DNA from: Bdellovibrionales bacterium RIFOXYC1_FULL_37_79
Lineage (GTDB): Bacteria > Bdellovibrionota > Bacteriovoracia > Bacteriovoracales > Bacteriovoracaceae
Assembly: GCA_001770015.1 (NCBI GenBank)
Contig: MEQB01000050.1
Span: 1 to 52,518 of the forward strand
Direction: 5' to 3'
DNA: 52,518 nucleotides
Part shown: piece by piece, positions 1-52,518 of the stretch
Numbering within the stretch: position 1 is the first letter of the stretch
Layout: every line of letters begins with the position of its first letter
Made by a program: the position numbers and the translations under genes
The notes under the pieces: generated by a model
The model's input: only the letters and a program-made list of their open reading frames with translations
Databases searched by the model: none
What the model was told of the DNA's origin: nothing

Positions 1-186
1 TGCCATCTTATCTAAGAGAATCTCATGGGTGAATCCAATGGCCAAGGGCGGTGCGACATCTTGAAAAATTAAAAAATCAGAGTACTAGGCCTTTTGTTGT
101 ATGCCATAAATTAACCTTCAAATAAAATAAAAGTAATCGATAAACTCCAAATTGAAATTGAAAAATTCAGACCAATTGATAAGGCT

Positions 187-869
187 TTGCTTAAGCCACT
201 TAAAGAGTATTATCGCATTGGGTTTACCTATTCCAGTAATGCTATTGAAGGGCATACCCTGACGGAAACTGAAACCAAGGTTGTGCTTGAAGATGGTCTA
301 ACAATAGCTGGAAAACCATTAAGGGACCACTACGAAGCCTCAGGGCATAGTGAAGCTTATGATTTGATTTATAGTTTATCAAGAAAGAAAACGATTACTG
401 AGAAAGATATTTTGAATATTCATAAACTTTTTTATTATAGAATTGATCAGGAATCGGCTGGGCAGTACCGAAAAATACCGGTGGTGATTACTGGGACGAC
501 CTATGTTCCCCCGCACCTTCGAAAGTTTCAGTTCTTGTGAAAAAATTTATAAAGGAAATTCCTACCTTAAGAAAAAATTATCATCCGATCGAAGTGGCTG
601 CCATGATCCATCAAAAGTTGGTGGATATTCATCCGTTCGTAGACGGTAATGGTCGGACGGCAAGGCTTCTTATGAATCTGGTGTTGTTTCAAAACGGGTA
701 TACCATATCAATCATTCCGCCGATGCTCAGGAGTGATTACATTTCCCTAATTAAAAAATCCCAGACGGGTACCAAAGATAATTCTGCTTTTATTAATTTC
801 ATAAGCTCTATGGTCTATGAATCCAGCAAAGATTATTTGAGACTTTTAAAAGAGTTGCATAAAAAATAA
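187..869 (+). pseudogene. Fic-domain protein (AMPylase-type), frameshifted
   Basis: Two overlapping reading frames together make one Fic protein. The first (187-540) carries the N-terminal part, with an S-N-A-I-E-G segment that fits the inhibitory (S/T)xxxE(G/N) helix of Fic proteins. The second (537-869) carries the catalytic loop HPFVDGNGRTAR. Fic proteins transfer AMP or related groups from nucleotides to target-protein hydroxyls, and the inhibitory Glu holds the enzyme off. The natural reading moves from one frame to the other near the C5 run at about 508-512; one extra C would join them as VPPAPSKVSVLVKKF. The frame is open upstream to about 115 without an ATG, so the N-terminus is also short or lost and TTG 187 is only the first usable start. 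The C-terminal wHTH found in many relatives is absent. A sequencing error in the C run is the main alternative. Confidence 0.8.
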
Positions 870-901
870 AGCGACTGCTTAGAAGTTATAAACAGTCGCT
901 T
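861..901 (-). terminator. Rho-independent terminator for the 907-2463 gene
   Basis: A 9-bp perfect stem (AAGCGACTG at 869-877 with CAGTCGCTT at 893-901) closes a 15-nt loop. Read on the minus strand it is followed by a U-rich tract, TTTATTTTTT. It lies just past the stop of the minus-strand gene, and its left arm touches the Fic stop codon. On the plus strand no U tract follows. Confidence 0.8.
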
Positions 902-906
902 AAAAA

Positions 907-2463
907 TCAATTTGAGTTATATTTAGTCTCAGCTGTACATACCACTTGTTTTTTGCTGGAAAAAATTCCGCCTTCGCATTTTTCTTCAACACAAGAAGTA
1001 GGACATGAAAATAATGATATGTCAGCGTGTTCCAACTTTTCTTTTAAGAAATCGTTACACTTCTTGATTGCTTCTTCTTTGGTTGACTCAAGATAGTCTG
1101 AAGGTTTTTTTGAGCAAGTGGAAGTGGCTTTAAAATTACCGATGAAATCTTCGTGCTCGAAGATGGTTGGCTTTAGGGGACCACATTTCATATTATCATA
1201 ATAATGAGGATTACCTTGAATACATATCGATTCAATTTGACCATCTCCGTCTTTGGAAAAAACTATCAATGGTGAAATATACCAATTACCGTTATAATTA
1301 ATTTCTCCAGGTTCATCATCGGATCCGTAAATTGTGTATTTGCCAATCAAGAAACCTGATGGTGAGAAAAGTGGTTTCTTAGTTTTTATTCTAATTTGGT
1401 TGTTGGAAACAAGACATGAGTTATAGAAAGTAACTGATTGAATTTGACTGTTTGAGTGAAAAGTAACTGAGTAACCGCTATTAACATCACAATTTGGATT
1501 TTCATATTTCAAAGATAATCTGCCTAAAGTAGCTTGCACAGAGTAAAAGTAAAGTTCTTTAATCTGATCGTTTGGGTGGAGATCAACTCCAAGAAAAGAA
1601 TCATTATAGGGAAGAATGGTAAGTATTCCTGCAATGTGAGTTAAATTTTGTGTTTTATCAGGTAATAAACCCTTTATCCGGCTCAATTCCCCATCTTGGT
1701 AAAAATCGATATAATAGCTATCAATTTGAGAAGGACCGAAAACACTTCCGGGACGTACGTCGAATAGTTCCTTAATGGGTATATTACGCCAGTCACCTTT
1801 ACTAAACAAAACATCATAAGCCAGCATGTATAAATATTTATCAATGGTAAAATTATCGAATTCATAGGAAAAGAATGTAGCATTTAAATACCTTACTCTC
1901 TTTGAATTAGGGTGAATGTAGGCATTTTCTTCTTTAGCCTCACGATAAATCAGCTCATGAATGACCAGACCGGCTTTATTGGTATTATCCATCTGATCCC
2001 AGAGATCTTTTCTAATTTTATAGCGTCTTTCGCCACTCATGGGTTTCTTTTGGTGAGCTGCTTGGACGATCTCACAGTTGGGAGGAAAACTAACTTCGCC
2101 GGTGTCCGGAATATCGCTTAAAGTATCGCTCGTGAATGTAGTATTTTCTGGTAGCTGAAATTCTTTCCACCACTTTTCATAAAGAGTGGCGCGGGTGGGA
2201 TTTAGTCTTTTTATTTTGTTTATAATGGATGTGACTTTATCATTTAACGACGTTGAATTGTCATCAAGGTCAAGTGTAATGTCATGACGAAATTTAGCCT
2301 CATAGAAATCATAGAGAATAATACTTTGAATGCTGCTATCAGGATTTTTACAAACTAAAACATCGCCACCATTTCCTGTGCCCTGTCCGTCCAGGGCTGC
2401 AAAGGCGCAGAAGCTGTTTAAATAAAGGGCGATAAGTGCGCTTAAGGATAATTGTTTAATCAT
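907..2463 (-). CDS. Exported GNGGD/HELIYRE-family protein, paralog B
   Basis: A 518-residue protein with a signal peptide (cleavage likely after CAFA), then a GNGGDVLVC motif, a YDFYEA motif and, near residue 165, GLVIHELIYREA. The last resembles a metalloprotease helix but lacks the second zinc His (HELIY rather than HExxH), so activity is doubtful. The middle (about 240-400) has short strands of the type F-x-x-(N/D)-G-x-I, like MORN/YwqK-type repeats. The C-terminus is Cys-rich. It is the second of two tandem paralogs. The first 235 residues and last 100 are nearly the same as in the neighbour, and the middle is much more different. A GGAG site lies 8 nt before ATG. Function unknown; it probably acts in the periplasm or at the cell surface. 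It ends at a strong terminator. Confidence 0.88.
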   Translation of the reverse strand: MIKQLSLSALIALYLNSFCAFAALDGQGTGNGGDVLVCKNPDSSIQSIILYDFYEAKFRHDITLDLDDNSTSLNDKVTSIINKIKRLNPTRATLYEKWWKEFQLPENTTFTSDTLSDIPDTGEVSFPPNCEIVQAAHQKKPMSGERRYKIRKDLWDQMDNTNKAGLVIHELIYREAKEENAYIHPNSKRVRYLNATFFSYEFDNFTIDKYLYMLAYDVLFSKGDWRNIPIKELFDVRPGSVFGPSQIDSYYIDFYQDGELSRIKGLLPDKTQNLTHIAGILTILPYNDSFLGVDLHPNDQIKELYFYSVQATLGRLSLKYENPNCDVNSGYSVTFHSNSQIQSVTFYNSCLVSNNQIRIKTKKPLFSPSGFLIGKYTIYGSDDEPGEINYNGNWYISPLIVFSKDGDGQIESICIQGNPHYYDNMKCGPLKPTIFEHEDFIGNFKATSTCSKKPSDYLESTKEEAIKKCNDFLKEKLEHADISLFSCPTSCVEEKCEGGIFSSKKQVVCTAETKYNSN

Positions 2464-2496
2464 TTTTATTCTCCATTTGGATAACGTCCATTTAAA

Positions 2497-4029
2497 TTAA
2501 TTCGAGTTATATTTAGTCACAGCCGTACATACCACTTTCTTTTTACTGGAAAAAATTCCGCCACCATCGCATTTTTCTTCAATACAAGAAGTAGGACAGG
2601 AAAAAAGTGATATGTCCGCTGATTCCAACTTTTCTTTTAAGAAATCGTTACATGCTTTGATTGCTTCTTGTTTGGTTGACTCAAGATATTCGGAAGGTTT
2701 TTTGGAGCAAGCGGAAGTGGCTTTAGAATTACCGATAAAATTTTCATGTTGGAAGAGGGTTTGCTTAAAAGGACCACATTCGTCTTCATCAAGGCATATT
2801 GATTCAATTTGACCGTCTCCTGCTTTAGAAAAAACAATCAACTTTATGGTATACCAATTATTGTTATAATTAATTTCTCCAGATTTAATATCGTATCCAC
2901 CAATTAAGTAGCCAGATGGTGAGAAATTGACTTCCACAAATCTTTTCTTAAATTCAATTCTTATATTTTTGTTGGAAAGGACACAGTGATCCGAGAAAAA
3001 AAAACGTTTTATCTGACCGTTTGAATGGAGATTGATCCAATCTGCAAGAGTACAACGAGGATTTTCATACTTTGATGATAACTTGCCTGCATAGAGATAC
3101 GAAGCCGGGCCTAGCTTCTCAAGTGTGCCGTCTGGATAGAATTTAAAAGTTAAGTCACCCAAAGGAGTATCGCCAGACAAATTATCAAGGATGATTGCAC
3201 CTCCTGCTATAGATACACTTGAGCTAGGTGGAATTTGAACTCTGCGCATCTCTTTTAGGAACCCATTTGGGTAAAAATCAACCTCATTCTTAATGTAAGG
3301 GATTCCAGGATTGTCATCATAGGTTGCATACAGCAGTTTGGTTAGTAGGCTATTCCATTCACCATTACTAAATTGAACATCGAAAGCCAGCATGTATAAA
3401 TATTTGTCGATGGTATAATCATTAAATTCATTGGAAAAGAAAGTAGCGTTTAAATATCTTACACGCTTTGAATTGAGATGAACGTAGGCATTTTCTTCTT
3501 TAGCTTCCCGATAAATCAGTTCATGAATGACCAGACCTGCTTTATTGGCATTATCCATCTGATCCCATAAATCTTTTCTGATTTTATAGCGCCTTTCTCC
3601 ACTAAAGGGTTTCTTTTGATGAGCTGCCTGGACAATTTCGCAATTGGCGGGATAGGTAACTTCCCCAGTATCCGGAATATCACTTAAAGTATCACTTGTG
3701 AACAAAGTATTTTCTGGTAGCTGAAATTCGTTCCACCACTTTTCATAAAGAGTGGCGCGGGTGGGATTTAGTCTTTTTATTTTGTTTATAATGGATGTGA
3801 CTTTATCATTTAACGACGTTGAATTGTCATCAAGGTCAAGTGTGATGTCATGACGAAATTTAGCTTCATAGAAATCATAGAGAATAATACTTTGAATGCT
3901 GCTATCAGGATTTTTACAAACCAAAACATCGCCACCATTTCCAGTTCCCTGTCCGTCCAGAGCTGCAAAGGAGCAGAAGCTAGTTAAATAAAGGGCGAGA
4001 AGTGCGCTTAAGGATAATTGTTTAATCAT
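2497..4029 (-). CDS. Exported GNGGD/HELIYRE-family protein, paralog A
   Basis: A 510-residue paralog of the downstream gene with the same signal peptide, GNGGDVLVC, YDFYEA and HELIYREA motifs. Its middle section again holds repeated F-(Y/H)-x-(N/D)-G-x-(I/L) units (FYPNGFLKE, FYPDGTLEK, LHSNGQIKR), which suggests a MORN-like beta repeat. Its ATG lies inside the last codons of the TIGR02147 regulator (8-nt overlap), so the two are probably translated together. The regulator, this gene and the next copy form one unit. Long identical DNA stretches shared with the neighbour (compare 2150-2300 and 3725-3870) indicate recent duplication or gene conversion. The lost second His of HExxH makes a protease role uncertain. 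Confidence 0.88.
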   Translation of the reverse strand: MIKQLSLSALLALYLTSFCSFAALDGQGTGNGGDVLVCKNPDSSIQSIILYDFYEAKFRHDITLDLDDNSTSLNDKVTSIINKIKRLNPTRATLYEKWWNEFQLPENTLFTSDTLSDIPDTGEVTYPANCEIVQAAHQKKPFSGERRYKIRKDLWDQMDNANKAGLVIHELIYREAKEENAYVHLNSKRVRYLNATFFSNEFNDYTIDKYLYMLAFDVQFSNGEWNSLLTKLLYATYDDNPGIPYIKNEVDFYPNGFLKEMRRVQIPPSSSVSIAGGAIILDNLSGDTPLGDLTFKFYPDGTLEKLGPASYLYAGKLSSKYENPRCTLADWINLHSNGQIKRFFFSDHCVLSNKNIRIEFKKRFVEVNFSPSGYLIGGYDIKSGEINYNNNWYTIKLIVFSKAGDGQIESICLDEDECGPFKQTLFQHENFIGNSKATSACSKKPSEYLESTKQEAIKACNDFLKEKLESADISLFSCPTSCIEEKCDGGGIFSSKKKVVCTAVTKYNSN

Positions 4030-4837
4030 TTTTATTCTCCATTAAATTAAAAAATTGCATGCTGAGGCAATATACTTTATTAGCTTTTTTATTTTCCAGT
4101 TTTTTTGCGATCAATCGGTCAAATTCGTTTCTAAATTCTTGTATTTTCTTTTTTAAAACTGGCAAATCTTCCGAGTGAATGGCCACTGTCAGAGTTGATA
4201 ATTCCCGCTCGTCAACACTTTGATCGGTGATTGATTTCATGGCTTTGTTTAATATTTGCTGACAAAATTTCTTGATGGATAAGGATGGAACACCGTGGGT
4301 GGTATCAAGCTGTATCCCGGTGGAAATGTACTGACCGCCGGTTTTTTTTATGAGTTTTAAACGAAGTAATCTCGCAAAGGCCTCGTCAACTTCCAAGGTG
4401 GTTAACCCAAGAGTCTTAGCGATCCACTTATGATTACTTTTAAAATCGCTTGTTGTAATCAGTTCAAGGATAGCGTAGTAATACCAATCAGAAATTAATT
4501 TAAAGGTATCCTCTTGTAATTGTTTTTTTTCTGAAAAGATTTTTATTTTTTCCAGGTTGCGTTGAGCAATATTTCTGTCTTTTTTTGATCGAGCGTCGTG
4601 GGCCATGACCAAATTAGTAAAATATTCGCTTTCTTGTTTGTTTAGTTTCAAAGTGCTGGCAATCTGGATTGCTTTTTGAGGTGAGATCCCTTGTTTTCCT
4701 CTTAGGATTTCGCTTAGATTGGAGGGGGCAATTTCTAAATCTCTGGCAAATGCACGTAGTGAATACCTGGTGTTTTGAATTTTTCTAAATTCCAAGTGTT
4801 CTTTCAAAATATCTCTGTAATGTTCATTCGGTTGCAT
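4022..4837 (-). CDS. TIGR02147/DUF4423-type transcriptional regulator (copy 1)
   Basis: A 271-residue protein with the pattern of the TIGR02147 family. An N-terminal helix-turn-helix (about residues 25-62, YSLRAFARDLEIAPSNLSEI) is followed by a linker and a C-terminal winged-helix-like domain starting at LISDWYYYAILEL. The family is common in Bdellovibrionota and Fibrobacteres and its function is poorly known. It overlaps the start of the exported paralog at 4029, so it probably controls, and is made together with, the two exported proteins. The -10 box ends only 6 nt before the ATG and there is no Shine-Dalgarno site, so the mRNA is predicted to be leaderless. The start ATG 4837 is supported by this promoter and by alignment with the copy at 52103 (MQ-x-x-x-x-Y). 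Confidence 0.85.
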   Translation of the reverse strand: MQPNEHYRDILKEHLEFRKIQNTRYSLRAFARDLEIAPSNLSEILRGKQGISPQKAIQIASTLKLNKQESEYFTNLVMAHDARSKKDRNIAQRNLEKIKIFSEKKQLQEDTFKLISDWYYYAILELITTSDFKSNHKWIAKTLGLTTLEVDEAFARLLRLKLIKKTGGQYISTGIQLDTTHGVPSLSIKKFCQQILNKAMKSITDQSVDERELSTLTVAIHSEDLPVLKKKIQEFRNEFDRLIAKKLENKKANKVYCLSMQFFNLMENKND

Positions 4838-4843
4838 GGGCTA

Positions 4844-4872
4844 TAAATAACAAATTGCGCTTGTCTGGTCAA
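4844..4872 (-). promoter_or_regulatory. Sigma-70 promoter of regulator copy 1 (leaderless)
   Basis: On the minus strand TTGACC (4872-4867), a 17-bp spacer and TATTTA (4849-4844) precede ATG 4837. Transcription would begin at or one base before the start codon. No ribosome binding site is present between -10 and ATG. Confidence 0.6.
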
Positions 4873-4877
4873 CGGTT

Positions 4878-4898
4878 CGCATAACAAAGTGTTATGCG
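4878..4898. promoter_or_regulatory. Perfect 9-bp-arm palindrome upstream of regulator copy 1
   Basis: CGCATAACA at 4878-4886 and TGTTATGCG at 4890-4898 are exact inverted repeats around AAG. The site sits about 6 bp upstream of the -35 box. This fits a dimer-bound operator, either for the regulator itself or for an unknown factor. No U-run follows, so a terminator is unlikely. Confidence 0.6.
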
Positions 4899-5012
4899 AG
4901 TCAGGGATCATTTGAGTGGTGTCTAAAACAAGTAGGTGTAAATACCTGAATGTGCAACAAACCTTATCTGGAAGACTGAACTAATCATGATTTTATTTTA
5001 ACGGAAAGTATT

Positions 5013-5091
5013 AAAAGTCTCTGTAAATTTTACACTTCAGGGAAGAGTATTAAGGTAAAGATCCATCTTCATTTATTACAATTGCTACAAA
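5013..5091 (-). pseudogene. Decayed 3' fragment of the HNH gene at 7020-7922
   Basis: This stretch matches the 3' end of the intact HNH gene. 5013-5038 equals 7026-7051 base for base (26 nt). Similarity continues to about 5070, an internal stretch corresponding to about 7083-7111 is missing, and the match resumes at the TTTATTACAATTGCTACA segment. It corresponds to the last C-x-x-C of the HNH domain and the C-terminus, with frames broken. Weaker similarity continues on the 3' side (4936-4956 against 6943-6963). It is a remnant of a second copy of this gene family. Confidence 0.8.
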
Positions 5092-5094
5092 AAA

Positions 5095-5166
5095 GGTTAT
5101 ACGGAGTACATTAAAAATAAATTTGTCGATGAAGTTGCGGATTTACTTCAATATGAAAAGAACTGA
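5095..5166 (+). pseudogene. Short coding-like C-terminal remnant, unknown gene
   Basis: A 23-codon open stretch ends in TGA and has a protein-like composition (GYTEYIKNKFVDEV...). It has no start codon and directly abuts the HNH fragment, so it may be the tail of a lost plus-strand gene. The call rests only on composition and could be chance. From here to 5237 nothing else is recognisable. Confidence 0.25.
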
Positions 5167-5237
5167 CTAAGGATACCCAATATTTCTTAGCTTTTAATAT
5201 CAATGAATGTTCACTGAATTAATGATTGACTAACCAA

Positions 5238-6845
5238 TTACATAATTCCGCCTGCGGTTTGAATTATTCTTTTTATTGATTCAGATTCAGCATAAAACAA
5301 TGCCGTTTTTTTATATACATCTCTAATATTTACCAGCGCTCCATTCTCAATAAGAAGTTTAACGTTCTCGAGATTATCATGCTTGGCGGCAAGCATTAAT
5401 GGAGTTGAATCATAGGGCGTTTGTCTATTAACATTATCGCCTCTTAGAATAATTTCTCTTAAGACTTCTGAAGAAGAATCCATAGCTGCTAAGTGAATTG
5501 CTGTGTATTGAAAAAGGGATGTAGACTGAAATTCTAAATTTGCACCAGCCCTGATTAATTTTATGGCTAATTTACGAAGAGCTGAAGTTGATTCTTGGAA
5601 TAGACATAAAAGTAATGCCGATTTCCCTTGGTCATTAACAAAATCTAAGTAAGCTCCAGCATCAACCAAATACTCCCCATATTCAGCATATGAATAAGAG
5701 TCGGAGGCAAGCATCAAAGCTGACATTGCATCTGAGCGTATATTTAAATCGGCACCAGCATCAATAATGATCTTTGCAGCATTTACACGCCCTTGAGAAT
5801 AATTAGATTGAAAGAAAAATGGGTACATAATCGCTGTAAGACCTCTTGAGTCTAAGGCATTTAAATTCGCTCCATGCGAAATAAGGTCTCTAATCAGATT
5901 GAGAGAAACGCCATTATTAACCAAATTCATTAGCGGAGTCGTCCCGCCAGAGTCACATGGTGTATCCAACAACTTAAATCCCGCAGATATTATTGTATGA
6001 TAAAAATCATTTGTATAAGCACGCTCCTCTTCTGTCCAAAAACCCATTACAGAAGTCGGGCCACATAAAGCAGTAAATTTACCATCTTTTGAAATATTAA
6101 TTTCAGCACCATGCTTTAATAATGCCTTGAAGTGGGAAAGTTTATAGAATAGGGCTGCTCTTAATAAAGGTGTCCACCCTGAGTTTGATTTACGGTTAGG
6201 ATTTGCATTATTATCTAATAATATTTCTGTTAGTTCTACTTCGTCATCAGGCTGAGATACCGCCATCTCCAAAATAGTACGGCCATCATTAGAGGCCTGA
6301 TTAAGATTTGCATTCTTTTTCAAAAATATCTTTAAAATCTCTTTCTTTTTTTCAATTTTCATTTCGTCTGAAGCAGCAATCCAAGCCAGAGAAGAAAGAT
6401 TATAGTAACTTTCTTCAGCATACATATCACCACCCAGCTCTAAAAACTTAGAAACCATTTCAATATTTCCTGAAATGACTGCTGCGTGAAGGGGAGTATT
6501 TTGAAAAACTATACTACGCTTCGGGTTTGCCCCCTTTTCTAACAGATAGGTAGCAATATCATTAAATTGCAATACAGTTGCCAATGTTAAAATATCAATG
6601 CATTCTTCTGCCCCGCAACCCATAAAAGTAAAAGTTTCATCGGGACTGATTCCATTATCAATTAATTTTTTTACTTCAATAAAATCATGGCTACATATGG
6701 CTTTTACAACAGGTCGATTTACGTAATTACACCCATAGAATTTAGCTTTTAATGTAACGTTTCCATAGTCATCTGAATTTGCAGGCAATGCCAAAACTGA
6801 AGTAGCTGAAATAAAAATAATGATAGCTAATATAAATAGTTTCAT
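5238..6845 (-). CDS. Exported ankyrin-repeat protein
   Basis: About 535 residues, with a signal peptide (MKLFILAIIIFISATSVLA) followed by roughly a dozen ankyrin repeats. Recurrent markers are TPLHAAV, G-A-(D/N)-(L/P)-N and TPL(M/L)xAA, running nearly to the C-terminus. Ankyrin stacks bind other proteins; the signal peptide places this one in the periplasm or outside the cell. The frame extends to 6863, but ATG 6845 is preferred because GGAG lies 5-6 nt before it and the signal peptide begins there. A promoter lies at 6879-6907. The gene stands alone between the HNH gene and its fragment. Such proteins are often linked to predator-prey or host contact, but that is inference here. Confidence 0.88.
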   Translation of the reverse strand: MKLFILAIIIFISATSVLALPANSDDYGNVTLKAKFYGCNYVNRPVVKAICSHDFIEVKKLIDNGISPDETFTFMGCGAEECIDILTLATVLQFNDIATYLLEKGANPKRSIVFQNTPLHAAVISGNIEMVSKFLELGGDMYAEESYYNLSSLAWIAASDEMKIEKKKEILKIFLKKNANLNQASNDGRTILEMAVSQPDDEVELTEILLDNNANPNRKSNSGWTPLLRAALFYKLSHFKALLKHGAEINISKDGKFTALCGPTSVMGFWTEEERAYTNDFYHTIISAGFKLLDTPCDSGGTTPLMNLVNNGVSLNLIRDLISHGANLNALDSRGLTAIMYPFFFQSNYSQGRVNAAKIIIDAGADLNIRSDAMSALMLASDSYSYAEYGEYLVDAGAYLDFVNDQGKSALLLCLFQESTSALRKLAIKLIRAGANLEFQSTSLFQYTAIHLAAMDSSSEVLREIILRGDNVNRQTPYDSTPLMLAAKHDNLENVKLLIENGALVNIRDVYKKTALFYAESESIKRIIQTAGGIM

Positions 6846-6878
6846 GCATCTCCAACCTATCAAATCTTTTTATCTAAA

Positions 6879-6907
6879 ATGTTATTCCGATTTATTTTGA
6901 TGTTCAA
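6879..6907 (-). promoter_or_regulatory. Promoter of the ankyrin gene
   Basis: On the minus strand TTGAAC (6907-6902), a 17-bp spacer and TAACAT (6884-6879) stand about 35 nt ahead of ATG 6845, leaving room for the GGAG site. Confidence 0.5.
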
Positions 6908-7019
6908 CATTTATTTAGACTCAGGTGATCTACCAAAAAAGTGTAACTACTTGAATACGCCTCAGATGAGATTGGAAAATTAGGAGAAGGATGCGTTCGC
7001 CTTTGGTCTTTATCTTCTA

Positions 7020-7922
7020 TCAACGAAAAGTCTCTGTAAATTTTACACTTCCTGGAAGTGCATTAAGGAAATGATCCATCTTCTCTTGCCCAAAATCCTT
7101 GATCGCTTTGCGTTTATTACAATTGCTACAGAGTAATTGGATATTGGTTAAATTATTGGTTCCACCTTTGGCGTAAGGGATTAGGTGGTCAAATTCCAAG
7201 TTTTGAGTGGATTTACAGTTTTCACATTCTCCGTTTGTTCTTTTATAAACAGTCTCTTTGATTTTTCTTGGGATATGGCGACTGTTTTTTGCTGGAACAT
7301 TTTTAGACTCCCGTTTGACTTCAATCTTTTGATTGATATAGGTATCAGCCAGCAGCGAAATGATTTTATCCAGATCATCTTCCTTAGTTAAGTTTTTAAC
7401 TTTTTCAATTTTCTTCAGAGTTTCTTTAGAGAGGTTTACGTGAACTCTTGCGATTTCAGTTGTGGCGTTGTTAATAATGGTTCTTTTGGGGGTTTTATCA
7501 ATGCCAAAATCTTTTTTCATTTTATAAACCTTATCTTCACACTGGGTCTTAGTCAGGTTTTTCATTTGGTCAAAGATTTGCAGTTTGTCTTGTTTGGATA
7601 TTATGTTTGCCTCTTTAAAGAGATTGCTCGCAAGATTGATACTTGATAGGGAGAGTGATCCATTGTCGATATTTTTTTTAAGCTCAGGAAGAGTCTTAAG
7701 CACGCGCATTGCATTTATCCGTCTCCATGCTTGTTGTTCAGTATAGTTTAGTTCTTTTAATGAGTAGTCAAACAATGAAGTGTATCCCAGATCTGAGTAG
7801 AGTTTTCTTCTTTCAATTTCTTCCAGGTGAGAGATAATTTCAGAGAGCAGTTTTCGTTCTTTTTTTATTAGATTTTTTGTGCTGGTTAGCAGTTCTTGGT
7901 CGCTATAATTTTTGATATCCAT
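7020..7922 (-). CDS. HNH endonuclease-domain protein
   Basis: A 300-residue protein. The N-terminal half is helical (LGYTSLFDYSLKELNY... RRINAMR), as in DUF222-like/HNH families. The C-terminal HNH domain is about residues 225-285: C-x-x-C (CENC), FDHLIPYAKGG, N-x-x-x-L-x-C-x-x-C-N. HNH domains bind one metal and cut DNA. The zinc-knuckle cysteines and the DH pair are all present, so the enzyme may be active. AAGGAAAAG lies just before ATG 7922. The family is often multi-copy in Bdellovibrionota; here a broken 3' copy lies at 5013-5091, which hints at mobility or recombination. Its substrate is unknown. Confidence 0.85.
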   Translation of the reverse strand: MDIKNYSDQELLTSTKNLIKKERKLLSEIISHLEEIERRKLYSDLGYTSLFDYSLKELNYTEQQAWRRINAMRVLKTLPELKKNIDNGSLSLSSINLASNLFKEANIISKQDKLQIFDQMKNLTKTQCEDKVYKMKKDFGIDKTPKRTIINNATTEIARVHVNLSKETLKKIEKVKNLTKEDDLDKIISLLADTYINQKIEVKRESKNVPAKNSRHIPRKIKETVYKRTNGECENCKSTQNLEFDHLIPYAKGGTNNLTNIQLLCSNCNKRKAIKDFGQEKMDHFLNALPGSVKFTETFR

Positions 7923-8361
7923 AGTCTTTTCCTTGGTTGGTTTTATAAAATATTATCTATCACAAATGAAGAAGTATTAAAAATGTAAGAAATGCTAAAC
8001 CCATTATCTGCATGGGCTGACGGCGGTTAATTTTGTGAATTTTTACTTGGTAGGTTGGTCCTAGGAAGGCATGAAAAGAAAATTTTAAAAATTATGTTTT
8101 TAAATAAATTTGAAGCAAAAATATAGTGGTTTTTGTGATTGAAATTTATTTTTTTAAAATGCTTACTTTCTGCAGCAGTAATAAAAAAACCTTTCGGGAA
8201 GGGTGCAGATAGGGCGAGACCAAGGTTATAAACAAAGACGGTTAAATGAAAAGCATATCCTGGTTGGTATGCTGTAATGAACAAGAGGTTCGGACTATGA
8301 TCAAAAAAGTATTCTATCGTTGATAATGATTCTTTTATTTTTTTTCCGCGCAAGAATTGAG

Positions 8362-8634
8362 ATGTCTCAAAAATCTACTAAAACAAAAGTAGAGAAAAAA
8401 GATCTAATAAAAAATGTGCTTTATTTATCGTGTGGAAATGAAAAGGTAATGCAGAGCTTGAAAACTATGGTAATCAGATAAAAGAGCTATGGCTCGGCGC
8501 TGGCCTATCATGCCGCTTATTTTAAGGTAAATCTGGACGTACCTCTCTCAAAAGTGCTAAAACTTACCCGTAAAAACAACAATAAATTAATGCACATAGT
8601 CCCAACCGCGGACATACTACTAAAAGGAGATTCT
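8362..8634 (+). pseudogene. Decayed reading frame running into the next gene
   Basis: ATG 8362 opens a 39-codon frame ending at TAA 8479-8481. The same frame then stays open from 8482 through ATG 8635 into the next gene. The text looks like protein (SYGSALAYHAAYFKV, LDVPLSKVLKL). A third segment in the +1 frame over the stop (LENYGNQIKE) would bridge the parts if two compensating indels were undone. The likely story is a broken gene that happens to read into the downstream one. The downstream gene has its own AAAAGGAG site at 8635. From 7923 to 8361 I see no convincing gene; a minus-strand frame at 8027-8353 has poor coding character. Confidence 0.4.
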
Positions 8635-9891
8635 ATGAGAGATAAACTCAAGGTTAATGAAAAACGGTTAAGAGAAATTAATGACTTTTTAACTAAATCC
8701 AATCAGCCGATTATCGATAATATTTTAAATGTTATTAAAAAGTACGGCACTCCTGAAGAAATTAATAAGAAGGCAAAAGAAAACATGAAGCTTGAAACCA
8801 AGCTTAAAAAATTAAAAGATATGAAGTCCCCTTACCTGGAAGGAATCAACTGGTTGATCGAACAAAAAGAAAAAAATGCTTTTGTGTCAGTTGAAGATTA
8901 TCGAAAAAATATTTTAGGAAGCAAATACAAAGCATCTAACTTTAATAAAGATTATCAAGTGACTCTTGAACTTTCTGCTCTCCAATATTTTCCATGGTTA
9001 CTTGAGCAAGTAAAACAAGTCATTGCTAAAAAAGAACTGCTGCCTGCCAGATTTATTAGAGTAAGGATGATGAAAGAACAAGAGGCTGATCAGGGTGATA
9101 TCATTGCCGTCAGTGCAGCGATGGATATTTTGGGCGCAACCTGGGTTGAAACGCTTGATACCAAAGGAACGGATGGTAGTAACGTTCACCTTGGTGGGCC
9201 AGATACCATCACTGGATATTTTGGTGGAGTAGGGCAACCAAATGATTACCCACTTAAGTGGCTTGATGAATATCTCTACTACTACACTAACTACGGCGTA
9301 AAACAAGTTTTAAATGTAAACCCAGGAACCATCATGATTGCCTACCTTGTGCATAAAATGGGCGTGGATATGGAATTTAAAATTTCTGTATTCATGGGTA
9401 ATGATAATCCTTATTCAATTCTGGGAACTCTCATGTATGCCAAAATGTTTGCCAGAGAAGACGGTTCAACTCCGCTGGTGGGCTTTAACTTTTCTAACTC
9501 AATTAACAATGAAAATATTGAACTTTCGGCAACCGTCAGGAAAGAGCTTGGCTTTGAAGATCTGGTGCGTTTTGAGCACCATATTACAGAAACCTATAAA
9601 TCAATTGTTCGTCAGCCTTATGATAGAACTGAAGAGCTATGCCAGGTAGCTAAAAAAGTTAGAAATATAGCTGCTAAACATGAAGGCGCACTCCCGCAAG
9701 TTGATTCTAAGCGCGAGCACCCCTCTGATATTTTGGATTATTTTATTACGAAAAAAGATGTGGAATCAAAAGGCCTTATGAAACACTTACTTCAAAATTA
9801 TCTGGATAAGCACGATGCGGTTAATAATACTGCAAAAAGATTAACTGAAAACAACATCCCGGTACTTGGTGCTTGGAATGTTCATAGATAA
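8635..9891 (+). CDS. Conserved-looking protein of unknown function, first gene of LarA operon
   Basis: A 418-residue soluble protein that I do not recognise. The N-terminus (1-80) is Lys/Glu-rich and helical. The core has LPARFIRVRMMKEQEADQGD, a Gly-rich GTDGSNVHLGGPDTITGYFGGVGQP loop region and a SVFMGNDNPYSILG segment, which resemble the substrate loops of an alpha/beta enzyme, perhaps a TIM barrel. There is no signal peptide or membrane segment. AAAAGGAG is 5 nt before ATG 8635, which sets this start although the frame is open upstream. It is followed after 28 nt by the iron alcohol dehydrogenase and four more genes on the same strand, so it is probably a catalytic member of that pathway. 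Confidence 0.85.
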   Translation: MRDKLKVNEKRLREINDFLTKSNQPIIDNILNVIKKYGTPEEINKKAKENMKLETKLKKLKDMKSPYLEGINWLIEQKEKNAFVSVEDYRKNILGSKYKASNFNKDYQVTLELSALQYFPWLLEQVKQVIAKKELLPARFIRVRMMKEQEADQGDIIAVSAAMDILGATWVETLDTKGTDGSNVHLGGPDTITGYFGGVGQPNDYPLKWLDEYLYYYTNYGVKQVLNVNPGTIMIAYLVHKMGVDMEFKISVFMGNDNPYSILGTLMYAKMFAREDGSTPLVGFNFSNSINNENIELSATVRKELGFEDLVRFEHHITETYKSIVRQPYDRTEELCQVAKKVRNIAAKHEGALPQVDSKREHPSDILDYFITKKDVESKGLMKHLLQNYLDKHDAVNNTAKRLTENNIPVLGAWNVHR

Positions 9892-9919
9892 TTTTTAAAA
9901 ATGTTTAAGGGAGAACGGT

Positions 9920-11080
9920 ATGACTATCAATCCAGTAACACTTAATTGGCCAAATCATATTGAATTTGGCTCGGGTAAAATAAAGACGTTGGTTAATTAT
10001 TTAAAAGATTCGAAAAGAGTTTTTGTGCTAATTGATCCGCCGATTTTACCACTTGTGGAAGATATTTTTAAGGAAGTATCAAAAATGGGAGTTGAATTAA
10101 GTATCTCGACCGATGTCGTACCAGAACCCCCTATTGTTGAATTAAAAAAACTTCTTATTCTTACAAAGAAATTATCCTTTGATACCGTCGTTGGTATCGG
10201 TGGAGGATCGGCCATGGATATGGCAAAATTAATTGCAGTATTGTTTGATGGATCTCAAAAAATTGAAGACGTGATTGGAATTGGTAATGTTAAATCGAGA
10301 CATGTTAAATTGATTTGTGCCTCTACTACTTCTGGGACGGGAAGTGAAGTGACTCCAATTGCGGTCTTGACAGATACAGAGGCTAAACTTAAAAAAGGTG
10401 TCGTGAGTCCTTATCTGGTTCCCGATGTTTCCATCATTGATCCGGATTTAACTATCGGATTACCTGCGTCCATAACCGCAGCGACTGGAATGGATGCCAT
10501 GACCCATTGTATAGAAGCCTATACCAATAAACATGCTCATCCCATTATTGATAATATTACGCTGGAAGGAATCAGATTGATTGGCAGAAGTTTAGAGAGA
10601 GCTTGTAATAATGGAAAAGATATTGAAGCTCGAACTGATTTGGCCCTGGGTAGTCTTTACGGTGGATTAGCGCTTGGTCCTGTTAACACCGCTGCGGTTC
10701 ATGCACTCGCATATCCTTTGGGAGGTGAATTTAAAATTAGTCACGGAGTAAGTAACTCGGTACTTCTTCCTTTTGTTATGCAGTTTAATTACACATCATC
10801 AAAAGAAAAATATGCAAATGTTGCCAAGGCCCTCGGAGTTAAAGATACCGGAAACATCGAAGAGATGGCCCAGGCTGCCGTTAAAAAAGTTCGAGAGATT
10901 TCTAATAAGTGTAAAATTCCAGCTTCTATTAAGGAGCTGGGTATTCCGGAAAATGCCATTAATGAAATGAGTGAAGCTGCTATGAAAGTTGTTCGACTAC
11001 TTGGTAATAATCCAAGAACTGTCACTCTCGAGGATGTTAAAGGTATCTATCGAAAGGCGTATGACGGCGTTGTTGGATAA
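9920..11080 (+). CDS. Iron-dependent (group III) alcohol dehydrogenase
   Basis: A 386-residue protein with the fold signature of Fe-ADHs. The nucleotide-binding GGGSAMDMAK is near residue 94. Metal ligands inferred by family alignment are D192 and H196 (MDAMTHCIEAY), H261 (VHALAYPLGG) and H275 (SHGVSN). Members reduce or oxidise short hydroxy compounds such as lactaldehyde, 4-hydroxybutyrate or propanediol with NAD(P). Substrate cannot be read from the sequence. The start ATG 9920 has AGGGAGAA upstream. It lies 9 nt or less from the next gene in the LarA operon and probably makes or uses the carbonyl partner of the hydroxyacid handled there. Confidence 0.92.
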   Translation: MTINPVTLNWPNHIEFGSGKIKTLVNYLKDSKRVFVLIDPPILPLVEDIFKEVSKMGVELSISTDVVPEPPIVELKKLLILTKKLSFDTVVGIGGGSAMDMAKLIAVLFDGSQKIEDVIGIGNVKSRHVKLICASTTSGTGSEVTPIAVLTDTEAKLKKGVVSPYLVPDVSIIDPDLTIGLPASITAATGMDAMTHCIEAYTNKHAHPIIDNITLEGIRLIGRSLERACNNGKDIEARTDLALGSLYGGLALGPVNTAAVHALAYPLGGEFKISHGVSNSVLLPFVMQFNYTSSKEKYANVAKALGVKDTGNIEEMAQAAVKKVREISNKCKIPASIKELGIPENAINEMSEAAMKVVRLLGNNPRTVTLEDVKGIYRKAYDGVVG

Positions 11081-11092
11081 GAGGAAATAGTG

Positions 11093-12043
11093 ATGAAAAT
11101 AGTTATCTTAGATGGAAATACGGTAAATCCAGGCGATATCGATTGGAAACCGCTAGAGAAAATCGGTGATATAACCTATTACCCAAGAACGAATCCCGAG
11201 GATGTTACCAAGCGATCCAGAGGTGCAGAAATTTTAATTATCAGCAAAATTTCCATGAGTAGAGAAGTCATTGAGCAGTTACCAGATCTGAAATACATTG
11301 GAGTGATAGCTACCGGTTATAATGTGGTTGATACGAATTTCGCTAAAGAACGTGGCATCATTGTTACCAACGTTCCTGATTATTCCTCTGATTCAGTGGC
11401 CCAAATGGTTTTTGCTCATATTCTAAATTTCGCCAGGAGAGTTGAACATTATACCGAGGAAGCACGTAGGGGAGTGTGGGGAAACGCCGAGGATTTTTGT
11501 TATTGGAATACTCCGCAAATCGAACTGAGTAATAAAATTTTAGGTCTTGTAGGGCTTGGTGCAATTGGAGTGAAAGTTGCTCGCATCGCTCAAGCAATGG
11601 GGATGAACGTAATTGCCTTTGATCCTTATTCCAAAGGCCTTCCCGGGGTTTCGCTTACTGATCTTGACAGTGTATTTAAGCGCAGTGATTTTTTGAGTTT
11701 GCACTGCCCTCTTACTAAAGAGACCAATTACATCATCAATAAGAACAATCTTTTGAAAATGAAAAAAAATGCTTTTGTCATTAATACCGGCAGAGGTCCC
11801 CTCGTAAAGAGTGATGATCTGGCGGAGTTTTTAAATAACGATGTTATTGCCGGAGCAGGTCTGGACGTTTTGGAAGTTGAACCACCAAGAGACGGTAATC
11901 CACTGCTTAGGGCCAAAAATTGTTATTTTACACCACATCTGGGATGGGCCAGCAGGGAAGCAAGAATCAGACTGGTGCAAATGGTTGCAGATAATTTGCA
12001 AGCATTCCTTGATAAAAGACCAATCAATGTGGTGAATCGATGA
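11093..12043 (+). CDS. D-isomer-specific 2-hydroxyacid dehydrogenase (glycerate/hydroxypyruvate reductase-like)
   Basis: A 316-residue protein with the two-domain D-2-hydroxyacid dehydrogenase layout. The NAD site is GLVGLGAIGVKVA near residue 150. Catalytic Arg (NTGRGPLV, about 234), Glu (DVLEVEP, about 261) and His (PHLGWAS, about 282) are all visible. It interconverts a 2-oxoacid and a D-2-hydroxyacid. Either GTG 11090 or ATG 11093 could start it, with AGGAA just upstream; I chose ATG. It overlaps the LarA-type gene by 4 nt, which suggests that the hydroxyacid whose stereochemistry LarA-type proteins change is oxidised or made here. Confidence 0.92.
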   Translation: MKIVILDGNTVNPGDIDWKPLEKIGDITYYPRTNPEDVTKRSRGAEILIISKISMSREVIEQLPDLKYIGVIATGYNVVDTNFAKERGIIVTNVPDYSSDSVAQMVFAHILNFARRVEHYTEEARRGVWGNAEDFCYWNTPQIELSNKILGLVGLGAIGVKVARIAQAMGMNVIAFDPYSKGLPGVSLTDLDSVFKRSDFLSLHCPLTKETNYIINKNNLLKMKKNAFVINTGRGPLVKSDDLAEFLNNDVIAGAGLDVLEVEPPRDGNPLLRAKNCYFTPHLGWASREARIRLVQMVADNLQAFLDKRPINVVNR

Positions 12044-13278
12044 AACTGAGCAAGGTTGAAATTTCTTTTGATTCAAAAAAACTTGAAGATATTGATCAAA
12101 CTATAGATAACGAATTAAAACCCAAACTAAAAATTTTTAAAAAAGGTGAGAGAGTTGCGGTAGCTTGTGGAAGTAGAGGAATTAATAATTTAAATTTGAT
12201 TGTAAAAAGGGTCATCGATAACCTTAAAGCAATTGGCACCAATCCCTTTATTATTCCGGCCATGGGAAGTCATGGCGGCGCAACGGCGCAGGGGCAGATA
12301 GAGGTTTTAAAAAGTTTGGGGATAACCGAGGAATATATTGGTGTTCCTATTGTTTCGAACATGGATACAGTTAAAATAAAACAAAAAAAACTTCCTCTTG
12401 ATATTTTTATAGCGAAAGATTCTTATGAGGCAGATAAAACCATTCTAATCAATCGTATAAAGCCACACACTGATTTTCATGGCAAATTTGAATCAGGACT
12501 TTTGAAAATGTCTGTGCTGGGACTTGGTAAACACGATGGTGCATTATCGGTACATCAATATGGAGTGAAGGGATTAAAAGAATATATGCCCAAAGTGGCA
12601 AAATTTTTAATTGAAAAAAAGTATATTGATATGGGAATTGCTATCGTGGAAAATGCCTATGATGAAACACTTCTTATTAAAGCATTAGAGGCAAATGACA
12701 TCGTCAGTGAAGAAGCCAAACTTTTAAAAATTGCTAAAAAAAATATGCCCAGCCTTCCGGTTGATGAAATTGATTTACTTATCATTGAAAGACAGGGGAA
12801 AAATATAAGTGGGACTGGAGTGGACCCTAATATTATTGGAAGAATGAAAATTCCAGAGACTTTGGAACCTAAATGGCCATCCATTAAAAGAATTGTGGTG
12901 ACTGATTTAACCAAAGAATCCCATGGAAATGCAGTAGGAATGGGCTTTGCCGATATCATAACCAAAAAGTTGTTTGAAAAAATTGATTTGAGAGCCGTTT
13001 TTGAAAATGTTTCTACGGCCACCTTTTTGGAAAGAGGCAAAATCCCGCTAGTGGCTGACACTTCCAGACAAGCATGTGAAACAGCGCTTAGATCCCTAGG
13101 CTTGGGAAAAATTGATTATAAAAAGATCAGGATTATTTATATTTTAGATACCCTTCATCTTTCTGAAATATATGTAAGCAGTGCAATTTTTAAAGAGATT
13201 AAATCTAAAGTCAGGTTGATTTTAAAAGACGTAGAAATTTTTGATCAACAAGGAGAGCTAAATGGATTTAAGAATTAA
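12040..13278 (+). CDS. LarA/DUF2088-type protein (possible nickel-pincer racemase/epimerase)
   Basis: A 412-residue protein with the LarA-like signature PAMGSHGGATAQGQ (about residues 74-87) and NRIKPHTDFHGKFESG (about 139-154). LarA uses a nickel-pincer nucleotide made by LarB, LarC and LarE to racemise lactate; relatives epimerise other 2-hydroxyacids. The cofactor-making genes are not in this window, so they must be elsewhere if this enzyme is active. It starts inside the stop of the dehydrogenase (ATGA overlap) and its end overlaps the SDR by 17 nt. The tight packing supports a hydroxyacid epimerisation-plus-oxidation route. Family assignment is from recognised motifs only. Confidence 0.8.
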   Translation: MKLSKVEISFDSKKLEDIDQTIDNELKPKLKIFKKGERVAVACGSRGINNLNLIVKRVIDNLKAIGTNPFIIPAMGSHGGATAQGQIEVLKSLGITEEYIGVPIVSNMDTVKIKQKKLPLDIFIAKDSYEADKTILINRIKPHTDFHGKFESGLLKMSVLGLGKHDGALSVHQYGVKGLKEYMPKVAKFLIEKKYIDMGIAIVENAYDETLLIKALEANDIVSEEAKLLKIAKKNMPSLPVDEIDLLIIERQGKNISGTGVDPNIIGRMKIPETLEPKWPSIKRIVVTDLTKESHGNAVGMGFADIITKKLFEKIDLRAVFENVSTATFLERGKIPLVADTSRQACETALRSLGLGKIDYKKIRIIYILDTLHLSEIYVSSAIFKEIKSKVRLILKDVEIFDQQGELNGFKN

Positions 13279-13999
13279 TGGTAAGATAGCATTGGTTTTT
13301 GGCGCTTCAAAAGGGCTTGGTAAGGCGGTGGCGGCACAGTTGGCACAAGAAGGTGCGAAGGTCATTCTGGCGTCCAGGAATAGAGAATTGCTGGAAAAAG
13401 CTAAAAAAGAGATTGGTGCTTTGGATATAATGGTGACGGATTTGAAAGTGGAAACCGACGCCACAAGAGTGGTGAATGAAGTCAGTGAACAATATGGCGG
13501 GGTTGATATACTGGTTACCAATAGCGGTGGTCCGACCAACGGATTATTTCAAGATATAAAAATAAATGACTGGAAAGATCAGTATCAAAATCTTTTTTTA
13601 TCACCGATTGAGGCCATTCATGCAGCGTTACCCTATATGAAAAAAAATAGCTGGGGAAGGATTTTGCTGATTACATCAGTGGCGGCCAAAGAACCCATTA
13701 TGAATTTAACCATCTCCAATGGATTAAGGGCCGGACTCATGGGTTTGGTCAAAAGTATCAGTAACGAAGTGGCAGCAAATGGGATTACTATTAATGCACT
13801 TCTGCCAGGTTATACTCTGACCGAGCGGTTGAAAGAATTAAATGTTAATGAGCAGAAAATCAGCGAACAAATCCCCGCCAGACGCCTGGGTAAACCAGAA
13901 GAGTTGGGCAGTCTGGCCTGCTTTTTAGCATCTGATAAGGCAGCATACATTACAGGGCAGATGATTGCCTGCGATGGCGGTTATCTCAAAGGGCATTGA
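13262..13999 (+). CDS. SDR-family oxidoreductase with a non-canonical active site
   Basis: A 245-residue short-chain dehydrogenase/reductase. It has the cofactor motif GASKGLG (about residues 14-20), NSGGP in place of NNAG, the active-site Ser in ITSVAAKE, and the C-terminal TGQMIACDGGYLKG. The usual YxxxK catalytic pair is missing: the equivalent stretch reads TISNGLRAGLMG, with no Tyr and Arg rather than Lys. Some SDR subfamilies share this pattern, so it may use other residues or act on an unusual substrate. AAGGAGAGCTAA precedes ATG 13262 inside the end of the LarA-type gene, which shows translational coupling. Confidence 0.88.
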   Translation: MDLRINGKIALVFGASKGLGKAVAAQLAQEGAKVILASRNRELLEKAKKEIGALDIMVTDLKVETDATRVVNEVSEQYGGVDILVTNSGGPTNGLFQDIKINDWKDQYQNLFLSPIEAIHAALPYMKKNSWGRILLITSVAAKEPIMNLTISNGLRAGLMGLVKSISNEVAANGITINALLPGYTLTERLKELNVNEQKISEQIPARRLGKPEELGSLACFLASDKAAYITGQMIACDGGYLKGH

Positions 14000-14012
14000 T
14001 TAGGAGAAATAA

Positions 14013-14246
14013 ATGACTGAGATGGATAAGATCCAAAAAATTGCTAAAAGATCATATTCTGGGCTAGTGGTGAGAGCATTTGTCTATTCAATCATTCCAA
14101 CTTTTGTGGTTTATGTAATTGGTGTGAATATGGGGATTTCCCCCAACGACGTTGTAGCACGAGGTTTTGTCGGATTTATGTCAGTGATCTTTGGGGTATT
14201 GATGATAAAAAAAAGAATCGCCATGGGAAAAGTTTTAAAAAAATAG
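14013..14246 (+). CDS. Small two-helix membrane protein, last gene of LarA operon
   Basis: A 77-residue protein with two hydrophobic segments (about 19-38 and 50-65) and Lys-rich ends, so it is probably an inner-membrane hairpin. AGGAGAAATAA precedes the ATG, and it follows the SDR by 13 nt, so it belongs to the operon. No family was recognised. It converges on the gene ending at 14249. Confidence 0.7.
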   Translation: MTEMDKIQKIAKRSYSGLVVRAFVYSIIPTFVVYVIGVNMGISPNDVVARGFVGFMSVIFGVLMIKKRIAMGKVLKK

Positions 14247-14248
14247 TA

Positions 14249-14557
14249 TTATTGCAGTATCTTTTTGTTGGAGAAGATACTGGTTTGATCTTGTAAAGCA
14301 TCTATTTGTTCCTTTATTTCCTTGTTGGCTTTGCTAATGCGGTTAATTTCTGGAAGTAATTCCTCTTTTATATATTTGGCAAAAAATTCATTCATGGCCT
14401 TTATTCTTTCTTCAGGGTTGGTGCCCGCCTGTTTTTTTATTTGATCAATTTGAGACTGAAATATTTTAAGTTCGGGCCGGGTGCTTAACAATTCTTCCAG
14501 CATTTTTTCCAAATATTCTATTATCTCATCAGGGGACATATTTTTTAAATTTACCAT
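14249..14557 (-). CDS. Small helical (coiled-coil) protein, unknown function
   Basis: A 102-residue, highly charged, almost wholly helical protein without signal peptide or membrane segment (LEKMLEELLSTRPELK, EINRISKANKEIKEQ). Composition is typical of real coding sequence and a coiled coil is likely. There is no clear ribosome binding site before ATG 14557. It ends 3 nt from the convergent operon. The reverse frames hold nothing better. Confidence 0.6.
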   Translation of the reverse strand: MVNLKNMSPDEIIEYLEKMLEELLSTRPELKIFQSQIDQIKKQAGTNPEERIKAMNEFFAKYIKEELLPEINRISKANKEIKEQIDALQDQTSIFSNKKILQ

Positions 14558-14614
14558 TTTAAAATATTAACATGGTAAAAGGCCAAGGAAAATAAAATAT
14601 TTTTTTGAAAATGT

Positions 14615-16579
14615 TTAGAAAATAAAGGAGAGGCCTCCTCCCCACATTTGTTGAATAAAACTTCGATGCGCACCTATACCCTCCGCTATATTTCTCATAT
14701 AAGAATAGAAGCAATTCAGTCGGAGATATTCCCCCTTTTTCCGAGTTAATTCAAGTTTGTGTAGATAAGTGAATCCTTTATCAAACTCCTCTTTTTTCTT
14801 AGAATCACTCCAGAAAAAACTGCCAAGATAACTGATATTGGTTTTTCTAACCAGACTCAGCCGAGTCAGGGAGAAATCAACTTTTGAAATAGCAAATTCA
14901 TTATTAAACTGTTTGATGGTTCTGTTTTTAAAAGAATAATTAAATTCGATTTCCCAGGGGAGGTTGGGAGTTAGTTTGTTTTTTATAAACGCTTCATGAA
15001 TGTTTCCATGATTTTGATCTGCATATCCGTGATAGGCGGATAGTTTTATTCCTAAATCAATTTGATGAAAACGGGTGGTTTTCAGACGTTCCAGTACCGT
15101 ACCGCTTACCGATTCGGTATAAAAATCCCATCTTTCTTCGCTCTTATAGTCCTGATAGATGTTTTCAAAATTCAAATCGAAAATTAATCGGGCATCTCTT
15201 TTTAAAAAATTATGTTTCCGATGCAATTCATACCCATATGTGGCCACTACCCGGTCATTGCGCTGAATCGAAGGTTCTCTTTGGCGGTTATGATAGATCA
15301 TCTCCATGCCAGCTTTTAGATAATGCAGGTACCGCTTGTTGCTATAGATGTAGCGGCCAAGTTTTCCGGCAAAATTGAAAATCATGCTTTCAGCGTTTGA
15401 TATATTTTTAATTTCGCCATAATAGTCTTCATAAGTTTTTAAGGAATAAAAATATCTGGCATCAGTATAAATATCCACCCTAGTTAGGTTTTTATATTTG
15501 TCAAAAAGCTTGCTGACCGATTTTGAAAACGAATCAATGGGTATTTCCTGATTATTTTCAATTTTTACGAATCCTTTGAGCGGATCAAGTTTGATATTTT
15601 CTGGAGGTCTATATTGTCCGGTTTGACTGTCGATACCACCATATTGCGGAGGAAGTTCGTAGGTGTTATTTTTTTCATTAAATGTTGCTCCTTGGGGGGG
15701 CATTATATAAATACCCGTGTTCATATCGAGTAGACCACCTTGTCGTATAGAATTTTTATCTAGGGTGGCAGAGGGCCCATTTAAAAGTCGCTCTTCATTA
15801 ATTGATTCAGCTGGTTCAGGAATTAAATTTTTATTGGTTAGTTGAAAATGCTTCATGGTTGGATTGATAATCGTCGAGCTATGCTTGGTCGTCGTGACTC
15901 CCAGCGATTGATCAGTGGAAAGTATTTCAGCCTGCTTGGGGGAAATATAAATTGGATTCAGTGGAAGGTCATAAGTTGGGTAGGCTCCGGAAAACTTGCC
16001 TTGGTCGATGAGGACGGTTTTGTAATCAGCCAGTTCATCTTCGATCAAATTCATTTCGGTTTCATGGTCTTTGATTTCACCAGTTTTATCAAAATCTTCC
16101 CTTAAAGATTCTAAAATATGTTTATCCTTTTTTTTGAAAAAAGCGACTTTGCCATTTAGAGTTAGATTAGAAGTGATATGATTTTGATCGTTATAAACGA
16201 CGACAAAATCAGTACCACGCACCCCTAGAGAGGCGGAACGGGTTTGCAGGTAAAGTTTATAATTATTATTTTCCTTACCCGTGATTTGTCCTCTCACGAT
16301 GCCTTTTAAAAGTTGCAAGAGAGTTGGTTCATTTTTTCTTTTTTCATTCAGGTGGATTTGACTGTTGGGACCTACCGTGATGGTTCCTTCCTTACCAAAT
16401 AGCACGGCCAGACTTTTATCCGAGGTGGTCAAGGTTCCTGGGGCAATAATCTTATCCCCTTCATGGAGTGAGAAATTATTATTATAAGTTACAGATCCAA
16501 TAATTCTGTTTACAACAAAATCTGATGAAAAAATATGGGTTGACCAGGCCAGTAGTAAAACTGATATCCACCACAACAT
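14615..16579 (-). CDS. Exported FecR-domain protein with C-terminal beta-barrel-like region
   Basis: A 654-residue protein. A signal peptide (residues 1-18, MLWWISVLLLAWS) is followed by a FecR domain (about 25-150: EGDKIIAPGTLTTSDKS, GVRGTDFVV). A Pro-rich middle contains GGLLDMNTGIYIMPP and a second similar unit near 300-340. The C-terminal 280 residues are rich in alternating aromatic/polar strands and end in FIF, which fits an outer-membrane beta-barrel. FecR domains in this setting bind cell wall or act structurally, not as sigma regulators. The gene stands alone; no sigma factor is adjacent. Confidence 0.82.
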   Translation of the reverse strand: MLWWISVLLLAWSTHIFSSDFVVNRIIGSVTYNNNFSLHEGDKIIAPGTLTTSDKSLAVLFGKEGTITVGPNSQIHLNEKRKNEPTLLQLLKGIVRGQITGKENNNYKLYLQTRSASLGVRGTDFVVVYNDQNHITSNLTLNGKVAFFKKKDKHILESLREDFDKTGEIKDHETEMNLIEDELADYKTVLIDQGKFSGAYPTYDLPLNPIYISPKQAEILSTDQSLGVTTTKHSSTIINPTMKHFQLTNKNLIPEPAESINEERLLNGPSATLDKNSIRQGGLLDMNTGIYIMPPQGATFNEKNNTYELPPQYGGIDSQTGQYRPPENIKLDPLKGFVKIENNQEIPIDSFSKSVSKLFDKYKNLTRVDIYTDARYFYSLKTYEDYYGEIKNISNAESMIFNFAGKLGRYIYSNKRYLHYLKAGMEMIYHNRQREPSIQRNDRVVATYGYELHRKHNFLKRDARLIFDLNFENIYQDYKSEERWDFYTESVSGTVLERLKTTRFHQIDLGIKLSAYHGYADQNHGNIHEAFIKNKLTPNLPWEIEFNYSFKNRTIKQFNNEFAISKVDFSLTRLSLVRKTNISYLGSFFWSDSKKKEEFDKGFTYLHKLELTRKKGEYLRLNCFYSYMRNIAEGIGAHRSFIQQMWGGGLSFIF

Positions 16580-16657
16580 TGTTATCCCTTGACTGTTTTC
16601 ATAATTAGTGTTTTCAATATTATTTTATAATAATGTTAAGATTTGTGGAGTTTATAA

Positions 16658-17236
16658 GTGGATAAAATAAGCGATTTATTACAGTTTAATACCTGGGGAA
16701 CTCTATCGGTTATTGCCGGTGATAATCGACCAGTCTGCATTCCAATGAGTTATGTCGCTTATAAAAACCAGATATTCTTTCATAGTGTTCCTGAGACTCA
16801 AATAGCTAAACTTACTACGAAGGAAATGTGTTTTTCTTGCGTTGATGAACTTAGTTTTATTCCTGGCGCCTGGATGACTTTGTCTGGTAATCCAGGAATT
16901 GGCACAGTCTTTTACCGGTCAGTGTTAATATCTGCGCTCCCCCTAGTGGTGACTAGCGTAGAGGAAAAAAGTGAAATTCTCAACCAATTATGTGAGAAGT
17001 TTGAGCCGGGAGGGAGTTACAAAAAAATTCATCCCACCAATCTGGCCATAAAAAGAATGACGATTTGGGGACTTGATATTTCAAAAGCTACTTATCGTGC
17101 ACGCCTTGGAGAAAATTTAGGACATGCTGTACAAATGAGAATTATCCGTAATTTAAAAGAACGTGGAAGAGTGCTAGACCAAAGAACCATAGCGCTTATG
17201 GAAAAGAGATCGTTTATGGGTGATTCCAAAGAATAA
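16658..17236 (+). CDS. PNPOx-like FMN-binding protein
   Basis: A 192-residue protein resembling the pyridoxamine 5'-phosphate oxidase-like split-barrel family (NimA/HugZ-like group). It has WGTLSVIAGDNRPVCIPMSYV at the start, then IFFHSVPETQIAKL and CFSCVDELSFIPGAW. Such proteins bind FMN, heme or F420 and reduce small molecules. The start is GTG 16658 with TGTGGAG upstream. Its 3' end overlaps the convergent methyltransferase by 23 nt. The substrate cannot be told. Confidence 0.78.
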   Translation: MDKISDLLQFNTWGTLSVIAGDNRPVCIPMSYVAYKNQIFFHSVPETQIAKLTTKEMCFSCVDELSFIPGAWMTLSGNPGIGTVFYRSVLISALPLVVTSVEEKSEILNQLCEKFEPGGSYKKIHPTNLAIKRMTIWGLDISKATYRARLGENLGHAVQMRIIRNLKERGRVLDQRTIALMEKRSFMGDSKE

Positions 17237-17864
17237 TCAGACGATTACTTAATATCTCTGGTAAAAATTGATATTTTTTAGCAATCCAGTCAAAGGTAAA
17301 CGAGCGGTAAAAACAAACATGGGTGGGATCTTTAGGATAATACCAATTAGAAAAATCATTACTATCTTTGTAAAGCAGAGTCTTTATAATTAAGGGTGCG
17401 TGGGGACGAAGACATTGTTTAAGTTTTAAAAATTCATCTGCTGGGTTATAAAAATGTTCCACGACTTCACAGCTAACAATAAAATCATATTGGGTGGAGA
17501 GTAATCCTGGATCATGAGCAAAATAGGGGTCATAGCAGCACACCAAATAACCTTGGGAGCGTAGTAGGTTAGTAATGACCGGGCCTGGACCTGATCCAAA
17601 GTCCAATCCAGTGGCGGTGGATGGGATATGGGTTTGGACAAAGCTGATTACATCGTTTACAAAATTTTGATATCGTATATCGGTAACGTCATTTTGATGA
17701 AGAAGATATCGAGCAAGTTCCTGATCGTGAGAGAGATGGTTTTTTTTATGCATGGAAATCAGTCGGCAATCCAAACAATCAAAGTAGCTGTGCACTGGCA
17801 TTTGGGTGGTAATGGTTTGTCCGTCAGTGCTTCCGCAGAGCGGGCAGCTTATATCTTCTCGCAT
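17214..17864 (-). CDS. Class I SAM methyltransferase with N-terminal zinc ribbon
   Basis: A 216-residue protein with two Cys pairs near the N-terminus (CPLC and CLDC), then a Rossmann methyltransferase core: GLDFGSGPGP (motif I), CYDPYF (motif II) and FIVSCEVVEHF. It probably methylates a small molecule or an envelope component. Its start lies 16 nt inside the end of the transglutaminase gene, making it the last gene of the MoxR-DUF58-transglutaminase unit. Confidence 0.85.
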   Translation of the reverse strand: MREDISCPLCGSTDGQTITTQMPVHSYFDCLDCRLISMHKKNHLSHDQELARYLLHQNDVTDIRYQNFVNDVISFVQTHIPSTATGLDFGSGPGPVITNLLRSQGYLVCCYDPYFAHDPGLLSTQYDFIVSCEVVEHFYNPADEFLKLKQCLRPHAPLIIKTLLYKDSNDFSNWYYPKDPTHVCFYRSFTFDWIAKKYQFLPEILSNRLIILWNHP

Positions 17865-19891
17865 ATAATTGTCTTATCCTTGTTTTTATTATTTATTAAT
17901 TGAATTTGTTTTAAAAGTATTTTTAATTCATTTAGCTGTTTTGGGTGTCCATCCTTCGAAAACCGGTACTGCTGATAAATTATTAAAAAGTTATTGATTA
18001 AATCTTTTTGAGTTTGATTTAAGGCCTCTGAACGGTTGACAGTAAGCAAGAGAGAGTAAGCCGGCTGTCCGGTTGTTCTTATAATTTCAATTTTTTTAAG
18101 CTTCGAGCATAATTTATAAAAAAGTATTATTTCATTTCTAGGATGTAAATTGTGCCAGTTTTTAAAGGTATAAAAGGCAAAGAGAAAAAGCAAAAAAACA
18201 ATAGGAATGATAAACGAAATCTTATGGAGAAAAGACAGGTTGACGGTAAGTTTTTGGGCAATTTTTTCCTGATAAGTGGTATCAAATGAAAATATAAATT
18301 GACCAAAGCGGGCATTGATATAATCGACGGCATTAACAAATCGGCGATATTGTTTATATAAAATGTTTTGAGCATTGAGATTGAAACCAGTTTGTTCGAG
18401 TGATGCAAAAAATGAACTGCTTCCAAGCGCAATTCTCAGGGGAGCAACACTTTCAACGGGATCATATCGTTTCCATCCATGATTTTTTATATACGTTTCC
18501 ACCCAGGCGTGAGCATCAAGCTCTTTAACGAGAAAAAAATGACCAAATTCATTGTATTCCCCGCCTTGAAATCCGGTCACCACTCGTGCAGGTATTTTGG
18601 CAGCTCGTGCCATAATTGCAAACGCTGACGCAAAGTGAATACAAAACCCTTTCTTGTTTTTAAAGATAAATTCATGCAGGCTGCGGGATCTACCTGGTTT
18701 TAAAGTATATGAAAAATTGTTGTTGGAAAAAAAGCTGAGGATGTTGGCAAGAGTTTGCTGGTCGTTTTCGGTCTTAAAACTTGCAATTAAAGTGGTAAAT
18801 TGGTTATTTAGAATGGTTGGGGGAATATGGAGTAGTTTGCTGAAGTCATTTTGGTTTTGGATAAGTTCATCCATCACAGATTTTCCGCTATAATAAACTT
18901 TTTTAGTATTTTTTCTTCTCAGCTGAAAAGTCTTGGGGGCGATTTGTAAGATGTTCAGATCTTCTCGGAGTGTTGGCGGTTCAATAGGAGTATCCAGCGT
19001 ATAGAGGTAATGCGACATCATGCTTTCGGTTTGAATGCGATACTCTATAAAATTTTTGTTAGTCCTTGGCTGCCATGATGGGTTTGTAAAAGTAGTCCCT
19101 TCTTTAATTTTCCAATTAAAACCATCGGTATCTTCTAAAACAGCACCTATCCAATAAGCTTGTGCGGTTATCAGTTGATCTGATTTATTTAGATAGGCCC
19201 TAAATACTTTTGTCTCAGATAAAACGATTTCGTCAACATCGGAAGGAGAGACTTCAGGGGAAAATCCAGAGGACGCAATTTGATCTTTTAAAGATATAAA
19301 ACCCAATTCATACCTGGGAAAAACAATAAATAAAATGGTAACTAAGCCTGTTGAGAAAATAGTATAGGGTATGGAACGCTTTAGAAAAATAATGACTGAA
19401 CCAGTTTTGTCAAAGCTATTTTCGATTAAATAGATATTGATAAAATTGGTAATTATAAGCATAAACATAATTAAGGTTGTAAACAGGGTCTGTGAGAAAA
19501 GCGTTGCTCCGGAAATAATAAAAAATACGATCATGGCGTGGATAAAAAGATCTCTTTTGCCTTTGGCCTCAGCGATTTTTAATGCTTGTAATAAGACTAG
19601 ATAATTAATCGCTGCCTCTATATCAAAGAGGGTTTGAAAGCGACTGATAATGAGATATGTACAAAAAATGGTCACTGGCCATATAATTAGTTGGATAGGT
19701 AGTTTGACCCGATATTTTAAAAAATTGATGGTAATAAGCAGTAGCGAAAGTAAAACAATATCTAGGCTAACGACTTCCGTTGCAAAAATGGAGGATATAA
19801 TTCCAATTAATATTGGAATTATTACGGCCCGATCTCGCTTAAGAACATTATTCTTAGTAAGTGGCCAAAGCCTTAAGGCAGTCTTTATAAT
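17849..19891 (-). CDS. Membrane transglutaminase-like protein (DUF3488 type), ATT start proposed
   Basis: A protein of about 680 residues: an N-terminal bundle of membrane helices, a periplasmic transglutaminase-like domain, one more membrane helix and a cytosolic tail. The catalytic triad is visible as GFCIHFASA (Cys), DAHAWVE (His) and RYDPVE (Asp). The first standard start, GTG 19675, would cut into the helix bundle. The same frame is open to 19915 and encodes LWPLTKNNVLKRDRAV and two hydrophobic helices. No ATG, GTG or TTG occurs there, but ATT 19891 has a perfect AAAGGAG site 6 nt upstream, so I propose ATT as start. It overlaps the DUF58 gene end. In such operons the protein works with MoxR and DUF58 partners in envelope protein processing. 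Confidence 0.82.
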   Translation of the reverse strand: MIKTALRLWPLTKNNVLKRDRAVIIPILIGIISSIFATEVVSLDIVLLSLLLITINFLKYRVKLPIQLIIWPVTIFCTYLIISRFQTLFDIEAAINYLVLLQALKIAEAKGKRDLFIHAMIVFFIISGATLFSQTLFTTLIMFMLIITNFINIYLIENSFDKTGSVIIFLKRSIPYTIFSTGLVTILFIVFPRYELGFISLKDQIASSGFSPEVSPSDVDEIVLSETKVFRAYLNKSDQLITAQAYWIGAVLEDTDGFNWKIKEGTTFTNPSWQPRTNKNFIEYRIQTESMMSHYLYTLDTPIEPPTLREDLNILQIAPKTFQLRRKNTKKVYYSGKSVMDELIQNQNDFSKLLHIPPTILNNQFTTLIASFKTENDQQTLANILSFFSNNNFSYTLKPGRSRSLHEFIFKNKKGFCIHFASAFAIMARAAKIPARVVTGFQGGEYNEFGHFFLVKELDAHAWVETYIKNHGWKRYDPVESVAPLRIALGSSSFFASLEQTGFNLNAQNILYKQYRRFVNAVDYINARFGQFIFSFDTTYQEKIAQKLTVNLSFLHKISFIIPIVFLLFLFAFYTFKNWHNLHPRNEIILFYKLCSKLKKIEIIRTTGQPAYSLLLTVNRSEALNQTQKDLINNFLIIYQQYRFSKDGHPKQLNELKILLKQIQLINNKNKDKTIICEKI

Positions 19892-20789
19892 GTCGGTCTC
19901 CTTTGTTAATAGAAATTAGTGAACGCTTGGGTATCTGCAGGCTCCAGTATAAATCTTCATGGTGGCATTCCATAATCCATTTTGCTAGTTGCGATAACTT
20001 GTTTTCCATATCCTCTTGAGGACACTTATCGATAGTTATTTTAATGCAGTTGGAAGAAGAACTCCCAAAGAGTTTGGTAAGTTTTTGTTTTTTTCTGGCC
20101 AAGATTTTCCAATCAACTGATTTGTATGATTCACCGGTTCTAAATTGTCGATGTTCTTGGAATTCATCACTGCCTGGTCTGGCATTTCTAATATAATCTG
20201 CTTCGACTTCCATTTTTTCAAGTGGAGATTCAATCAGTGAAAGACCCAAAGGACGGGGAAAAATATAAAATTCAATTTCTTGTTTTAGAAGTTTCCATGC
20301 GTAGAAAAGACCAAGTGGGTAAGTGGAATAAAGGGAGAGCCGGGAGATTTTATAAACACCTCTTTTAGAAATGGGAAGAGAAAATGGAATTTTGATTCTT
20401 TGATGGGGTTTTAGATCAAATTTTATACTGCTCGTTTGAAATTTTCTATCCTTTACTCTTATGCAAACACCTGGTCGTTCCAATGGGGAACCATTTTCGA
20501 TTATACACTCTGCCATAACAGTGTCTCCGGCAAATTGGGGAGCAATCACCACTTCGGAAATTTTTAACCCCTGCAAGTTATAATTGGTTACAAATAAAAT
20601 TGTAAATAGCACGCTGGCATTTATAAATGAAACAAGAAGTATTAAATTATTGGTATAAATAAGTCCCATGAGCAGTAGGGCAACGTTGGTCATAATGAAA
20701 ATCATTCCATTCAAAGAAGGAAGTATATATGTTTGATGCTCTTTTAAGAGAGGATATATTTTTTTTTCAAGGAGATGAATAAGACTCAT
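19854..20789 (-). CDS. DUF58-domain protein (MoxR partner)
   Basis: A 311-residue protein with two N-terminal hydrophobic segments (about 25-60) and a C-terminal DUF58 domain marked by RNARPGSDEFQEHRQFRTGESYKSVDWKILARKKQ (read in parts: R-x-x-G-D/E, VDWK-x-x-AR). DUF58 proteins are linked to MoxR AAA+ chaperones. ATG overlaps the MoxR stop by 4 nt, and its 3' end overlaps the proposed start of the transglutaminase, so all three are coupled. The later part looks like a von Willebrand-type fold cut short. Confidence 0.9.
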   Translation of the reverse strand: MSLIHLLEKKIYPLLKEHQTYILPSLNGMIFIMTNVALLLMGLIYTNNLILLVSFINASVLFTILFVTNYNLQGLKISEVVIAPQFAGDTVMAECIIENGSPLERPGVCIRVKDRKFQTSSIKFDLKPHQRIKIPFSLPISKRGVYKISRLSLYSTYPLGLFYAWKLLKQEIEFYIFPRPLGLSLIESPLEKMEVEADYIRNARPGSDEFQEHRQFRTGESYKSVDWKILARKKQKLTKLFGSSSSNCIKITIDKCPQEDMENKLSQLAKWIMECHHEDLYWSLQIPKRSLISINKGDRHYKDCLKALATY

Positions 20790-21700
20790 ACAATTTCAAT
20801 TTTACCAATTATTTCAAGTGCCAGTTGTTCTCCCACTCCCACTTCGTTTCGGCTGCCTTTGTTGATTCGATGGCCAATTACCGCCGGAAGAATATGTTGA
20901 ACATCTTCGGGGATCACATGGTCCCTGCCTTGTATATAAGCATAGGCCTTAGCAGCACGAAGAATATCAAGTCCGGCCCTAGGGCTTAATGATCTAAGAT
21001 TATGACTGCTGCGAGTATAGTTAAGAATATCTAAAATATATTTTAAAATTGGTTCACTAGAAAAAATTTCAGCCGCTTTTTTTTGGTGTATAGCCAATTG
21101 TTCTAAATTTATAAGTGGAGCAATGGTATCTAATTTGGACCCAATTTTTTCTGATTTGAGCAGTCGAAGCTCATCATGAGCGGTGGGAACATTTAAATGA
21201 ATTCCCATAAGGAAACGATCAATTTGGCCTTCAGGAAGAGGATTGGTTCCGACTTGCTCAGTGGGATTTTGGGTGGCAATCACATAGAAAGGTACAGGTA
21301 AGGCAAATGTTTCTCCATCCAAAGTGAGTTCGTATTCCTCCATAACTTGAAGTAGGGCACTTTGGGTTTTAGGAGTTGCACGATTGAGTTCATCTGCGAG
21401 TACCAGATTATTAAAAATAGGTCCTTTTTTAAAAATAAATTGTCCCTTTTGTTCGTCAAAAATATGAACTCCTAAAATGTCGCTGGGGAGTAGGTCGTTG
21501 GTGCATTGAATTCTACCTAGGTTCATTCCCAGAATTTTTCCAAGATACTTAACCATGGTAGTTTTGCCTACACCTGGAATATCCTCGATCAAAAGATGTC
21601 CCTTGGCCAAAATTGCCGTCAGCGCAAGGGTCACAATATCTGCCTTGCCTATGACAAAATCATCGGAATGCAAAATTAGATCTTTAAATGTTTCATTCAT
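20786..21700 (-). CDS. MoxR-family AAA+ ATPase
   Basis: A 304-residue ATPase. Walker A is EDIPGVGKTTMVKYLG (about 37-52), Walker B is LVLADELNRA (about 100-110), and sensor regions are ATQNPTEQVG and SPRAGLDILRAAKAYA. MoxR proteins are chaperones that use ATP to mature or assemble partner proteins, usually with VWA/DUF58 partners encoded next to them, as here. It is the first gene of the unit MoxR-DUF58-transglutaminase-methyltransferase. ATG 21700 lies about 90 nt from the divergent -35 box of the btuB-like gene. Confidence 0.93.
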   Translation of the reverse strand: MNETFKDLILHSDDFVIGKADIVTLALTAILAKGHLLIEDIPGVGKTTMVKYLGKILGMNLGRIQCTNDLLPSDILGVHIFDEQKGQFIFKKGPIFNNLVLADELNRATPKTQSALLQVMEEYELTLDGETFALPVPFYVIATQNPTEQVGTNPLPEGQIDRFLMGIHLNVPTAHDELRLLKSEKIGSKLDTIAPLINLEQLAIHQKKAAEIFSSEPILKYILDILNYTRSSHNLRSLSPRAGLDILRAAKAYAYIQGRDHVIPEDVQHILPAVIGHRINKGSRNEVGVGEQLALEIIGKIEIV

Positions 21701-21788
21701 ATTTATCCCTTAGACCAATAGTATAAGCTGTAGAACTTTAAGATACAATTTTAAGTTAAATATTGTTATTGAGCTAATATTTAGCTGC

Positions 21789-21817
21789 TTGACAATTTAA
21801 TTTTAAATAAGCAACAT
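21789..21817 (+). promoter_or_regulatory. Candidate promoter of riboswitch transcript
   Basis: A consensus TTGACA (21789-21794) is followed after 17 bp by CAACAT (21812-21817), a weak -10. It places a transcription start just before the cobalamin riboswitch. Confidence 0.4.
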
Positions 21818-21832
21818 GGAGTTATATAGCAC

Positions 21833-21994
21833 AAGTGGTTACACTAACGTGTATGAAAAAGGAATCCAGTGAGAATCTGGAACTGACCCGCAGCGGTTAA
21901 TGGGAACGAACCCTCTAATCATGGCACTGGGAAACTGGGAAGCCCGAGGTAGTAGGAAAGAAATTGTGCCCATAAGTCCGAATACTTGCCACTT
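21833..21994 (+). ncRNA. Cobalamin riboswitch
   Basis: The leader of the BtuB-like gene has the landmarks of the adenosylcobalamin aptamer. These are GAATCCAGTGAGAATCTGG with ACTGACCCGCAGCGG, GGGAACGAACC, the B12-box-type GGCACTGGGAAACTGGGAAG, an AGTAGG segment and AAGTCCGAATACTTGCC. The P1 stem is visible: AAGTGG (21833-21838) pairs with CCACTT (21989-21994). Binding of B12 would reduce expression of the downstream transporter. The start codon GAGG site lies about 20 nt beyond P1, so control of translation start is more likely than termination; no U-run hairpin is seen. Confidence 0.93.
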
Positions 21995-22017
21995 ATTAAA
22001 ATTATGTCGAGGATTAC

Positions 22018-23766
22018 ATGCTAGAAAAATTAACACTTTTCATTGTTTTTTTCTTTCTTCACCACGTTTATGGTCAGTCGGTCATTGAAGTTAGTGCAAC
22101 CCGACTCAAGGATTATGATCCTTATCAAAATCTTACAGTTGAAATTTTAAATGATCAGTTTGAGCAACAGAAATACTCCAATGCGCATCAGATATTTAAG
22201 GAATTGGTGGGGATAAGCACTAATGAAACTTTTTTACAACTTTTTTTGCGTGGGGGAGAAACGTATCACACCTTGGTTATGGTCGATGGAGTAAGGTTGA
22301 ATGATCCATCTCTTCCTAATCGTAGCTTCGATTTGAATCAACTTAGATTTCTTGATATTAAAAAGATAAAGATCTTCAAAGGGCCATCAGCAGCTCTTTT
22401 CGGTGAAGGAATTAGTGGCGCAATTGTCATTGAAACTAAAACGGGTAAGCAGCAAAAAACTAATATTGTTACCGGTTATGGTAGCTATCAAAAATATCTG
22501 GTTGCACTCAACACCGGGGTCCAGAAGGAAAAGCTTCAATATTTTATGCAAACCAATTATGAAACCCAAGAGGGGAAAACTCAAAAAAATTCGCCGACCG
22601 GAAAGGATGAGAAAGATGCAAAGAAATTTACACAAATTGGATTCAATACTCAATATGATTTAAGTAGCCGGTATCGTGTGGGATTATTAACCAAGTTGAA
22701 TAATGATTACCAGGAGATTGATTCATGGCAAGGGGATCAGTCTGGTTATTATAATCAAAATAAAATGATGATGGGGAAACTTAATTTTGATTTTGAATTT
22801 AATAAAGAAATTGATTCAAATTCATTTTCATATAATTATTCAAATCATCACCGCTTTACCAATGATGATTGGCAAAAAAAGTTTAAGAGTGAAATTCATG
22901 TACTTAAATTTCAAAGCAAACTCAGATTATCAGATTATCAACATTTAACTGGTGAATTGACCTTCAAGCAAGAAAAAGATTTGTCGCCAGGAAGTCGGAC
23001 ACAAAGGACAAAGAATAATGAAAATGATTTTGCATTTATTCATGCCGTAAGCTTTTTTCCGGTAGAGACGACTTATTCATTCCGGTTCACCCGCAACGAA
23101 ATGAAAAGTGATTTAATGAATTTTTTTGTTAGAAACACTGTTGCAATATTTAAATTATTAATTGTTGGTTATCAATTTGGTAACTCTCATCAAATTCCCT
23201 CGCTTTATCAGTTGTCAGATATTGGTTACGGCAATCCGGATTTAAAAATTGAACAGTCACAAAGTTATGAAGCATTTTTTCAGATTAAAAAAGTGGGTTT
23301 CAGTTATCAACAGAGTTTTTACTTAACCCGTATTAAAGATCGGTTTAGTTATGATCCGCAAACATACCAAACTCTTAACGGGGATAGGGCAGAAATTCGT
23401 GGTATAGAGAGTACGGTGGCATTTCAAGCGGAAAGTGGAGTGGAATTTGGTACAAGCTATGAACGATTGATGACTTTTGCCTATGAAACAAAAAAGCAGC
23501 TGCCCAGGCGTCCTGCTTATAAACATTCCGGTTATATTAAAATAAGTGAATTTTCTTTGCGGGGAATGTGGGTTGGAAGGTCTGATGATCTTGATGGGGT
23601 CAATTCTTCCTATTATGATTGTGATTTTTTATATCAAAAAAACTTATCTAAAAATCTTACGGTTACTGTCAGTGTCAATAATTTATTGAATCATCATTAC
23701 TATGAAGTTTTAGGTTATAGTTCAAAGGAGAGGACTTTTTTTATGCAATTTGAAGGGAAAATATGA
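22018..23766 (+). CDS. btuB: TonB-dependent outer-membrane receptor, cobalamin type
   Basis: A 582-residue receptor. A signal peptide (to about residue 20, HHVYGQ) is followed by a TonB-box-like SVIEVSATRL, then a plug domain (LRGGETYHTLVMVDGVRLND, IFKGPSAALFGEGISGAIVIET) and a 22-strand-type barrel ending in LNHHYYEVLGYSSKERTF. It carries vitamin B12 or a related corrinoid across the outer membrane using energy from TonB. The cobalamin riboswitch directly upstream makes corrinoid the best substrate. GAGG lies 6 nt before ATG 22018. The stop overlaps the TonB-like gene (ATGA). Confidence 0.9.
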   Translation: MLEKLTLFIVFFFLHHVYGQSVIEVSATRLKDYDPYQNLTVEILNDQFEQQKYSNAHQIFKELVGISTNETFLQLFLRGGETYHTLVMVDGVRLNDPSLPNRSFDLNQLRFLDIKKIKIFKGPSAALFGEGISGAIVIETKTGKQQKTNIVTGYGSYQKYLVALNTGVQKEKLQYFMQTNYETQEGKTQKNSPTGKDEKDAKKFTQIGFNTQYDLSSRYRVGLLTKLNNDYQEIDSWQGDQSGYYNQNKMMMGKLNFDFEFNKEIDSNSFSYNYSNHHRFTNDDWQKKFKSEIHVLKFQSKLRLSDYQHLTGELTFKQEKDLSPGSRTQRTKNNENDFAFIHAVSFFPVETTYSFRFTRNEMKSDLMNFFVRNTVAIFKLLIVGYQFGNSHQIPSLYQLSDIGYGNPDLKIEQSQSYEAFFQIKKVGFSYQQSFYLTRIKDRFSYDPQTYQTLNGDRAEIRGIESTVAFQAESGVEFGTSYERLMTFAYETKKQLPRRPAYKHSGYIKISEFSLRGMWVGRSDDLDGVNSSYYDCDFLYQKNLSKNLTVTVSVNNLLNHHYYEVLGYSSKERTFFMQFEGKI

Positions 23767-24245
23767 TTGAAAAACTTGGCTTCTTTGGGGTTTCGGTATT
23801 TGTCCATTTATTTTTTTTGCAAATCAAACTAGATGATGGAGGAACTGATATCCTGGGTCATCGTGAATTTAAGCGAATTAATATTATTCTTTCCAGTTCC
23901 TCATTGATCAAATTTTCAAAAGTTAGACAATTCCAAAAAATCTCTAATAATAAGCAGACATCAAGTCCGGTCATCTCATCAGAGGTGGTCAATTTAAAGG
24001 AAGAGGTAAGTCCGATCATTGCCCCTTATTATCCTAGAGTTTCAAGAATCAAGGGACATCAGGGAAAAGTAAAAATAGCATATTCTATTGACCGTGATGG
24101 TAATTGGATTTATAAAAGAATTGAAACATCAAGCGGTTTTATTGAATTGGATAACGCAGCTTTTGATGCGTTGGAAGTAAATCGTTTCAGGTTGCCAAGA
24201 TTAGGTATTAAGTACATCGTTTTTAATTTTTCTTTGGAACCATAA
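23763..24245 (+). CDS. TonB-like energy-coupling protein
   Basis: A 160-residue protein with an N-terminal hydrophobic anchor (about 7-22), a short linker and a TonB C-terminal domain (about 85-160: YYPRVSRIKGHQGKVKIAYS, ELDNAAFDALEVNRFRLP). TonB spans the periplasm and passes proton-motive force to receptors. This copy starts within the receptor stop codon and is under the same riboswitch, so it looks dedicated to corrinoid uptake. It is short for TonB (usual about 240), and the Pro-rich linker is nearly absent. ExbB and ExbD are not encoded nearby. Confidence 0.85.
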   Translation: MIEKLGFFGVSVFVHLFFLQIKLDDGGTDILGHREFKRINIILSSSSLIKFSKVRQFQKISNNKQTSSPVISSEVVNLKEEVSPIIAPYYPRVSRIKGHQGKVKIAYSIDRDGNWIYKRIETSSGFIELDNAAFDALEVNRFRLPRLGIKYIVFNFSLEP

Positions 24246-24299
24246 TAATTGAAGAGTAAAGATTGCCAATAAGCTAAATTTGCCATAAATGTGTAAGAT

Positions 24300-27047
24300 A
24301 TGCAGGCAAATGACCGGGATAATATACAAGATAATACACAAGAAACCAATGCTTCCAGTCTGGTTTTGTTTCCAGGGGGCACGATAGGTTTTGTTCAAGG
24401 GGATGATGATTTTCTTTCCAACGATGTTAGAGAAATAATTCAAAAATTGAAGCCTTTATTTTCAAGTCCCAATACGCAGGGTAAGGGATTGCTCGAGTTG
24501 GGATTAAGGGATGCCATCTTGCTTTCTTCATTCCGGTTCTGGCATTTATTTTCTCGTACCTTGTTGAAAAATTTTTATTTAAAAATTTATGCTTCAGATT
24601 CAGATTACGATATAAAAAAAGCTTCCCTAATGCCCTGGCAGTCAGATGATGAACTTATGCAGTTAATTCAAAATGCTCCCTTTTTAAAAGGGATTGAGTA
24701 TTTAACGCCAGAGGTTGCCCAAATGCTATGGCAGTCCATGCTCTATCATTTAACTGACGAAATGAAGAATTTTAATGATGATTTTGAAAAATATTTACGA
24801 TCTTATAATTTCCCGATTCATCTACCTGGAAAAATCTGTTTTCATTTGGCGGAAAATAAGAGTGATTCCCAAAGACCGTTTGCTTTTTTGGCAACTTATC
24901 AAACTACAGGTCAAGATCATAAAGCCTTACATCGTCCATTGGCCAAGGCACTTTCTGATTTTGCCCATGATTCAAAAAAACTTTTTGAACTGCTTTTGCC
25001 TATTCACCGAGCAGCAAAGACCAGTACTTTTATCAAAAATTTGGTTGATTCGGGAGGAATTTTTAATCCTATAGCCTGGAGTCCAAGTCAGACGTATCAA
25101 TTTTTAAAAGAAACCCCGCTTTATGAAGCATCAGGGATTGTCATTCGTGTTCCTAATTGGTGGAAGAGCAAGACTGTGTCTAAAGTTAAAGTTGCTGCGA
25201 AAATAGGAAGTAAGACTGAAAGTATTGTGGGGATGAATGCCATGCTTGATTTTGACATTAGTCTCTGCTTGGATGGTAAGGAGGAGCTATCTGAAAACGA
25301 AATCAAGGAAATTTTGCAATCAAAAGAAAAATTTATTGTTATCAAAGGGCAATTGGTGGAAATTGATGCAGCTAAATTACAAGAAGTGCTGAACCACTTT
25401 AAAAATGCTACCAAGAACGGTATTGCCTTGTCGGAGGCTTTGCGTTTTATTTCAGGCGCGGCATTATCTGGAAATGAGCAGGTGGTCGAGGATATCCGGG
25501 TCTGGGGTTTTATCAAGCCTGGAGAGCATCTGGCTAAAATTTTAAACGATCTCAAAAATCCTTCCGCTGTCGATTCAGAAGAAAATAAAATTATTGTACA
25601 AAATCTCAAGGGAACCCTTCGTCCCTACCAGAAAGATGGTCTATTTTGGCTGTGGACGCTTTATAGGCTAGGTCTGGGAGGTTTACTGGCGGATGATATG
25701 GGACTTGGTAAAACTATCCAGATGATTGCTCTTTTTTTATTAACTAAGCGCCATCAGACGGCACCTCATTTGCTGGTTATTCCAGCATCACTTATTAGTA
25801 ACTGGCGCCGGGAGCTTTTGGTTTTTGCTCCATCTTTGAAAATCGTCATTCTTCATCCTTCAGAATCTTCCAAGGAAAAATGGGAGCTTGGTGCACTAAA
25901 AAAATATGACATTGTTATTACAACATATAGCTTTATTCATCGCCATCAGGTGTTTAGAGAAAATGTTTGGGATCTTATTGTCCTTGATGAGGCCCAAAAT
26001 ATCAAAAATGCCGAAACCAAACAATCCCGTGCCGCAAGAGAGCTTAAAGGAAAAATTAAATTGGCTTTGACCGGAACACCCATTGAAAATAATCTGGGTG
26101 ATCTGTGGGCCATTTTTGATTTCACTTCTTTGGGATTGCTTGGTAGTCGACAGGTATTTTCTTCTTACGTTAAACACTTATCAAATTCAGGAGAATCTTT
26201 TTTTCCTTTGCGAAGCCTGGTGGCACCGTATATTTTAAGGCGCTTGAAAACTGATAAAAAAATAATTAATGACCTGCCTGATAAAACCGAACTGAAATCA
26301 TACTGCTTTTTAACCAAAAAACAGATGAACACCTATCAAAATCTGGTGGAAGCCTTTTCGCTGGCGCTTAAAAAGGCCCAGGAAGAAGGCGATCAGATGA
26401 AACGCAGAGGACTGGTCTTAGCCTACCTGATGAAATTCAAGCAAGTTTGCAATCATCCCAAGCAAGTGGAGGGAATTGTAAATGTTTATGAGAAAGAAGA
26501 AAGTGGTAAGTTTTTGCATTTTGAAGAATTAATTTCCTCAATAAAAGAAGAAAAAATGATTATCTTTACCCAGTTTAAAGAAATCATGGATCCACTGGCC
26601 ACTTTTATTGAAGAAACGTTTAATTCCAGGCCGCTGTTATTACATGGACAGACTTCGATCAGTGAACGGGGAACATTAGTTGAAAGATTCCAACAGGACG
26701 AGCAGATTAGATTTTTTATTTTGTCTTTAAAAGCTGGGGGAACTGGTCTTAATCTGACCGCCGCATCGCATGTGGTTCATTTTGATCGTTGGTGGAACCC
26801 GGCGGTGGAAAATCAAGCTACCGATCGGGCTTATCGGATAGGACAAAAGAAGAATGTTCTGGTACATAAATTTATCACCAAAGGAACTATTGAAGAAAAA
26901 ATAGACCAGTTGATTGAAACTAAAAAGTCTTTGGCCAGCGAAATCCTGGGGCAATCGAAAGACCAGGAAATAAATCTGACCGAGATGAGCAATGATGAGT
27001 TGTTAAAGCTTGTTTCGCTTGATATAAATCAGGTGTTTAGCAAATAA
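24300..27047 (+). CDS. SNF2-family helicase-like ATPase
   Basis: A 915-residue protein. The N-terminal 430 residues hold a bacterial SNF2-associated region. The motor has motif I LADDMGLGKT (about 465), motif II VLDEAQNIKN, motif III LALTGTPIENN, and the C-terminal lobe with HGQTSISERG, LSLKAGGTGLNLT and DRWWNPAVENQATDRAYRIGQ. SNF2 motors move along double-stranded DNA and remodel bound proteins. The Gln of DEAQ is atypical against DEAH but common in bacterial members. The next gene, 20 nt downstream, is a SWIM protein, the usual partner in Bacillus and relatives, so the two probably form one complex. Confidence 0.92.
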   Translation: MQANDRDNIQDNTQETNASSLVLFPGGTIGFVQGDDDFLSNDVREIIQKLKPLFSSPNTQGKGLLELGLRDAILLSSFRFWHLFSRTLLKNFYLKIYASDSDYDIKKASLMPWQSDDELMQLIQNAPFLKGIEYLTPEVAQMLWQSMLYHLTDEMKNFNDDFEKYLRSYNFPIHLPGKICFHLAENKSDSQRPFAFLATYQTTGQDHKALHRPLAKALSDFAHDSKKLFELLLPIHRAAKTSTFIKNLVDSGGIFNPIAWSPSQTYQFLKETPLYEASGIVIRVPNWWKSKTVSKVKVAAKIGSKTESIVGMNAMLDFDISLCLDGKEELSENEIKEILQSKEKFIVIKGQLVEIDAAKLQEVLNHFKNATKNGIALSEALRFISGAALSGNEQVVEDIRVWGFIKPGEHLAKILNDLKNPSAVDSEENKIIVQNLKGTLRPYQKDGLFWLWTLYRLGLGGLLADDMGLGKTIQMIALFLLTKRHQTAPHLLVIPASLISNWRRELLVFAPSLKIVILHPSESSKEKWELGALKKYDIVITTYSFIHRHQVFRENVWDLIVLDEAQNIKNAETKQSRAARELKGKIKLALTGTPIENNLGDLWAIFDFTSLGLLGSRQVFSSYVKHLSNSGESFFPLRSLVAPYILRRLKTDKKIINDLPDKTELKSYCFLTKKQMNTYQNLVEAFSLALKKAQEEGDQMKRRGLVLAYLMKFKQVCNHPKQVEGIVNVYEKEESGKFLHFEELISSIKEEKMIIFTQFKEIMDPLATFIEETFNSRPLLLHGQTSISERGTLVERFQQDEQIRFFILSLKAGGTGLNLTAASHVVHFDRWWNPAVENQATDRAYRIGQKKNVLVHKFITKGTIEEKIDQLIETKKSLASEILGQSKDQEINLTEMSNDELLKLVSLDINQVFSK

Positions 27048-27066
27048 AAGGATTCAGGGGAAGCAT

Positions 27067-27900
27067 ATGGCTTTTGGGAGTCGTCGACGTAATCGATTTA
27101 AAAATTATTGGCCTCCATATGTTCCGGTTGCTCAAAAAAAGAAACAGGCCGCAGCTAAAATTGCCCAATTACAGAAAAAAGATAAGAATCTTTCACCGGT
27201 ACTCAATGTCGGAAGAAAAATAGCTACGACTTTCTGGGGTAAGTCTTGGTGTGAGAACATTGAATCCTACCGGGATTTTGCTTATCGCTTGGAACGTGGG
27301 CGTACTTATGTTCGAAGTGGATATGTGCTGGATTTGAAAATTAATAAGGGTGAAATTATTGCGCTTGTGCAAGGGGCGTCCTTGTATCAGATTAAGATTA
27401 AAATAACCCAAGTCTGTGAGAAAAAGTGGAAAGCACTGGTTAAAAAATGTTCTGGTCAAATTGATTCATTGATGGAAATTCTCCAGGGAAAACTTTCTTC
27501 GAGTGTGATGGAGATTATGACTGATAAAAGTTTTGGTCTTTTTCCTTCGCCATCAGAAATAAAATTTTCTTGCTCTTGTCCTGATTGGGCCTCTTGTTGC
27601 AAGCATGTAGCCGCGGTTTTATATGGAATAGGAGTGCGACTGGATGAAAGGCCCGAGTATTTATTTGAACTTCGAGGGGTAAGTGAGAAGGATTTGGTGG
27701 TTGGTCAGATTGAAACTTTGGCAACCAGTAAAACAGATATGCATCAGCTCCATGTTATTGATGATAGGGATGTATCTTCCATTTTTAATGTGGATTTTGA
27801 CGACGAGAAGCCGTCTAGTAAAACGCCCACAGCTACCAAGATAGTGGCTAAGAAGACGGTTGCAAAAAAAAAGAAAAAAATGGCAAAAAAATCTTTATAA
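27067..27900 (+). CDS. SWIM zinc-finger protein with Lys-rich tail
   Basis: A 277-residue protein. The SWIM finger is near residues 160-180: CSCPDWASCCKHVAAVLYGIG, i.e. C-x-C-x(n)-C-x-H. The N-terminus is basic (FGSRRRNRFKNYWPPYVPV), typical of the SWIM partners of SNF2 proteins. The last 25 residues are dominated by K, A, T and V in a VAKKTVAKKKKK pattern like histone H1, which suggests DNA binding. SWIM domains bind DNA or protein and help recombination-related factors. It starts 20 nt after the SNF2 stop with AGGGGAAGCAT before ATG. Confidence 0.88.
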   Translation: MAFGSRRRNRFKNYWPPYVPVAQKKKQAAAKIAQLQKKDKNLSPVLNVGRKIATTFWGKSWCENIESYRDFAYRLERGRTYVRSGYVLDLKINKGEIIALVQGASLYQIKIKITQVCEKKWKALVKKCSGQIDSLMEILQGKLSSSVMEIMTDKSFGLFPSPSEIKFSCSCPDWASCCKHVAAVLYGIGVRLDERPEYLFELRGVSEKDLVVGQIETLATSKTDMHQLHVIDDRDVSSIFNVDFDDEKPSSKTPTATKIVAKKTVAKKKKKMAKKSL

Positions 27901-27915
27901 GGTGAAATTCATAGG

Positions 27916-28905
27916 ATGAATGCGGTTATTTGTTTTTGGATCATTATCTCTTCAGGCATTATCTTGGGTCAGGAACAAAAAACTCTTATTTATAACGATA
28001 AAAGCGATTTTAATCCGGCTGGCTATTATTTCAATTCGGCTTTTGATGTTGTTCAAAATCCTTATTATTTTACGCAGGGAAATTATCAAGAAAAGTATAG
28101 GGTGCTTTTTAAACGAATTATTGATCCTGATGAGTCAATTAAAAAAGATGGTGGTTGGAAAAAATTTTTTAATGATGAATTTGCGTCCTACCGGGTGGCC
28201 CCTAATATTGGTCTTCATACAATTGGATCAGGTTATGATTCCAGAGAAATGTATGAATATTATTATGTGCATGCATATAAGTTTCCCATGTTGCTAACTG
28301 TGGCCACCTTGTATGCCGGGCATTTGGGTAATGAAGCATTGGAGTTATCCAACGAAAATGTAAGCAGTCATGACAATATAGCGGATTTGTTTTTTTACGA
28401 TGTTGCCGCCATCGTTCTGTTTAGAAATGATGAGGTGGTTTATTTTTTTAAGGATGATCTTGGTATGCGCAGGTGGAGCTATCAGCCTTTTATTGATGTA
28501 AAAGAGGGAAAAATCAACAATGCCGGGCTTAATTATATTTTCAGACCTAATGTTTTCAAGGCAAAAGCCAGGCCATTTTTTTTTATTGGTATGCAGAATC
28601 TGGGAGGGCTTAGCTATGAGTATAGCTCTAATAGATATATCACTTTAAGTTCAGGCATAGCATTTACCGATCCTTTAAAACAAAAAGGTTATTTGGCTAC
28701 CGCCGTTTTTTATGATTCTGATGAGCTGCTTAGTGCTTCTTTAATTGTAAATGGCTCAGAAAATTACAAGGTCAGAATTAATCTTTATCCCAATTTGTTT
28801 TCAGGTGATTACCAATTAGGGCTTATGTCCGGAATTAAAAGAGACAAGGGCGTGATGTTAGGGGTTAATTATATCCTTCCGCTTGGGATCGGAGTTGTCT
28901 TATAG
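27916..28905 (+). CDS. Exported protein, probably outer-membrane beta-barrel
   Basis: A 329-residue protein with a signal peptide (ending about GIILGQ). The mature part has many alternating aromatic strands in the second half (RPFFFIGMQNLGGLSYEYS, KVRINLYPNLFSGDYQLGL) and ends in a hydrophobic strand. Family not recognised. It lies 16 nt after the SWIM gene, possibly in the same transcript, though a functional link is not obvious. Confidence 0.75.
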   Translation: MNAVICFWIIISSGIILGQEQKTLIYNDKSDFNPAGYYFNSAFDVVQNPYYFTQGNYQEKYRVLFKRIIDPDESIKKDGGWKKFFNDEFASYRVAPNIGLHTIGSGYDSREMYEYYYVHAYKFPMLLTVATLYAGHLGNEALELSNENVSSHDNIADLFFYDVAAIVLFRNDEVVYFFKDDLGMRRWSYQPFIDVKEGKINNAGLNYIFRPNVFKAKARPFFFIGMQNLGGLSYEYSSNRYITLSSGIAFTDPLKQKGYLATAVFYDSDELLSASLIVNGSENYKVRINLYPNLFSGDYQLGLMSGIKRDKGVMLGVNYILPLGIGVVL

Positions 28906-28940
28906 CTTATGAGCGAAGGTTTTAATCTCGCGCTGATTGT

Positions 28941-30074
28941 TTAAAATATTTTTTTATTCCATAGATCAGTGAGAAAATCCTGGTAGGGGATAAGTTCAAT
29001 CTGATCGATTGTTCTTTTATCGGGATCTCTGGAAACTATTATTTTTCTTTTGACCTTAAAATCATCTGAGAAACTCATTAAACTTTTTAAGTGATCTTTA
29101 TGAATATGATTGGAGGATTTTACTTCTAAGGCGATTTCATTGTTAATAATAAAATCAACTTCGCATTCTTTTTCCAGGCGCCAAAAAGAAAATGAGCAGT
29201 CTTGCGAATAGTAATCACGATATGATTCCAGTTCATTAAAAATAAAATGTTCGAAAAGATTTCCAAATTCTTCACCTTTTTCATGTAAGGTTTTTCGTCC
29301 CACCAAAGCATTTAAAATCCCCGTGTCGAAAAAATAAAATTTCGATGAGCTGATAGCTTTTCTTTTCCCCTTTTTTTCAAAAGGTAATAAATTTTTTCCA
29401 AGGAGTGTATCCTCTAAGAGGGAGTAATATTCTCGAATAGTTCTGGCCGGGACTTGAGCATCTCTTCCCAGTTTTTCAAAATTGAGTATTTGTCCACTAT
29501 TTAATCCAGCAAATTCCAAAAAACGGGAGAAATTTTCAATTTTTCGGACAAAAGCCTCTGCCATAATTTCTTCTTGTAGATATAGGCCGGTATAGTCTCT
29601 GAGTTCGTCCCAAGGGTCATTGGATGTTACAACTGAAGGTAGGCTTCCATAAAGAAGGCGTTTTTGAAGATCATACTTTGGTAATTCTTCAAAAGTTAGT
29701 GGATGAAAATGAACTCGTTTGGCCCGTCCGGCCATGAGTGAAGTATAGTTTTTTGATAATTTTCGAGCACTACTGCCGGTTAAAATAAAACGTGTTTTGG
29801 TCGATTCAATCATGGCATGTACTTCATCCATAAGTGAGGGGAGTTTTTGGATTTCATCGATGGCAACCATATGATCTGTTTTTTTAAGGGAGTGTCTTAT
29901 GAATTCCGGGTTGGCAGAAATTTTTCTAAAGGTATCTGCTTCAAGAAGATTGTAATATCGGTCTGGTTTTAATTGATGAGTAAGAAAATAACTTTTTCCA
30001 GTTCTTCGAGGCCCTAGAAGAAGCACACTTTTTCTTTTTAATATTTCTTGAATATTGTTTAGTCTTGTGATCAT
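28941..30074 (-). CDS. AAA ATPase with DUF4143 domain
   Basis: A 377-residue protein of the AAA_14/DUF4143 family. Walker A is LLGPRRTGKSYF (about 20-31), Walker B MVAIDEIQKLP (about 68-78), sensor FILTGSSARKL. The C-terminal DUF4143 part (about 170-377) ends in a nuclease-like core, FWRLEKECEVDFIINNEIALEVKSS, similar to the PD-(D/E)xK fold (E, D-x(n)-E-V-K). The family is widespread and poorly understood. AAGGAAGG precedes ATG 30074. Two matching 19-bp palindromes upstream suggest strict repression. Confidence 0.9.
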   Translation of the reverse strand: MITRLNNIQEILKRKSVLLLGPRRTGKSYFLTHQLKPDRYYNLLEADTFRKISANPEFIRHSLKKTDHMVAIDEIQKLPSLMDEVHAMIESTKTRFILTGSSARKLSKNYTSLMAGRAKRVHFHPLTFEELPKYDLQKRLLYGSLPSVVTSNDPWDELRDYTGLYLQEEIMAEAFVRKIENFSRFLEFAGLNSGQILNFEKLGRDAQVPARTIREYYSLLEDTLLGKNLLPFEKKGKRKAISSSKFYFFDTGILNALVGRKTLHEKGEEFGNLFEHFIFNELESYRDYYSQDCSFSFWRLEKECEVDFIINNEIALEVKSSNHIHKDHLKSLMSFSDDFKVKRKIIVSRDPDKRTIDQIELIPYQDFLTDLWNKKIF

Positions 30075-30099
30075 ATAGCACCTGTCTTCCTTCCTTACA

Positions 30100-30171
30100 T
30101 GTTAAGGGATTGTTTTCAAATCCGCAACAGTTATGCGGAAAATAGGTATTAATCCGCATCATTGCTGCGGA
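30100..30171 (-). promoter_or_regulatory. Two tandem operators (TCCGCA-N7-TGCGGA) over the DUF4143 promoter
   Basis: 30121-30139 and 30153-30171 are both TCCGCA, 7 nt, TGCGGA. Their centres are 32 bp apart, about three helical turns, so two dimers would sit on the same face. On the minus strand the first overlaps a possible -35 (TTGCGG) that is 17 bp from TAACAT (about 30100-30105). This is the layout of a repressor site. No matching repressor gene is adjacent. Confidence 0.7.
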
Positions 30172-30277
30172 TTGGGAAATATGGAGGGAGATCCAAATCC
30201 CCGGACTGAATGTCTTTCAATATAACTCCAGTTTGTTAAGGTCAGGCTTTATTTTCCGGGTAAGCCGTTTATTTTTG

Positions 30278-30679
30278 CTAAAGGTGCCAATCGCAGTTTG
30301 CCTCTGGTTGGTATAAAATTTCAAGAATCCTAAGTCGTTTGGTCTTGCCGTTTGGAAACTGCCAAGCGATCTCTTGATTGACGCTAAGGCCGATGAGTGC
30401 CGATCCTAAAGGGGCCAAAATGGAAATTCGTCCTTTTGAAAAATCTGCATCACTTGGATATACCAAGGTGACAATCATTTCTTTGTCATCATTAATATTT
30501 AAAAATTTAACTTTAGAATTCATGGTTACCAAATTGGGAGGAACCTGGTCATCGGTAATGAGTTTTGCTCGTTCCAGTTCAAGTTTTAAATTTTCGTATT
30601 CTGGAGAGTTTTGATAACCCAATAGATGCATAATCCTAGCATGATCTTTTTCCGAAATGACAATATTATCATCTGCCAT
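30278..30679 (-). CDS. Rnk/GreA-GreB C-terminal-domain factor
   Basis: A 133-residue protein with the GreA/GreB C-terminal FKBP-like fold in the Rnk style: TMNSKVKFLNINDD, TLVYPSDADFSKGRISILAPLGSALIGL and the Rnk-like C-terminus ILYQPEANCDWHL. These bind RNA polymerase. Unlike GreA it lacks a long acidic-tipped coiled coil, having only a short helical N-terminus, so it should not stimulate transcript cleavage. AGTACTTTATG marks the start; the CPBP gene is divergent and nearly adjacent. Confidence 0.88.
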   Translation of the reverse strand: MADDNIVISEKDHARIMHLLGYQNSPEYENLKLELERAKLITDDQVPPNLVTMNSKVKFLNINDDKEMIVTLVYPSDADFSKGRISILAPLGSALIGLSVNQEIAWQFPNGKTKRLRILEILYQPEANCDWHL

Positions 30680-30755
30680 AAAGTACTCCGAAAAAGGAAA
30701 TAAATTTTATTTCCGTAGATTATTCTACACTTTTAGATATAGATTCTACCCCGGT

Positions 30756-31493
30756 ATGGAAAATTTGACCAGTAAATTAGAGCTAAACTATTATTTTGAA
30801 AATATAAAAAGATCAGTTTTTCTAGGCATATTTTTTCTACTAGGTTTTTTTACTTTTAGTCTTATCATCAAAAGTATGAAACAGATTATTTCACTCATAC
30901 TTGTTACGTTTTACTTTATTATACGATTTTCCTTTGATTTTTTTGGTATAGAGCTGCCCTCTTATGGTGGATACTTTATTGATTTGATTGCTATTTTTCT
31001 TGTGATCTTGATAAATTTAAAATCTTTTTTTGCAAAACCTATTTGGAAGTTCTCTCTGATTTTTTATACTCTGGCCAATCTTTTTTTGGGTATTGGTATT
31101 TTTCAAATTGGTAAATTTCTTAATTATCTTCCACCTTTTGATTTTAACTCTCTTGAACTTCTTGTTTTTTTACTATTAATAGGACCGGTGTTGGAGGAGC
31201 TTCTCTTTAGATTTGCGGTTTGGGAAGCACTAAAAGAATGGATTGCTTCACGTTATATTGTTCTTATCTCCTCTATGCTTTTTTCACTTTTTCATTTCAC
31301 CGTTATTTTTAATGCGGACCCATCTTATAGAGGGTTTATCTGCTATCAGACAATCTATGTCTTTGGTATTTCACTTTTATGGGGATATCTTCGGCAAAAA
31401 AGTGGTAGTTGGGTTTGCCCTCTTGTCGCTCACTTTCTTTTTAATTTAGGTTTTTACCTTGGAACCTTTGTCCCCTCAATGATTGAAATTTAA
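30756..31493 (+). CDS. CPBP-family intramembrane metalloprotease
   Basis: About 245 residues with seven or eight membrane helices. Active-site motifs of the CPBP (CAAX protease/bacteriocin-processing) family are visible: E147-E148-x-x-x-R152 (LEELLFRFAVWE), H180 (SLFHF) and H226 with N230 (AHFLFN). Such enzymes cut within membranes. The frame is open to 30657, but that part is antisense to the rnk-like gene start, so ATG 30756 (MENLTSK) is chosen although it has no strong ribosome site. GNAT gene follows after 11 nt. Confidence 0.85.
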   Translation: MENLTSKLELNYYFENIKRSVFLGIFFLLGFFTFSLIIKSMKQIISLILVTFYFIIRFSFDFFGIELPSYGGYFIDLIAIFLVILINLKSFFAKPIWKFSLIFYTLANLFLGIGIFQIGKFLNYLPPFDFNSLELLVFLLLIGPVLEELLFRFAVWEALKEWIASRYIVLISSMLFSLFHFTVIFNADPSYRGFICYQTIYVFGISLLWGYLRQKSGSWVCPLVAHFLFNLGFYLGTFVPSMIEI

Positions 31494-31504
31494 TGGGGTA
31501 GCAA

Positions 31505-32086
31505 ATGGATTCAGATAAAACAGAAATATTTATTGAAACCAAGCGTCTGTATCTAAGGCAATGGAAACCTGAAGATAAAAAAGTATTTTATGAACTAAAT
31601 TGTGACCCTGAAGTCATGAGGTATTTCCCAAGCGTGCTCACTTTGGAGCAATCAAACGAATTAGCGGATAAAATCATTGCGTTGATTGAAAAAAATAAAT
31701 GGGGACTTTTCGCTGCAGAGTTAAAATTATCTGGAGAGTTTATTGGATTTATCGGATTACATGTTCCTACATTTGAAGCTGCTTTCATGCCATGTATTGA
31801 AATTGGGTGGCGACTTCATAAACATTTTTGGAAAAAAGGCTACGCTACGGAGGGAGCATTGGCGGTTTTGGATTTTGGTTTCAATTCCTTGAATTTAAGT
31901 GAGATCATTTCGTTTACCTCCAAACAAAATGGACCATCCATGGCGGTAATGGAAAGAATTGGGATGAAGCGTGATTATTCAGGGGACTTTGATCATCCCA
32001 AAATTGAAGAGGGACATCCGCTTAGATCTGCAGTACTTTATCGAATAAATAAACAGGGTTTCACTGGATTTAATAATAAGAAATGA
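31505..32086 (+). CDS. GNAT acetyltransferase, RimJ/RimL-like
   Basis: A 193-residue protein with RLYLRQWKPEDKKVFYELN at the start and the acetyl-CoA site region GWRLHKHFWKKGYATEGA (R/Q-x-x-G-x-A type), then NGPSMAVMERIGMKR. RimJ/RimL-like enzymes acetylate N-termini of ribosomal or other proteins. The gene follows the CPBP gene by 11 nt with GGGG before the ATG, so it is probably co-transcribed. Confidence 0.9.
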   Translation: MDSDKTEIFIETKRLYLRQWKPEDKKVFYELNCDPEVMRYFPSVLTLEQSNELADKIIALIEKNKWGLFAAELKLSGEFIGFIGLHVPTFEAAFMPCIEIGWRLHKHFWKKGYATEGALAVLDFGFNSLNLSEIISFTSKQNGPSMAVMERIGMKRDYSGDFDHPKIEEGHPLRSAVLYRINKQGFTGFNNKK

Positions 32087-32205
32087 TAGTTAGATGTTTT
32101 CTTATTGAAATATAAAAATCTCTTTATTTTTGCATGGGTTAGCCTTAGAAGGTTACTTTTTTTGGGGAATTCCCTTTTGTCACCGAACTTGCTAAACTCG
32201 GAAGT

Positions 32206-33096
32206 ATGAGAAAAATAGATAAATACGAATCCTTATGGCAACAATTTAAATACACTAAATTTTTTCGGGCCCCAATGTGGTTTGTTCGTAAATTATATAG
32301 TGGTAGGCTTATTTCAAAAAAAGAATATATCATTCCCATGAGGCTTGGGCACAAAATTCTATTGCGCCCAACTGAACAATATTTAAGAGCAGTCATGTTT
32401 GGGGCACAATACCATGATGAGACTGTTTTTTTCTTAACTCGTTTTTTGAAAAAAGATGCAGTTATCATTGATATCGGTGCAAACATTGGTCTCTATACCT
32501 GTGCATACGCTCAATATTTTAAACACCTCAATCTTAAAATTTACAGTATTGAAGCACTTAAAAATAACTTTGAATTATTAAAGAAAAATGTTGAATTGAA
32601 TCATTTGTCCAATGTCCAAATTGATCATCTTGCTCTTGGAAAAGATAATGGTACGCTTACATTCAAACTACCAAGCGATGATTATATAGGAAATGCGGTT
32701 GGCGAAAATATAAAGAAATCTTCAAGCGACTCAAAAGATGTTTTTATTCTCGAACAGGTAGAGATGCTCACCCTTGATGCTTACGCCCAAAAAAATAATA
32801 TTACTCGTTGTGATTTTATTAAAATTGATATTGAAGGTGCTGAATATTTTGTTTTTCAAGGGGGTAAGGATTTTATCTCTAGATATCGACCCATTATTCA
32901 AGCAGAATTTAATGCATATTGGATAAAGCAGTCCAATTTGACTTCTACGCACTTTTTTGAGTTTTTTACCAAGCTGGACTATGTTTGTGCAGTTGAAAGA
33001 AATAATATGTTTATCATTTTAGATAATCCGTTTGAATACGTTATCGAGGAAGAATTGATAGATCTGTTGTTCATTCCAAAAGAAAAACAATTTTAG
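32206..33096 (+). CDS. FkbM-family methyltransferase
   Basis: A 296-residue protein with a FkbM-type SAM methyltransferase core. Motif I is IIDIGANIGLYTCAYA (about 85-100), the acidic loop is YSIEALKNNFELLKKN, and RCDFIKIDIEGAEYFVFQGG is the family signature. It O-methylates sugars or similar hydroxyls, often in surface glycans. It stands alone, with no glycan genes beside it. ATG 32206 has GGAAGT upstream. Confidence 0.88.
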   Translation: MRKIDKYESLWQQFKYTKFFRAPMWFVRKLYSGRLISKKEYIIPMRLGHKILLRPTEQYLRAVMFGAQYHDETVFFLTRFLKKDAVIIDIGANIGLYTCAYAQYFKHLNLKIYSIEALKNNFELLKKNVELNHLSNVQIDHLALGKDNGTLTFKLPSDDYIGNAVGENIKKSSSDSKDVFILEQVEMLTLDAYAQKNNITRCDFIKIDIEGAEYFVFQGGKDFISRYRPIIQAEFNAYWIKQSNLTSTHFFEFFTKLDYVCAVERNNMFIILDNPFEYVIEEELIDLLFIPKEKQF

Positions 33097-33099
33097 GAA

Positions 33100-33156
33100 A
33101 TTATAAAAAATAGTTTGAAAAACCCCTTATATTTTATTAGCTAACAATATAAGGGG
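33100..33156 (-). terminator. Strong intrinsic terminator of the small Ala-rich protein gene
   Basis: A perfect 11-bp stem (CCCCTTATATT at 33123-33133 with AATATAAGGGG at 33146-33156) closes a 12-nt loop. Read on the minus strand, TTTTTCAAACTATTTTTT follows. On the plus strand no U-run follows, so it mainly serves the minus-strand gene. Confidence 0.88.
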
Positions 33157-33176
33157 CGAATTATTAAGCAGCTATA

Positions 33177-33416
33177 TTATTTTGTTTTAGCTGGTTTTTC
33201 TTCTACGGCAGGAGCAGCAACTTCTGCAGCTGGAGCAGCTACTGCTTCAACAACTGGGCAAGCGCATTTTACTTTTGCAACTTTGCCAGCAGCTTGAGCT
33301 TTTTGACAAGCAACAAGGGCCTTGCCTTCGCAAGCTTTTTGCTCAACTTTTTGCTCTTCTGAGTAAGCGCTGAATGCAAGTGTTGAAAGAACGATAAGTG
33401 CTAGAACTTTTTTCAT
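33177..33416 (-). CDS. Small Ala/Lys-rich exported protein
   Basis: A 79-residue protein: signal peptide (MKKVLALIVLSTLAFSAYS), then a short region with four cysteines (KACEG, VACQK, CAC) and a tail of A, V, E, P and K. AGGAGATATTT before ATG is a near-perfect ribosome site, and a strong terminator follows, so it is probably highly expressed. The leader contains a GAAGTA-TACTTC hairpin just upstream. No known family; a periplasmic structural or metal-binding role is possible. Confidence 0.85.
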   Translation of the reverse strand: MKKVLALIVLSTLAFSAYSEEQKVEQKACEGKALVACQKAQAAGKVAKVKCACPVVEAVAAPAAEVAAPAVEEKPAKTK

Positions 33417-33495
33417 AAATATCTCCTGTAAAATGTTAATGAAGTATTACTTCTGCTTCAGCATACTTTATTAATGATTAAAAATTGGTTGGAAA

Positions 33496-33517
33496 AACAT
33501 TAGAATTTTCTAATGTT
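33496..33517 (-). terminator. AT-rich hairpin at the histidine-kinase stop codon
   Basis: AACATTAGAA (33496-33505) and TTCTAATGTT (33508-33517) are perfect inverted repeats with a 2-nt gap; a real RNA hairpin would open the inner pairs. On the minus strand a TTTTT run follows. The kinase stop codon lies inside the stem. The weak AT pairing makes an operator for the next gene an alternative. Confidence 0.5.
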
Positions 33518-34994
33518 CAACGGGAAGGCTAAGTTGAACCATGAAGCCATGGTTTTCTTCGCTAAAAAGGTCCATGGTACCTTTGTGAATATTTATAATT
33601 GAGCGCACGATGCTTAATCCAAGACCTAGTCCGGACTGGTCGGACCGTCCTTCTCGGTAGAAGCGCTCTGATAGTTTTGATAAGTTTTCTTTTAAAACAC
33701 CGATACCAGTGTCTTCAATTTTAATAATGGCATTATTATTCTCAATTCCCCAGGAAATTTTTATCTCACCATGTTCTGGAGTAAATTTCAAAGCGTTGTC
33801 GAGGAGGTTGATAATGGCCCTTTGGATTTTATCCTTCAGTATTTTAACTAAAACACCATCGGTCGGTGGATAAAAGATAAGTTTAACATTTTTACTTTTT
33901 GCAAAAAGTTCCCAGTCTTCTTTTAACGTGTCCATTATGGCATTAAGGTCTGTCAAAATAAATTCATGTTTGCTTTCAGCACTTTCGATCCTTGATAATA
34001 CGAGTAATTCTTCGACTAATCTTTGGAGTCTTTGAATCTCAATCAGGTTGGATTCCATTATGCTGATATATTCGCTTGTATCCCGCTTGCGGGTAAGAAG
34101 CACCTCAATATCACCTCTCATTATGGTAAGAGGTGTTCGTAATTCGTGAGAGCAATCGGTAAGAAATTTTTTTTGGGTTTCAACACCTTTTTGAATTTCG
34201 TCGATCATCGCATTAAATGTTCGCGAAAGATCTGAAATTTCGTCGTTACTTTTGGGGACAATGGTTCTTTCTTCCAGGTTGGTGGCGCTGATTTTACGGG
34301 CGGTATGGGTTAAAAGTTTAAGTGGTTTTAAAATAAGGTTGGCTAAAAAAAGGCTGGTGCTTATAGCGGCAAGAAAGGCGGTAAGGGGGATAAAAATAAG
34401 CAGTGAAATTTGCAAGCGTCGCAACGATTTTAGCACCCACTCAAGGCTTTGAGCGGTCTGCACAATATAAACTAGTTTCTTGTTTTCAATAACCGGATAA
34501 GTAAGCACGCGGAAATCAACCAGTTTTTGTGAGATGGTGATAAAGGACATTTGGGCAAATACTTTTTTCCCTTGGACAAGTTTTTTAATGGAGGTTTCAT
34601 CGATAGGCTCAGGGTTTTTTAAGTATTGTGAGCCTGCAATTAAATTTCCACGATCGTCAAAAACTTGCACGATGGTATTGAAATAGTCTAGGTCATCACT
34701 TTGGCTTTCGATAAGCTCATCTACGGCATCAATGAAATGAAGATTGTGATTTTTACGATAGGCGATAGATGGGTCTTTGGGGCGAAGGACGTCTTGAAAT
34801 TTAAATTGCCAGTAGGCATTGATTGATGATGAAACATCCTGGCTTTTACTCAGGAGAAGATCGTCCTTATCCTTGTAAAGATCGATTTTATTATTTTCGT
34901 AGATAATTGTTCCCAGCACACATAAAATTCCGCTCCAGATAAAGAAATACCAGATAAAAAATTTAAATCGGATTGATTTTAAAAGGCGTTTTAT
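33510..34994 (-). CDS. Sensor histidine kinase (non-canonical start likely)
   Basis: About 494 residues. Two membrane helices flank a periplasmic sensor (about 45-180). Then come HAMP, H-box CSHELRTPLTIM (catalytic His), N-box NLLDNALKFTPE, G1 IEDTGIGV and G2 GLGLGLSIV. The first standard start, GTG 34919, would remove the first membrane helix. The frame is open to 35036 and encodes KRLLKSIRFKFFIWYFFIWSG, a good signal-anchor, but has no ATG/GTG/TTG. ATA 34994, just after the regulator's last sense codons, is only a suggested limit. It pairs with the OmpR-type regulator whose stop overlaps this region. Confidence 0.82.
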   Translation of the reverse strand: MKRLLKSIRFKFFIWYFFIWSGILCVLGTIIYENNKIDLYKDKDDLLLSKSQDVSSSINAYWQFKFQDVLRPKDPSIAYRKNHNLHFIDAVDELIESQSDDLDYFNTIVQVFDDRGNLIAGSQYLKNPEPIDETSIKKLVQGKKVFAQMSFITISQKLVDFRVLTYPVIENKKLVYIVQTAQSLEWVLKSLRRLQISLLIFIPLTAFLAAISTSLFLANLILKPLKLLTHTARKISATNLEERTIVPKSNDEISDLSRTFNAMIDEIQKGVETQKKFLTDCSHELRTPLTIMRGDIEVLLTRKRDTSEYISIMESNLIEIQRLQRLVEELLVLSRIESAESKHEFILTDLNAIMDTLKEDWELFAKSKNVKLIFYPPTDGVLVKILKDKIQRAIINLLDNALKFTPEHGEIKISWGIENNNAIIKIEDTGIGVLKENLSKLSERFYREGRSDQSGLGLGLSIVRSIINIHKGTMDLFSEENHGFMVQLSLPVEH

Positions 34995-35671
34995 CCCTTT
35001 AATATATAACCTCTTCCCCGTACCGTCTGAATCAATTTATGGCTGAAATTATGATCGATTTTATTTCTTAAATAGTTGATGTACACATCAACTATATTGG
35101 TCATTGAATCATGATGAATTTCCCAGACGTGTTCGGCGATCATTGTTCGAGTAAGCACAGTTCCTTGATTTTCTAGAAAAAATTGTAAAAGATTAAATTC
35201 TTTAACCGAGAGGTCGATTTCATTTTGAGCTCTAAAAACTTTTCGGGTTTTTAAATCCATTGTGAGATCCAGAACTTGGTATTTGGAGGTGCTAAGATTA
35301 TTGGTTGCAGACATCGTACGTTTGTGTAAAATTTTTGCTCTTGCCAGAAGTTCTGCGAAAGCAAATGGTTTTGTTAAGTAATCGTCAGCACCAACATCAA
35401 ATCCCTTAAGTTTATCTTCCACGGTATCACGGGCAGTAAGCATTAATACCGGGGTATTGATTCCGTATTCTCGAATTCTTTTGCAAAGAACAAAACCGTT
35501 GAGCTTGGGTAGCATGACGTCAAGAATAAAAAGATTGTATTCATTAACACCAATGCAAAGATCCGCTTCTTCACCATCGCGTGCTACTTCTACACAGTGT
35601 CCTTCTTCGCAAAAACCACTCTTGATAAATGAGGCAACTTTTTCTTCATCTTCAACTAATAGGATTTTCAT
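34991..35671 (-). CDS. OmpR-family response regulator
   Basis: A 226-residue protein. Receiver domain (1-115): acidic pair EDEE, phospho-acceptor Asp in LFILDVMLPKLNG (about 51), LTARD and KPF. C-terminal winged helix (about 130-226): LSVKEFNLLQFFLENQG, TNIVDVYINYLRNKID and VRGRGYIL. Closest in look to CusR/CopR or QseB-type regulators. Start ATG 35671 (a TTG precedes it). It is the first gene of the two-component operon. What it controls is not shown here; the exported genes next door are candidates. Confidence 0.93.
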   Translation of the reverse strand: MKILLVEDEEKVASFIKSGFCEEGHCVEVARDGEEADLCIGVNEYNLFILDVMLPKLNGFVLCKRIREYGINTPVLMLTARDTVEDKLKGFDVGADDYLTKPFAFAELLARAKILHKRTMSATNNLSTSKYQVLDLTMDLKTRKVFRAQNEIDLSVKEFNLLQFFLENQGTVLTRTMIAEHVWEIHHDSMTNIVDVYINYLRNKIDHNFSHKLIQTVRGRGYILKG

Positions 35672-36019
35672 CAAGCGAGAATATTACAAATAAAATGAAT
35701 TAGTCTATGAATATTTCATCAACCATAGTATGGATCATCGCATGTCTTGTTTTGCTCGATTACTGGTAAAATCCATTTCGTTAACCTGTGTAAACATAAA
35801 TGCTGGCTGTTTATATTTTTTGAATTGTACCAAAAGATTTTGTCTCTCAGTTGGTACATACCCATGTTATGTTTAATAATATCAATTAATTTAATAAGTT
35901 ATCTTGGTAGCCATAATAGATTGTTGGTGTGCAATATCCTATAAATAATATAGTGTTTGCGCTAAAATATGCACGGAGAATAGATAGTTGATCGGGGGAT
36001 ATGACAAGGCTGAAAATTT
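35672..36019. other. Intergenic region without recognised features
   Basis: About 350 bp, AT-rich, between the regulator start and a gene that ends at 36020. It must hold the promoter of the two-component operon, but I see no consensus pair, no RNA motif and no protein-like frame. Confidence 0.5.
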
Positions 36020-36553
36020 TTATTTCGGGCCTTCAACTCTAATGTCGGAGTATGTAAAATAATATCCCATTCCGTTGCCATTTGGAAAATACCCTATCTT
36101 TGTCGTAACTTTTGCAGATACCTCAAAATAGCTTTCCTGTTGAGGAGAATCATATGGCAGGCTTCTTACCGGACCAATTTTTTGTGTAATAATTTTTGTT
36201 TCACCATCAGCAAGACTATAATCGCTTGGTGTCCAATAATATTCGATTGTTTCTTTACAGAGAGGTTGTTTATGCAGTCCGATTGTATCAATTTGAAAGA
36301 AACTGATTACATCATTTTGAAAATCTACAAGGAATTTTTTTCCACAACCACTATCACCATTAATATGAAGTTTTATTGCCGTTGGATTAAAAGTAGCCGC
36401 TTCGGTACCGTCAACGATTCCATTAACTTCAATGTTGGTGACAAATATTAATTCCTGTTTTTCAAGTAAATCCTTGTGCTTCACGGTGGGATCTCCAGCA
36501 TGAACTGTTCCTATAACAATAATCAAAAATAATAATCCAAAAATAAATTTCAT
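36020..36553 (-). CDS. Exported protein of unknown function
   Basis: A 177-residue protein with a signal peptide (MKFIFGLLFLIIVIGTVHA). The mature part is beta-rich with two cysteines (DSGCGKKF, PLCKET) that could form a disulfide. GGAGATTTT precedes ATG 36553. It is the most distal of three exported-protein genes on this strand (38339 to 36020). No family recognised. Confidence 0.8.
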   Translation of the reverse strand: MKFIFGLLFLIIVIGTVHAGDPTVKHKDLLEKQELIFVTNIEVNGIVDGTEAATFNPTAIKLHINGDSGCGKKFLVDFQNDVISFFQIDTIGLHKQPLCKETIEYYWTPSDYSLADGETKIITQKIGPVRSLPYDSPQQESYFEVSAKVTTKIGYFPNGNGMGYYFTYSDIRVEGPK

Positions 36554-36625
36554 AAAATCTCCATTTGTTGTTTGTGTCTATTTTTATGTAAGAAAGCAGT
36601 GGCTGTTTAGTCCACCGTTAAAAAA

Positions 36626-37084
36626 TTAATTACATTTATCATAGTTGTCTTCAATCTCTTCTTGAGAGCTTTTGCATTCTGCATTCGCTTTATAAAGAGC
36701 ATCCGAGGTGAAATTAGTTATGAATATTTCTCCACGGGGAGGAGTTTTATTTTCCAGCTCCCTGTAAAATGTATTCCAGATAATGTCATCTTCAGTGTGA
36801 GAATCAATAGTAGTTATAGAGTTTAAAAACCAGCCATCGGTAAAATGCGTTTGGTGATAATGGTCTAGGCTTCCCACCTTTTTTTCTACACAATATTCCT
36901 TCTTTTTTAATCTAAGTGAATATTTCCAGATCATCCTGTCACCAGATGGGTTCACTTTAAATTCACAATGGGATGGGCCTTCAAGAATACAGGCAGTCAC
37001 GGTGTTACATTCAATTTGATATCCTTCGATTGCCATTACGGCGCAAGTATAGAATCCTGCTATTATTAAGCATACAGTTTTCAT
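36626..37084 (-). CDS. Exported Cys-containing protein of unknown function
   Basis: A 152-residue protein with signal peptide (MKTVCLIIAGFYTCAVMA) and about six mature cysteines (IECNTVTACI, SHCEF, YCVEK, ECKSS, DKCN), which suggests disulfides in the periplasm. AGGAGTTAATC precedes the ATG. It follows the larger exported protein by 22 nt, so these are co-transcribed. No family recognised. Confidence 0.8.
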   Translation of the reverse strand: MKTVCLIIAGFYTCAVMAIEGYQIECNTVTACILEGPSHCEFKVNPSGDRMIWKYSLRLKKKEYCVEKKVGSLDHYHQTHFTDGWFLNSITTIDSHTEDDIIWNTFYRELENKTPPRGEIFITNFTSDALYKANAECKSSQEEIEDNYDKCN

Positions 37085-37106
37085 GATTAACTCCTAAATA
37101 TAATTG

Positions 37107-38339
37107 TTAGTTTAAAATTTTAAGTTCTGCGAAGTTTTGGATAAGAACGAAATCATTCACATCGCGGTTTAAATCATAATGATTTTTTAGATCGCATTGT
37201 TCTGAAAAATTCTCATCATTCAGTTTGTTTTGATACACATTTGCCTGATAGATATAGTTTTTGATGTTTTTTAATTCACTATCCTTAAAAATAATTTTAT
37301 CTCTAAGGAGTGATTTTCGGTTACCCGACTCTTGGTATGCAACATGCTGGTAGATCATTTTATTGTTTGGTGGATAGTAATATAAAACATTATCAATATA
37401 CATTTGAGGTGCCAAATATTCTACATCGTCCCTGTCGCTACAAACTTCCCACGGAAATGCCCTGACATCACACCAGGGAAATAAACCATTGTACCAACCA
37501 TTAAAATTTGAAGAAGAAGAGATATTCCACATAATCGTTTTTTGTTTCTCATAAAGTTTCTGATACTCCGTTACTGCATTGGAAATAAAAACTTTAATTT
37601 GTTCATTGAATTCCCTGCATTCATTAGCAAAATGATCTGAATTGAAATATTGATATTCTTCAAGACTTAACCACATCTTATGCCAACCCAAGGTCGCTAA
37701 TTTAGTGACGACTTGTTCAACGCTTTGATATTCAAAAGTTGGACTAAAAATATAGATATTTAGTTCCCTTGCATTTTCTGAAGTATTATTGGAAAGTTTC
37801 TTGGCCATAAGAGCATAGATGGCTTCGTGAAAAATAGTTCCAAGTTTTTGATTGATACTGAGTTTTTGCCAGATATCCTTAACGATCCATGCTACCCGCT
37901 TGGAATCATCTCTAAAAACCATAGGAATTTTTTCGATGTTATTTCCAGAAGTCGGATTTCCGTAGGTATTGCCCAAATCATTGGCGGCAAGGATTTGCCA
38001 TTCAGTGGTTCTCCATTGGTATGTTTCAATGGTCTTCACTAGCATTTCAGCAAGTTCTGGAAGCAAAATATAGATCTCATTGATTTTTTTGATAGTCAGA
38101 TTAACTGCCTCTTCTCCTAGTGGCATTATGACTGAACGAAGTCTTTTATTGATTTGCATTTGATCAGTTTGTGTGTGATTGATGTAGATATTGTCGTAGA
38201 GTTGTCCTTCAACAAAATCGTAAAGGTAGTAAGTGTTACCTCTTTTGGCGGCATATCCACCACCGCTAGTCCAGCCACCTAGAGCATAGACGGACAAACA
38301 ATAGAATGTTCCTAAACAAATAATGAATATTTTTTTCAT
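37107..38339 (-). CDS. Exported protein, distant relative of the GNGGD/HELIYRE paralogs
   Basis: About 410 residues with a signal peptide. The mature start GGWTSGGGYAAKRGNTYYLYDFVEG parallels GNGGDVLVC...LYDFYEA of the 907-4029 pair. KDIWQKLSINQKLGTIFHEAIYA lines up with KDLWDQM-x(4)-KAGLVIHELIYRE. The second zinc His is again absent. The C-terminal YDLNRDVNDFVLIQ recurs in the metalloprotease at 39476. The frame begins at 38351 but ATG 38339 follows GGAG and begins the signal peptide. It is divergent from the TIGR02147 regulator at 38526, repeating the regulator-plus-exported-protein pairing. Confidence 0.82.
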   Translation of the reverse strand: MKKIFIICLGTFYCLSVYALGGWTSGGGYAAKRGNTYYLYDFVEGQLYDNIYINHTQTDQMQINKRLRSVIMPLGEEAVNLTIKKINEIYILLPELAEMLVKTIETYQWRTTEWQILAANDLGNTYGNPTSGNNIEKIPMVFRDDSKRVAWIVKDIWQKLSINQKLGTIFHEAIYALMAKKLSNNTSENARELNIYIFSPTFEYQSVEQVVTKLATLGWHKMWLSLEEYQYFNSDHFANECREFNEQIKVFISNAVTEYQKLYEKQKTIMWNISSSSNFNGWYNGLFPWCDVRAFPWEVCSDRDDVEYLAPQMYIDNVLYYYPPNNKMIYQHVAYQESGNRKSLLRDKIIFKDSELKNIKNYIYQANVYQNKLNDENFSEQCDLKNHYDLNRDVNDFVLIQNFAELKILN

Positions 38340-38353
38340 TCGTATCTCCAATT

Positions 38354-38369
38354 TGGTATGGTTATACCA
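38354..38369. promoter_or_regulatory. Small dyad upstream of the exported protein gene
   Basis: TGGTAT (38354-38359) and ATACCA (38364-38369) are inverted repeats around GGTT. On the minus strand the dyad overlaps a possible -10 (TATAAC), 15-30 nt ahead of ATG 38339. It could be an operator between the divergent genes. Short arms make chance possible. Confidence 0.35.
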
Positions 38370-38473
38370 TAAAAGCCCAATTGCCTGGGGCGATTATTAT
38401 TTTGAAGAAAAAAATTACCGGACTTTTCTTCTTCTGCTGCAAAGTAATTCTTATAGGTAAAAAGATCAATGAA

Positions 38474-38502
38474 TTGATAATTAATAATTAACATGATATT
38501 AT
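38474..38502 (+). promoter_or_regulatory. Promoter of regulator copy 2
   Basis: TTGATA (38474-38479), 17 bp, TATTAT (38497-38502). The ATG at 38493 lies between the two boxes and so cannot be the translation start, which makes TTG 38526 with its GGAGGG site the likely one. Confidence 0.65.
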
Positions 38503-38525
38503 ATAAAAAGTTAACTGGAGGGTGT

Positions 38526-39362
38526 TTGAACTTATTTAACTACTTGGGATATAAAGAAATTTTAAAAGAACTTTTGGCCTATAATAAGCGTGAAAAAAAT
38601 ACACGTTTTACTTTTCAGGATATGGCAAAAGCCGCACGTGTTCAAAAAACCTATCTTTCCAAAGTTTTAAACAGGGATGGAGATCTTAGTTTTGATCAAC
38701 TGTATTTAGCGTGTCGCTATCTGGAAGTTACCAGTGAAGAAATGCATTATATAGAGTTGGTTTATCAAATGAATTTAACTTATCTGCCTGGGAGAAAAAA
38801 AGAGTTGTTGGTTTTAATCAAGCAAATCCAAAAAAAATATAATAAATCGGAAACTCATTTACAGGCAGATAAAGTGAATGTTCTGCAGAAAGATTTAAGT
38901 GAATACTATCTTGATCCAGATATGCAAATTGTTCATATGGCATTAACCGTTGAGCGCTTCAGGCGTACACCGCATACGATTTGTAGGGAATTGCAGATTC
39001 CTGAATTTAAATTAAATCAAATTTTGGAAAAATTGGAAAAAATGCAGGTGATAGGAAAGAGCGAAGGAAGGTATATTGTTCTTAGAGAGAATTTGCACCT
39101 GGCAGATGATGCAGGATTTGTTATTCAATATAAAATTATGCAAAAGGTGAAATCAATTGAACTGATTCAAAAACTCAGTCCTGAGCAAAAATATAATTTT
39201 AGTGTGATCTTTTCTGCTACTCCCGAAGTAAAAATGGAAATTCAAGAAAACTTTTTTAAATTTTTAAAGAAGTGCCAGGCAAGCGTACAAAACGCTAAGC
39301 CGCAAGAGCTTTATCAATTAAACTTTGATCTATTTTCGTTATTTAATAGTACCGATATGTAG
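38526..39362 (+). CDS. TIGR02147/DUF4423-type transcriptional regulator (copy 2)
   Basis: About 278 residues with the same layout as copy 1. Helix-turn-helix at about 25-65 (TFQDMAKAARVQKTYLSKVLN), then a long helical linker and a C-terminal winged-helix-like domain (TPHTICRELQIPEFKLNQIL, the strand GRYIVLRENLHL). The start is TTG with GGAGGG 3-8 nt upstream; the ATG at 38493 lies inside the promoter. It is divergent from one exported protein gene and precedes the metalloprotease gene. It may control one or both, as copy 1 seems to control its own neighbours. The sequence differs much from copy 1. Confidence 0.82.
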   Translation: MNLFNYLGYKEILKELLAYNKREKNTRFTFQDMAKAARVQKTYLSKVLNRDGDLSFDQLYLACRYLEVTSEEMHYIELVYQMNLTYLPGRKKELLVLIKQIQKKYNKSETHLQADKVNVLQKDLSEYYLDPDMQIVHMALTVERFRRTPHTICRELQIPEFKLNQILEKLEKMQVIGKSEGRYIVLRENLHLADDAGFVIQYKIMQKVKSIELIQKLSPEQKYNFSVIFSATPEVKMEIQENFFKFLKKCQASVQNAKPQELYQLNFDLFSLFNSTDM

Positions 39363-39415
39363 TCGACTGCTAAATCCCTGAATAAAGTGCTGCTAGCAAT
39401 GCTTTGCTGTAAAGG

Positions 39416-39444
39416 TTGACACCCTCACCGGCCCTCTCTAAAAT
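39416..39444 (+). promoter_or_regulatory. Near-consensus sigma-70 promoter of the metalloprotease
   Basis: TTGACA (39416-39421), exactly 17 bp, TAAAAT (39439-39444): 11 of 12 consensus bases. The spacer is strikingly GC-rich for this window. TAGGAGGGG follows the -10 immediately. Confidence 0.8.
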
Positions 39445-39475
39445 ATAGGAGGGGTTCTTATAGGGGACCGGGGGT

Positions 39476-41452
39476 ATGTTTTTGAAAAATATTTTTTTGT
39501 TACTGTCAGCCGCTATTATTTTTAGTGAAATAATTACTGATGTATGTGCCCAATCTAAAGAAATTTCTCTAGATTGGAAATGCGACCAATCCTATAACAC
39601 CAAGGTTCCTTTGTCAGAAACAATAAAATTTAGACTTGATGCTCAATCAAAAAAGGTATTTTCTAAAGATTTTGAAGTTATATTATCGAAAGCGTATGCG
39701 GAATCACAATTTGATTTTTTTGATTGTTTCCATTATTTTTTAAATTCAGCAAGGTATTCAAGGTCAGGTGATATTACCCGTTATGTACGAAACTTAGTGG
39801 CTCAATACGGGGCACAGTCCTTTAGTAAATCAGCAATATCTCCTTACGAACCTGGAGAAGATTCTCGTTTGGAAATTACGAAGAAGCAGCAGAAACTAAT
39901 TGATAACTGGAGTAATAATCCTTGTAGATTGAATTTGAACGTTCAAAAAAATAAAATACTGGAAAAAAAATTTTTAGAGGAACAATTGCCTCGAATAGTA
40001 AATAAAATGAAAGTTGGTAGAACCTCAGATAAAGTTCGAAAGTGTTTAGCGAATGTTGCTCAAGTTTATCTTGACGCACTTTTGGATTCAAGTTTGTCAC
40101 CAAACCAATGTGCCACTTTTCCTGATATTTGTAGTAAAAGATATCAATCAATCCAAAAAACCTTGAGCATGATTTCAAGAATTAGTGATTTGAGTCCCTT
40201 TTTTGAATCTGTTGATAAGGGGATAAGTTCATGTTCGTCAGAAGGACAGAGAACAAACAAAGTACTGTATGAACTCAATCGGAATGTGAACGATATTGTT
40301 CACATTCAAACCTGTGTAACGCTTAAACCCGGAGAGTCGAACCTTATTGGGTGGGATTATAGCGGTTCTGGTGTGTACAGCGACTATGTTTTAACCAGAA
40401 TGCCACCAGCGAATAATGGTCCTAGCTATGTTGCAACAGTCAATTTAAAATTCCAACAAGAAGATAAGAACGAATTTGATGAAAATTTTAATCAACAATA
40501 TATCTTCAAAACAAAAAAATGTTTGTCGGAAATTCAGGATAGACTTAGGGGACCTAATGGAGAAATTTTATCAGTTCAATTATATGAAAAAAATAGTTTT
40601 AAAAATACAATTATCCCGTCTGAAATTTTTGTGGAAATTACCAAAGATGAAATACGGGATAACTCGCTAAAATGGAGCCCCAATTCAGATTGCCCAACGA
40701 TTACTCATGAAATTTTTCATCATCTAGGACTGGTCGATGAATATGAGGAAGTTCAAAGAGGTGTTAAAATCGAGGCTGACGGATCGATAATTTGGGTTGA
40801 AAATGATGCAACTTTTCCCCAATATAATTGTAGGACTTTAGGCCCGGAAGATTCTATTATGCATAACCCACATAAAGCTTTTGATAAAATACATTCAGGA
40901 TTAACGATACTCGCCTGTCAATGTGGGGGTACTACAGGTTTTGGGGTTGGATCAGGTTATGGATCTGGAACGGGAGGAATGGATGTCGGTGTGGGAAAAG
41001 ACTTTATGAAAGAAGAAAGAGCAGACCTAATGACTCAAATGCATAAGCAAATGGAGGAATTCAAAAAGAAATGTTTTCAAAAATTAAATAATATCCCTGT
41101 TAATAGTGATCGTTGTCCAGGATCGACTAGCAAAATTGAAATAGAAATCAATTTTGCTGATTTAAAATCAAATTCTTATTTGAAAGATCAAGTTGATATG
41201 GCGAAGAAAAACGAATTTGATAAGAATTCCATGTCTAGAGTAATAAGGGTACAACCGCATAAGAAAAATGAGTCACTGCTTTATCCGGCTCATTATAGGG
41301 CCATCACTCAACCGGGGTGTAGCACTAATCATTTATATTACTCATGTGCGAAGCAAGCAGAATGGACATCTCGATATGCATATGGAGAAAAGAAATGTAA
41401 CCATGGCGTTCCACAAGAGTGTTTGGATGGAGGGGCAACATGGTTAAAATAG
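39476..41452 (+). CDS. Exported metalloprotease, HExxHxxGxxD type
   Basis: A 658-residue protein with a signal peptide (to about residue 25). The zinc motif H411-E-I-F-H415-H-L-G-L-V-D421-E-Y matches HExxHxxGxxD, so two His and one Asp would bind zinc and Glu412 act as base. An N-terminal prodomain-like region (30-400) includes YELNRNVNDIVHIQ (about 264-277), a motif shared with the exported protein at 37107. A Gly-rich stretch follows the active site (about 484-505), and the C-terminus is Cys-rich. It probably degrades extracellular or prey proteins; the target is unknown. The strongest promoter of the window drives it. Confidence 0.85.
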   Translation: MFLKNIFLLLSAAIIFSEIITDVCAQSKEISLDWKCDQSYNTKVPLSETIKFRLDAQSKKVFSKDFEVILSKAYAESQFDFFDCFHYFLNSARYSRSGDITRYVRNLVAQYGAQSFSKSAISPYEPGEDSRLEITKKQQKLIDNWSNNPCRLNLNVQKNKILEKKFLEEQLPRIVNKMKVGRTSDKVRKCLANVAQVYLDALLDSSLSPNQCATFPDICSKRYQSIQKTLSMISRISDLSPFFESVDKGISSCSSEGQRTNKVLYELNRNVNDIVHIQTCVTLKPGESNLIGWDYSGSGVYSDYVLTRMPPANNGPSYVATVNLKFQQEDKNEFDENFNQQYIFKTKKCLSEIQDRLRGPNGEILSVQLYEKNSFKNTIIPSEIFVEITKDEIRDNSLKWSPNSDCPTITHEIFHHLGLVDEYEEVQRGVKIEADGSIIWVENDATFPQYNCRTLGPEDSIMHNPHKAFDKIHSGLTILACQCGGTTGFGVGSGYGSGTGGMDVGVGKDFMKEERADLMTQMHKQMEEFKKKCFQKLNNIPVNSDRCPGSTSKIEIEINFADLKSNSYLKDQVDMAKKNEFDKNSMSRVIRVQPHKKNESLLYPAHYRAITQPGCSTNHLYYSCAKQAEWTSRYAYGEKKCNHGVPQECLDGGATWLK

Positions 41453-42081
41453 TTTTAGTACTTATACTTTTTGCTCTGAATATGCAGGTTGTGATGAGCA
41501 ACGAAAAAATTCTTATAAGGGTACAAAAATATGCATCTAATTTACTTCATCATCGATCACTTTTATTTGAGAAGGAAAGAATAATACTTGGTTTGAATTC
41601 AAATATTTTTTGTGGTCCTGAACTTGAAGTTCCATTGGGGGTTTTTGAAAAAAAACAGGATATCATGCTAAAAAGTCATCACAATTTTTTAGAGCAAATT
41701 TTCATTCGAATGAAAACTAGGGAGAAAAAAAAGACTGATAAGCATATTGGGATTGTGACTCAATATTTTCTTGGAGAAAAAGATATTTCTGATGACTTTG
41801 ATGTTTTAGTAACGGTGAAGCAATTATTGAGCGAAAGTTGTTCGTGGAATGGATGGATTGCACAAAAGGCAGTCTTGGTCAAAATTGTCTTACGGGATGG
41901 ACAATTTTATCTTAGAGTGAGTCAATTGGTTGATAACAAAATTATTTCTGTTCAAGATACGCCTTTATTGCTTGCGAAATGCAAAAAAATTGGAAAAGCA
42001 GATAATGATGGCGAAATTTATGATTGCTTGATTGAAAGTTATGGATTGGTACGTCTTCTGGTGGGAAAAAATAGCCAATAG
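41440..42081 (+). CDS. Exported partner protein of the metalloprotease
   Basis: About 213 residues with signal peptide (MVKIVLVLILFALNMQVVMS) and four mature cysteines (FCGPE, ESCSWNG, AKCKK, YDCLI). The frame opens at 41419 but ATG 41440 has GGAGGGG 5 nt upstream and begins the signal peptide. It starts 13 nt inside the metalloprotease gene, so the two are coupled and a direct role such as inhibitor, chaperone or co-secreted factor is plausible. No known family. Confidence 0.8.
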   Translation: MVKIVLVLILFALNMQVVMSNEKILIRVQKYASNLLHHRSLLFEKERIILGLNSNIFCGPELEVPLGVFEKKQDIMLKSHHNFLEQIFIRMKTREKKKTDKHIGIVTQYFLGEKDISDDFDVLVTVKQLLSESCSWNGWIAQKAVLVKIVLRDGQFYLRVSQLVDNKIISVQDTPLLLAKCKKIGKADNDGEIYDCLIESYGLVRLLVGKNSQ

Positions 42082-42402
42082 TTATCAATGAACTTTTCTG
42101 TCATAGTGTCTCATTGGCAATTCAGTGTGATTTTGAATCAACCACTTTTGACAATGGTTTAATAACTTGCGGGGGGAAAATAGTTTTTCTTCGTCTTGTT
42201 CTTTGACTTCAAAAAAAAGCTACTAAAATCTGGCAGCTCTTAAATAATATAAAAAGGTTGCTTTAAAGAGTGGTACAAATTCCTAAATATTTTTCTTGTA
42301 ATTTGTTAGAACACTTCTTATTGCGTTTTATGCAAATATAAATGCTATGAACACTGATTATTATCAATCTGAAAAAATTACCTGATTTATAAGTAAGCTT
42401 GG
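42082..42402. other. Intergenic region without recognised features
   Basis: About 320 bp between convergent genes, AT-rich. I see no protein-like frame and no clear hairpin terminator. Confidence 0.5.
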
Positions 42403-42909
42403 CTACATGCTACCTTCAATATCAGAAAGAATAGATTCTAATGTTCTTTTAATTTCTTCATTGTAACAAGGAATATCACCTTCATTAACGGAGTAATAAG
42501 TAAGATCTGCATTGCTTAAAGCTTTTTTTAACAATTTCAAGACTTTTGAATTAAAAATTTGGGGACGATTAGTTAGGGTAGAAAAATTGATTTCTTCAAT
42601 AATAGAATTTTTCACATAACAAAATGTATGAATTTCTTCTAGGTACACACTGTGAGAAACAGTTATTCCAATTGATTGTAACGATAGACCAAAATTTGTA
42701 TCGTAATCTTGGTTAAAGATATCCAACACCACTAATAGATCATCGCCAGTAAGATTTTCTTGTTTCAAAATATCCTGTGCCAATAACAACTTTTTGATTG
42801 AACTATTATCAGTTTGTGAATATTTTAATAATATCTTGCTGCGATCTGATTCGTGGGCAAATGAAAGATATGAAAACAGTATAAATAAAAATGTTAAGAT
42901 GGTTTTCAC
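42403..42909 (-). CDS. Exported protein of unknown function
   Basis: A 168-residue protein with signal peptide (MKTILTFLFILFSYLSFA) and two mature cysteines (FCYVK, IPCYNE). The mature part mixes helices and strands; no family recognised. GTG 42909 is the start, with AAAGGA 6-7 nt upstream. It stands alone, facing away from the nucleotidyltransferase pair. Confidence 0.75.
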   Translation of the reverse strand: MKTILTFLFILFSYLSFAHESDRSKILLKYSQTDNSSIKKLLLAQDILKQENLTGDDLLVVLDIFNQDYDTNFGLSLQSIGITVSHSVYLEEIHTFCYVKNSIIEEINFSTLTNRPQIFNSKVLKLLKKALSNADLTYYSVNEGDIPCYNEEIKRTLESILSDIEGSM

Positions 42910-43209
42910 TTTAATCCTTTTTTTAATTTATGATACGAGGATTTTACAACACCATGGCGCGGTGCGCAACGTGCTATGTAATAAGTTCAGTATATCTGTT
43001 ACCGAAATTTCAAATTTTAAAAATTTAAGTGTTATAGTTGGTAACCCAATTATGAGTTTCAGGATGGTTACCTCATATCTTCCTTCTCGGCTAAAATGGA
43101 ATTTCTTTCAAAAAATTAACCACTTAACTCAACCAAACCAAAGAAAGAAACTATGAGTTACCAAGCTATTTTAGAATATATTTTTATTTTGTCTAAGGCA
43201 TCTTAAATC

Positions 43210-43344
43210 ATGAAACTATTGAAGATTACTACCGAAAACCATGGGATTTGTTACCCAAAAGAGGGGGATCTAAAAATAGTTAACCAGATGCACCATGCCC
43301 GAATCTTTTACCTTCAAAAGAAAAAAATACAGTTGCATAATTAA
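43210..43344 (+). CDS. Possible 44-residue small protein
   Basis: ATG 43210 opens 44 codons ending at TAA 43342 with reasonable amino-acid usage (KITTENHGICYPKEG, HHARIFYLQKKK). There is only a weak AGG before it. Its 3' end runs into the promoter of the nucleotidyltransferase gene. It could be a real small protein, a remnant, or chance. Confidence 0.3.
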   Translation: MKLLKITTENHGICYPKEGDLKIVNQMHHARIFYLQKKKIQLHN

Positions 43345-43370
43345 CTAAAATAGTTATATAATATAACTAT
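43333..43370 (+). promoter_or_regulatory. Promoter and palindromic operator of the nucleotidyltransferase module
   Basis: TTGCAT (43333-43338), 18 bp, perfect TATAAT (43357-43362). A palindrome with 10-bp arms (ATAGTTATAT 43350-43359, ATATAACTAT 43361-43370) covers the -10 box, transcription start and the first bases of ATG 43369. A second, smaller dyad (TAACTA-AAA-TAGTTA, 43342-43356) shares a half-site. The start point would be the A of the ATG, so the transcript is leaderless. The layout is typical of an autoregulated toxin-antitoxin operon. Confidence 0.8.
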
Positions 43371-43911
43371 GAGTGACTTAAATATCCTTCTTAAAGAGCT
43401 TAATGATTGGTTAAGAGAGCAAAATTTCGAAATTGAATTAATCATTATTGGAGCTTACGCTCTTCATCTCCACGGTATATCTTCAAGGATGACTATGGAT
43501 ATCGATACTTTAAATCACATTGAACATCCAAGAGTTATTTCAAAAATCTTTGAAATAGGTGAAAAATATGGACTTCCAGAGTGGCTGAATAGCCAGGCTC
43601 AAGGCCTTATTCTCCCAGGTGATTTTTACAAGCGGATCATTCGTTCTGATTTATTCTCAAATATTCTGTTAAGCTATGCTTCACGTATTGATCTAATAAA
43701 ATTAAAAGTAGCTGCCTATTATTATCGCCACAGTTTTGAGCAAAAAGATCTTGATGATCTTAAACTTTTAAAAATTTCCTCTGGTGAGCTGGACGATGGT
43801 ATTGATTTTTTGCTTGAATCGCATACCCCAGAACAAAATAGGTTCAAGAATGATTTTGTTCGTGACGTAACCCTAATCCATCTTAAACTTAAGGAGTTTT
43901 TACTTGGATAG
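43369..43911 (+). CDS. Nucleotidyltransferase-like protein (DUF6036/AbiEii-like), possible toxin
   Basis: A 180-residue protein whose N-terminal half has the nucleotidyltransferase pattern: LIIIGAYALHLHGISSRMTMDIDTL, i.e. G-x-x-A, G-x-x-x-R-x-T-x-D-x-D. Such proteins act in AbiE-, MenT- and related toxin-antitoxin systems, adding nucleotides to RNA, or in antibiotic resistance. The metal-binding pair D-x-D is intact. The next gene overlaps by 8 nt, and a palindrome covers the promoter. That it is the toxin is inferred from family knowledge. Transcript predicted leaderless. Confidence 0.78.
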   Translation: MSDLNILLKELNDWLREQNFEIELIIIGAYALHLHGISSRMTMDIDTLNHIEHPRVISKIFEIGEKYGLPEWLNSQAQGLILPGDFYKRIIRSDLFSNILLSYASRIDLIKLKVAAYYYRHSFEQKDLDDLKLLKISSGELDDGIDFLLESHTPEQNRFKNDFVRDVTLIHLKLKEFLLG

Positions 43912-44455
43912 TTTTATTCAAAAGTTCAACTATCTTGGAGCGGCATTGGGGATTTCACCCCGCATGAAAAACTTTGTAGATTTGGAAGAATTTTTTTTAG
44001 AAGCGACACTTCACATTGAAAATGACAATAGAATGAAGCAGGCTATTTTAAATTGGTGTGCTCGTTATGCAACTCTATTATCACCTTCAAAAATTAGAAG
44101 ATTATGTTCACTTATAAAACATAATGATGAAAATTTAGAAGTAATTGTTCATTTTTTAATCGAGCGCAGTTATGTCAAGCATAACTGGTCAATTTTAGTA
44201 AAGAGAAAAATTAAAACCCGAATCAATTTTCATGAGAATTTTAAAAAGTATTTAAAGAGTAATGATTTCATCATTAAAAATGTGTCAGAGATCAGGTATC
44301 GAGCAGAAGGGCGAAGTCAGGTGATCTCTGATATTTTATCATTTACCCAGAAGTCCAATTTTGGATCACTTTACCAACTTGCCAAAGGTATTCATTCTCC
44401 TAGAAATCGGGTGAATGAATCATTTAGGCAACTGCAAGCATTTGGGGTGATTTAA
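43904..44455 (+). CDS. Partner of the nucleotidyltransferase, possible antitoxin/regulator
   Basis: A 183-residue soluble, mostly helical protein that I do not recognise. The C-terminus (SLYQLAKGIHSPRNRVNESFRQL) reads like a winged-helix recognition unit and may bind the upstream palindrome. It overlaps the first gene by 8 nt. The likely role is antitoxin or autoregulator of a type II or IV toxin-antitoxin module, by context only. Confidence 0.68.
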   Translation: MDSFIQKFNYLGAALGISPRMKNFVDLEEFFLEATLHIENDNRMKQAILNWCARYATLLSPSKIRRLCSLIKHNDENLEVIVHFLIERSYVKHNWSILVKRKIKTRINFHENFKKYLKSNDFIIKNVSEIRYRAEGRSQVISDILSFTQKSNFGSLYQLAKGIHSPRNRVNESFRQLQAFGVI

Positions 44456-44863
44456 CATTATTCCCCCCCGGTTTTTGGGGATTTGGGATTGAATCGAATA
44501 ATATCTTTTAAAGCGGTGTAATATTTCTGAACCCTGTGTGGGTTTTCGCCAATGACAAATTAACCGATTTAAAATTGATTCTCTTCTTGGTTATTATTTT
44601 TGTCTTATTATAAGTTCTAAAAATGTTGATCTTATAAAAAAAATTGATAAAGAAGTTGTGGCGTTTTTTTTTGATGAAGCCGCCTGATAAGAAATTTAAT
44701 TTTGTCAGCCGGTTATTGAAGAAGTTTATAATGCACGTGGATTCCAAACAGTACCAAAGTATGCAAAAGACTTGTCTCTAGATATTCTTAAGTACCATTT
44801 CGTCCAAATAGCGTCGTTGTTCCTGGCACATGTTCTGTGGGAGATATTAGGAAACATATATTT
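44456..44863. other. Eroded region with short coding-like pieces
   Basis: About 400 bp with no intact gene. Three pieces look like protein in different frames: FLNPVWVFANDKLTDLK near 44525, LIKKIDKEVVAFFFDEAA ending near 44690, and YNARGFQTVPKYAKDLSLD near 44730. They suggest one or more decayed genes. A CCCC/GGGG hairpin near 44465 could end the module transcript but lacks a U-run. Confidence 0.35.
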
Positions 44864-45673
44864 TTATTTTTTAGGATTTTGGCAAATTGCGATTGTTAAT
44901 CCTGCCTGCCGCCAGTGGGAAGAGCTAAAGTGATATCGTTTGAATTCTAGAGGACAATCTATAAAAGCGGGATTAATTTTAAGTTCGCTATTAGCTATAA
45001 TATCCTCTTTTACTGAATTTTCCATGAGCTGTATCTTTGATGGTAAAACGCTTAAATTTTTTATAACATGTCTCAAATTGAAATAATCAAACTTAAACAG
45101 AAGATTGTATAAAGTTCCTTTAGGGCGAAATTGTCCAATCATTTGAACATCATCAAAATGCTTCAATAAAAATGTTCTTAACTCTTTACTGCGAAAATTA
45201 TTTATATGAAAGCTGGGAATTGATGAACGACTTTTTAAAACAACGTCATGATTCGGAGTACTGATAATAATTTTTCCGCTTGGAGATATTGCACGTTTTA
45301 AAGAAGTGATAAACCCATCGTTTAGATCAGAATGAATATGTTCAATAGCCTCGAATGCAGTAATAACATCAAATTTATCTTGCAGTTTTTCTAGAGATAG
45401 GATGTCAGCGATTTTATAAGCCAAATTATCTTTTTTAAATACCCGTTGCGCTATTTCAATGGATATCGTGTTCAGATCAATGCCAGTTACTGATTTGGAT
45501 GAGGATGCCAGAATATATGTTCCATATCCTTTACCACAAGCACAGTCTAAAACAATTTTATCCTTAGTTAATTTAGTTGCCCACCAGTAACGAGTAACAT
45601 GATCCCAAAAAAAAGGAGACTTTTCATTTAAATGAAGAGAATCTTCTTTGTATGCGGTATAGTGGCTTTCCAT
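44864..45673 (-). CDS. Class I SAM methyltransferase
   Basis: A 269-residue protein. Motif I is VLDCACGKGYGTYIL (about 42-56), motif II TGIDLNTISIEIA, then FDVITAFEAIEHI and GKIIISTPNH, the pattern of Methyltransf_11/23 enzymes that act on small molecules or glycans. No glycan genes adjoin it. The substrate cannot be told. Start ATG 45673 with TGCCTGGTAA-like weak site upstream. It is isolated, with decayed DNA on both sides. Confidence 0.88.
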   Translation of the reverse strand: MESHYTAYKEDSLHLNEKSPFFWDHVTRYWWATKLTKDKIVLDCACGKGYGTYILASSSKSVTGIDLNTISIEIAQRVFKKDNLAYKIADILSLEKLQDKFDVITAFEAIEHIHSDLNDGFITSLKRAISPSGKIIISTPNHDVVLKSRSSIPSFHINNFRSKELRTFLLKHFDDVQMIGQFRPKGTLYNLLFKFDYFNLRHVIKNLSVLPSKIQLMENSVKEDIIANSELKINPAFIDCPLEFKRYHFSSSHWRQAGLTIAICQNPKK

Positions 45674-45841
45674 TTGATGCCTGGTAAATGGTTTTATTAT
45701 AATTATAAATTATTTTATTCAAAATTAATATTATCATAGGTTTTGAGGGAAAGGATGGCAAAAATATTATTATTTTATGTCGGGCCCTCACTTTGTTATC
45801 ATTCAAATCTGAACTAATCTAGACGTGAAAAATCATGAATT

Positions 45842-46049
45842 ATGATGAAACAAGATGACTTCCGTGTATATTTGGAACTCCCTCAGATGTGGTCTGTAAC
45901 CTTAAACGGAACCGTGTACCGTTTATTCTAAAGAAGGTGCCAGGGGTGGCTTCATTGATAGATATGAACGCTTTGGATGGCAAATATTGTGGCAAGGTTG
46001 GATAAAATTTTATGAGCGCGTTGCTGGATATATCTTGGCAATAAGTTAA
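45842..46049 (+). pseudogene. Frameshifted small gene, unknown
   Basis: Frame one from ATG 45842 reads MMKQDDFRVYLELPQMWS and on to TVYRLF, ending at TAA 45929. Removing one T near 45925 continues in the next frame as SKEGARGGFIDRYERFGW and QILWQGWIKFYERVAGYIL to TAA 46047. The joined product has about 68 residues with clear coding character and one frameshift. No family recognised. It ends 5 nt before the stop of the convergent RND gene. Confidence 0.5.
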
Positions 46050-46053
46050 TTTT

Positions 46054-49000
46054 TTATGTAAAAAATGTGGGTTTAGCTAAGGTTGTCTTACTAGGAAAAA
46101 TTTTATTTATAATTCGCTTGAACAGCATTTTTATATCCCCATCAATCATATAAAGAGAAGGTGTTATAAATAACGTTAATCCTGTAGCAAATAAAAGCCC
46201 GTACCCCATTGCCATCACGATAGGCACCAAGATCCCCACATCGCCACCGAATCCATATATTGTAGGAAATAATCCTGCAAGAGTTGTTAAGGTAGTCAAA
46301 AGGACAGCTCGCAACCTTTCTTTTACCCCTAAAGCGATTAACTGTATTACGTTCTGTGCGTTGGTGTTTGGGTCTCTTGCCAATTTGTTGATAAAATCAA
46401 CAATGATAATGCTATCATTCACAACAACACCAGTCAGGCCAATCATGCCGATTATACCAAATAAAGATAAAGGGACTCTATGAAGAGCAAAAGCGATTAA
46501 GGCACCCAGAAGACCAAAAGGAATTATTGTTATAATTATTAATGGTTGAGAAAAAGATCTAAAAAGAGCTACTATTATTAAGTAAATGGACAATATTGCG
46601 ATTAAAAATGCTGCGGCAATTCCTTCCATTGCTTCATCCGTTTTTTCAGCTTCTCCGCCAAAATACATTGTTAAATCTGGACATTGCTCTATTTCATTTC
46701 TAAATTTTACATTAATTAATTGATTTATTTGATTGGATGTTGCTATTTTTTCATCAATTTTTGCCGTTATAGTTAGAACTCGATCTCCATTATAATGATT
46801 TACTTTGGATTTTCCATCCTTAACTTTAAAAGACACTATTTCTTTAAGTTTTATCAATCGGCCTGATTTATTAGGAATTAAAAGATCATACAAAAATTTA
46901 CTATCTCGTTGGTATGCATCATCAATCTTAACCCTAAAATCTATTTTACGATCAAGAGTCTGAATGTGAGAAGCAATAGTTCCCTCATAGGCGGTTCTAA
47001 TTGTCCGAGCGATATCCGCCACGCTTAGTTCATATTGAGCAAGTTTGTTATAGTCGAAAACCAAACGCAACTCTTCCTTTCCTAGTTTCTGATCATCATC
47101 AATATCTTGAACTCCTTTTATAGAGGCAAGGAAGTTTTTTATTTTTTCACGATAGGTTTGCAATGTGTCTGAATTGTTGCTAATTAATTTTATATTAACA
47201 GGATCTCCTGCTGATGGCCCCAAGCCGCTTTTTTCAAATGACGCTAATTTTAAATCCTTGATTGTTTCGGGTGAAATTTCTTTACGAAGAGAAGCGATGA
47301 TTTCTGCGGCGTTCTTTGTTCTCTGAGTCTTTGGAATTAGATTAATCGTAATTTGTGCCCAATTTGTGTGATACTCTTGACTCATTCCACTTGCATGTAG
47401 CCCTACTTTCGTTAGAACAGAAACTCGTTGTTTTTCAGGAATTGTAGAAAAAACGAGATTCTCAACTTGGCCAGATATTTCTTTCATATATTTTAAACTG
47501 GTTCCCTTGTCTGCTTCAAGATTAATTGTGATTTTATCACTTGAATCATCCGATAAAAGAACAAAATTGCTTATTACGCCCTTGCATAAGAAAAGCGCTG
47601 GAGCAATAGACACAAGCAACAAGACAACTACCAAATATCTATACTTTAAAATTTTCTTTAGATATTTTTCAAAAATATTTTCTAGGGAGATAAACCAATC
47701 AGATTTTTTTGCTTCTTTTGGGCGCTCATCTTTTAAGTGAACTGGTAAAATAAACATTGCTTCAAAGAGAGAAAAAAGGAGGGTTGCTGTCACAACAACA
47801 GGGAAAACATAAATCAACTTTCCAATAATTCCCTTAATTGCGAGAAGGGGCAAAAAGGCCATAATAGTTGTTAATACCGATACAATGACAGGGGAAAAAA
47901 TACTCTTTACACCAGCGACAACAGCGTCCATTGAAGACATTTCCATGCTTTTATTGTGATGAATCGCTTCGGCAGCAACAATACCGTGATCGACCAACAT
48001 GCCCAAAACTGTAATGATTGCCCCTAATGTCATGGTATTAAAAGTCATATCTGTCTTATACATATAAACAAACAACATCATCAGAGAAATAGGAATACCG
48101 AAGGCAGTCCAAAGTGAGGTTTTAAGATCTAAAAAAATAAATAATATAACTACAACTAGAACAAAACCAATGGCCGCATTATTTATTACAACATCTAAAA
48201 GTGATCTTATTGAATCAGACATATCTCTAATGACAGTTAATTCAAACTTGTCTGAGAACATTGCTTTATTTTTATCAAAAAAATCTTTTATATTATCAAT
48301 AGTCTTTATGATATCTGCGTTTGCTTTTTTAGAAATGGATAAAATAACGCTCTTTTCTTTGTTCGCCCTTATATAAACATCCGCATCCTTAAATGAATCC
48401 TTAACATTGGCAATATCTTTAATGTGCACCCTTTTTTGTTCAAAATTTGATCTAACAATCACATCTTTAACATCCATAGGATTGGAAAATTCTCCAATAG
48501 AGACAATGTTCTGTTCATTCTGTAGAGATTGTAAAGTTCCACCAGTTGAACGAACATTTCTAACCTGAATACTGTTTACAACATCATTCAAAGAAATATA
48601 GTAACTGCTCATTTTTTCAGGATCAATATTGATATGAATTTCTCTATCCAGATATCCAGACATGCTGACATTGTTGACACCATTTACCTTTTTTAACATA
48701 TCCTCAAGTCTATCTGCTAAATCAAAAAGCTCTTTATCTGAAACATTGGCCGCTTCCTTTGCTGAAACACTTATCTCATAAACTGCAAAAACATCGGGAT
48801 CAATTTCTGTTAAAATAATTTCCTTAACCCCACTAGGAAGATCTTCTATGGTCTCTTTAGATATGTTCCTATAAATTTCATCCTTAACTCTTTGGACATT
48901 CGAGGCATCTGGGTCAATATTGACAAAAATAGTTCCTCCATCGTCTGTTGAGATAGAAGTATATTCTTTAATATTACTGATTCCTGCCAATTTATCCTCT

Positions 49001-49203
49001 ATTGAAACAATTACATTTAACTCAACATCTGTGGCACTTGCTCCTGGATAAACCACCTTTATGGTCATTGCATCGAAATCAATTGAAGGCATGAAATCCT
49101 TCTTCAATCCTTTATAAGTTACAATCCCTGCAACAAAGGTCATTAAAATAAATAAAGTGATTAATAGTTTATTCTCTGTAAGATATCTTAATATTGTGCT
49201 CAT
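46054..49203 (-). CDS. RND-family efflux permease (HAE1-like)
   Basis: A 1049-residue inner-membrane pump with the RND duplicated layout: two sets of six membrane helices and two large periplasmic loops. Helix 4 reads VLGMLVDHGIVAAEAI, so the first Asp of the usual DD proton pair is kept (D405) but the second is His (H406). Helix 10 reads GLTGVVVNDSIIIVDFIN without the AcrB-type Lys, as in part of the superfamily. RND pumps export drugs, lipids or metals across the envelope. It starts 8 nt after the TolC-type gene. No periplasmic adaptor (HlyD-like) gene is in the operon. Confidence 0.9.
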   Translation of the reverse strand: MSTILRYLTENKLLITLFILMTFVAGIVTYKGLKKDFMPSIDFDAMTIKVVYPGASATDVELNVIVSIEDKLAGISNIKEYTSISTDDGGTIFVNIDPDASNVQRVKDEIYRNISKETIEDLPSGVKEIILTEIDPDVFAVYEISVSAKEAANVSDKELFDLADRLEDMLKKVNGVNNVSMSGYLDREIHINIDPEKMSSYYISLNDVVNSIQVRNVRSTGGTLQSLQNEQNIVSIGEFSNPMDVKDVIVRSNFEQKRVHIKDIANVKDSFKDADVYIRANKEKSVILSISKKANADIIKTIDNIKDFFDKNKAMFSDKFELTVIRDMSDSIRSLLDVVINNAAIGFVLVVVILFIFLDLKTSLWTAFGIPISLMMLFVYMYKTDMTFNTMTLGAIITVLGMLVDHGIVAAEAIHHNKSMEMSSMDAVVAGVKSIFSPVIVSVLTTIMAFLPLLAIKGIIGKLIYVFPVVVTATLLFSLFEAMFILPVHLKDERPKEAKKSDWFISLENIFEKYLKKILKYRYLVVVLLLVSIAPALFLCKGVISNFVLLSDDSSDKITINLEADKGTSLKYMKEISGQVENLVFSTIPEKQRVSVLTKVGLHASGMSQEYHTNWAQITINLIPKTQRTKNAAEIIASLRKEISPETIKDLKLASFEKSGLGPSAGDPVNIKLISNNSDTLQTYREKIKNFLASIKGVQDIDDDQKLGKEELRLVFDYNKLAQYELSVADIARTIRTAYEGTIASHIQTLDRKIDFRVKIDDAYQRDSKFLYDLLIPNKSGRLIKLKEIVSFKVKDGKSKVNHYNGDRVLTITAKIDEKIATSNQINQLINVKFRNEIEQCPDLTMYFGGEAEKTDEAMEGIAAAFLIAILSIYLIIVALFRSFSQPLIIITIIPFGLLGALIAFALHRVPLSLFGIIGMIGLTGVVVNDSIIIVDFINKLARDPNTNAQNVIQLIALGVKERLRAVLLTTLTTLAGLFPTIYGFGGDVGILVPIVMAMGYGLLFATGLTLFITPSLYMIDGDIKMLFKRIINKIFPSKTTLAKPTFFT

Positions 49204-49210
49204 GTACCAC

Positions 49211-50635
49211 CTAGTTTGTTAAATCTTCGTAATCAATGCTGTATGAAATAAGAGAATTTTTAATCTCAAGTATATCAATTTGTTCGCTGACAATTTGATC
49301 ACTAGTATCTAGCAAATATCGCAAGTTTAACCTCGCTCCTTTATACTTCTTACTTTGAGTTTTATATTTAGATTCTAATGATTTTATTTTTTTTTCTTTT
49401 ACATTTAAAATACTTTGATATCCATATATAGACGAGAGAAGATCGTTTAATGTTTTTTGATATTGATTTTTGGAAAGAAAATATTCATGGTTTAATTGGG
49501 CGACATCTAATGAAACATCCTCTAATTCCTTTTCTGCCGAAATATTTCCCAAAGGAATAATTACCGATAACCCAACATAAAGATCTCGATCACTCATGCC
49601 GTTGACAGCGTTATCAAGAGAATTGCCCGAAGATTTTAAAGTGTATCCAGCTAAAACATTTAATTCAGGTAAGAGTTTATTTTTGGCAACACCTTGCGTG
49701 TATACTAAATTTTCTTTGAAAAGTTCATATATTTTAGTATTTGCTGTTTCAGCAAATGGAATATCAGCAAAACTTTTTTTCTCATTTTGATTCAGTCTTT
49801 GTTCTAAATATTTTTCTGAAGGTGTTTCTGCATTTACATAAATCTCAATCTCTTTTTTTATTTGATTGTAGGCAATTTCATTTATCTTGTATTGTTGTTG
49901 ATAATTCAGAACAGATGCAACTGTTTCCTGTAAATCGTCATTATCGGTCATCCCTAACTTAAATTTTCGCCTAGTTTGATTTTCTAAAAGTTCACTATTT
50001 TTTATGCTTTGCTGCAAAAGTTCTAATTTTTCTTTTTGTACAATCCATCGATAATATAGTTTTTTATAATAATTAATATCTGATTCATCAAATTCTTTCT
50101 TTTTTAACTCTTCTATTTTCACCTTCATCATGGCATTATTTTTTGTGAATCTATCTACAACACCAAAGGCATTTTTCAATATCGGCTGACTGATCTCCAT
50201 ATAAGCTACAGGACGGTAATACTTATTGCCATTATTGGTAATTTCATCTTTAATTTGAGAATACTTAATTCCTGTTTCAATATTTGTCCCCGTCAGTGAA
50301 AACTTTTTTTGTAACCCTAAATTGCTTTCATATTTTTTTGATGAATATGTCGAGAAAGGATTTGTTGGATTGTAATTATCATTAGTATAGTGAGTTACTC
50401 CTCCCACAGCTGTAATATCGTTAATACTGCCAGTTCCATACAAAGTGTTTTGGGATTTTTCTACTTGGATTGCATTGTTCTTAATACTGGGAAGTTTTTC
50501 CTTAATAATTTTAATAAACTCAGTAAAACTTAAATCTTTGATACAATCATCATCTTTTTTAGTGTTTGCTAAGGCGGTGTTAACCACAACGAGCAAAAAC
50601 AAGGACAATATCCTTAAAGCACCTAACGTTTTCAT
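49211..50635 (-). CDS. TolC-family outer-membrane efflux protein
   Basis: A 474-residue protein with a signal peptide (LSLFLLVVVNTALA) and two repeated long coiled-coil halves: residues 150-250 (YYKKLYYRWIVQKEKLELL, SELLENQTRRKFKLGM) and 375-474 (LEDVSLDVAQLNHEYFL, YKGARLNLRYLLDTSD). TolC-type trimers form a channel through the outer membrane for pumps. The start overlaps the AbrB-type gene (ATGA), and the RND pump follows by 8 nt, so the three are one operon. Confidence 0.88.
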   Translation of the reverse strand: MKTLGALRILSLFLLVVVNTALANTKKDDDCIKDLSFTEFIKIIKEKLPSIKNNAIQVEKSQNTLYGTGSINDITAVGGVTHYTNDNYNPTNPFSTYSSKKYESNLGLQKKFSLTGTNIETGIKYSQIKDEITNNGNKYYRPVAYMEISQPILKNAFGVVDRFTKNNAMMKVKIEELKKKEFDESDINYYKKLYYRWIVQKEKLELLQQSIKNSELLENQTRRKFKLGMTDNDDLQETVASVLNYQQQYKINEIAYNQIKKEIEIYVNAETPSEKYLEQRLNQNEKKSFADIPFAETANTKIYELFKENLVYTQGVAKNKLLPELNVLAGYTLKSSGNSLDNAVNGMSDRDLYVGLSVIIPLGNISAEKELEDVSLDVAQLNHEYFLSKNQYQKTLNDLLSSIYGYQSILNVKEKKIKSLESKYKTQSKKYKGARLNLRYLLDTSDQIVSEQIDILEIKNSLISYSIDYEDLTN

Positions 50636-50895
50636 GATTTTTTCTTCCTTTTTAGGGGAATTTGACCAACAACATTTTTCAGCATCAAAGCATGATCTTC
50701 TACAAACTGTAAGAGTTCACTCATCCCTTCTTCGGTAACAAGAGAAATAATGTTTTTACTACCTGGGGGGCCTGAAATAATAAAAATTTTATCTCCTGTT
50801 TCAATTCTGTGTTCTTGACGAGCTTCCTGCGGAATTACGATTTGCCCCTTGCTGCCAACAGTCGCAACGCCATAAACTCTAGGTTTTTCTTTCAT
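50632..50895 (-). CDS. AbrB/SpoVT-type DNA-binding regulator
   Basis: An 87-residue protein with the swapped-hairpin AbrB domain at the N-terminus (YGVATVGSKGQIVIPQEARQ, GDKIFIIS). It binds DNA as a dimer or tetramer. The frame opens at 50946 but ATG 50895 (MKEKPRVYG) is chosen because AGGA lies before it and a promoter lies at 50908-50936. It is the first gene of the efflux operon and probably represses it through the dyad at 50915-50936. The C-terminal tail is Lys-rich (PLKRKKKS). Confidence 0.85.
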   Translation of the reverse strand: MKEKPRVYGVATVGSKGQIVIPQEARQEHRIETGDKIFIISGPPGSKNIISLVTEEGMSELLQFVEDHALMLKNVVGQIPLKRKKKS

Positions 50896-50907
50896 GCCTG
50901 TATTCCT

Positions 50908-50936
50908 TGTATAATTAGTATTACCAGTAATACCAA
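50908..50936 (-). promoter_or_regulatory. Promoter and dyad operator of the AbrB-TolC-RND operon
   Basis: On the minus strand TTGGTA (50936-50931), 17 bp, TATACA (50913-50908). A 10-bp-arm dyad (TTAGTATTAC at 50915-50924 and GTAATACCAA at 50927-50936, one mismatch) covers the -35 and spacer. It is a good candidate for autoregulation by the AbrB-type protein. Leader RNA would be only about 6 nt. Confidence 0.6.
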
Positions 50937-50946
50937 TTATAGCCAT

Positions 50947-52021
50947 TTTTTATTATTATTTCAATTTAAAAGCTAAGTGATGACATTCCACCCACCATCA
51001 ACTTTCTAGGCCCCTAAAAGGTTAGTAATATGATAACATTTTTAAAAATTGCATCGAACAGGCCAAAACCCCTTACAGTAAAAGGAATTTACTTAGTAGT
51101 AAAATATAAATCAAAAGACCCAAGTTTCAGACCTAGCTAGTATGATAAAAAATATTGAAGAAAATTTGGATATAGATTATTTTTTCAATTTTTGCTATAG
51201 AAAATTGCGGATTGTGAAATAGAGAACTGGTACCAGCCAGTGGACGATAGGTTTCGAGGACATCAGACATAATGGATTAACTGTAAGTGAATTACGAACG
51301 AGTTCTAGGTTTAAATGAAGTCCAGAAATACCTAGCGAAAGGCCGTGACTGATCGGAATTGGCACCCATTACCATAGTATCTCATGCGAAACTTAATAAA
51401 TCCTCAGGCATAACTGCCGACAAGAGGTAAAAAGCGGGGATGCGTTTTTTAATATTGAAGAAAATTTAAAATGTTTTTGAACTAGGTAAATACATTACTC
51501 GCTACCCACCGCCATTTCAGCTATCGCTATTTTGAAATTTAAACCGGACAGCAGTGAATTTGTTTATTAAAAGTAATGTTAATTTTCTATGAAGCAATCA
51601 AGGGGATTCGAACTGCCACCATCAGATCCTTGTTCTCTAACATAAGCCTTAAATCTGTTTTGTAGAGTGAGATTTTTTGGCATTAAAAGCTTAATGTTGT
51701 AATAATTTTTTAAGCCATATATGATATTGATGTTGACAAAGTGGCGCTGCATTGTTGGCTTGAAAATATTTAGTCTTGAAATTCATCTAAATATTTGTAT
51801 ATAGAAGAAAATTCCGACAACGGACTGTGTGTTTAATATGTTGAAAACAACAAGCACCTGCTTCCAATGTTGTGTTTTCGGATAATTAGGCAATAGTATC
51901 CAAGTTTTCTAGAAAATTGAGTATCCGTGTTCTCTGTAATTGAGCACAGGTACGTCCATATTTTAAGACTTATTATAAAAGAAATTCACCATTTCAATAT
52001 CGTATTATTTAATAAAATAAG
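50947..52021. other. About 1.1 kb without protein genes
   Basis: No protein-like frame of useful length on either strand. The stretch at about 51190-51440 looks less AT-rich than its flanks and has short palindromes (CTGGTACCAG at about 51226). It is enclosed by the 17-bp direct repeats listed separately. This could be a non-coding RNA or a small decayed mobile element; nothing specific is recognised. Confidence 0.4.
51151..51467. repeat. 17-bp direct repeat, copies exactly 300 bp apart
   Basis: AATATTGAAGAAAATTT occurs at 51151-51167 and again, identical, at 51451-51467. The 283 bp between carry no gene. A perfect 17-bp match within 1 kb is not expected by chance, even in AT-rich DNA. Length is too great for a usual target duplication; recombination site or duplicated regulatory site are options. 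Confidence 0.7.
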
Positions 52022-52067
52022 TGCTCCAATATTTCAAAATACGGAGCATTTTAAACCGTATTTGACT
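52022..52067 (+). promoter_or_regulatory. Two overlapping dyads and -35 box ahead of regulator copy 3
   Basis: TGCTCC (52022-52027) can pair with GGAGCA (52043-52048). AATACGG (52038-52044) can pair with CCGTATT (52056-52062). The two stems share bases and exclude each other. The second touches a TTGACT -35 box (52062-52067). The -10 is not clear; TATAAA at 52091 lies 6 nt before ATG but the spacing is too long. Confidence 0.4.
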
Positions 52068-52102
52068 TGTCATTTTATGATTGAACATTTTATAAAGACA
52101 GT

Positions 52103-52417
52103 ATGCAAAAACATGATTATCAACATTTACTTGAATCGGAGTTTCATAAAAGATTAGAAAGAAATACATCATATTCTTTAAGAGCTTTTGCTTTATCTCT
52201 TGGCCTAACTTCTTCTGCCATATCTGAACTATTATCTGGAAAACGAAAAATATCTGTAAAAAAAGCTGAGAGCTTTGTAGATTTACTCGATTTAACTATT
52301 GAAGAAAAAGATCGATTTATAAATTCAGTAAAAAGTACTAAAGCTAGATATAAAAAAAAGAAAGTTATAGAGCAAAATAACTACCACGTAAGCGGTAAAT
52401 GGCCATCCTATCTTTAA
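52103..52417 (+). CDS. TIGR02147-type regulator, N-terminal half only (copy 3, truncated)
   Basis: A 104-residue protein that matches the N-terminal part of copy 1: ERNTSYSLRAFALSLGLTSSAISELLSGKRKISVKKAE against NTRYSLRAFARDLEIAPSNLSEILRGKQGISPQKA. The helix-turn-helix is complete. The protein stops at VSGKWPSYL, the place where full-length members enter the C-terminal domain (LISDWYYYAIL in copy 1). It may be a decayed gene or a short DNA-binding competitor. It starts 12 nt after a TATAAA-like box with no good ribosome site. Right of the stop no more of the family is seen. Confidence 0.75.
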   Translation: MQKHDYQHLLESEFHKRLERNTSYSLRAFALSLGLTSSAISELLSGKRKISVKKAESFVDLLDLTIEEKDRFINSVKSTKARYKKKKVIEQNNYHVSGKWPSYL

Positions 52418-52445
52418 GTTATTTTTTTTGATAAAATCATCAACT

Positions 52446-52518
52446 TTATGCCAAGAACTGGCCTTTGAGAGGAAGAAGTCGCTCATAATCTTCCACGGTT
52501 TGAGCGAGAGGGAGTTTA
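52446..52518 (-). CDS. C-terminal end of a minus-strand gene cut by the window edge
   Basis: A minus-strand frame enters from the right edge and ends at TAA (52448-52446) after 23 visible codons, LPLAQTVEDYERLLPLKGQF and LA. Composition is strongly protein-like. Too short to identify. Confidence 0.5.
   Translation of the reverse strand, partial: KLPLAQTVEDYERLLPLKGQFLA

Follow-up and report, generated by a model that had tools for sequence, protein, structure and literature searches.

4-Hydroxy-2-oxobutanoate (HOB) is a four-carbon hydroxy-keto acid and a precursor of homoserine and threonine. In the part available of a review of the homoserine cycle, HOB is termed a non-native metabolite (PMC8879981), and the accessible portion of a paper on a synthetic 2,4-dihydroxybutyrate pathway likewise terms 2,4-dihydroxybutyrate non-natural and states that AspC interconverts homoserine and HOB (PMC6689062). 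According to an extract of a further paper, LarA enzymes racemise 2,4-dihydroxybutyrate (PMC11770544). The two papers searched for it name no substrate for the LarA proteins of "group 22", one of which is encoded in the operon described here.

Organization of the operon

Within the window, i.e., the whole stretch of DNA that was analysed (52,518 nucleotides of a genome from the phylum Bdellovibrionota), six open reading frames lie on one strand. Their reading as an operon in the preliminary description was confirmed, in that the genes are separated by 28, 12, -4, -17 and 13 bp (in gene order) and the order of the first four recurs in relatives.

8635..9891, + strand: X, 418 amino acids, unnamed family; predicted TIM barrel with an N-terminal helical domain
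9920..11080, + strand: iron-containing alcohol dehydrogenase (Fe-ADH; PF25137, 3.1e-57; PF00465, 1.8e-41)
11093..12043, + strand: D-isomer-specific 2-hydroxyacid dehydrogenase (PF02826, 3.7e-54; PF00389, 1.1e-28)
12040..13278, + strand: LarA-type protein, nickel-pincer isomerase group 22 (LAR22; NF052515, fold and conserved residues)
13262..13999, + strand: short-chain dehydrogenase/reductase (SDR, adh_short; PF13561, 3.5e-50)
14013..14246, + strand: small hydrophobic protein of 77 amino acids, probably a membrane protein; ribosome-binding site AGGAG

A purine-rich ribosome-binding site was found for five of the six genes, and the LarA-type gene overlaps its neighbour. The start of X was placed at the ATG at 8635, which is preceded by AAAGGAG and at which homologues start too, whereas a mechanical list of open reading frames runs X out to a GTG at 8554; for the D-2-hydroxyacid dehydrogenase, the start is 11093 here versus 11090 in that list. 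A promoter scan returned 23 promoter-like matches as compared to 21.6 in shuffled sequences, i.e., no excess. The best NCBIfam match of Fe-ADH is to lactaldehyde reductase (285 bits, below the cut-off), and the small membrane protein matches DUF4013 only, again below the cut-off.

Neighbour counts for X rest on 80 loci, mostly from MAGs, which are the closest of 315 identified. The order X-ADH-(AFOR)-DHD-LAR, where AFOR is an aldehyde:ferredoxin oxidoreductase and DHD the D-2-hydroxyacid dehydrogenase, was found in four of these 80 (two from Bdellovibrionota, one each from Acidobacteria and Chitinivibrionales), and because of this recurrence we do not ascribe it to chance. Within Bdellovibrionota, X and LarA group 22 are confined to the identical four of 368 genomes. 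Among six related loci, only one (L005) has a counterpart of the SDR (66%), and the small membrane protein was not found in any of the six, L005 ending 281 bp past its SDR.

The LarA-type protein and its cofactor genes

The assignment of the fourth gene as LarA-type is borne out by its score against NF052515 (500.3 bits, cut-off 400), by a match to Lar_N (PF09861, 25 bits, cut-off 23.3) and by its predicted fold, which gave Z scores of 18.8-20.9 to twelve entries, the next row standing at 6.2. Eleven of these twelve are titled LarA or malate racemase, and the title of the remaining one, 4nar, names no function; the C-terminal part was modelled poorly (pLDDT about 30). R46, H78 and H143 have counterparts in an aligned canonical LarA homologue and are shared by 11 of 11 sequences, while K156 and H172, also invariant, were matched to LarA K184 and H200 by spacing only. 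As judged from sequence, LAR22 keeps the catalytic histidine pair of LarA as well as the Arg, Lys and His of the NPN site.

By the two conditions that the preliminary description had named as refuting it, the picture is mixed. The first was a lack of lar cofactor genes in the genome. In the window genome, LarC has no match and all matches to LarE and LarB lie below the cut-off, and in G074 and G138, two relatives that share the operon, larB, larC and larE likewise have no match above it. These genes are present in the Acidobacteria and Chitinivibrionales genomes carrying the operon, and in G072, where LarE scores above the cut-off and is adjoined by LarB- and LarC-like open reading frames. The occurrence of intact LarA proteins without larB, larC and larE raises the question of cofactor scavenging. 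Relatives of LAR22 are found on 113 plasmid records, all at less than 60% identity, and a single X was found on plasmids, in Polaromonas; viral contigs hold no relative of either protein.

X and its genomic contexts

The first enzyme of the operon had been called unrecognised, and it has stayed so. Neither X alone nor an alignment of 42 family members (mean column identity 74%) matched anything in Pfam, NCBIfam or PDB sequences, and nothing came near any cut-off when the 42 members were compared with the corresponding profiles. The predicted structure (pLDDT 91.8) is a TIM barrel with an additional helical domain, and a fold search was led by ThiC (Z 12.2, rmsd 4.1, 254 residues aligned) and glutamate mutase E (Z 12.0, rmsd 4.6, 254 aligned). 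However, the rows at Z 10.5-12.2 are unrelated TIM barrels, and we therefore regard the result as a tie among barrels. Profile-profile comparison gave no homology of X to PanB or DapA (probability 0.1 and 0.3).

The family comprises more than 300 loci in many phyla. Its main partner is a PanB-like hydroxymethyltransferase, which is encoded no farther than 4 kb from X in 49 of the 80 loci and within 200 bp of it in 46. Other neighbours are aminotransferases (AT6 in 15 loci and AT7 in 10, with overlapping counts, as the queries cross-hit), a Glu/Leu-dehydrogenase-CBS protein (nine), an ApgM-type homoserine kinase (five), ThrC (four), LAR (four), homoserine dehydrogenase (HSD; three) and a DapA-Fae fusion (two). 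Fe-ADH is paired with AFOR in L010, L061 and G072; in the archaeal locus L070, HSD adjoins AFOR near X, and the same stretch of L074 has an AFOR-like open reading frame. The Polaromonas locus has Fe-ADH and SSADH, with D- and L-2-hydroxyacid dehydrogenases instead of a racemase. We have rejected the notion that X is by nature a partner of LarA, since 76 of the 80 loci, some of them cut by contig ends, have no LAR within 4 kb. The conservation of X beside LarA-type genes, whose lack was the second refuting condition of the preliminary description, holds for one clade; most X genes lie elsewhere, chiefly beside a PanB-like gene, and the LarA setting is that of a small clade of X.

In Elusimicrobiota, X occurs in seven of 294 genomes and HSD in 128, and none of the seven with X has HSD (one-sided Fisher 0.017, without correction for kinship). 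In all seven, X has ThrC beside it together with a homoserine kinase, which is ApgM-type in five and, beside PanB, shikimate-kinase-type in two. In a tree made by a quick method, these X proteins fall on two separate branches, which differ in kinase type. No PanB match was found in G006, the one genome searched among the five with ApgM-type kinases. The window genome, G074, G138 and the Heimdall genome G009 have no HSD either. HSD is present in all seven PanB-X genomes tested, and there X is hence no substitute for it.

A proposed module around HOB

By gene context, HOB is the one metabolite that fits all settings of X, whether with PanB, an aminotransferase, DapA-Fae, ThrC and homoserine kinase, or LAR. 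We tentatively propose, at somewhat less than an even chance, that the operon is a C4 hydroxy-acid module around HOB in which X acts at HOB itself. What is shown is the gene content, its conservation, the folds and which genes are present or absent; from these we infer each of the reactions. X might most plausibly be a lyase or synthase that makes or breaks a C-C bond of HOB. The D-2-hydroxyacid dehydrogenase would interconvert HOB and D-2,4-dihydroxybutyrate, LAR22 would invert C2 to give L-2,4-dihydroxybutyrate by nickel-pincer hydride transfer, and Fe-ADH would interconvert the C4 alcohol and malate semialdehyde. AFOR would link the module to malate in the sister operons, and the SDR is a candidate for this last step in the window operon, which would in this way join HOB to malate via 2,4-dihydroxybutyrate, in one direction or the other. 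In other organisms, X would belong to a nitrogen version of the same node, in which HOB is transaminated to homoserine and passed on to threonine, and PanB and DapA-Fae could each join pyruvate and a one-carbon unit to give HOB. In support of this reading we count, besides the neighbours of X, the lack of HSD in the Elusimicrobiota genomes with X and in the four further genomes named above, the pairing of Fe-ADH or HSD with AFOR and of Fe-ADH with SSADH, the racemisation of 2,4-dihydroxybutyrate by LarA enzymes, a four-carbon acid sugar kinase next to a relative of LAR22, the AspC reaction, and the separation of the X-linked PanBs from other PanBs, with a second PanB in five of seven PanB-X genomes.

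A wider reading, which we hold possible though rather doubtful, is that X marks a natural and undescribed route from pyruvate and a one-carbon unit via HOB to homoserine (and on to threonine) that bypasses aspartate semialdehyde in many phyla of both bacteria and archaea. Its nitrogen-free arm would then be the window operon, in which a nickel-pincer racemase gives access to both enantiomers of 2,4-dihydroxybutyrate as intermediates between HOB and malate, the bacteria having to obtain the pincer cofactor from elsewhere.

Counting against the HOB module, genes for AFOR, PanB and an aminotransferase are missing from the window operon, and the cofactor genes for LAR22 are lacking in the window genome. 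The VorB-type score of the KOR upstream in L006, which points to branched-chain keto acids, also speaks against it. Furthermore, if HOB is already supplied by PanB or DapA-Fae, a second HOB synthase in the form of X would be redundant there, and X might act before or after this step.

Alternative readings

The new route had at first been assigned to a hydroxyacid or a sugar acid. A 2-hydroxyacid route is plausible, but with most X genes lying apart from LarA-type genes, chiefly beside a PanB-like gene, a C4 hydroxy-keto acid is more probable than a sugar acid. In a tetronate route, LAR22 could epimerise C4 sugar acids of the threonate/erythronate type, and X could be a sugar-acid dehydratase of a new kind whose product HOB (2-keto-3-deoxytetronate) is processed by the other enzymes. 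Tetronates formally dehydrate to HOB. In Rubrobacter, a relative of LAR22 adjoins a four-carbon acid sugar kinase and PdxA, and another relative adjoins UxaC. However, the Rubrobacter protein is only 40% identical, X was found on a plasmid in one other case only, and the PanB, aminotransferase and ThrC/homoserine kinase neighbours would be left unexplained, threonine synthesis needing a ubiquitous precursor. We consider this reading unlikely.

Alternatively, the substrate of X could be ketopantoate or 2-oxoisovalerate, and that of LAR22 and the D-2-hydroxyacid dehydrogenase a branched 2-hydroxy acid, for instance pantoate. This would agree with the full PanB family scores of the X-linked PanB proteins, with the Lrp regulator and Glu/Leu-type dehydrogenase among the neighbours of X, and with the KOR upstream in L006, which scores as the 3-methyl-2-oxobutanoate type (VorB) and thus points to branched-chain keto acids. 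Against it, five of seven PanB-X genomes have another PanB above the cut-off (plus one partial), in some cases beside a gene that by eye is PanE-like, and it does not account for the genomes that lack HSD but have ThrC and homoserine kinase next to X, so that we think it distinctly improbable.

Such genomes are what would be expected if X were a non-homologous HSD, or another aspartate semialdehyde enzyme, rather than a HOB enzyme. Yet HSD itself is found no more than 4 kb from X in three loci (two archaeal, one Chloroflexota), the PanB-X genomes have HSD, the modelled TIM barrel has no separate nucleotide-binding domain, and the LAR operon would hold two alcohol dehydrogenases; there is little probability in this reading. 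A cobalamin- or radical-type carbon-skeleton mutase, as hinted at by ThiC and glutamate mutase E at the top of the fold search, is very improbable given the tie among unrelated barrels and the lack of a recognised B12-binding partner among the clustered or scanned neighbours.

Comparison with known systems

A search for literature on X or on a natural HOB route found none; it covered open-licence papers only and is hence weak. With LarA group 22 (NF052515), the window protein shares the family score, the fold and the catalytic and NPN-site residues, and it differs in that its genome has no larB, larC or larE above the cut-off. The X-linked PanB copies score above the cut-offs for ketopantoate hydroxymethyltransferase, but they separate from the other six PanBs compared (tree support 91), the window operon has no PanB, and X itself is not homologous to it.

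From the accessible portions of the two papers on synthetic pathways, the likeness lies in the proposed intermediates. The synthetic 2,4-dihydroxybutyrate pathway (PMC6689062) also runs over malate semialdehyde, 2,4-dihydroxybutyrate and HOB; it is engineered, whereas a racemase, Fe-ADH and AFOR are proposed here. The synthetic homoserine cycle (PMC8879981) leads from pyruvate and a one-carbon unit to HOB and homoserine, and on through homoserine kinase and threonine synthase, and in Elusimicrobiota X has the genes for these last steps next to it. It too is engineered, whereas the route suggested here would be natural, with PanB or DapA-Fae and X. If this is true, threonine genes without HSD would have their gap filled, LarA group 22 would gain a substrate, and the homoserine-cycle and 2,4-dihydroxybutyrate chemistry of synthetic biologists would pre-exist in anaerobes not yet cultured, centred on a new enzyme family.

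A widespread enzyme family at the head of the operon

All six genes are genuine and lie close together (intergenic gaps of 28, 12, -4, -17 and 13 bp), the first starting at the ATG at 8635, which confirms the operon with close spacing and overlaps described preliminarily. The proposed interpretation, a new hydroxyacid or sugar acid route beginning with a possible lyase or mutase, is partly supported; the real finding is the first enzyme, X, a conserved, widespread and unnamed TIM-barrel family. X had no match in Pfam, NCBIfam or PDB sequences, whether searched alone or with 42 members, and relatives are encoded at 315 loci in genome_contigs. In its model (pLDDT 91.8, pTM 0.90), helices alternate with eight main strands and the N-terminus has a helical region; a fold search ended in a tie among TIM barrels. 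The loop that follows strand 3 is strongly conserved and modelled with the lowest confidence (blocks 171-200: 73, 55, 63), which would suit a loop becoming ordered when a ligand binds.

Other genes were seen in the window and in a relative:

Window 907-2463 and 2497-4029: two secreted-looking proteins in tandem (518 and 510 aa), N-termini almost identical, by eye a recent duplication
Window 7020-7922: HNH endonuclease upstream of the operon
L125 13220-14164: ORF resembling it by eye, ~4 kb from X in the relative G072

Gene neighbours of X

Neighbour counts rest on the best 80 of the 315 loci, a set that favours close relatives and comes largely from MAGs. In this set a PanB-like gene lies within 4 kb of X in 49 and within 200 bp in 46, and aminotransferases of families AT6 (15) and AT7 (10) occur, with counts that overlap because the queries cross-hit at about 25% identity. 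Further neighbours are Maf (14), Lrp (12), Glu/Leu-dehydrogenase-CBS (9), GlnA (8), aldehyde:ferredoxin oxidoreductase (AFOR, 6), D-2-hydroxyacid dehydrogenase (5, one a distant 28% match), ApgM-type kinase (5), Fe-ADH (4), threonine synthase ThrC (4), homoserine dehydrogenase (HSD, 3), DapA-Fae (2) and SDR (1). The X-linked PanBs (51 rows, including two duplicate fetches) stand apart from six other PanBs (support 91). A second PanB exceeded the cut-off in 5 of 7 PanB-X genomes and was partial in one; one had a single copy. A Polaromonas plasmid encodes an X of 53% identity near a GlcD-like FAD oxidoreductase, DapA, TRAP permeases, an Ldh-family oxidoreductase, Fe-ADH and SSADH. Elsewhere we saw:

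L055 10279-11814: DapA fused to formaldehyde-activating enzyme (Fae), adjoining X, Heimdallarchaeota; hints at an aldolase for pyruvate + formaldehyde that is fed by tetrahydromethanopterin
L006 6149-8982 and L124 5693-8212: 2-oxoacid:ferredoxin oxidoreductase (KOR), fused beta-gamma subunit; in these two genomes, both from the window's family, it immediately precedes the X/ADH operon

The suggested phyletic co-occurrence of X with the LarA-type protein (LAR22) holds within the window's phylum, where each occurs in 4/368 genomes, the identical four, from one family and four different genera; however, LAR22 stands within 4 kb at only 4 of the best 80 X loci. In G072, X is on contig C108 and ADH-AFOR-DHD-LAR (DHD, the D-2-hydroxyacid dehydrogenase) on C72. 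On a quick tree, LAR-bearing genomes contribute six X sequences, which cluster as a single clade (97); this joins six ApgM-type threonine loci in a 12-row group (95).

Threonine genes without homoserine dehydrogenase

HSD (PF00742) was found in 14/14 control genomes and is absent from 8 of 20 X genomes: the window genome, its relatives G074 and G138, four Elusimicrobia and one Heimdallarchaeon. The other 12 have it, among them 7/7 PanB-X genomes tested. Among Elusimicrobiota, HSD occurs in 128/294 genomes and X in 7/294, with HSD in none of the seven (one-sided Fisher 0.017, uncorrected for kinship). ThrC and a homoserine kinase accompany X at all seven loci. In five the kinase is of the ApgM type and AT7 is also present, adjacent in four and ~6 kb off in L025; the remaining two have a shikimate-kinase-type kinase (best match NF040667, below cut-off), a type reported as homoserine kinase in Desulfovibrio (PMC5764234), and PanB on the opposite side of X. 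Since the two sets lie far apart on the quick X tree, X was apparently recruited twice to an HSD-less threonine locus. The simplest reading is that homoserine arises here by transamination of 4-hydroxy-2-oxobutanoate (HOB), with X needed.

A candidate metabolite

HOB is the one metabolite that fits the various contexts of X. PanB or DapA-Fae would make it from pyruvate and a C1 unit; aminotransferases would convert it to homoserine; 2-hydroxyacid dehydrogenase and racemase would link it to 2,4-dihydroxybutyrate; alcohol dehydrogenase and AFOR would take malate semialdehyde to malate. In support, LarA enzymes are described as racemising 2,4-dihydroxybutyrate (PMC11770544) and AspC as interconverting homoserine and HOB (PMC6689062); a review passage on a synthetic homoserine cycle using HOB calls it non-native (PMC8879981). 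Against HOB, the KOR of L006 scores as VorB, pointing to branched-chain keto acids, and by eye a pair resembling it occurs in G072; PanB-X genomes retain HSD; and AFOR, PanB and aminotransferase are all missing from the window operon. A rival tetronate route is favoured by the sugar-acid genes adjoining LAR22 relatives of about 40% identity. On the HOB reading, our first choice for X is a putative synthase/lyase, although, where the two occur together, PanB already supplies this activity. Context ties X to C4 hydroxy-keto-acid and homoserine metabolism.

The LarA-type protein and its cofactor

The LarA-type protein matches NF052515 'nickel pincer cofactor-dependent isomerase, group 22' (500 bits, cut-off 400). 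Its AlphaFold model, built on five rows, has an overall pLDDT of 68, with a good N-terminal domain but a poor C-terminal part; it retrieved 12 entries at Z 18.8-20.9, of which 11 carry LarA or malate racemase in the title, and the hit after these scored 6.2. R46, H78, H143, K156 and H172 are invariant among 11 members. Profile alignment to a canonical LarA homologue, taken from L119, pairs the first three with its TR, H and H positions, while K156 and H172 are assigned to LarA K184 and H200 by spacing only. Given fold and residues, dependence on the nickel-pincer cofactor is expected. The L119 locus, from a Desulfobacterales genome, is another PanB-LarA neighbourhood:

L119 110-1462 (-): canonical-looking LarA homologue, directly after the next
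L119 1450-1935 (-): fragment, partial second PanB

The search for larB, larC and larE beyond the window found none over cut-off in the window genome (74 contigs, 4.36 Mb, completeness 95.8%). In this genome and those of L005 and L006 (completeness 94-96%), LarC had zero matches, LarB reached at best 22.9-24.9 bits (cut-off 175) and LarE at most 32.9 (cut-off 150). LarB, LarC and LarE exceeded the cut-off in the one Acidobacteria and the one Chitinivibrionales genome with a related operon; in G072, of the window's family, LarE passed its cut-off and ORFs resembling LarB and LarC adjoin it directly. Assembly gaps are hard to blame, since three genomes lack a cluster that is contiguous in this relative; cofactor scavenging, another synthesis of the cofactor, or an apo role may account for this.

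A Paenibacillus plasmid offers a comparison:

L139 6959-12080: consecutive LAR22 relative, SDR, larE, larB, larC

The LAR22-SDR pairing is common to plasmid and window, whereas on the plasmid the cofactor genes are present as well.

Follow-up and report, generated by a model that had tools for sequence, protein, structure and literature searches.

A phylum-wide family of two-gene cassettes in Bdellovibrionota that pair a DUF4423-type regulator with a predicted exported protein

Regulators of the TIGR02147/DUF4423 type and a family of proteins with predicted signal peptides form an undescribed, phylum-wide cassette family, of which an earlier first-pass annotation of the DNA analysed here had noticed two examples. 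This DNA, in the following referred to as the window, is the whole stretch of 52,518 nucleotides from Bdellovibrionales bacterium RIFOXYC1_FULL_37_79 (GCA_001770015.1, MEQB01000050.1:1-52518). With moderate confidence we read positions 37107-39362 as one of about 36 copies, in the host genome, of a Bdellovibrionota-wide two-gene cassette that would encode a locally regulated, exported, metallopeptidase-like effector. The open reading frames and strands of 37107-42081 and 907-4029 exist as originally annotated (Table 1). Judging from sequence signals upstream, the exported gene of the copy 2 locus most likely starts at the ATG at 38339, which is preceded by GGAGA (giving 37107-38339), and regulator copy 2 most likely starts at the TTG at 38526, which is preceded by GGAGGG and aligns with the starts of the sister regulators. 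The two divergent genes are spaced by 141-186 bp.

Table 1. Features of the window that are discussed in the text, with positions counted from its first nucleotide.
Feature	Position	Strand	Remarks
Exported protein of copy 2	37107..38351	-	signal peptide (predicted), GGWTSGGG, LYDFVEG, HEAIY...S..AR core; detected at 4.2e-10 by an HMM without host-genome members
Divergent promoter region (copy 2 locus)	38340..38525	.	between exported gene and regulator
Regulator copy 2, HTH + DUF4423	38493..39362	+	
Exported protein, GNGGD...HELIY class	907..2463	-	second of two tandem paralogs, copy 1 locus
Exported protein, GNGGD...HELIY class	2497..4029	-	8 bp overlap with regulator copy 1; core 3223-3966 modelled
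Regulator copy 1 (TIGR02147/DUF4423)	4022..4837	-	directly upstream of 2497-4029
Metalloprotease with HEIFHHLGLVDEY	39476..41452	+	neighbour, judged outside the cassette
Exported partner of the metalloprotease	41419..42081	+	judged outside the cassette
Third TIGR02147 regulator	52103..52417	+	truncated by contig end

Regulator copy 2 matches DUF4423 (PF14394) with an E-value of 2.3e-17 and 63.7 bits, against a curated cutoff of 30, and is related to copy 1 (BLASTP 2e-8), which itself matches both PF14394 and TIGR02147. The full-length TIGR02147 model gave no match to copy 2 at E<=1, and we therefore file the latter as a DUF4423 protein and not as a TIGR02147 protein in the strict sense; it belongs to a divergent-type clade below the TIGR02147 model. 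In the host genome (4.36 Mb in 74 contigs), 38 TIGR02147 matches and 36 DUF4423 matches correspond to about 36-38 genes. The statement that regulator and exported family occur together twice was thus an undercount, with about 36 regulator loci in the host genome and the truncated third regulator lying within the window. Regulators recorded under TIGR02147 (Fsuc_second) and PF14394 resemble those of the window in the HTH and the C-terminal DUF4423 domain; their function is described as unknown, and an exported partner is absent from the literature searched. Indeed, the searchable literature yielded nothing on TIGR02147, a single table entry for DUF4423, and no account of a regulator-linked exported-protein family.

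The structural model of regulator copy 1 (pLDDT 91.3) consists of an HTH, a winged helix and long helices, and its structural neighbours are HigA and MarR-type regulators, all at E >0.01. The N-terminal HTH resembles HigA by NCBIfam (1.2e-6) as well as by fold. As part of the cassette explanation, and with the same moderate confidence, we take the regulator to be a cytoplasmic DNA-binding protein that combines a HigA-like HTH with a DUF4423 winged helix. The likeness to HigA, together with the gene overlap that is typical of such pairs, would also suit a toxin-antitoxin-like unit in which the regulator restrains a harmful partner. We consider this highly improbable: the regulators are three times as long as HigA and add a winged helix and C-terminal helices, while the partner, at 200-800 aa, is long, predicted to be exported and without similarity to the HigB nuclease, and the exported proteins have no PADLOC match. 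No cytoplasmic HigB-type toxin gene was found beside the regulator, the neighbour being a long signal-peptide protein. Anti-phage defence was likewise rejected, as PADLOC returned nothing for the exported proteins, the metalloprotease or its partner, and only short, weak matches for the regulators.

The first-pass annotation had connected 37107-38351 with the 907-4029 paralogs through a handful of shared landmarks, and these reflect true homology. Pairwise BLASTP similarity to the 907/2497 paralogs is weak (3e-5, 22% identity); an HMM built solely from members in other genomes detects 37107-38351 at 4.2e-10 and gave zero matches among 322 control genes from 400 kb of control DNA. The family is characterised by a G-rich N-terminus (GNGGD or SGGG), LD, HExxY and S..R, and in the core alignment of 13 members from the host genome G, D, H, E and R are invariant, and Y and S nearly so. 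The exported proteins of class A (co-directional with the regulator) and class B (divergent from it) are homologous by profile comparison (95%, 3.4e-8), with 37107-38351 left out of the class B side of the comparison but making up 1 of the 31 rows of the class A alignment. The 907/2497 pair is a mosaic with a variable middle region. The N-terminus of 37107-38351, MKKIFIICLGTFYCLSVYA, is signal-peptide-like in sequence and by a crude hydropathy rule; the same rule underlies all signal-peptide calls in this paper, so that export is throughout a prediction from N-termini.

The exported core, as modelled with AlphaFold2 from 2497-4029 (pLDDT 84.8, pTM 0.85), places the HE motif on a long helix. 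It is an undescribed domain: Pfam and NCBIfam gave no match above cutoff, sequence comparison with known structures gave no credible match, and the model found neither a PDB fold match at E<1 nor a peptidase clan fold. The only peptidase among its weak fold matches is selecase, a minimal HExxH metallopeptidase (E 1.9-4.9), a match that is not significant and has an rmsd of 7-9 A. A link to metallopeptidases is nevertheless suggested by the position of HE on a helix in a confident model, by the presence of HExxH in several other cassette partners, and by the partner encoded divergently from a sister regulator (L066:1815-2951), which has the same GWTSGGG start and passes the Pfam cutoff as a matrixin-type metallopeptidase (PF00413, M10). 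In contrast to matrixins, 37107-38351 and the GNGGD proteins remain unmatched, possess HExxY without the metzincin HExxHxxGxxH, and have a predicted fold that matches no peptidase. The HExxH zinc motif is absent from both, with HEAIY or HELIY in its place, and most members of the family have Tyr where the second zinc-ligand His would be, which makes zinc catalysis doubtful. From motifs and model, the exported protein may be a metallopeptidase, or else a binding protein derived from one, that acts outside the cytoplasm. An HTH regulator gene beside a gene for an HE-motif, peptidase-like protein is also found in ImmR/ImmA-type pairs; ImmA, however, is a protease of the cytoplasm with its repressor as substrate, whereas the cassette partner, given its predicted signal peptide, should leave that compartment.

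The pairing of the two genes was followed through the host genome by sequence and profile searches, supplemented by 400 kb of sampled control DNA. The expectation of the first-pass annotation that HMM matches would be enriched within 2 kb of TIGR02147 genes was borne out: all 17 genome-wide matches of the exported-family HMM lie at regulator loci and 16 of them within 2 kb of a regulator, compared with a chance level of 3.9% (the fraction of the genome within this distance), 13 of the 17 being seeds taken from regulator neighbourhoods. Three of the four non-seed matches fall within 2 kb as well, and the fourth, a fragment, lies 3.9 kb off in the same cluster. A location-blind search with 37107-38351 alone yielded three further sites, each no more than about 2 kb from a regulator. 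A signal peptide combined with the G motif and HE..[YFHW] occurs in 13 of 69 regulator-adjacent genes and in none of the 322 control genes (Fisher 6e-11), and signal peptide plus G motif in 20/69 and 5/322, respectively. The five control genes with the latter combination are mostly lipoprotein-like. About 21 regulators are followed directly, on the same strand, by an ORF with a signal peptide, mostly with an overlap of 4-14 bp, and about nine have such an ORF in divergent orientation within 170 bp.

The pairing extends beyond the host genome. When named genomes were scanned with five co-directional exported-family members as query, 31 loci were obtained, most of them in Bdellovibrionota-type lineages and the rest in proteobacterial bins, and a regulator is present, nearly always adjacent, in 29 of these. 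In a further set of 29 other genomes of the phylum the regulator is adjacent in 29/29 loci, mostly immediately upstream with an overlap of 4-8 bp. In the reverse direction, 27 of 29 regulators have a signal-peptide neighbour and 14 of 29 have a member of the exported family. Among 96 genomes none has the exported family without the regulator, and the copy numbers of the two are correlated (Spearman rho 0.83, uncorrected for genome size and phylogeny). The proposal of a regulator-linked exported-protein family is thus upheld free of seed bias, by the 29/31 and 29/29 loci of other genomes together with the 13/69 versus 0/322 genes given above; the part in secretion or predation that was also proposed for it is conjecture. 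A complete B. bacteriovorus genome is among those contributing loci to the scan.

Between genomes the cassettes vary in copy number from 0 to over 30. Such variation would be compatible with ordinary envelope or nutrient functions, such as scavenging exoproteins or cell-wall upkeep, that are governed by local regulators and unrelated to prey or effectors, and exported hydrolases are common in free-living bacteria. We regard this reading as possible but doubtful, because the large number of paralogs, the strict one-to-one pairing and the mosaic middle of 907/2497 resemble a diversified interaction repertoire, although this resemblance is not decisive. A bolder proposal, which we rate as tentative and rather unlikely, sees in the cassettes a polymorphic arsenal: dozens of individually regulated exported effectors would share a fold unmatched in the PDB, HExxY...S..R would be either a new catalytic centre or the mark of a binder derived from a retired metallopeptidase, and each locus would turn on its one effector in a particular prey or prey stage, with the variable middles setting the target. 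The strict linkage between a cytoplasmic regulator and an exported product would further agree with the exported protein being a sensor or signal source that is read by the regulator, as in pairs of peptide-sensing regulators and exported peptides. This we find scarcely credible, given the size and folded nature of the exported products, the lack of any linked importer or short-peptide gene, and the absence of a TPR-like fold from the regulator model.

In the cassette explanation, which we prefer, the regulator would control the small operon, or the divergent promoter, of its own locus, guided by a cytoplasmic cue specific to that locus. The controlled protein would leave the cytoplasm and act there in one of the two capacities named above, and many paralogous cassettes could accordingly equip the cell with a large set of exported effectors, each switched separately. 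For a regulator family that is large and without known function, this provides a partner and hence a testable role. Owing to the strict linkage, each cassette predicts which exported protein is under the control of a given regulator. If the products act on prey, the cassettes would add up to an inventory of dozens of predator effectors, something long missing for Bdellovibrio-like organisms. The only outside pointer to an involvement of prey is a hint from B. bacteriovorus, in which Bd3700, a DUF4423 protein and possible cassette regulator, rises at prey exit (log2 fold change 2.67; PMC12546842).

By contrast, the metalloprotease and its small partner, which the first-pass annotation had included with the regulator and the exported protein in a module of four genes, do not belong to the cassette. 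The four genes are neighbours, several of their products look exported, and the string Y-(D/E)-L-N-R-x-V-N-D-x-V-x-I-Q is indeed found in both 37107-38351 and 39476-41452 (12/20 residues identical); for a single pair such a match is rarer than chance would give, with about 1-2 cases per 600 random or shuffled pairs. To this extent the reported motif is real, but every other exported-family member lacks it, as do the aligned metalloprotease relatives, one of them 38% identical, and it was rejected as a family link on these grounds. The exported-family HMM does not detect the metalloprotease. Homologs of the latter occur in 18 of 192 genomes of the phylum (itself counted), and in the loci fetched, with flanks of 1.5 kb, a regulator is present only at that of the window, for which reason the metalloprotease was rejected as a cassette member. 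Moreover, the strongest of the promoter-like sites in this region (TTGACA-17-TAAAAT, 39416-39444) separates regulator copy 2 from the metalloprotease, lying just upstream of the latter. Taken as one module, the four genes are therefore a very improbable unit. A short ORF similar to 41419-42081 follows the metalloprotease in several other genomes, and we judge the two genes to be a separate conserved pair.

Two fixed ARRANGEMENTS are found at cassette loci, with the regulator either upstream of its partner or divergent from it. In a tree of the 36 regulators of the host genome, 11 of the divergent type (class B, branch support 92, including copy 2) stand against 19 of the co-directional type (class A), and the labelled rows show a single change of state; the branches are long and details of the tree unsure, and C32, C36_188 and C36_80 are labelled less strictly, their exported relative not being the immediate neighbour. 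As far as this sequence tree goes, it shows that the arrangement is inherited with the regulator phylogeny. Co-divergence of regulator and partner is weak (41 pairs, Pearson 0.19, with 12/2000 permutations as high) and not significant among the paralogs of the host genome.

Taken as a whole, the region shows no excess of promoter-like sites. At 38354-38369, the inverted repeat TGGTAT-GGTT-ATACCA is no more than a candidate operator and not above chance: inverted repeats occur upstream of 10 of the 36 regulators of the host genome, which is not above the shuffles (mean 6.2, maximum 13), and GGTA-N-TACC is found in 2/36 of these upstream regions and in 6/321 controls. In four genomes a conserved GGTAATTACC precedes one orthologous regulator by roughly 90 bp, and a fifth has it with one mismatch, which is suggestive of a candidate operator in this orthologous set.

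The two exported paralogs that lie in tandem at regulator copy 1 display a mosaic identity pattern in pairwise alignment, with 96% identity over the first 120 residues, 41% in the middle (alignment columns 215-400) and 80% at the end. Codon differences in the middle comprise 87 amino-acid-changing and 25 silent ones, and the pair looks, from sequence comparison, like constant ends flanking a variable module. At the sister regulator C11 of the host genome, the divergent gene encodes a metallopeptidase of the matrixin type (M10), which begins with GWTSGGG. The metalloprotease downstream of regulator copy 2 carries the motif HExxHxxGLVDEY and is overlapped by a short ORF, with which it forms a separate two-gene unit conserved in other Bdellovibrionota.

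The annotated start of regulator copy 2 is probably wrong, since an alternative TTG at 38526 is preceded by a good ribosome-binding site and agrees with the starts of sister regulators. The partner of the third, truncated regulator is to be expected on a different contig.

Roughly 90 bp upstream of one orthologous regulator, the palindrome GGTAATTACC occurs in four loci (L169, L170, L173 and L174), and with one mismatch in L172. It is kept in a region that has otherwise diverged, and is a candidate operator.

Near several regulator loci a gene type of ~300 aa recurs, starting with M-[DN]-[LI]-KNYSD-x-ELL; it is possibly a dispersed or mobile gene.

Coordinates of the features (window, or other locus where prefixed)
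Feature	Position	Remark
Exported paralogs	907-2463; 2497-4029	tandem
Regulator copy 2	38493-39362	
Metalloprotease and short ORF	39476-42081	
Third TIGR02147 regulator	52103-52417	cut by contig end
Metallopeptidase at C11	L066:1815-2951	
KNYSD gene type	7020-7922; L057:5684-6601; L065:6720-7643
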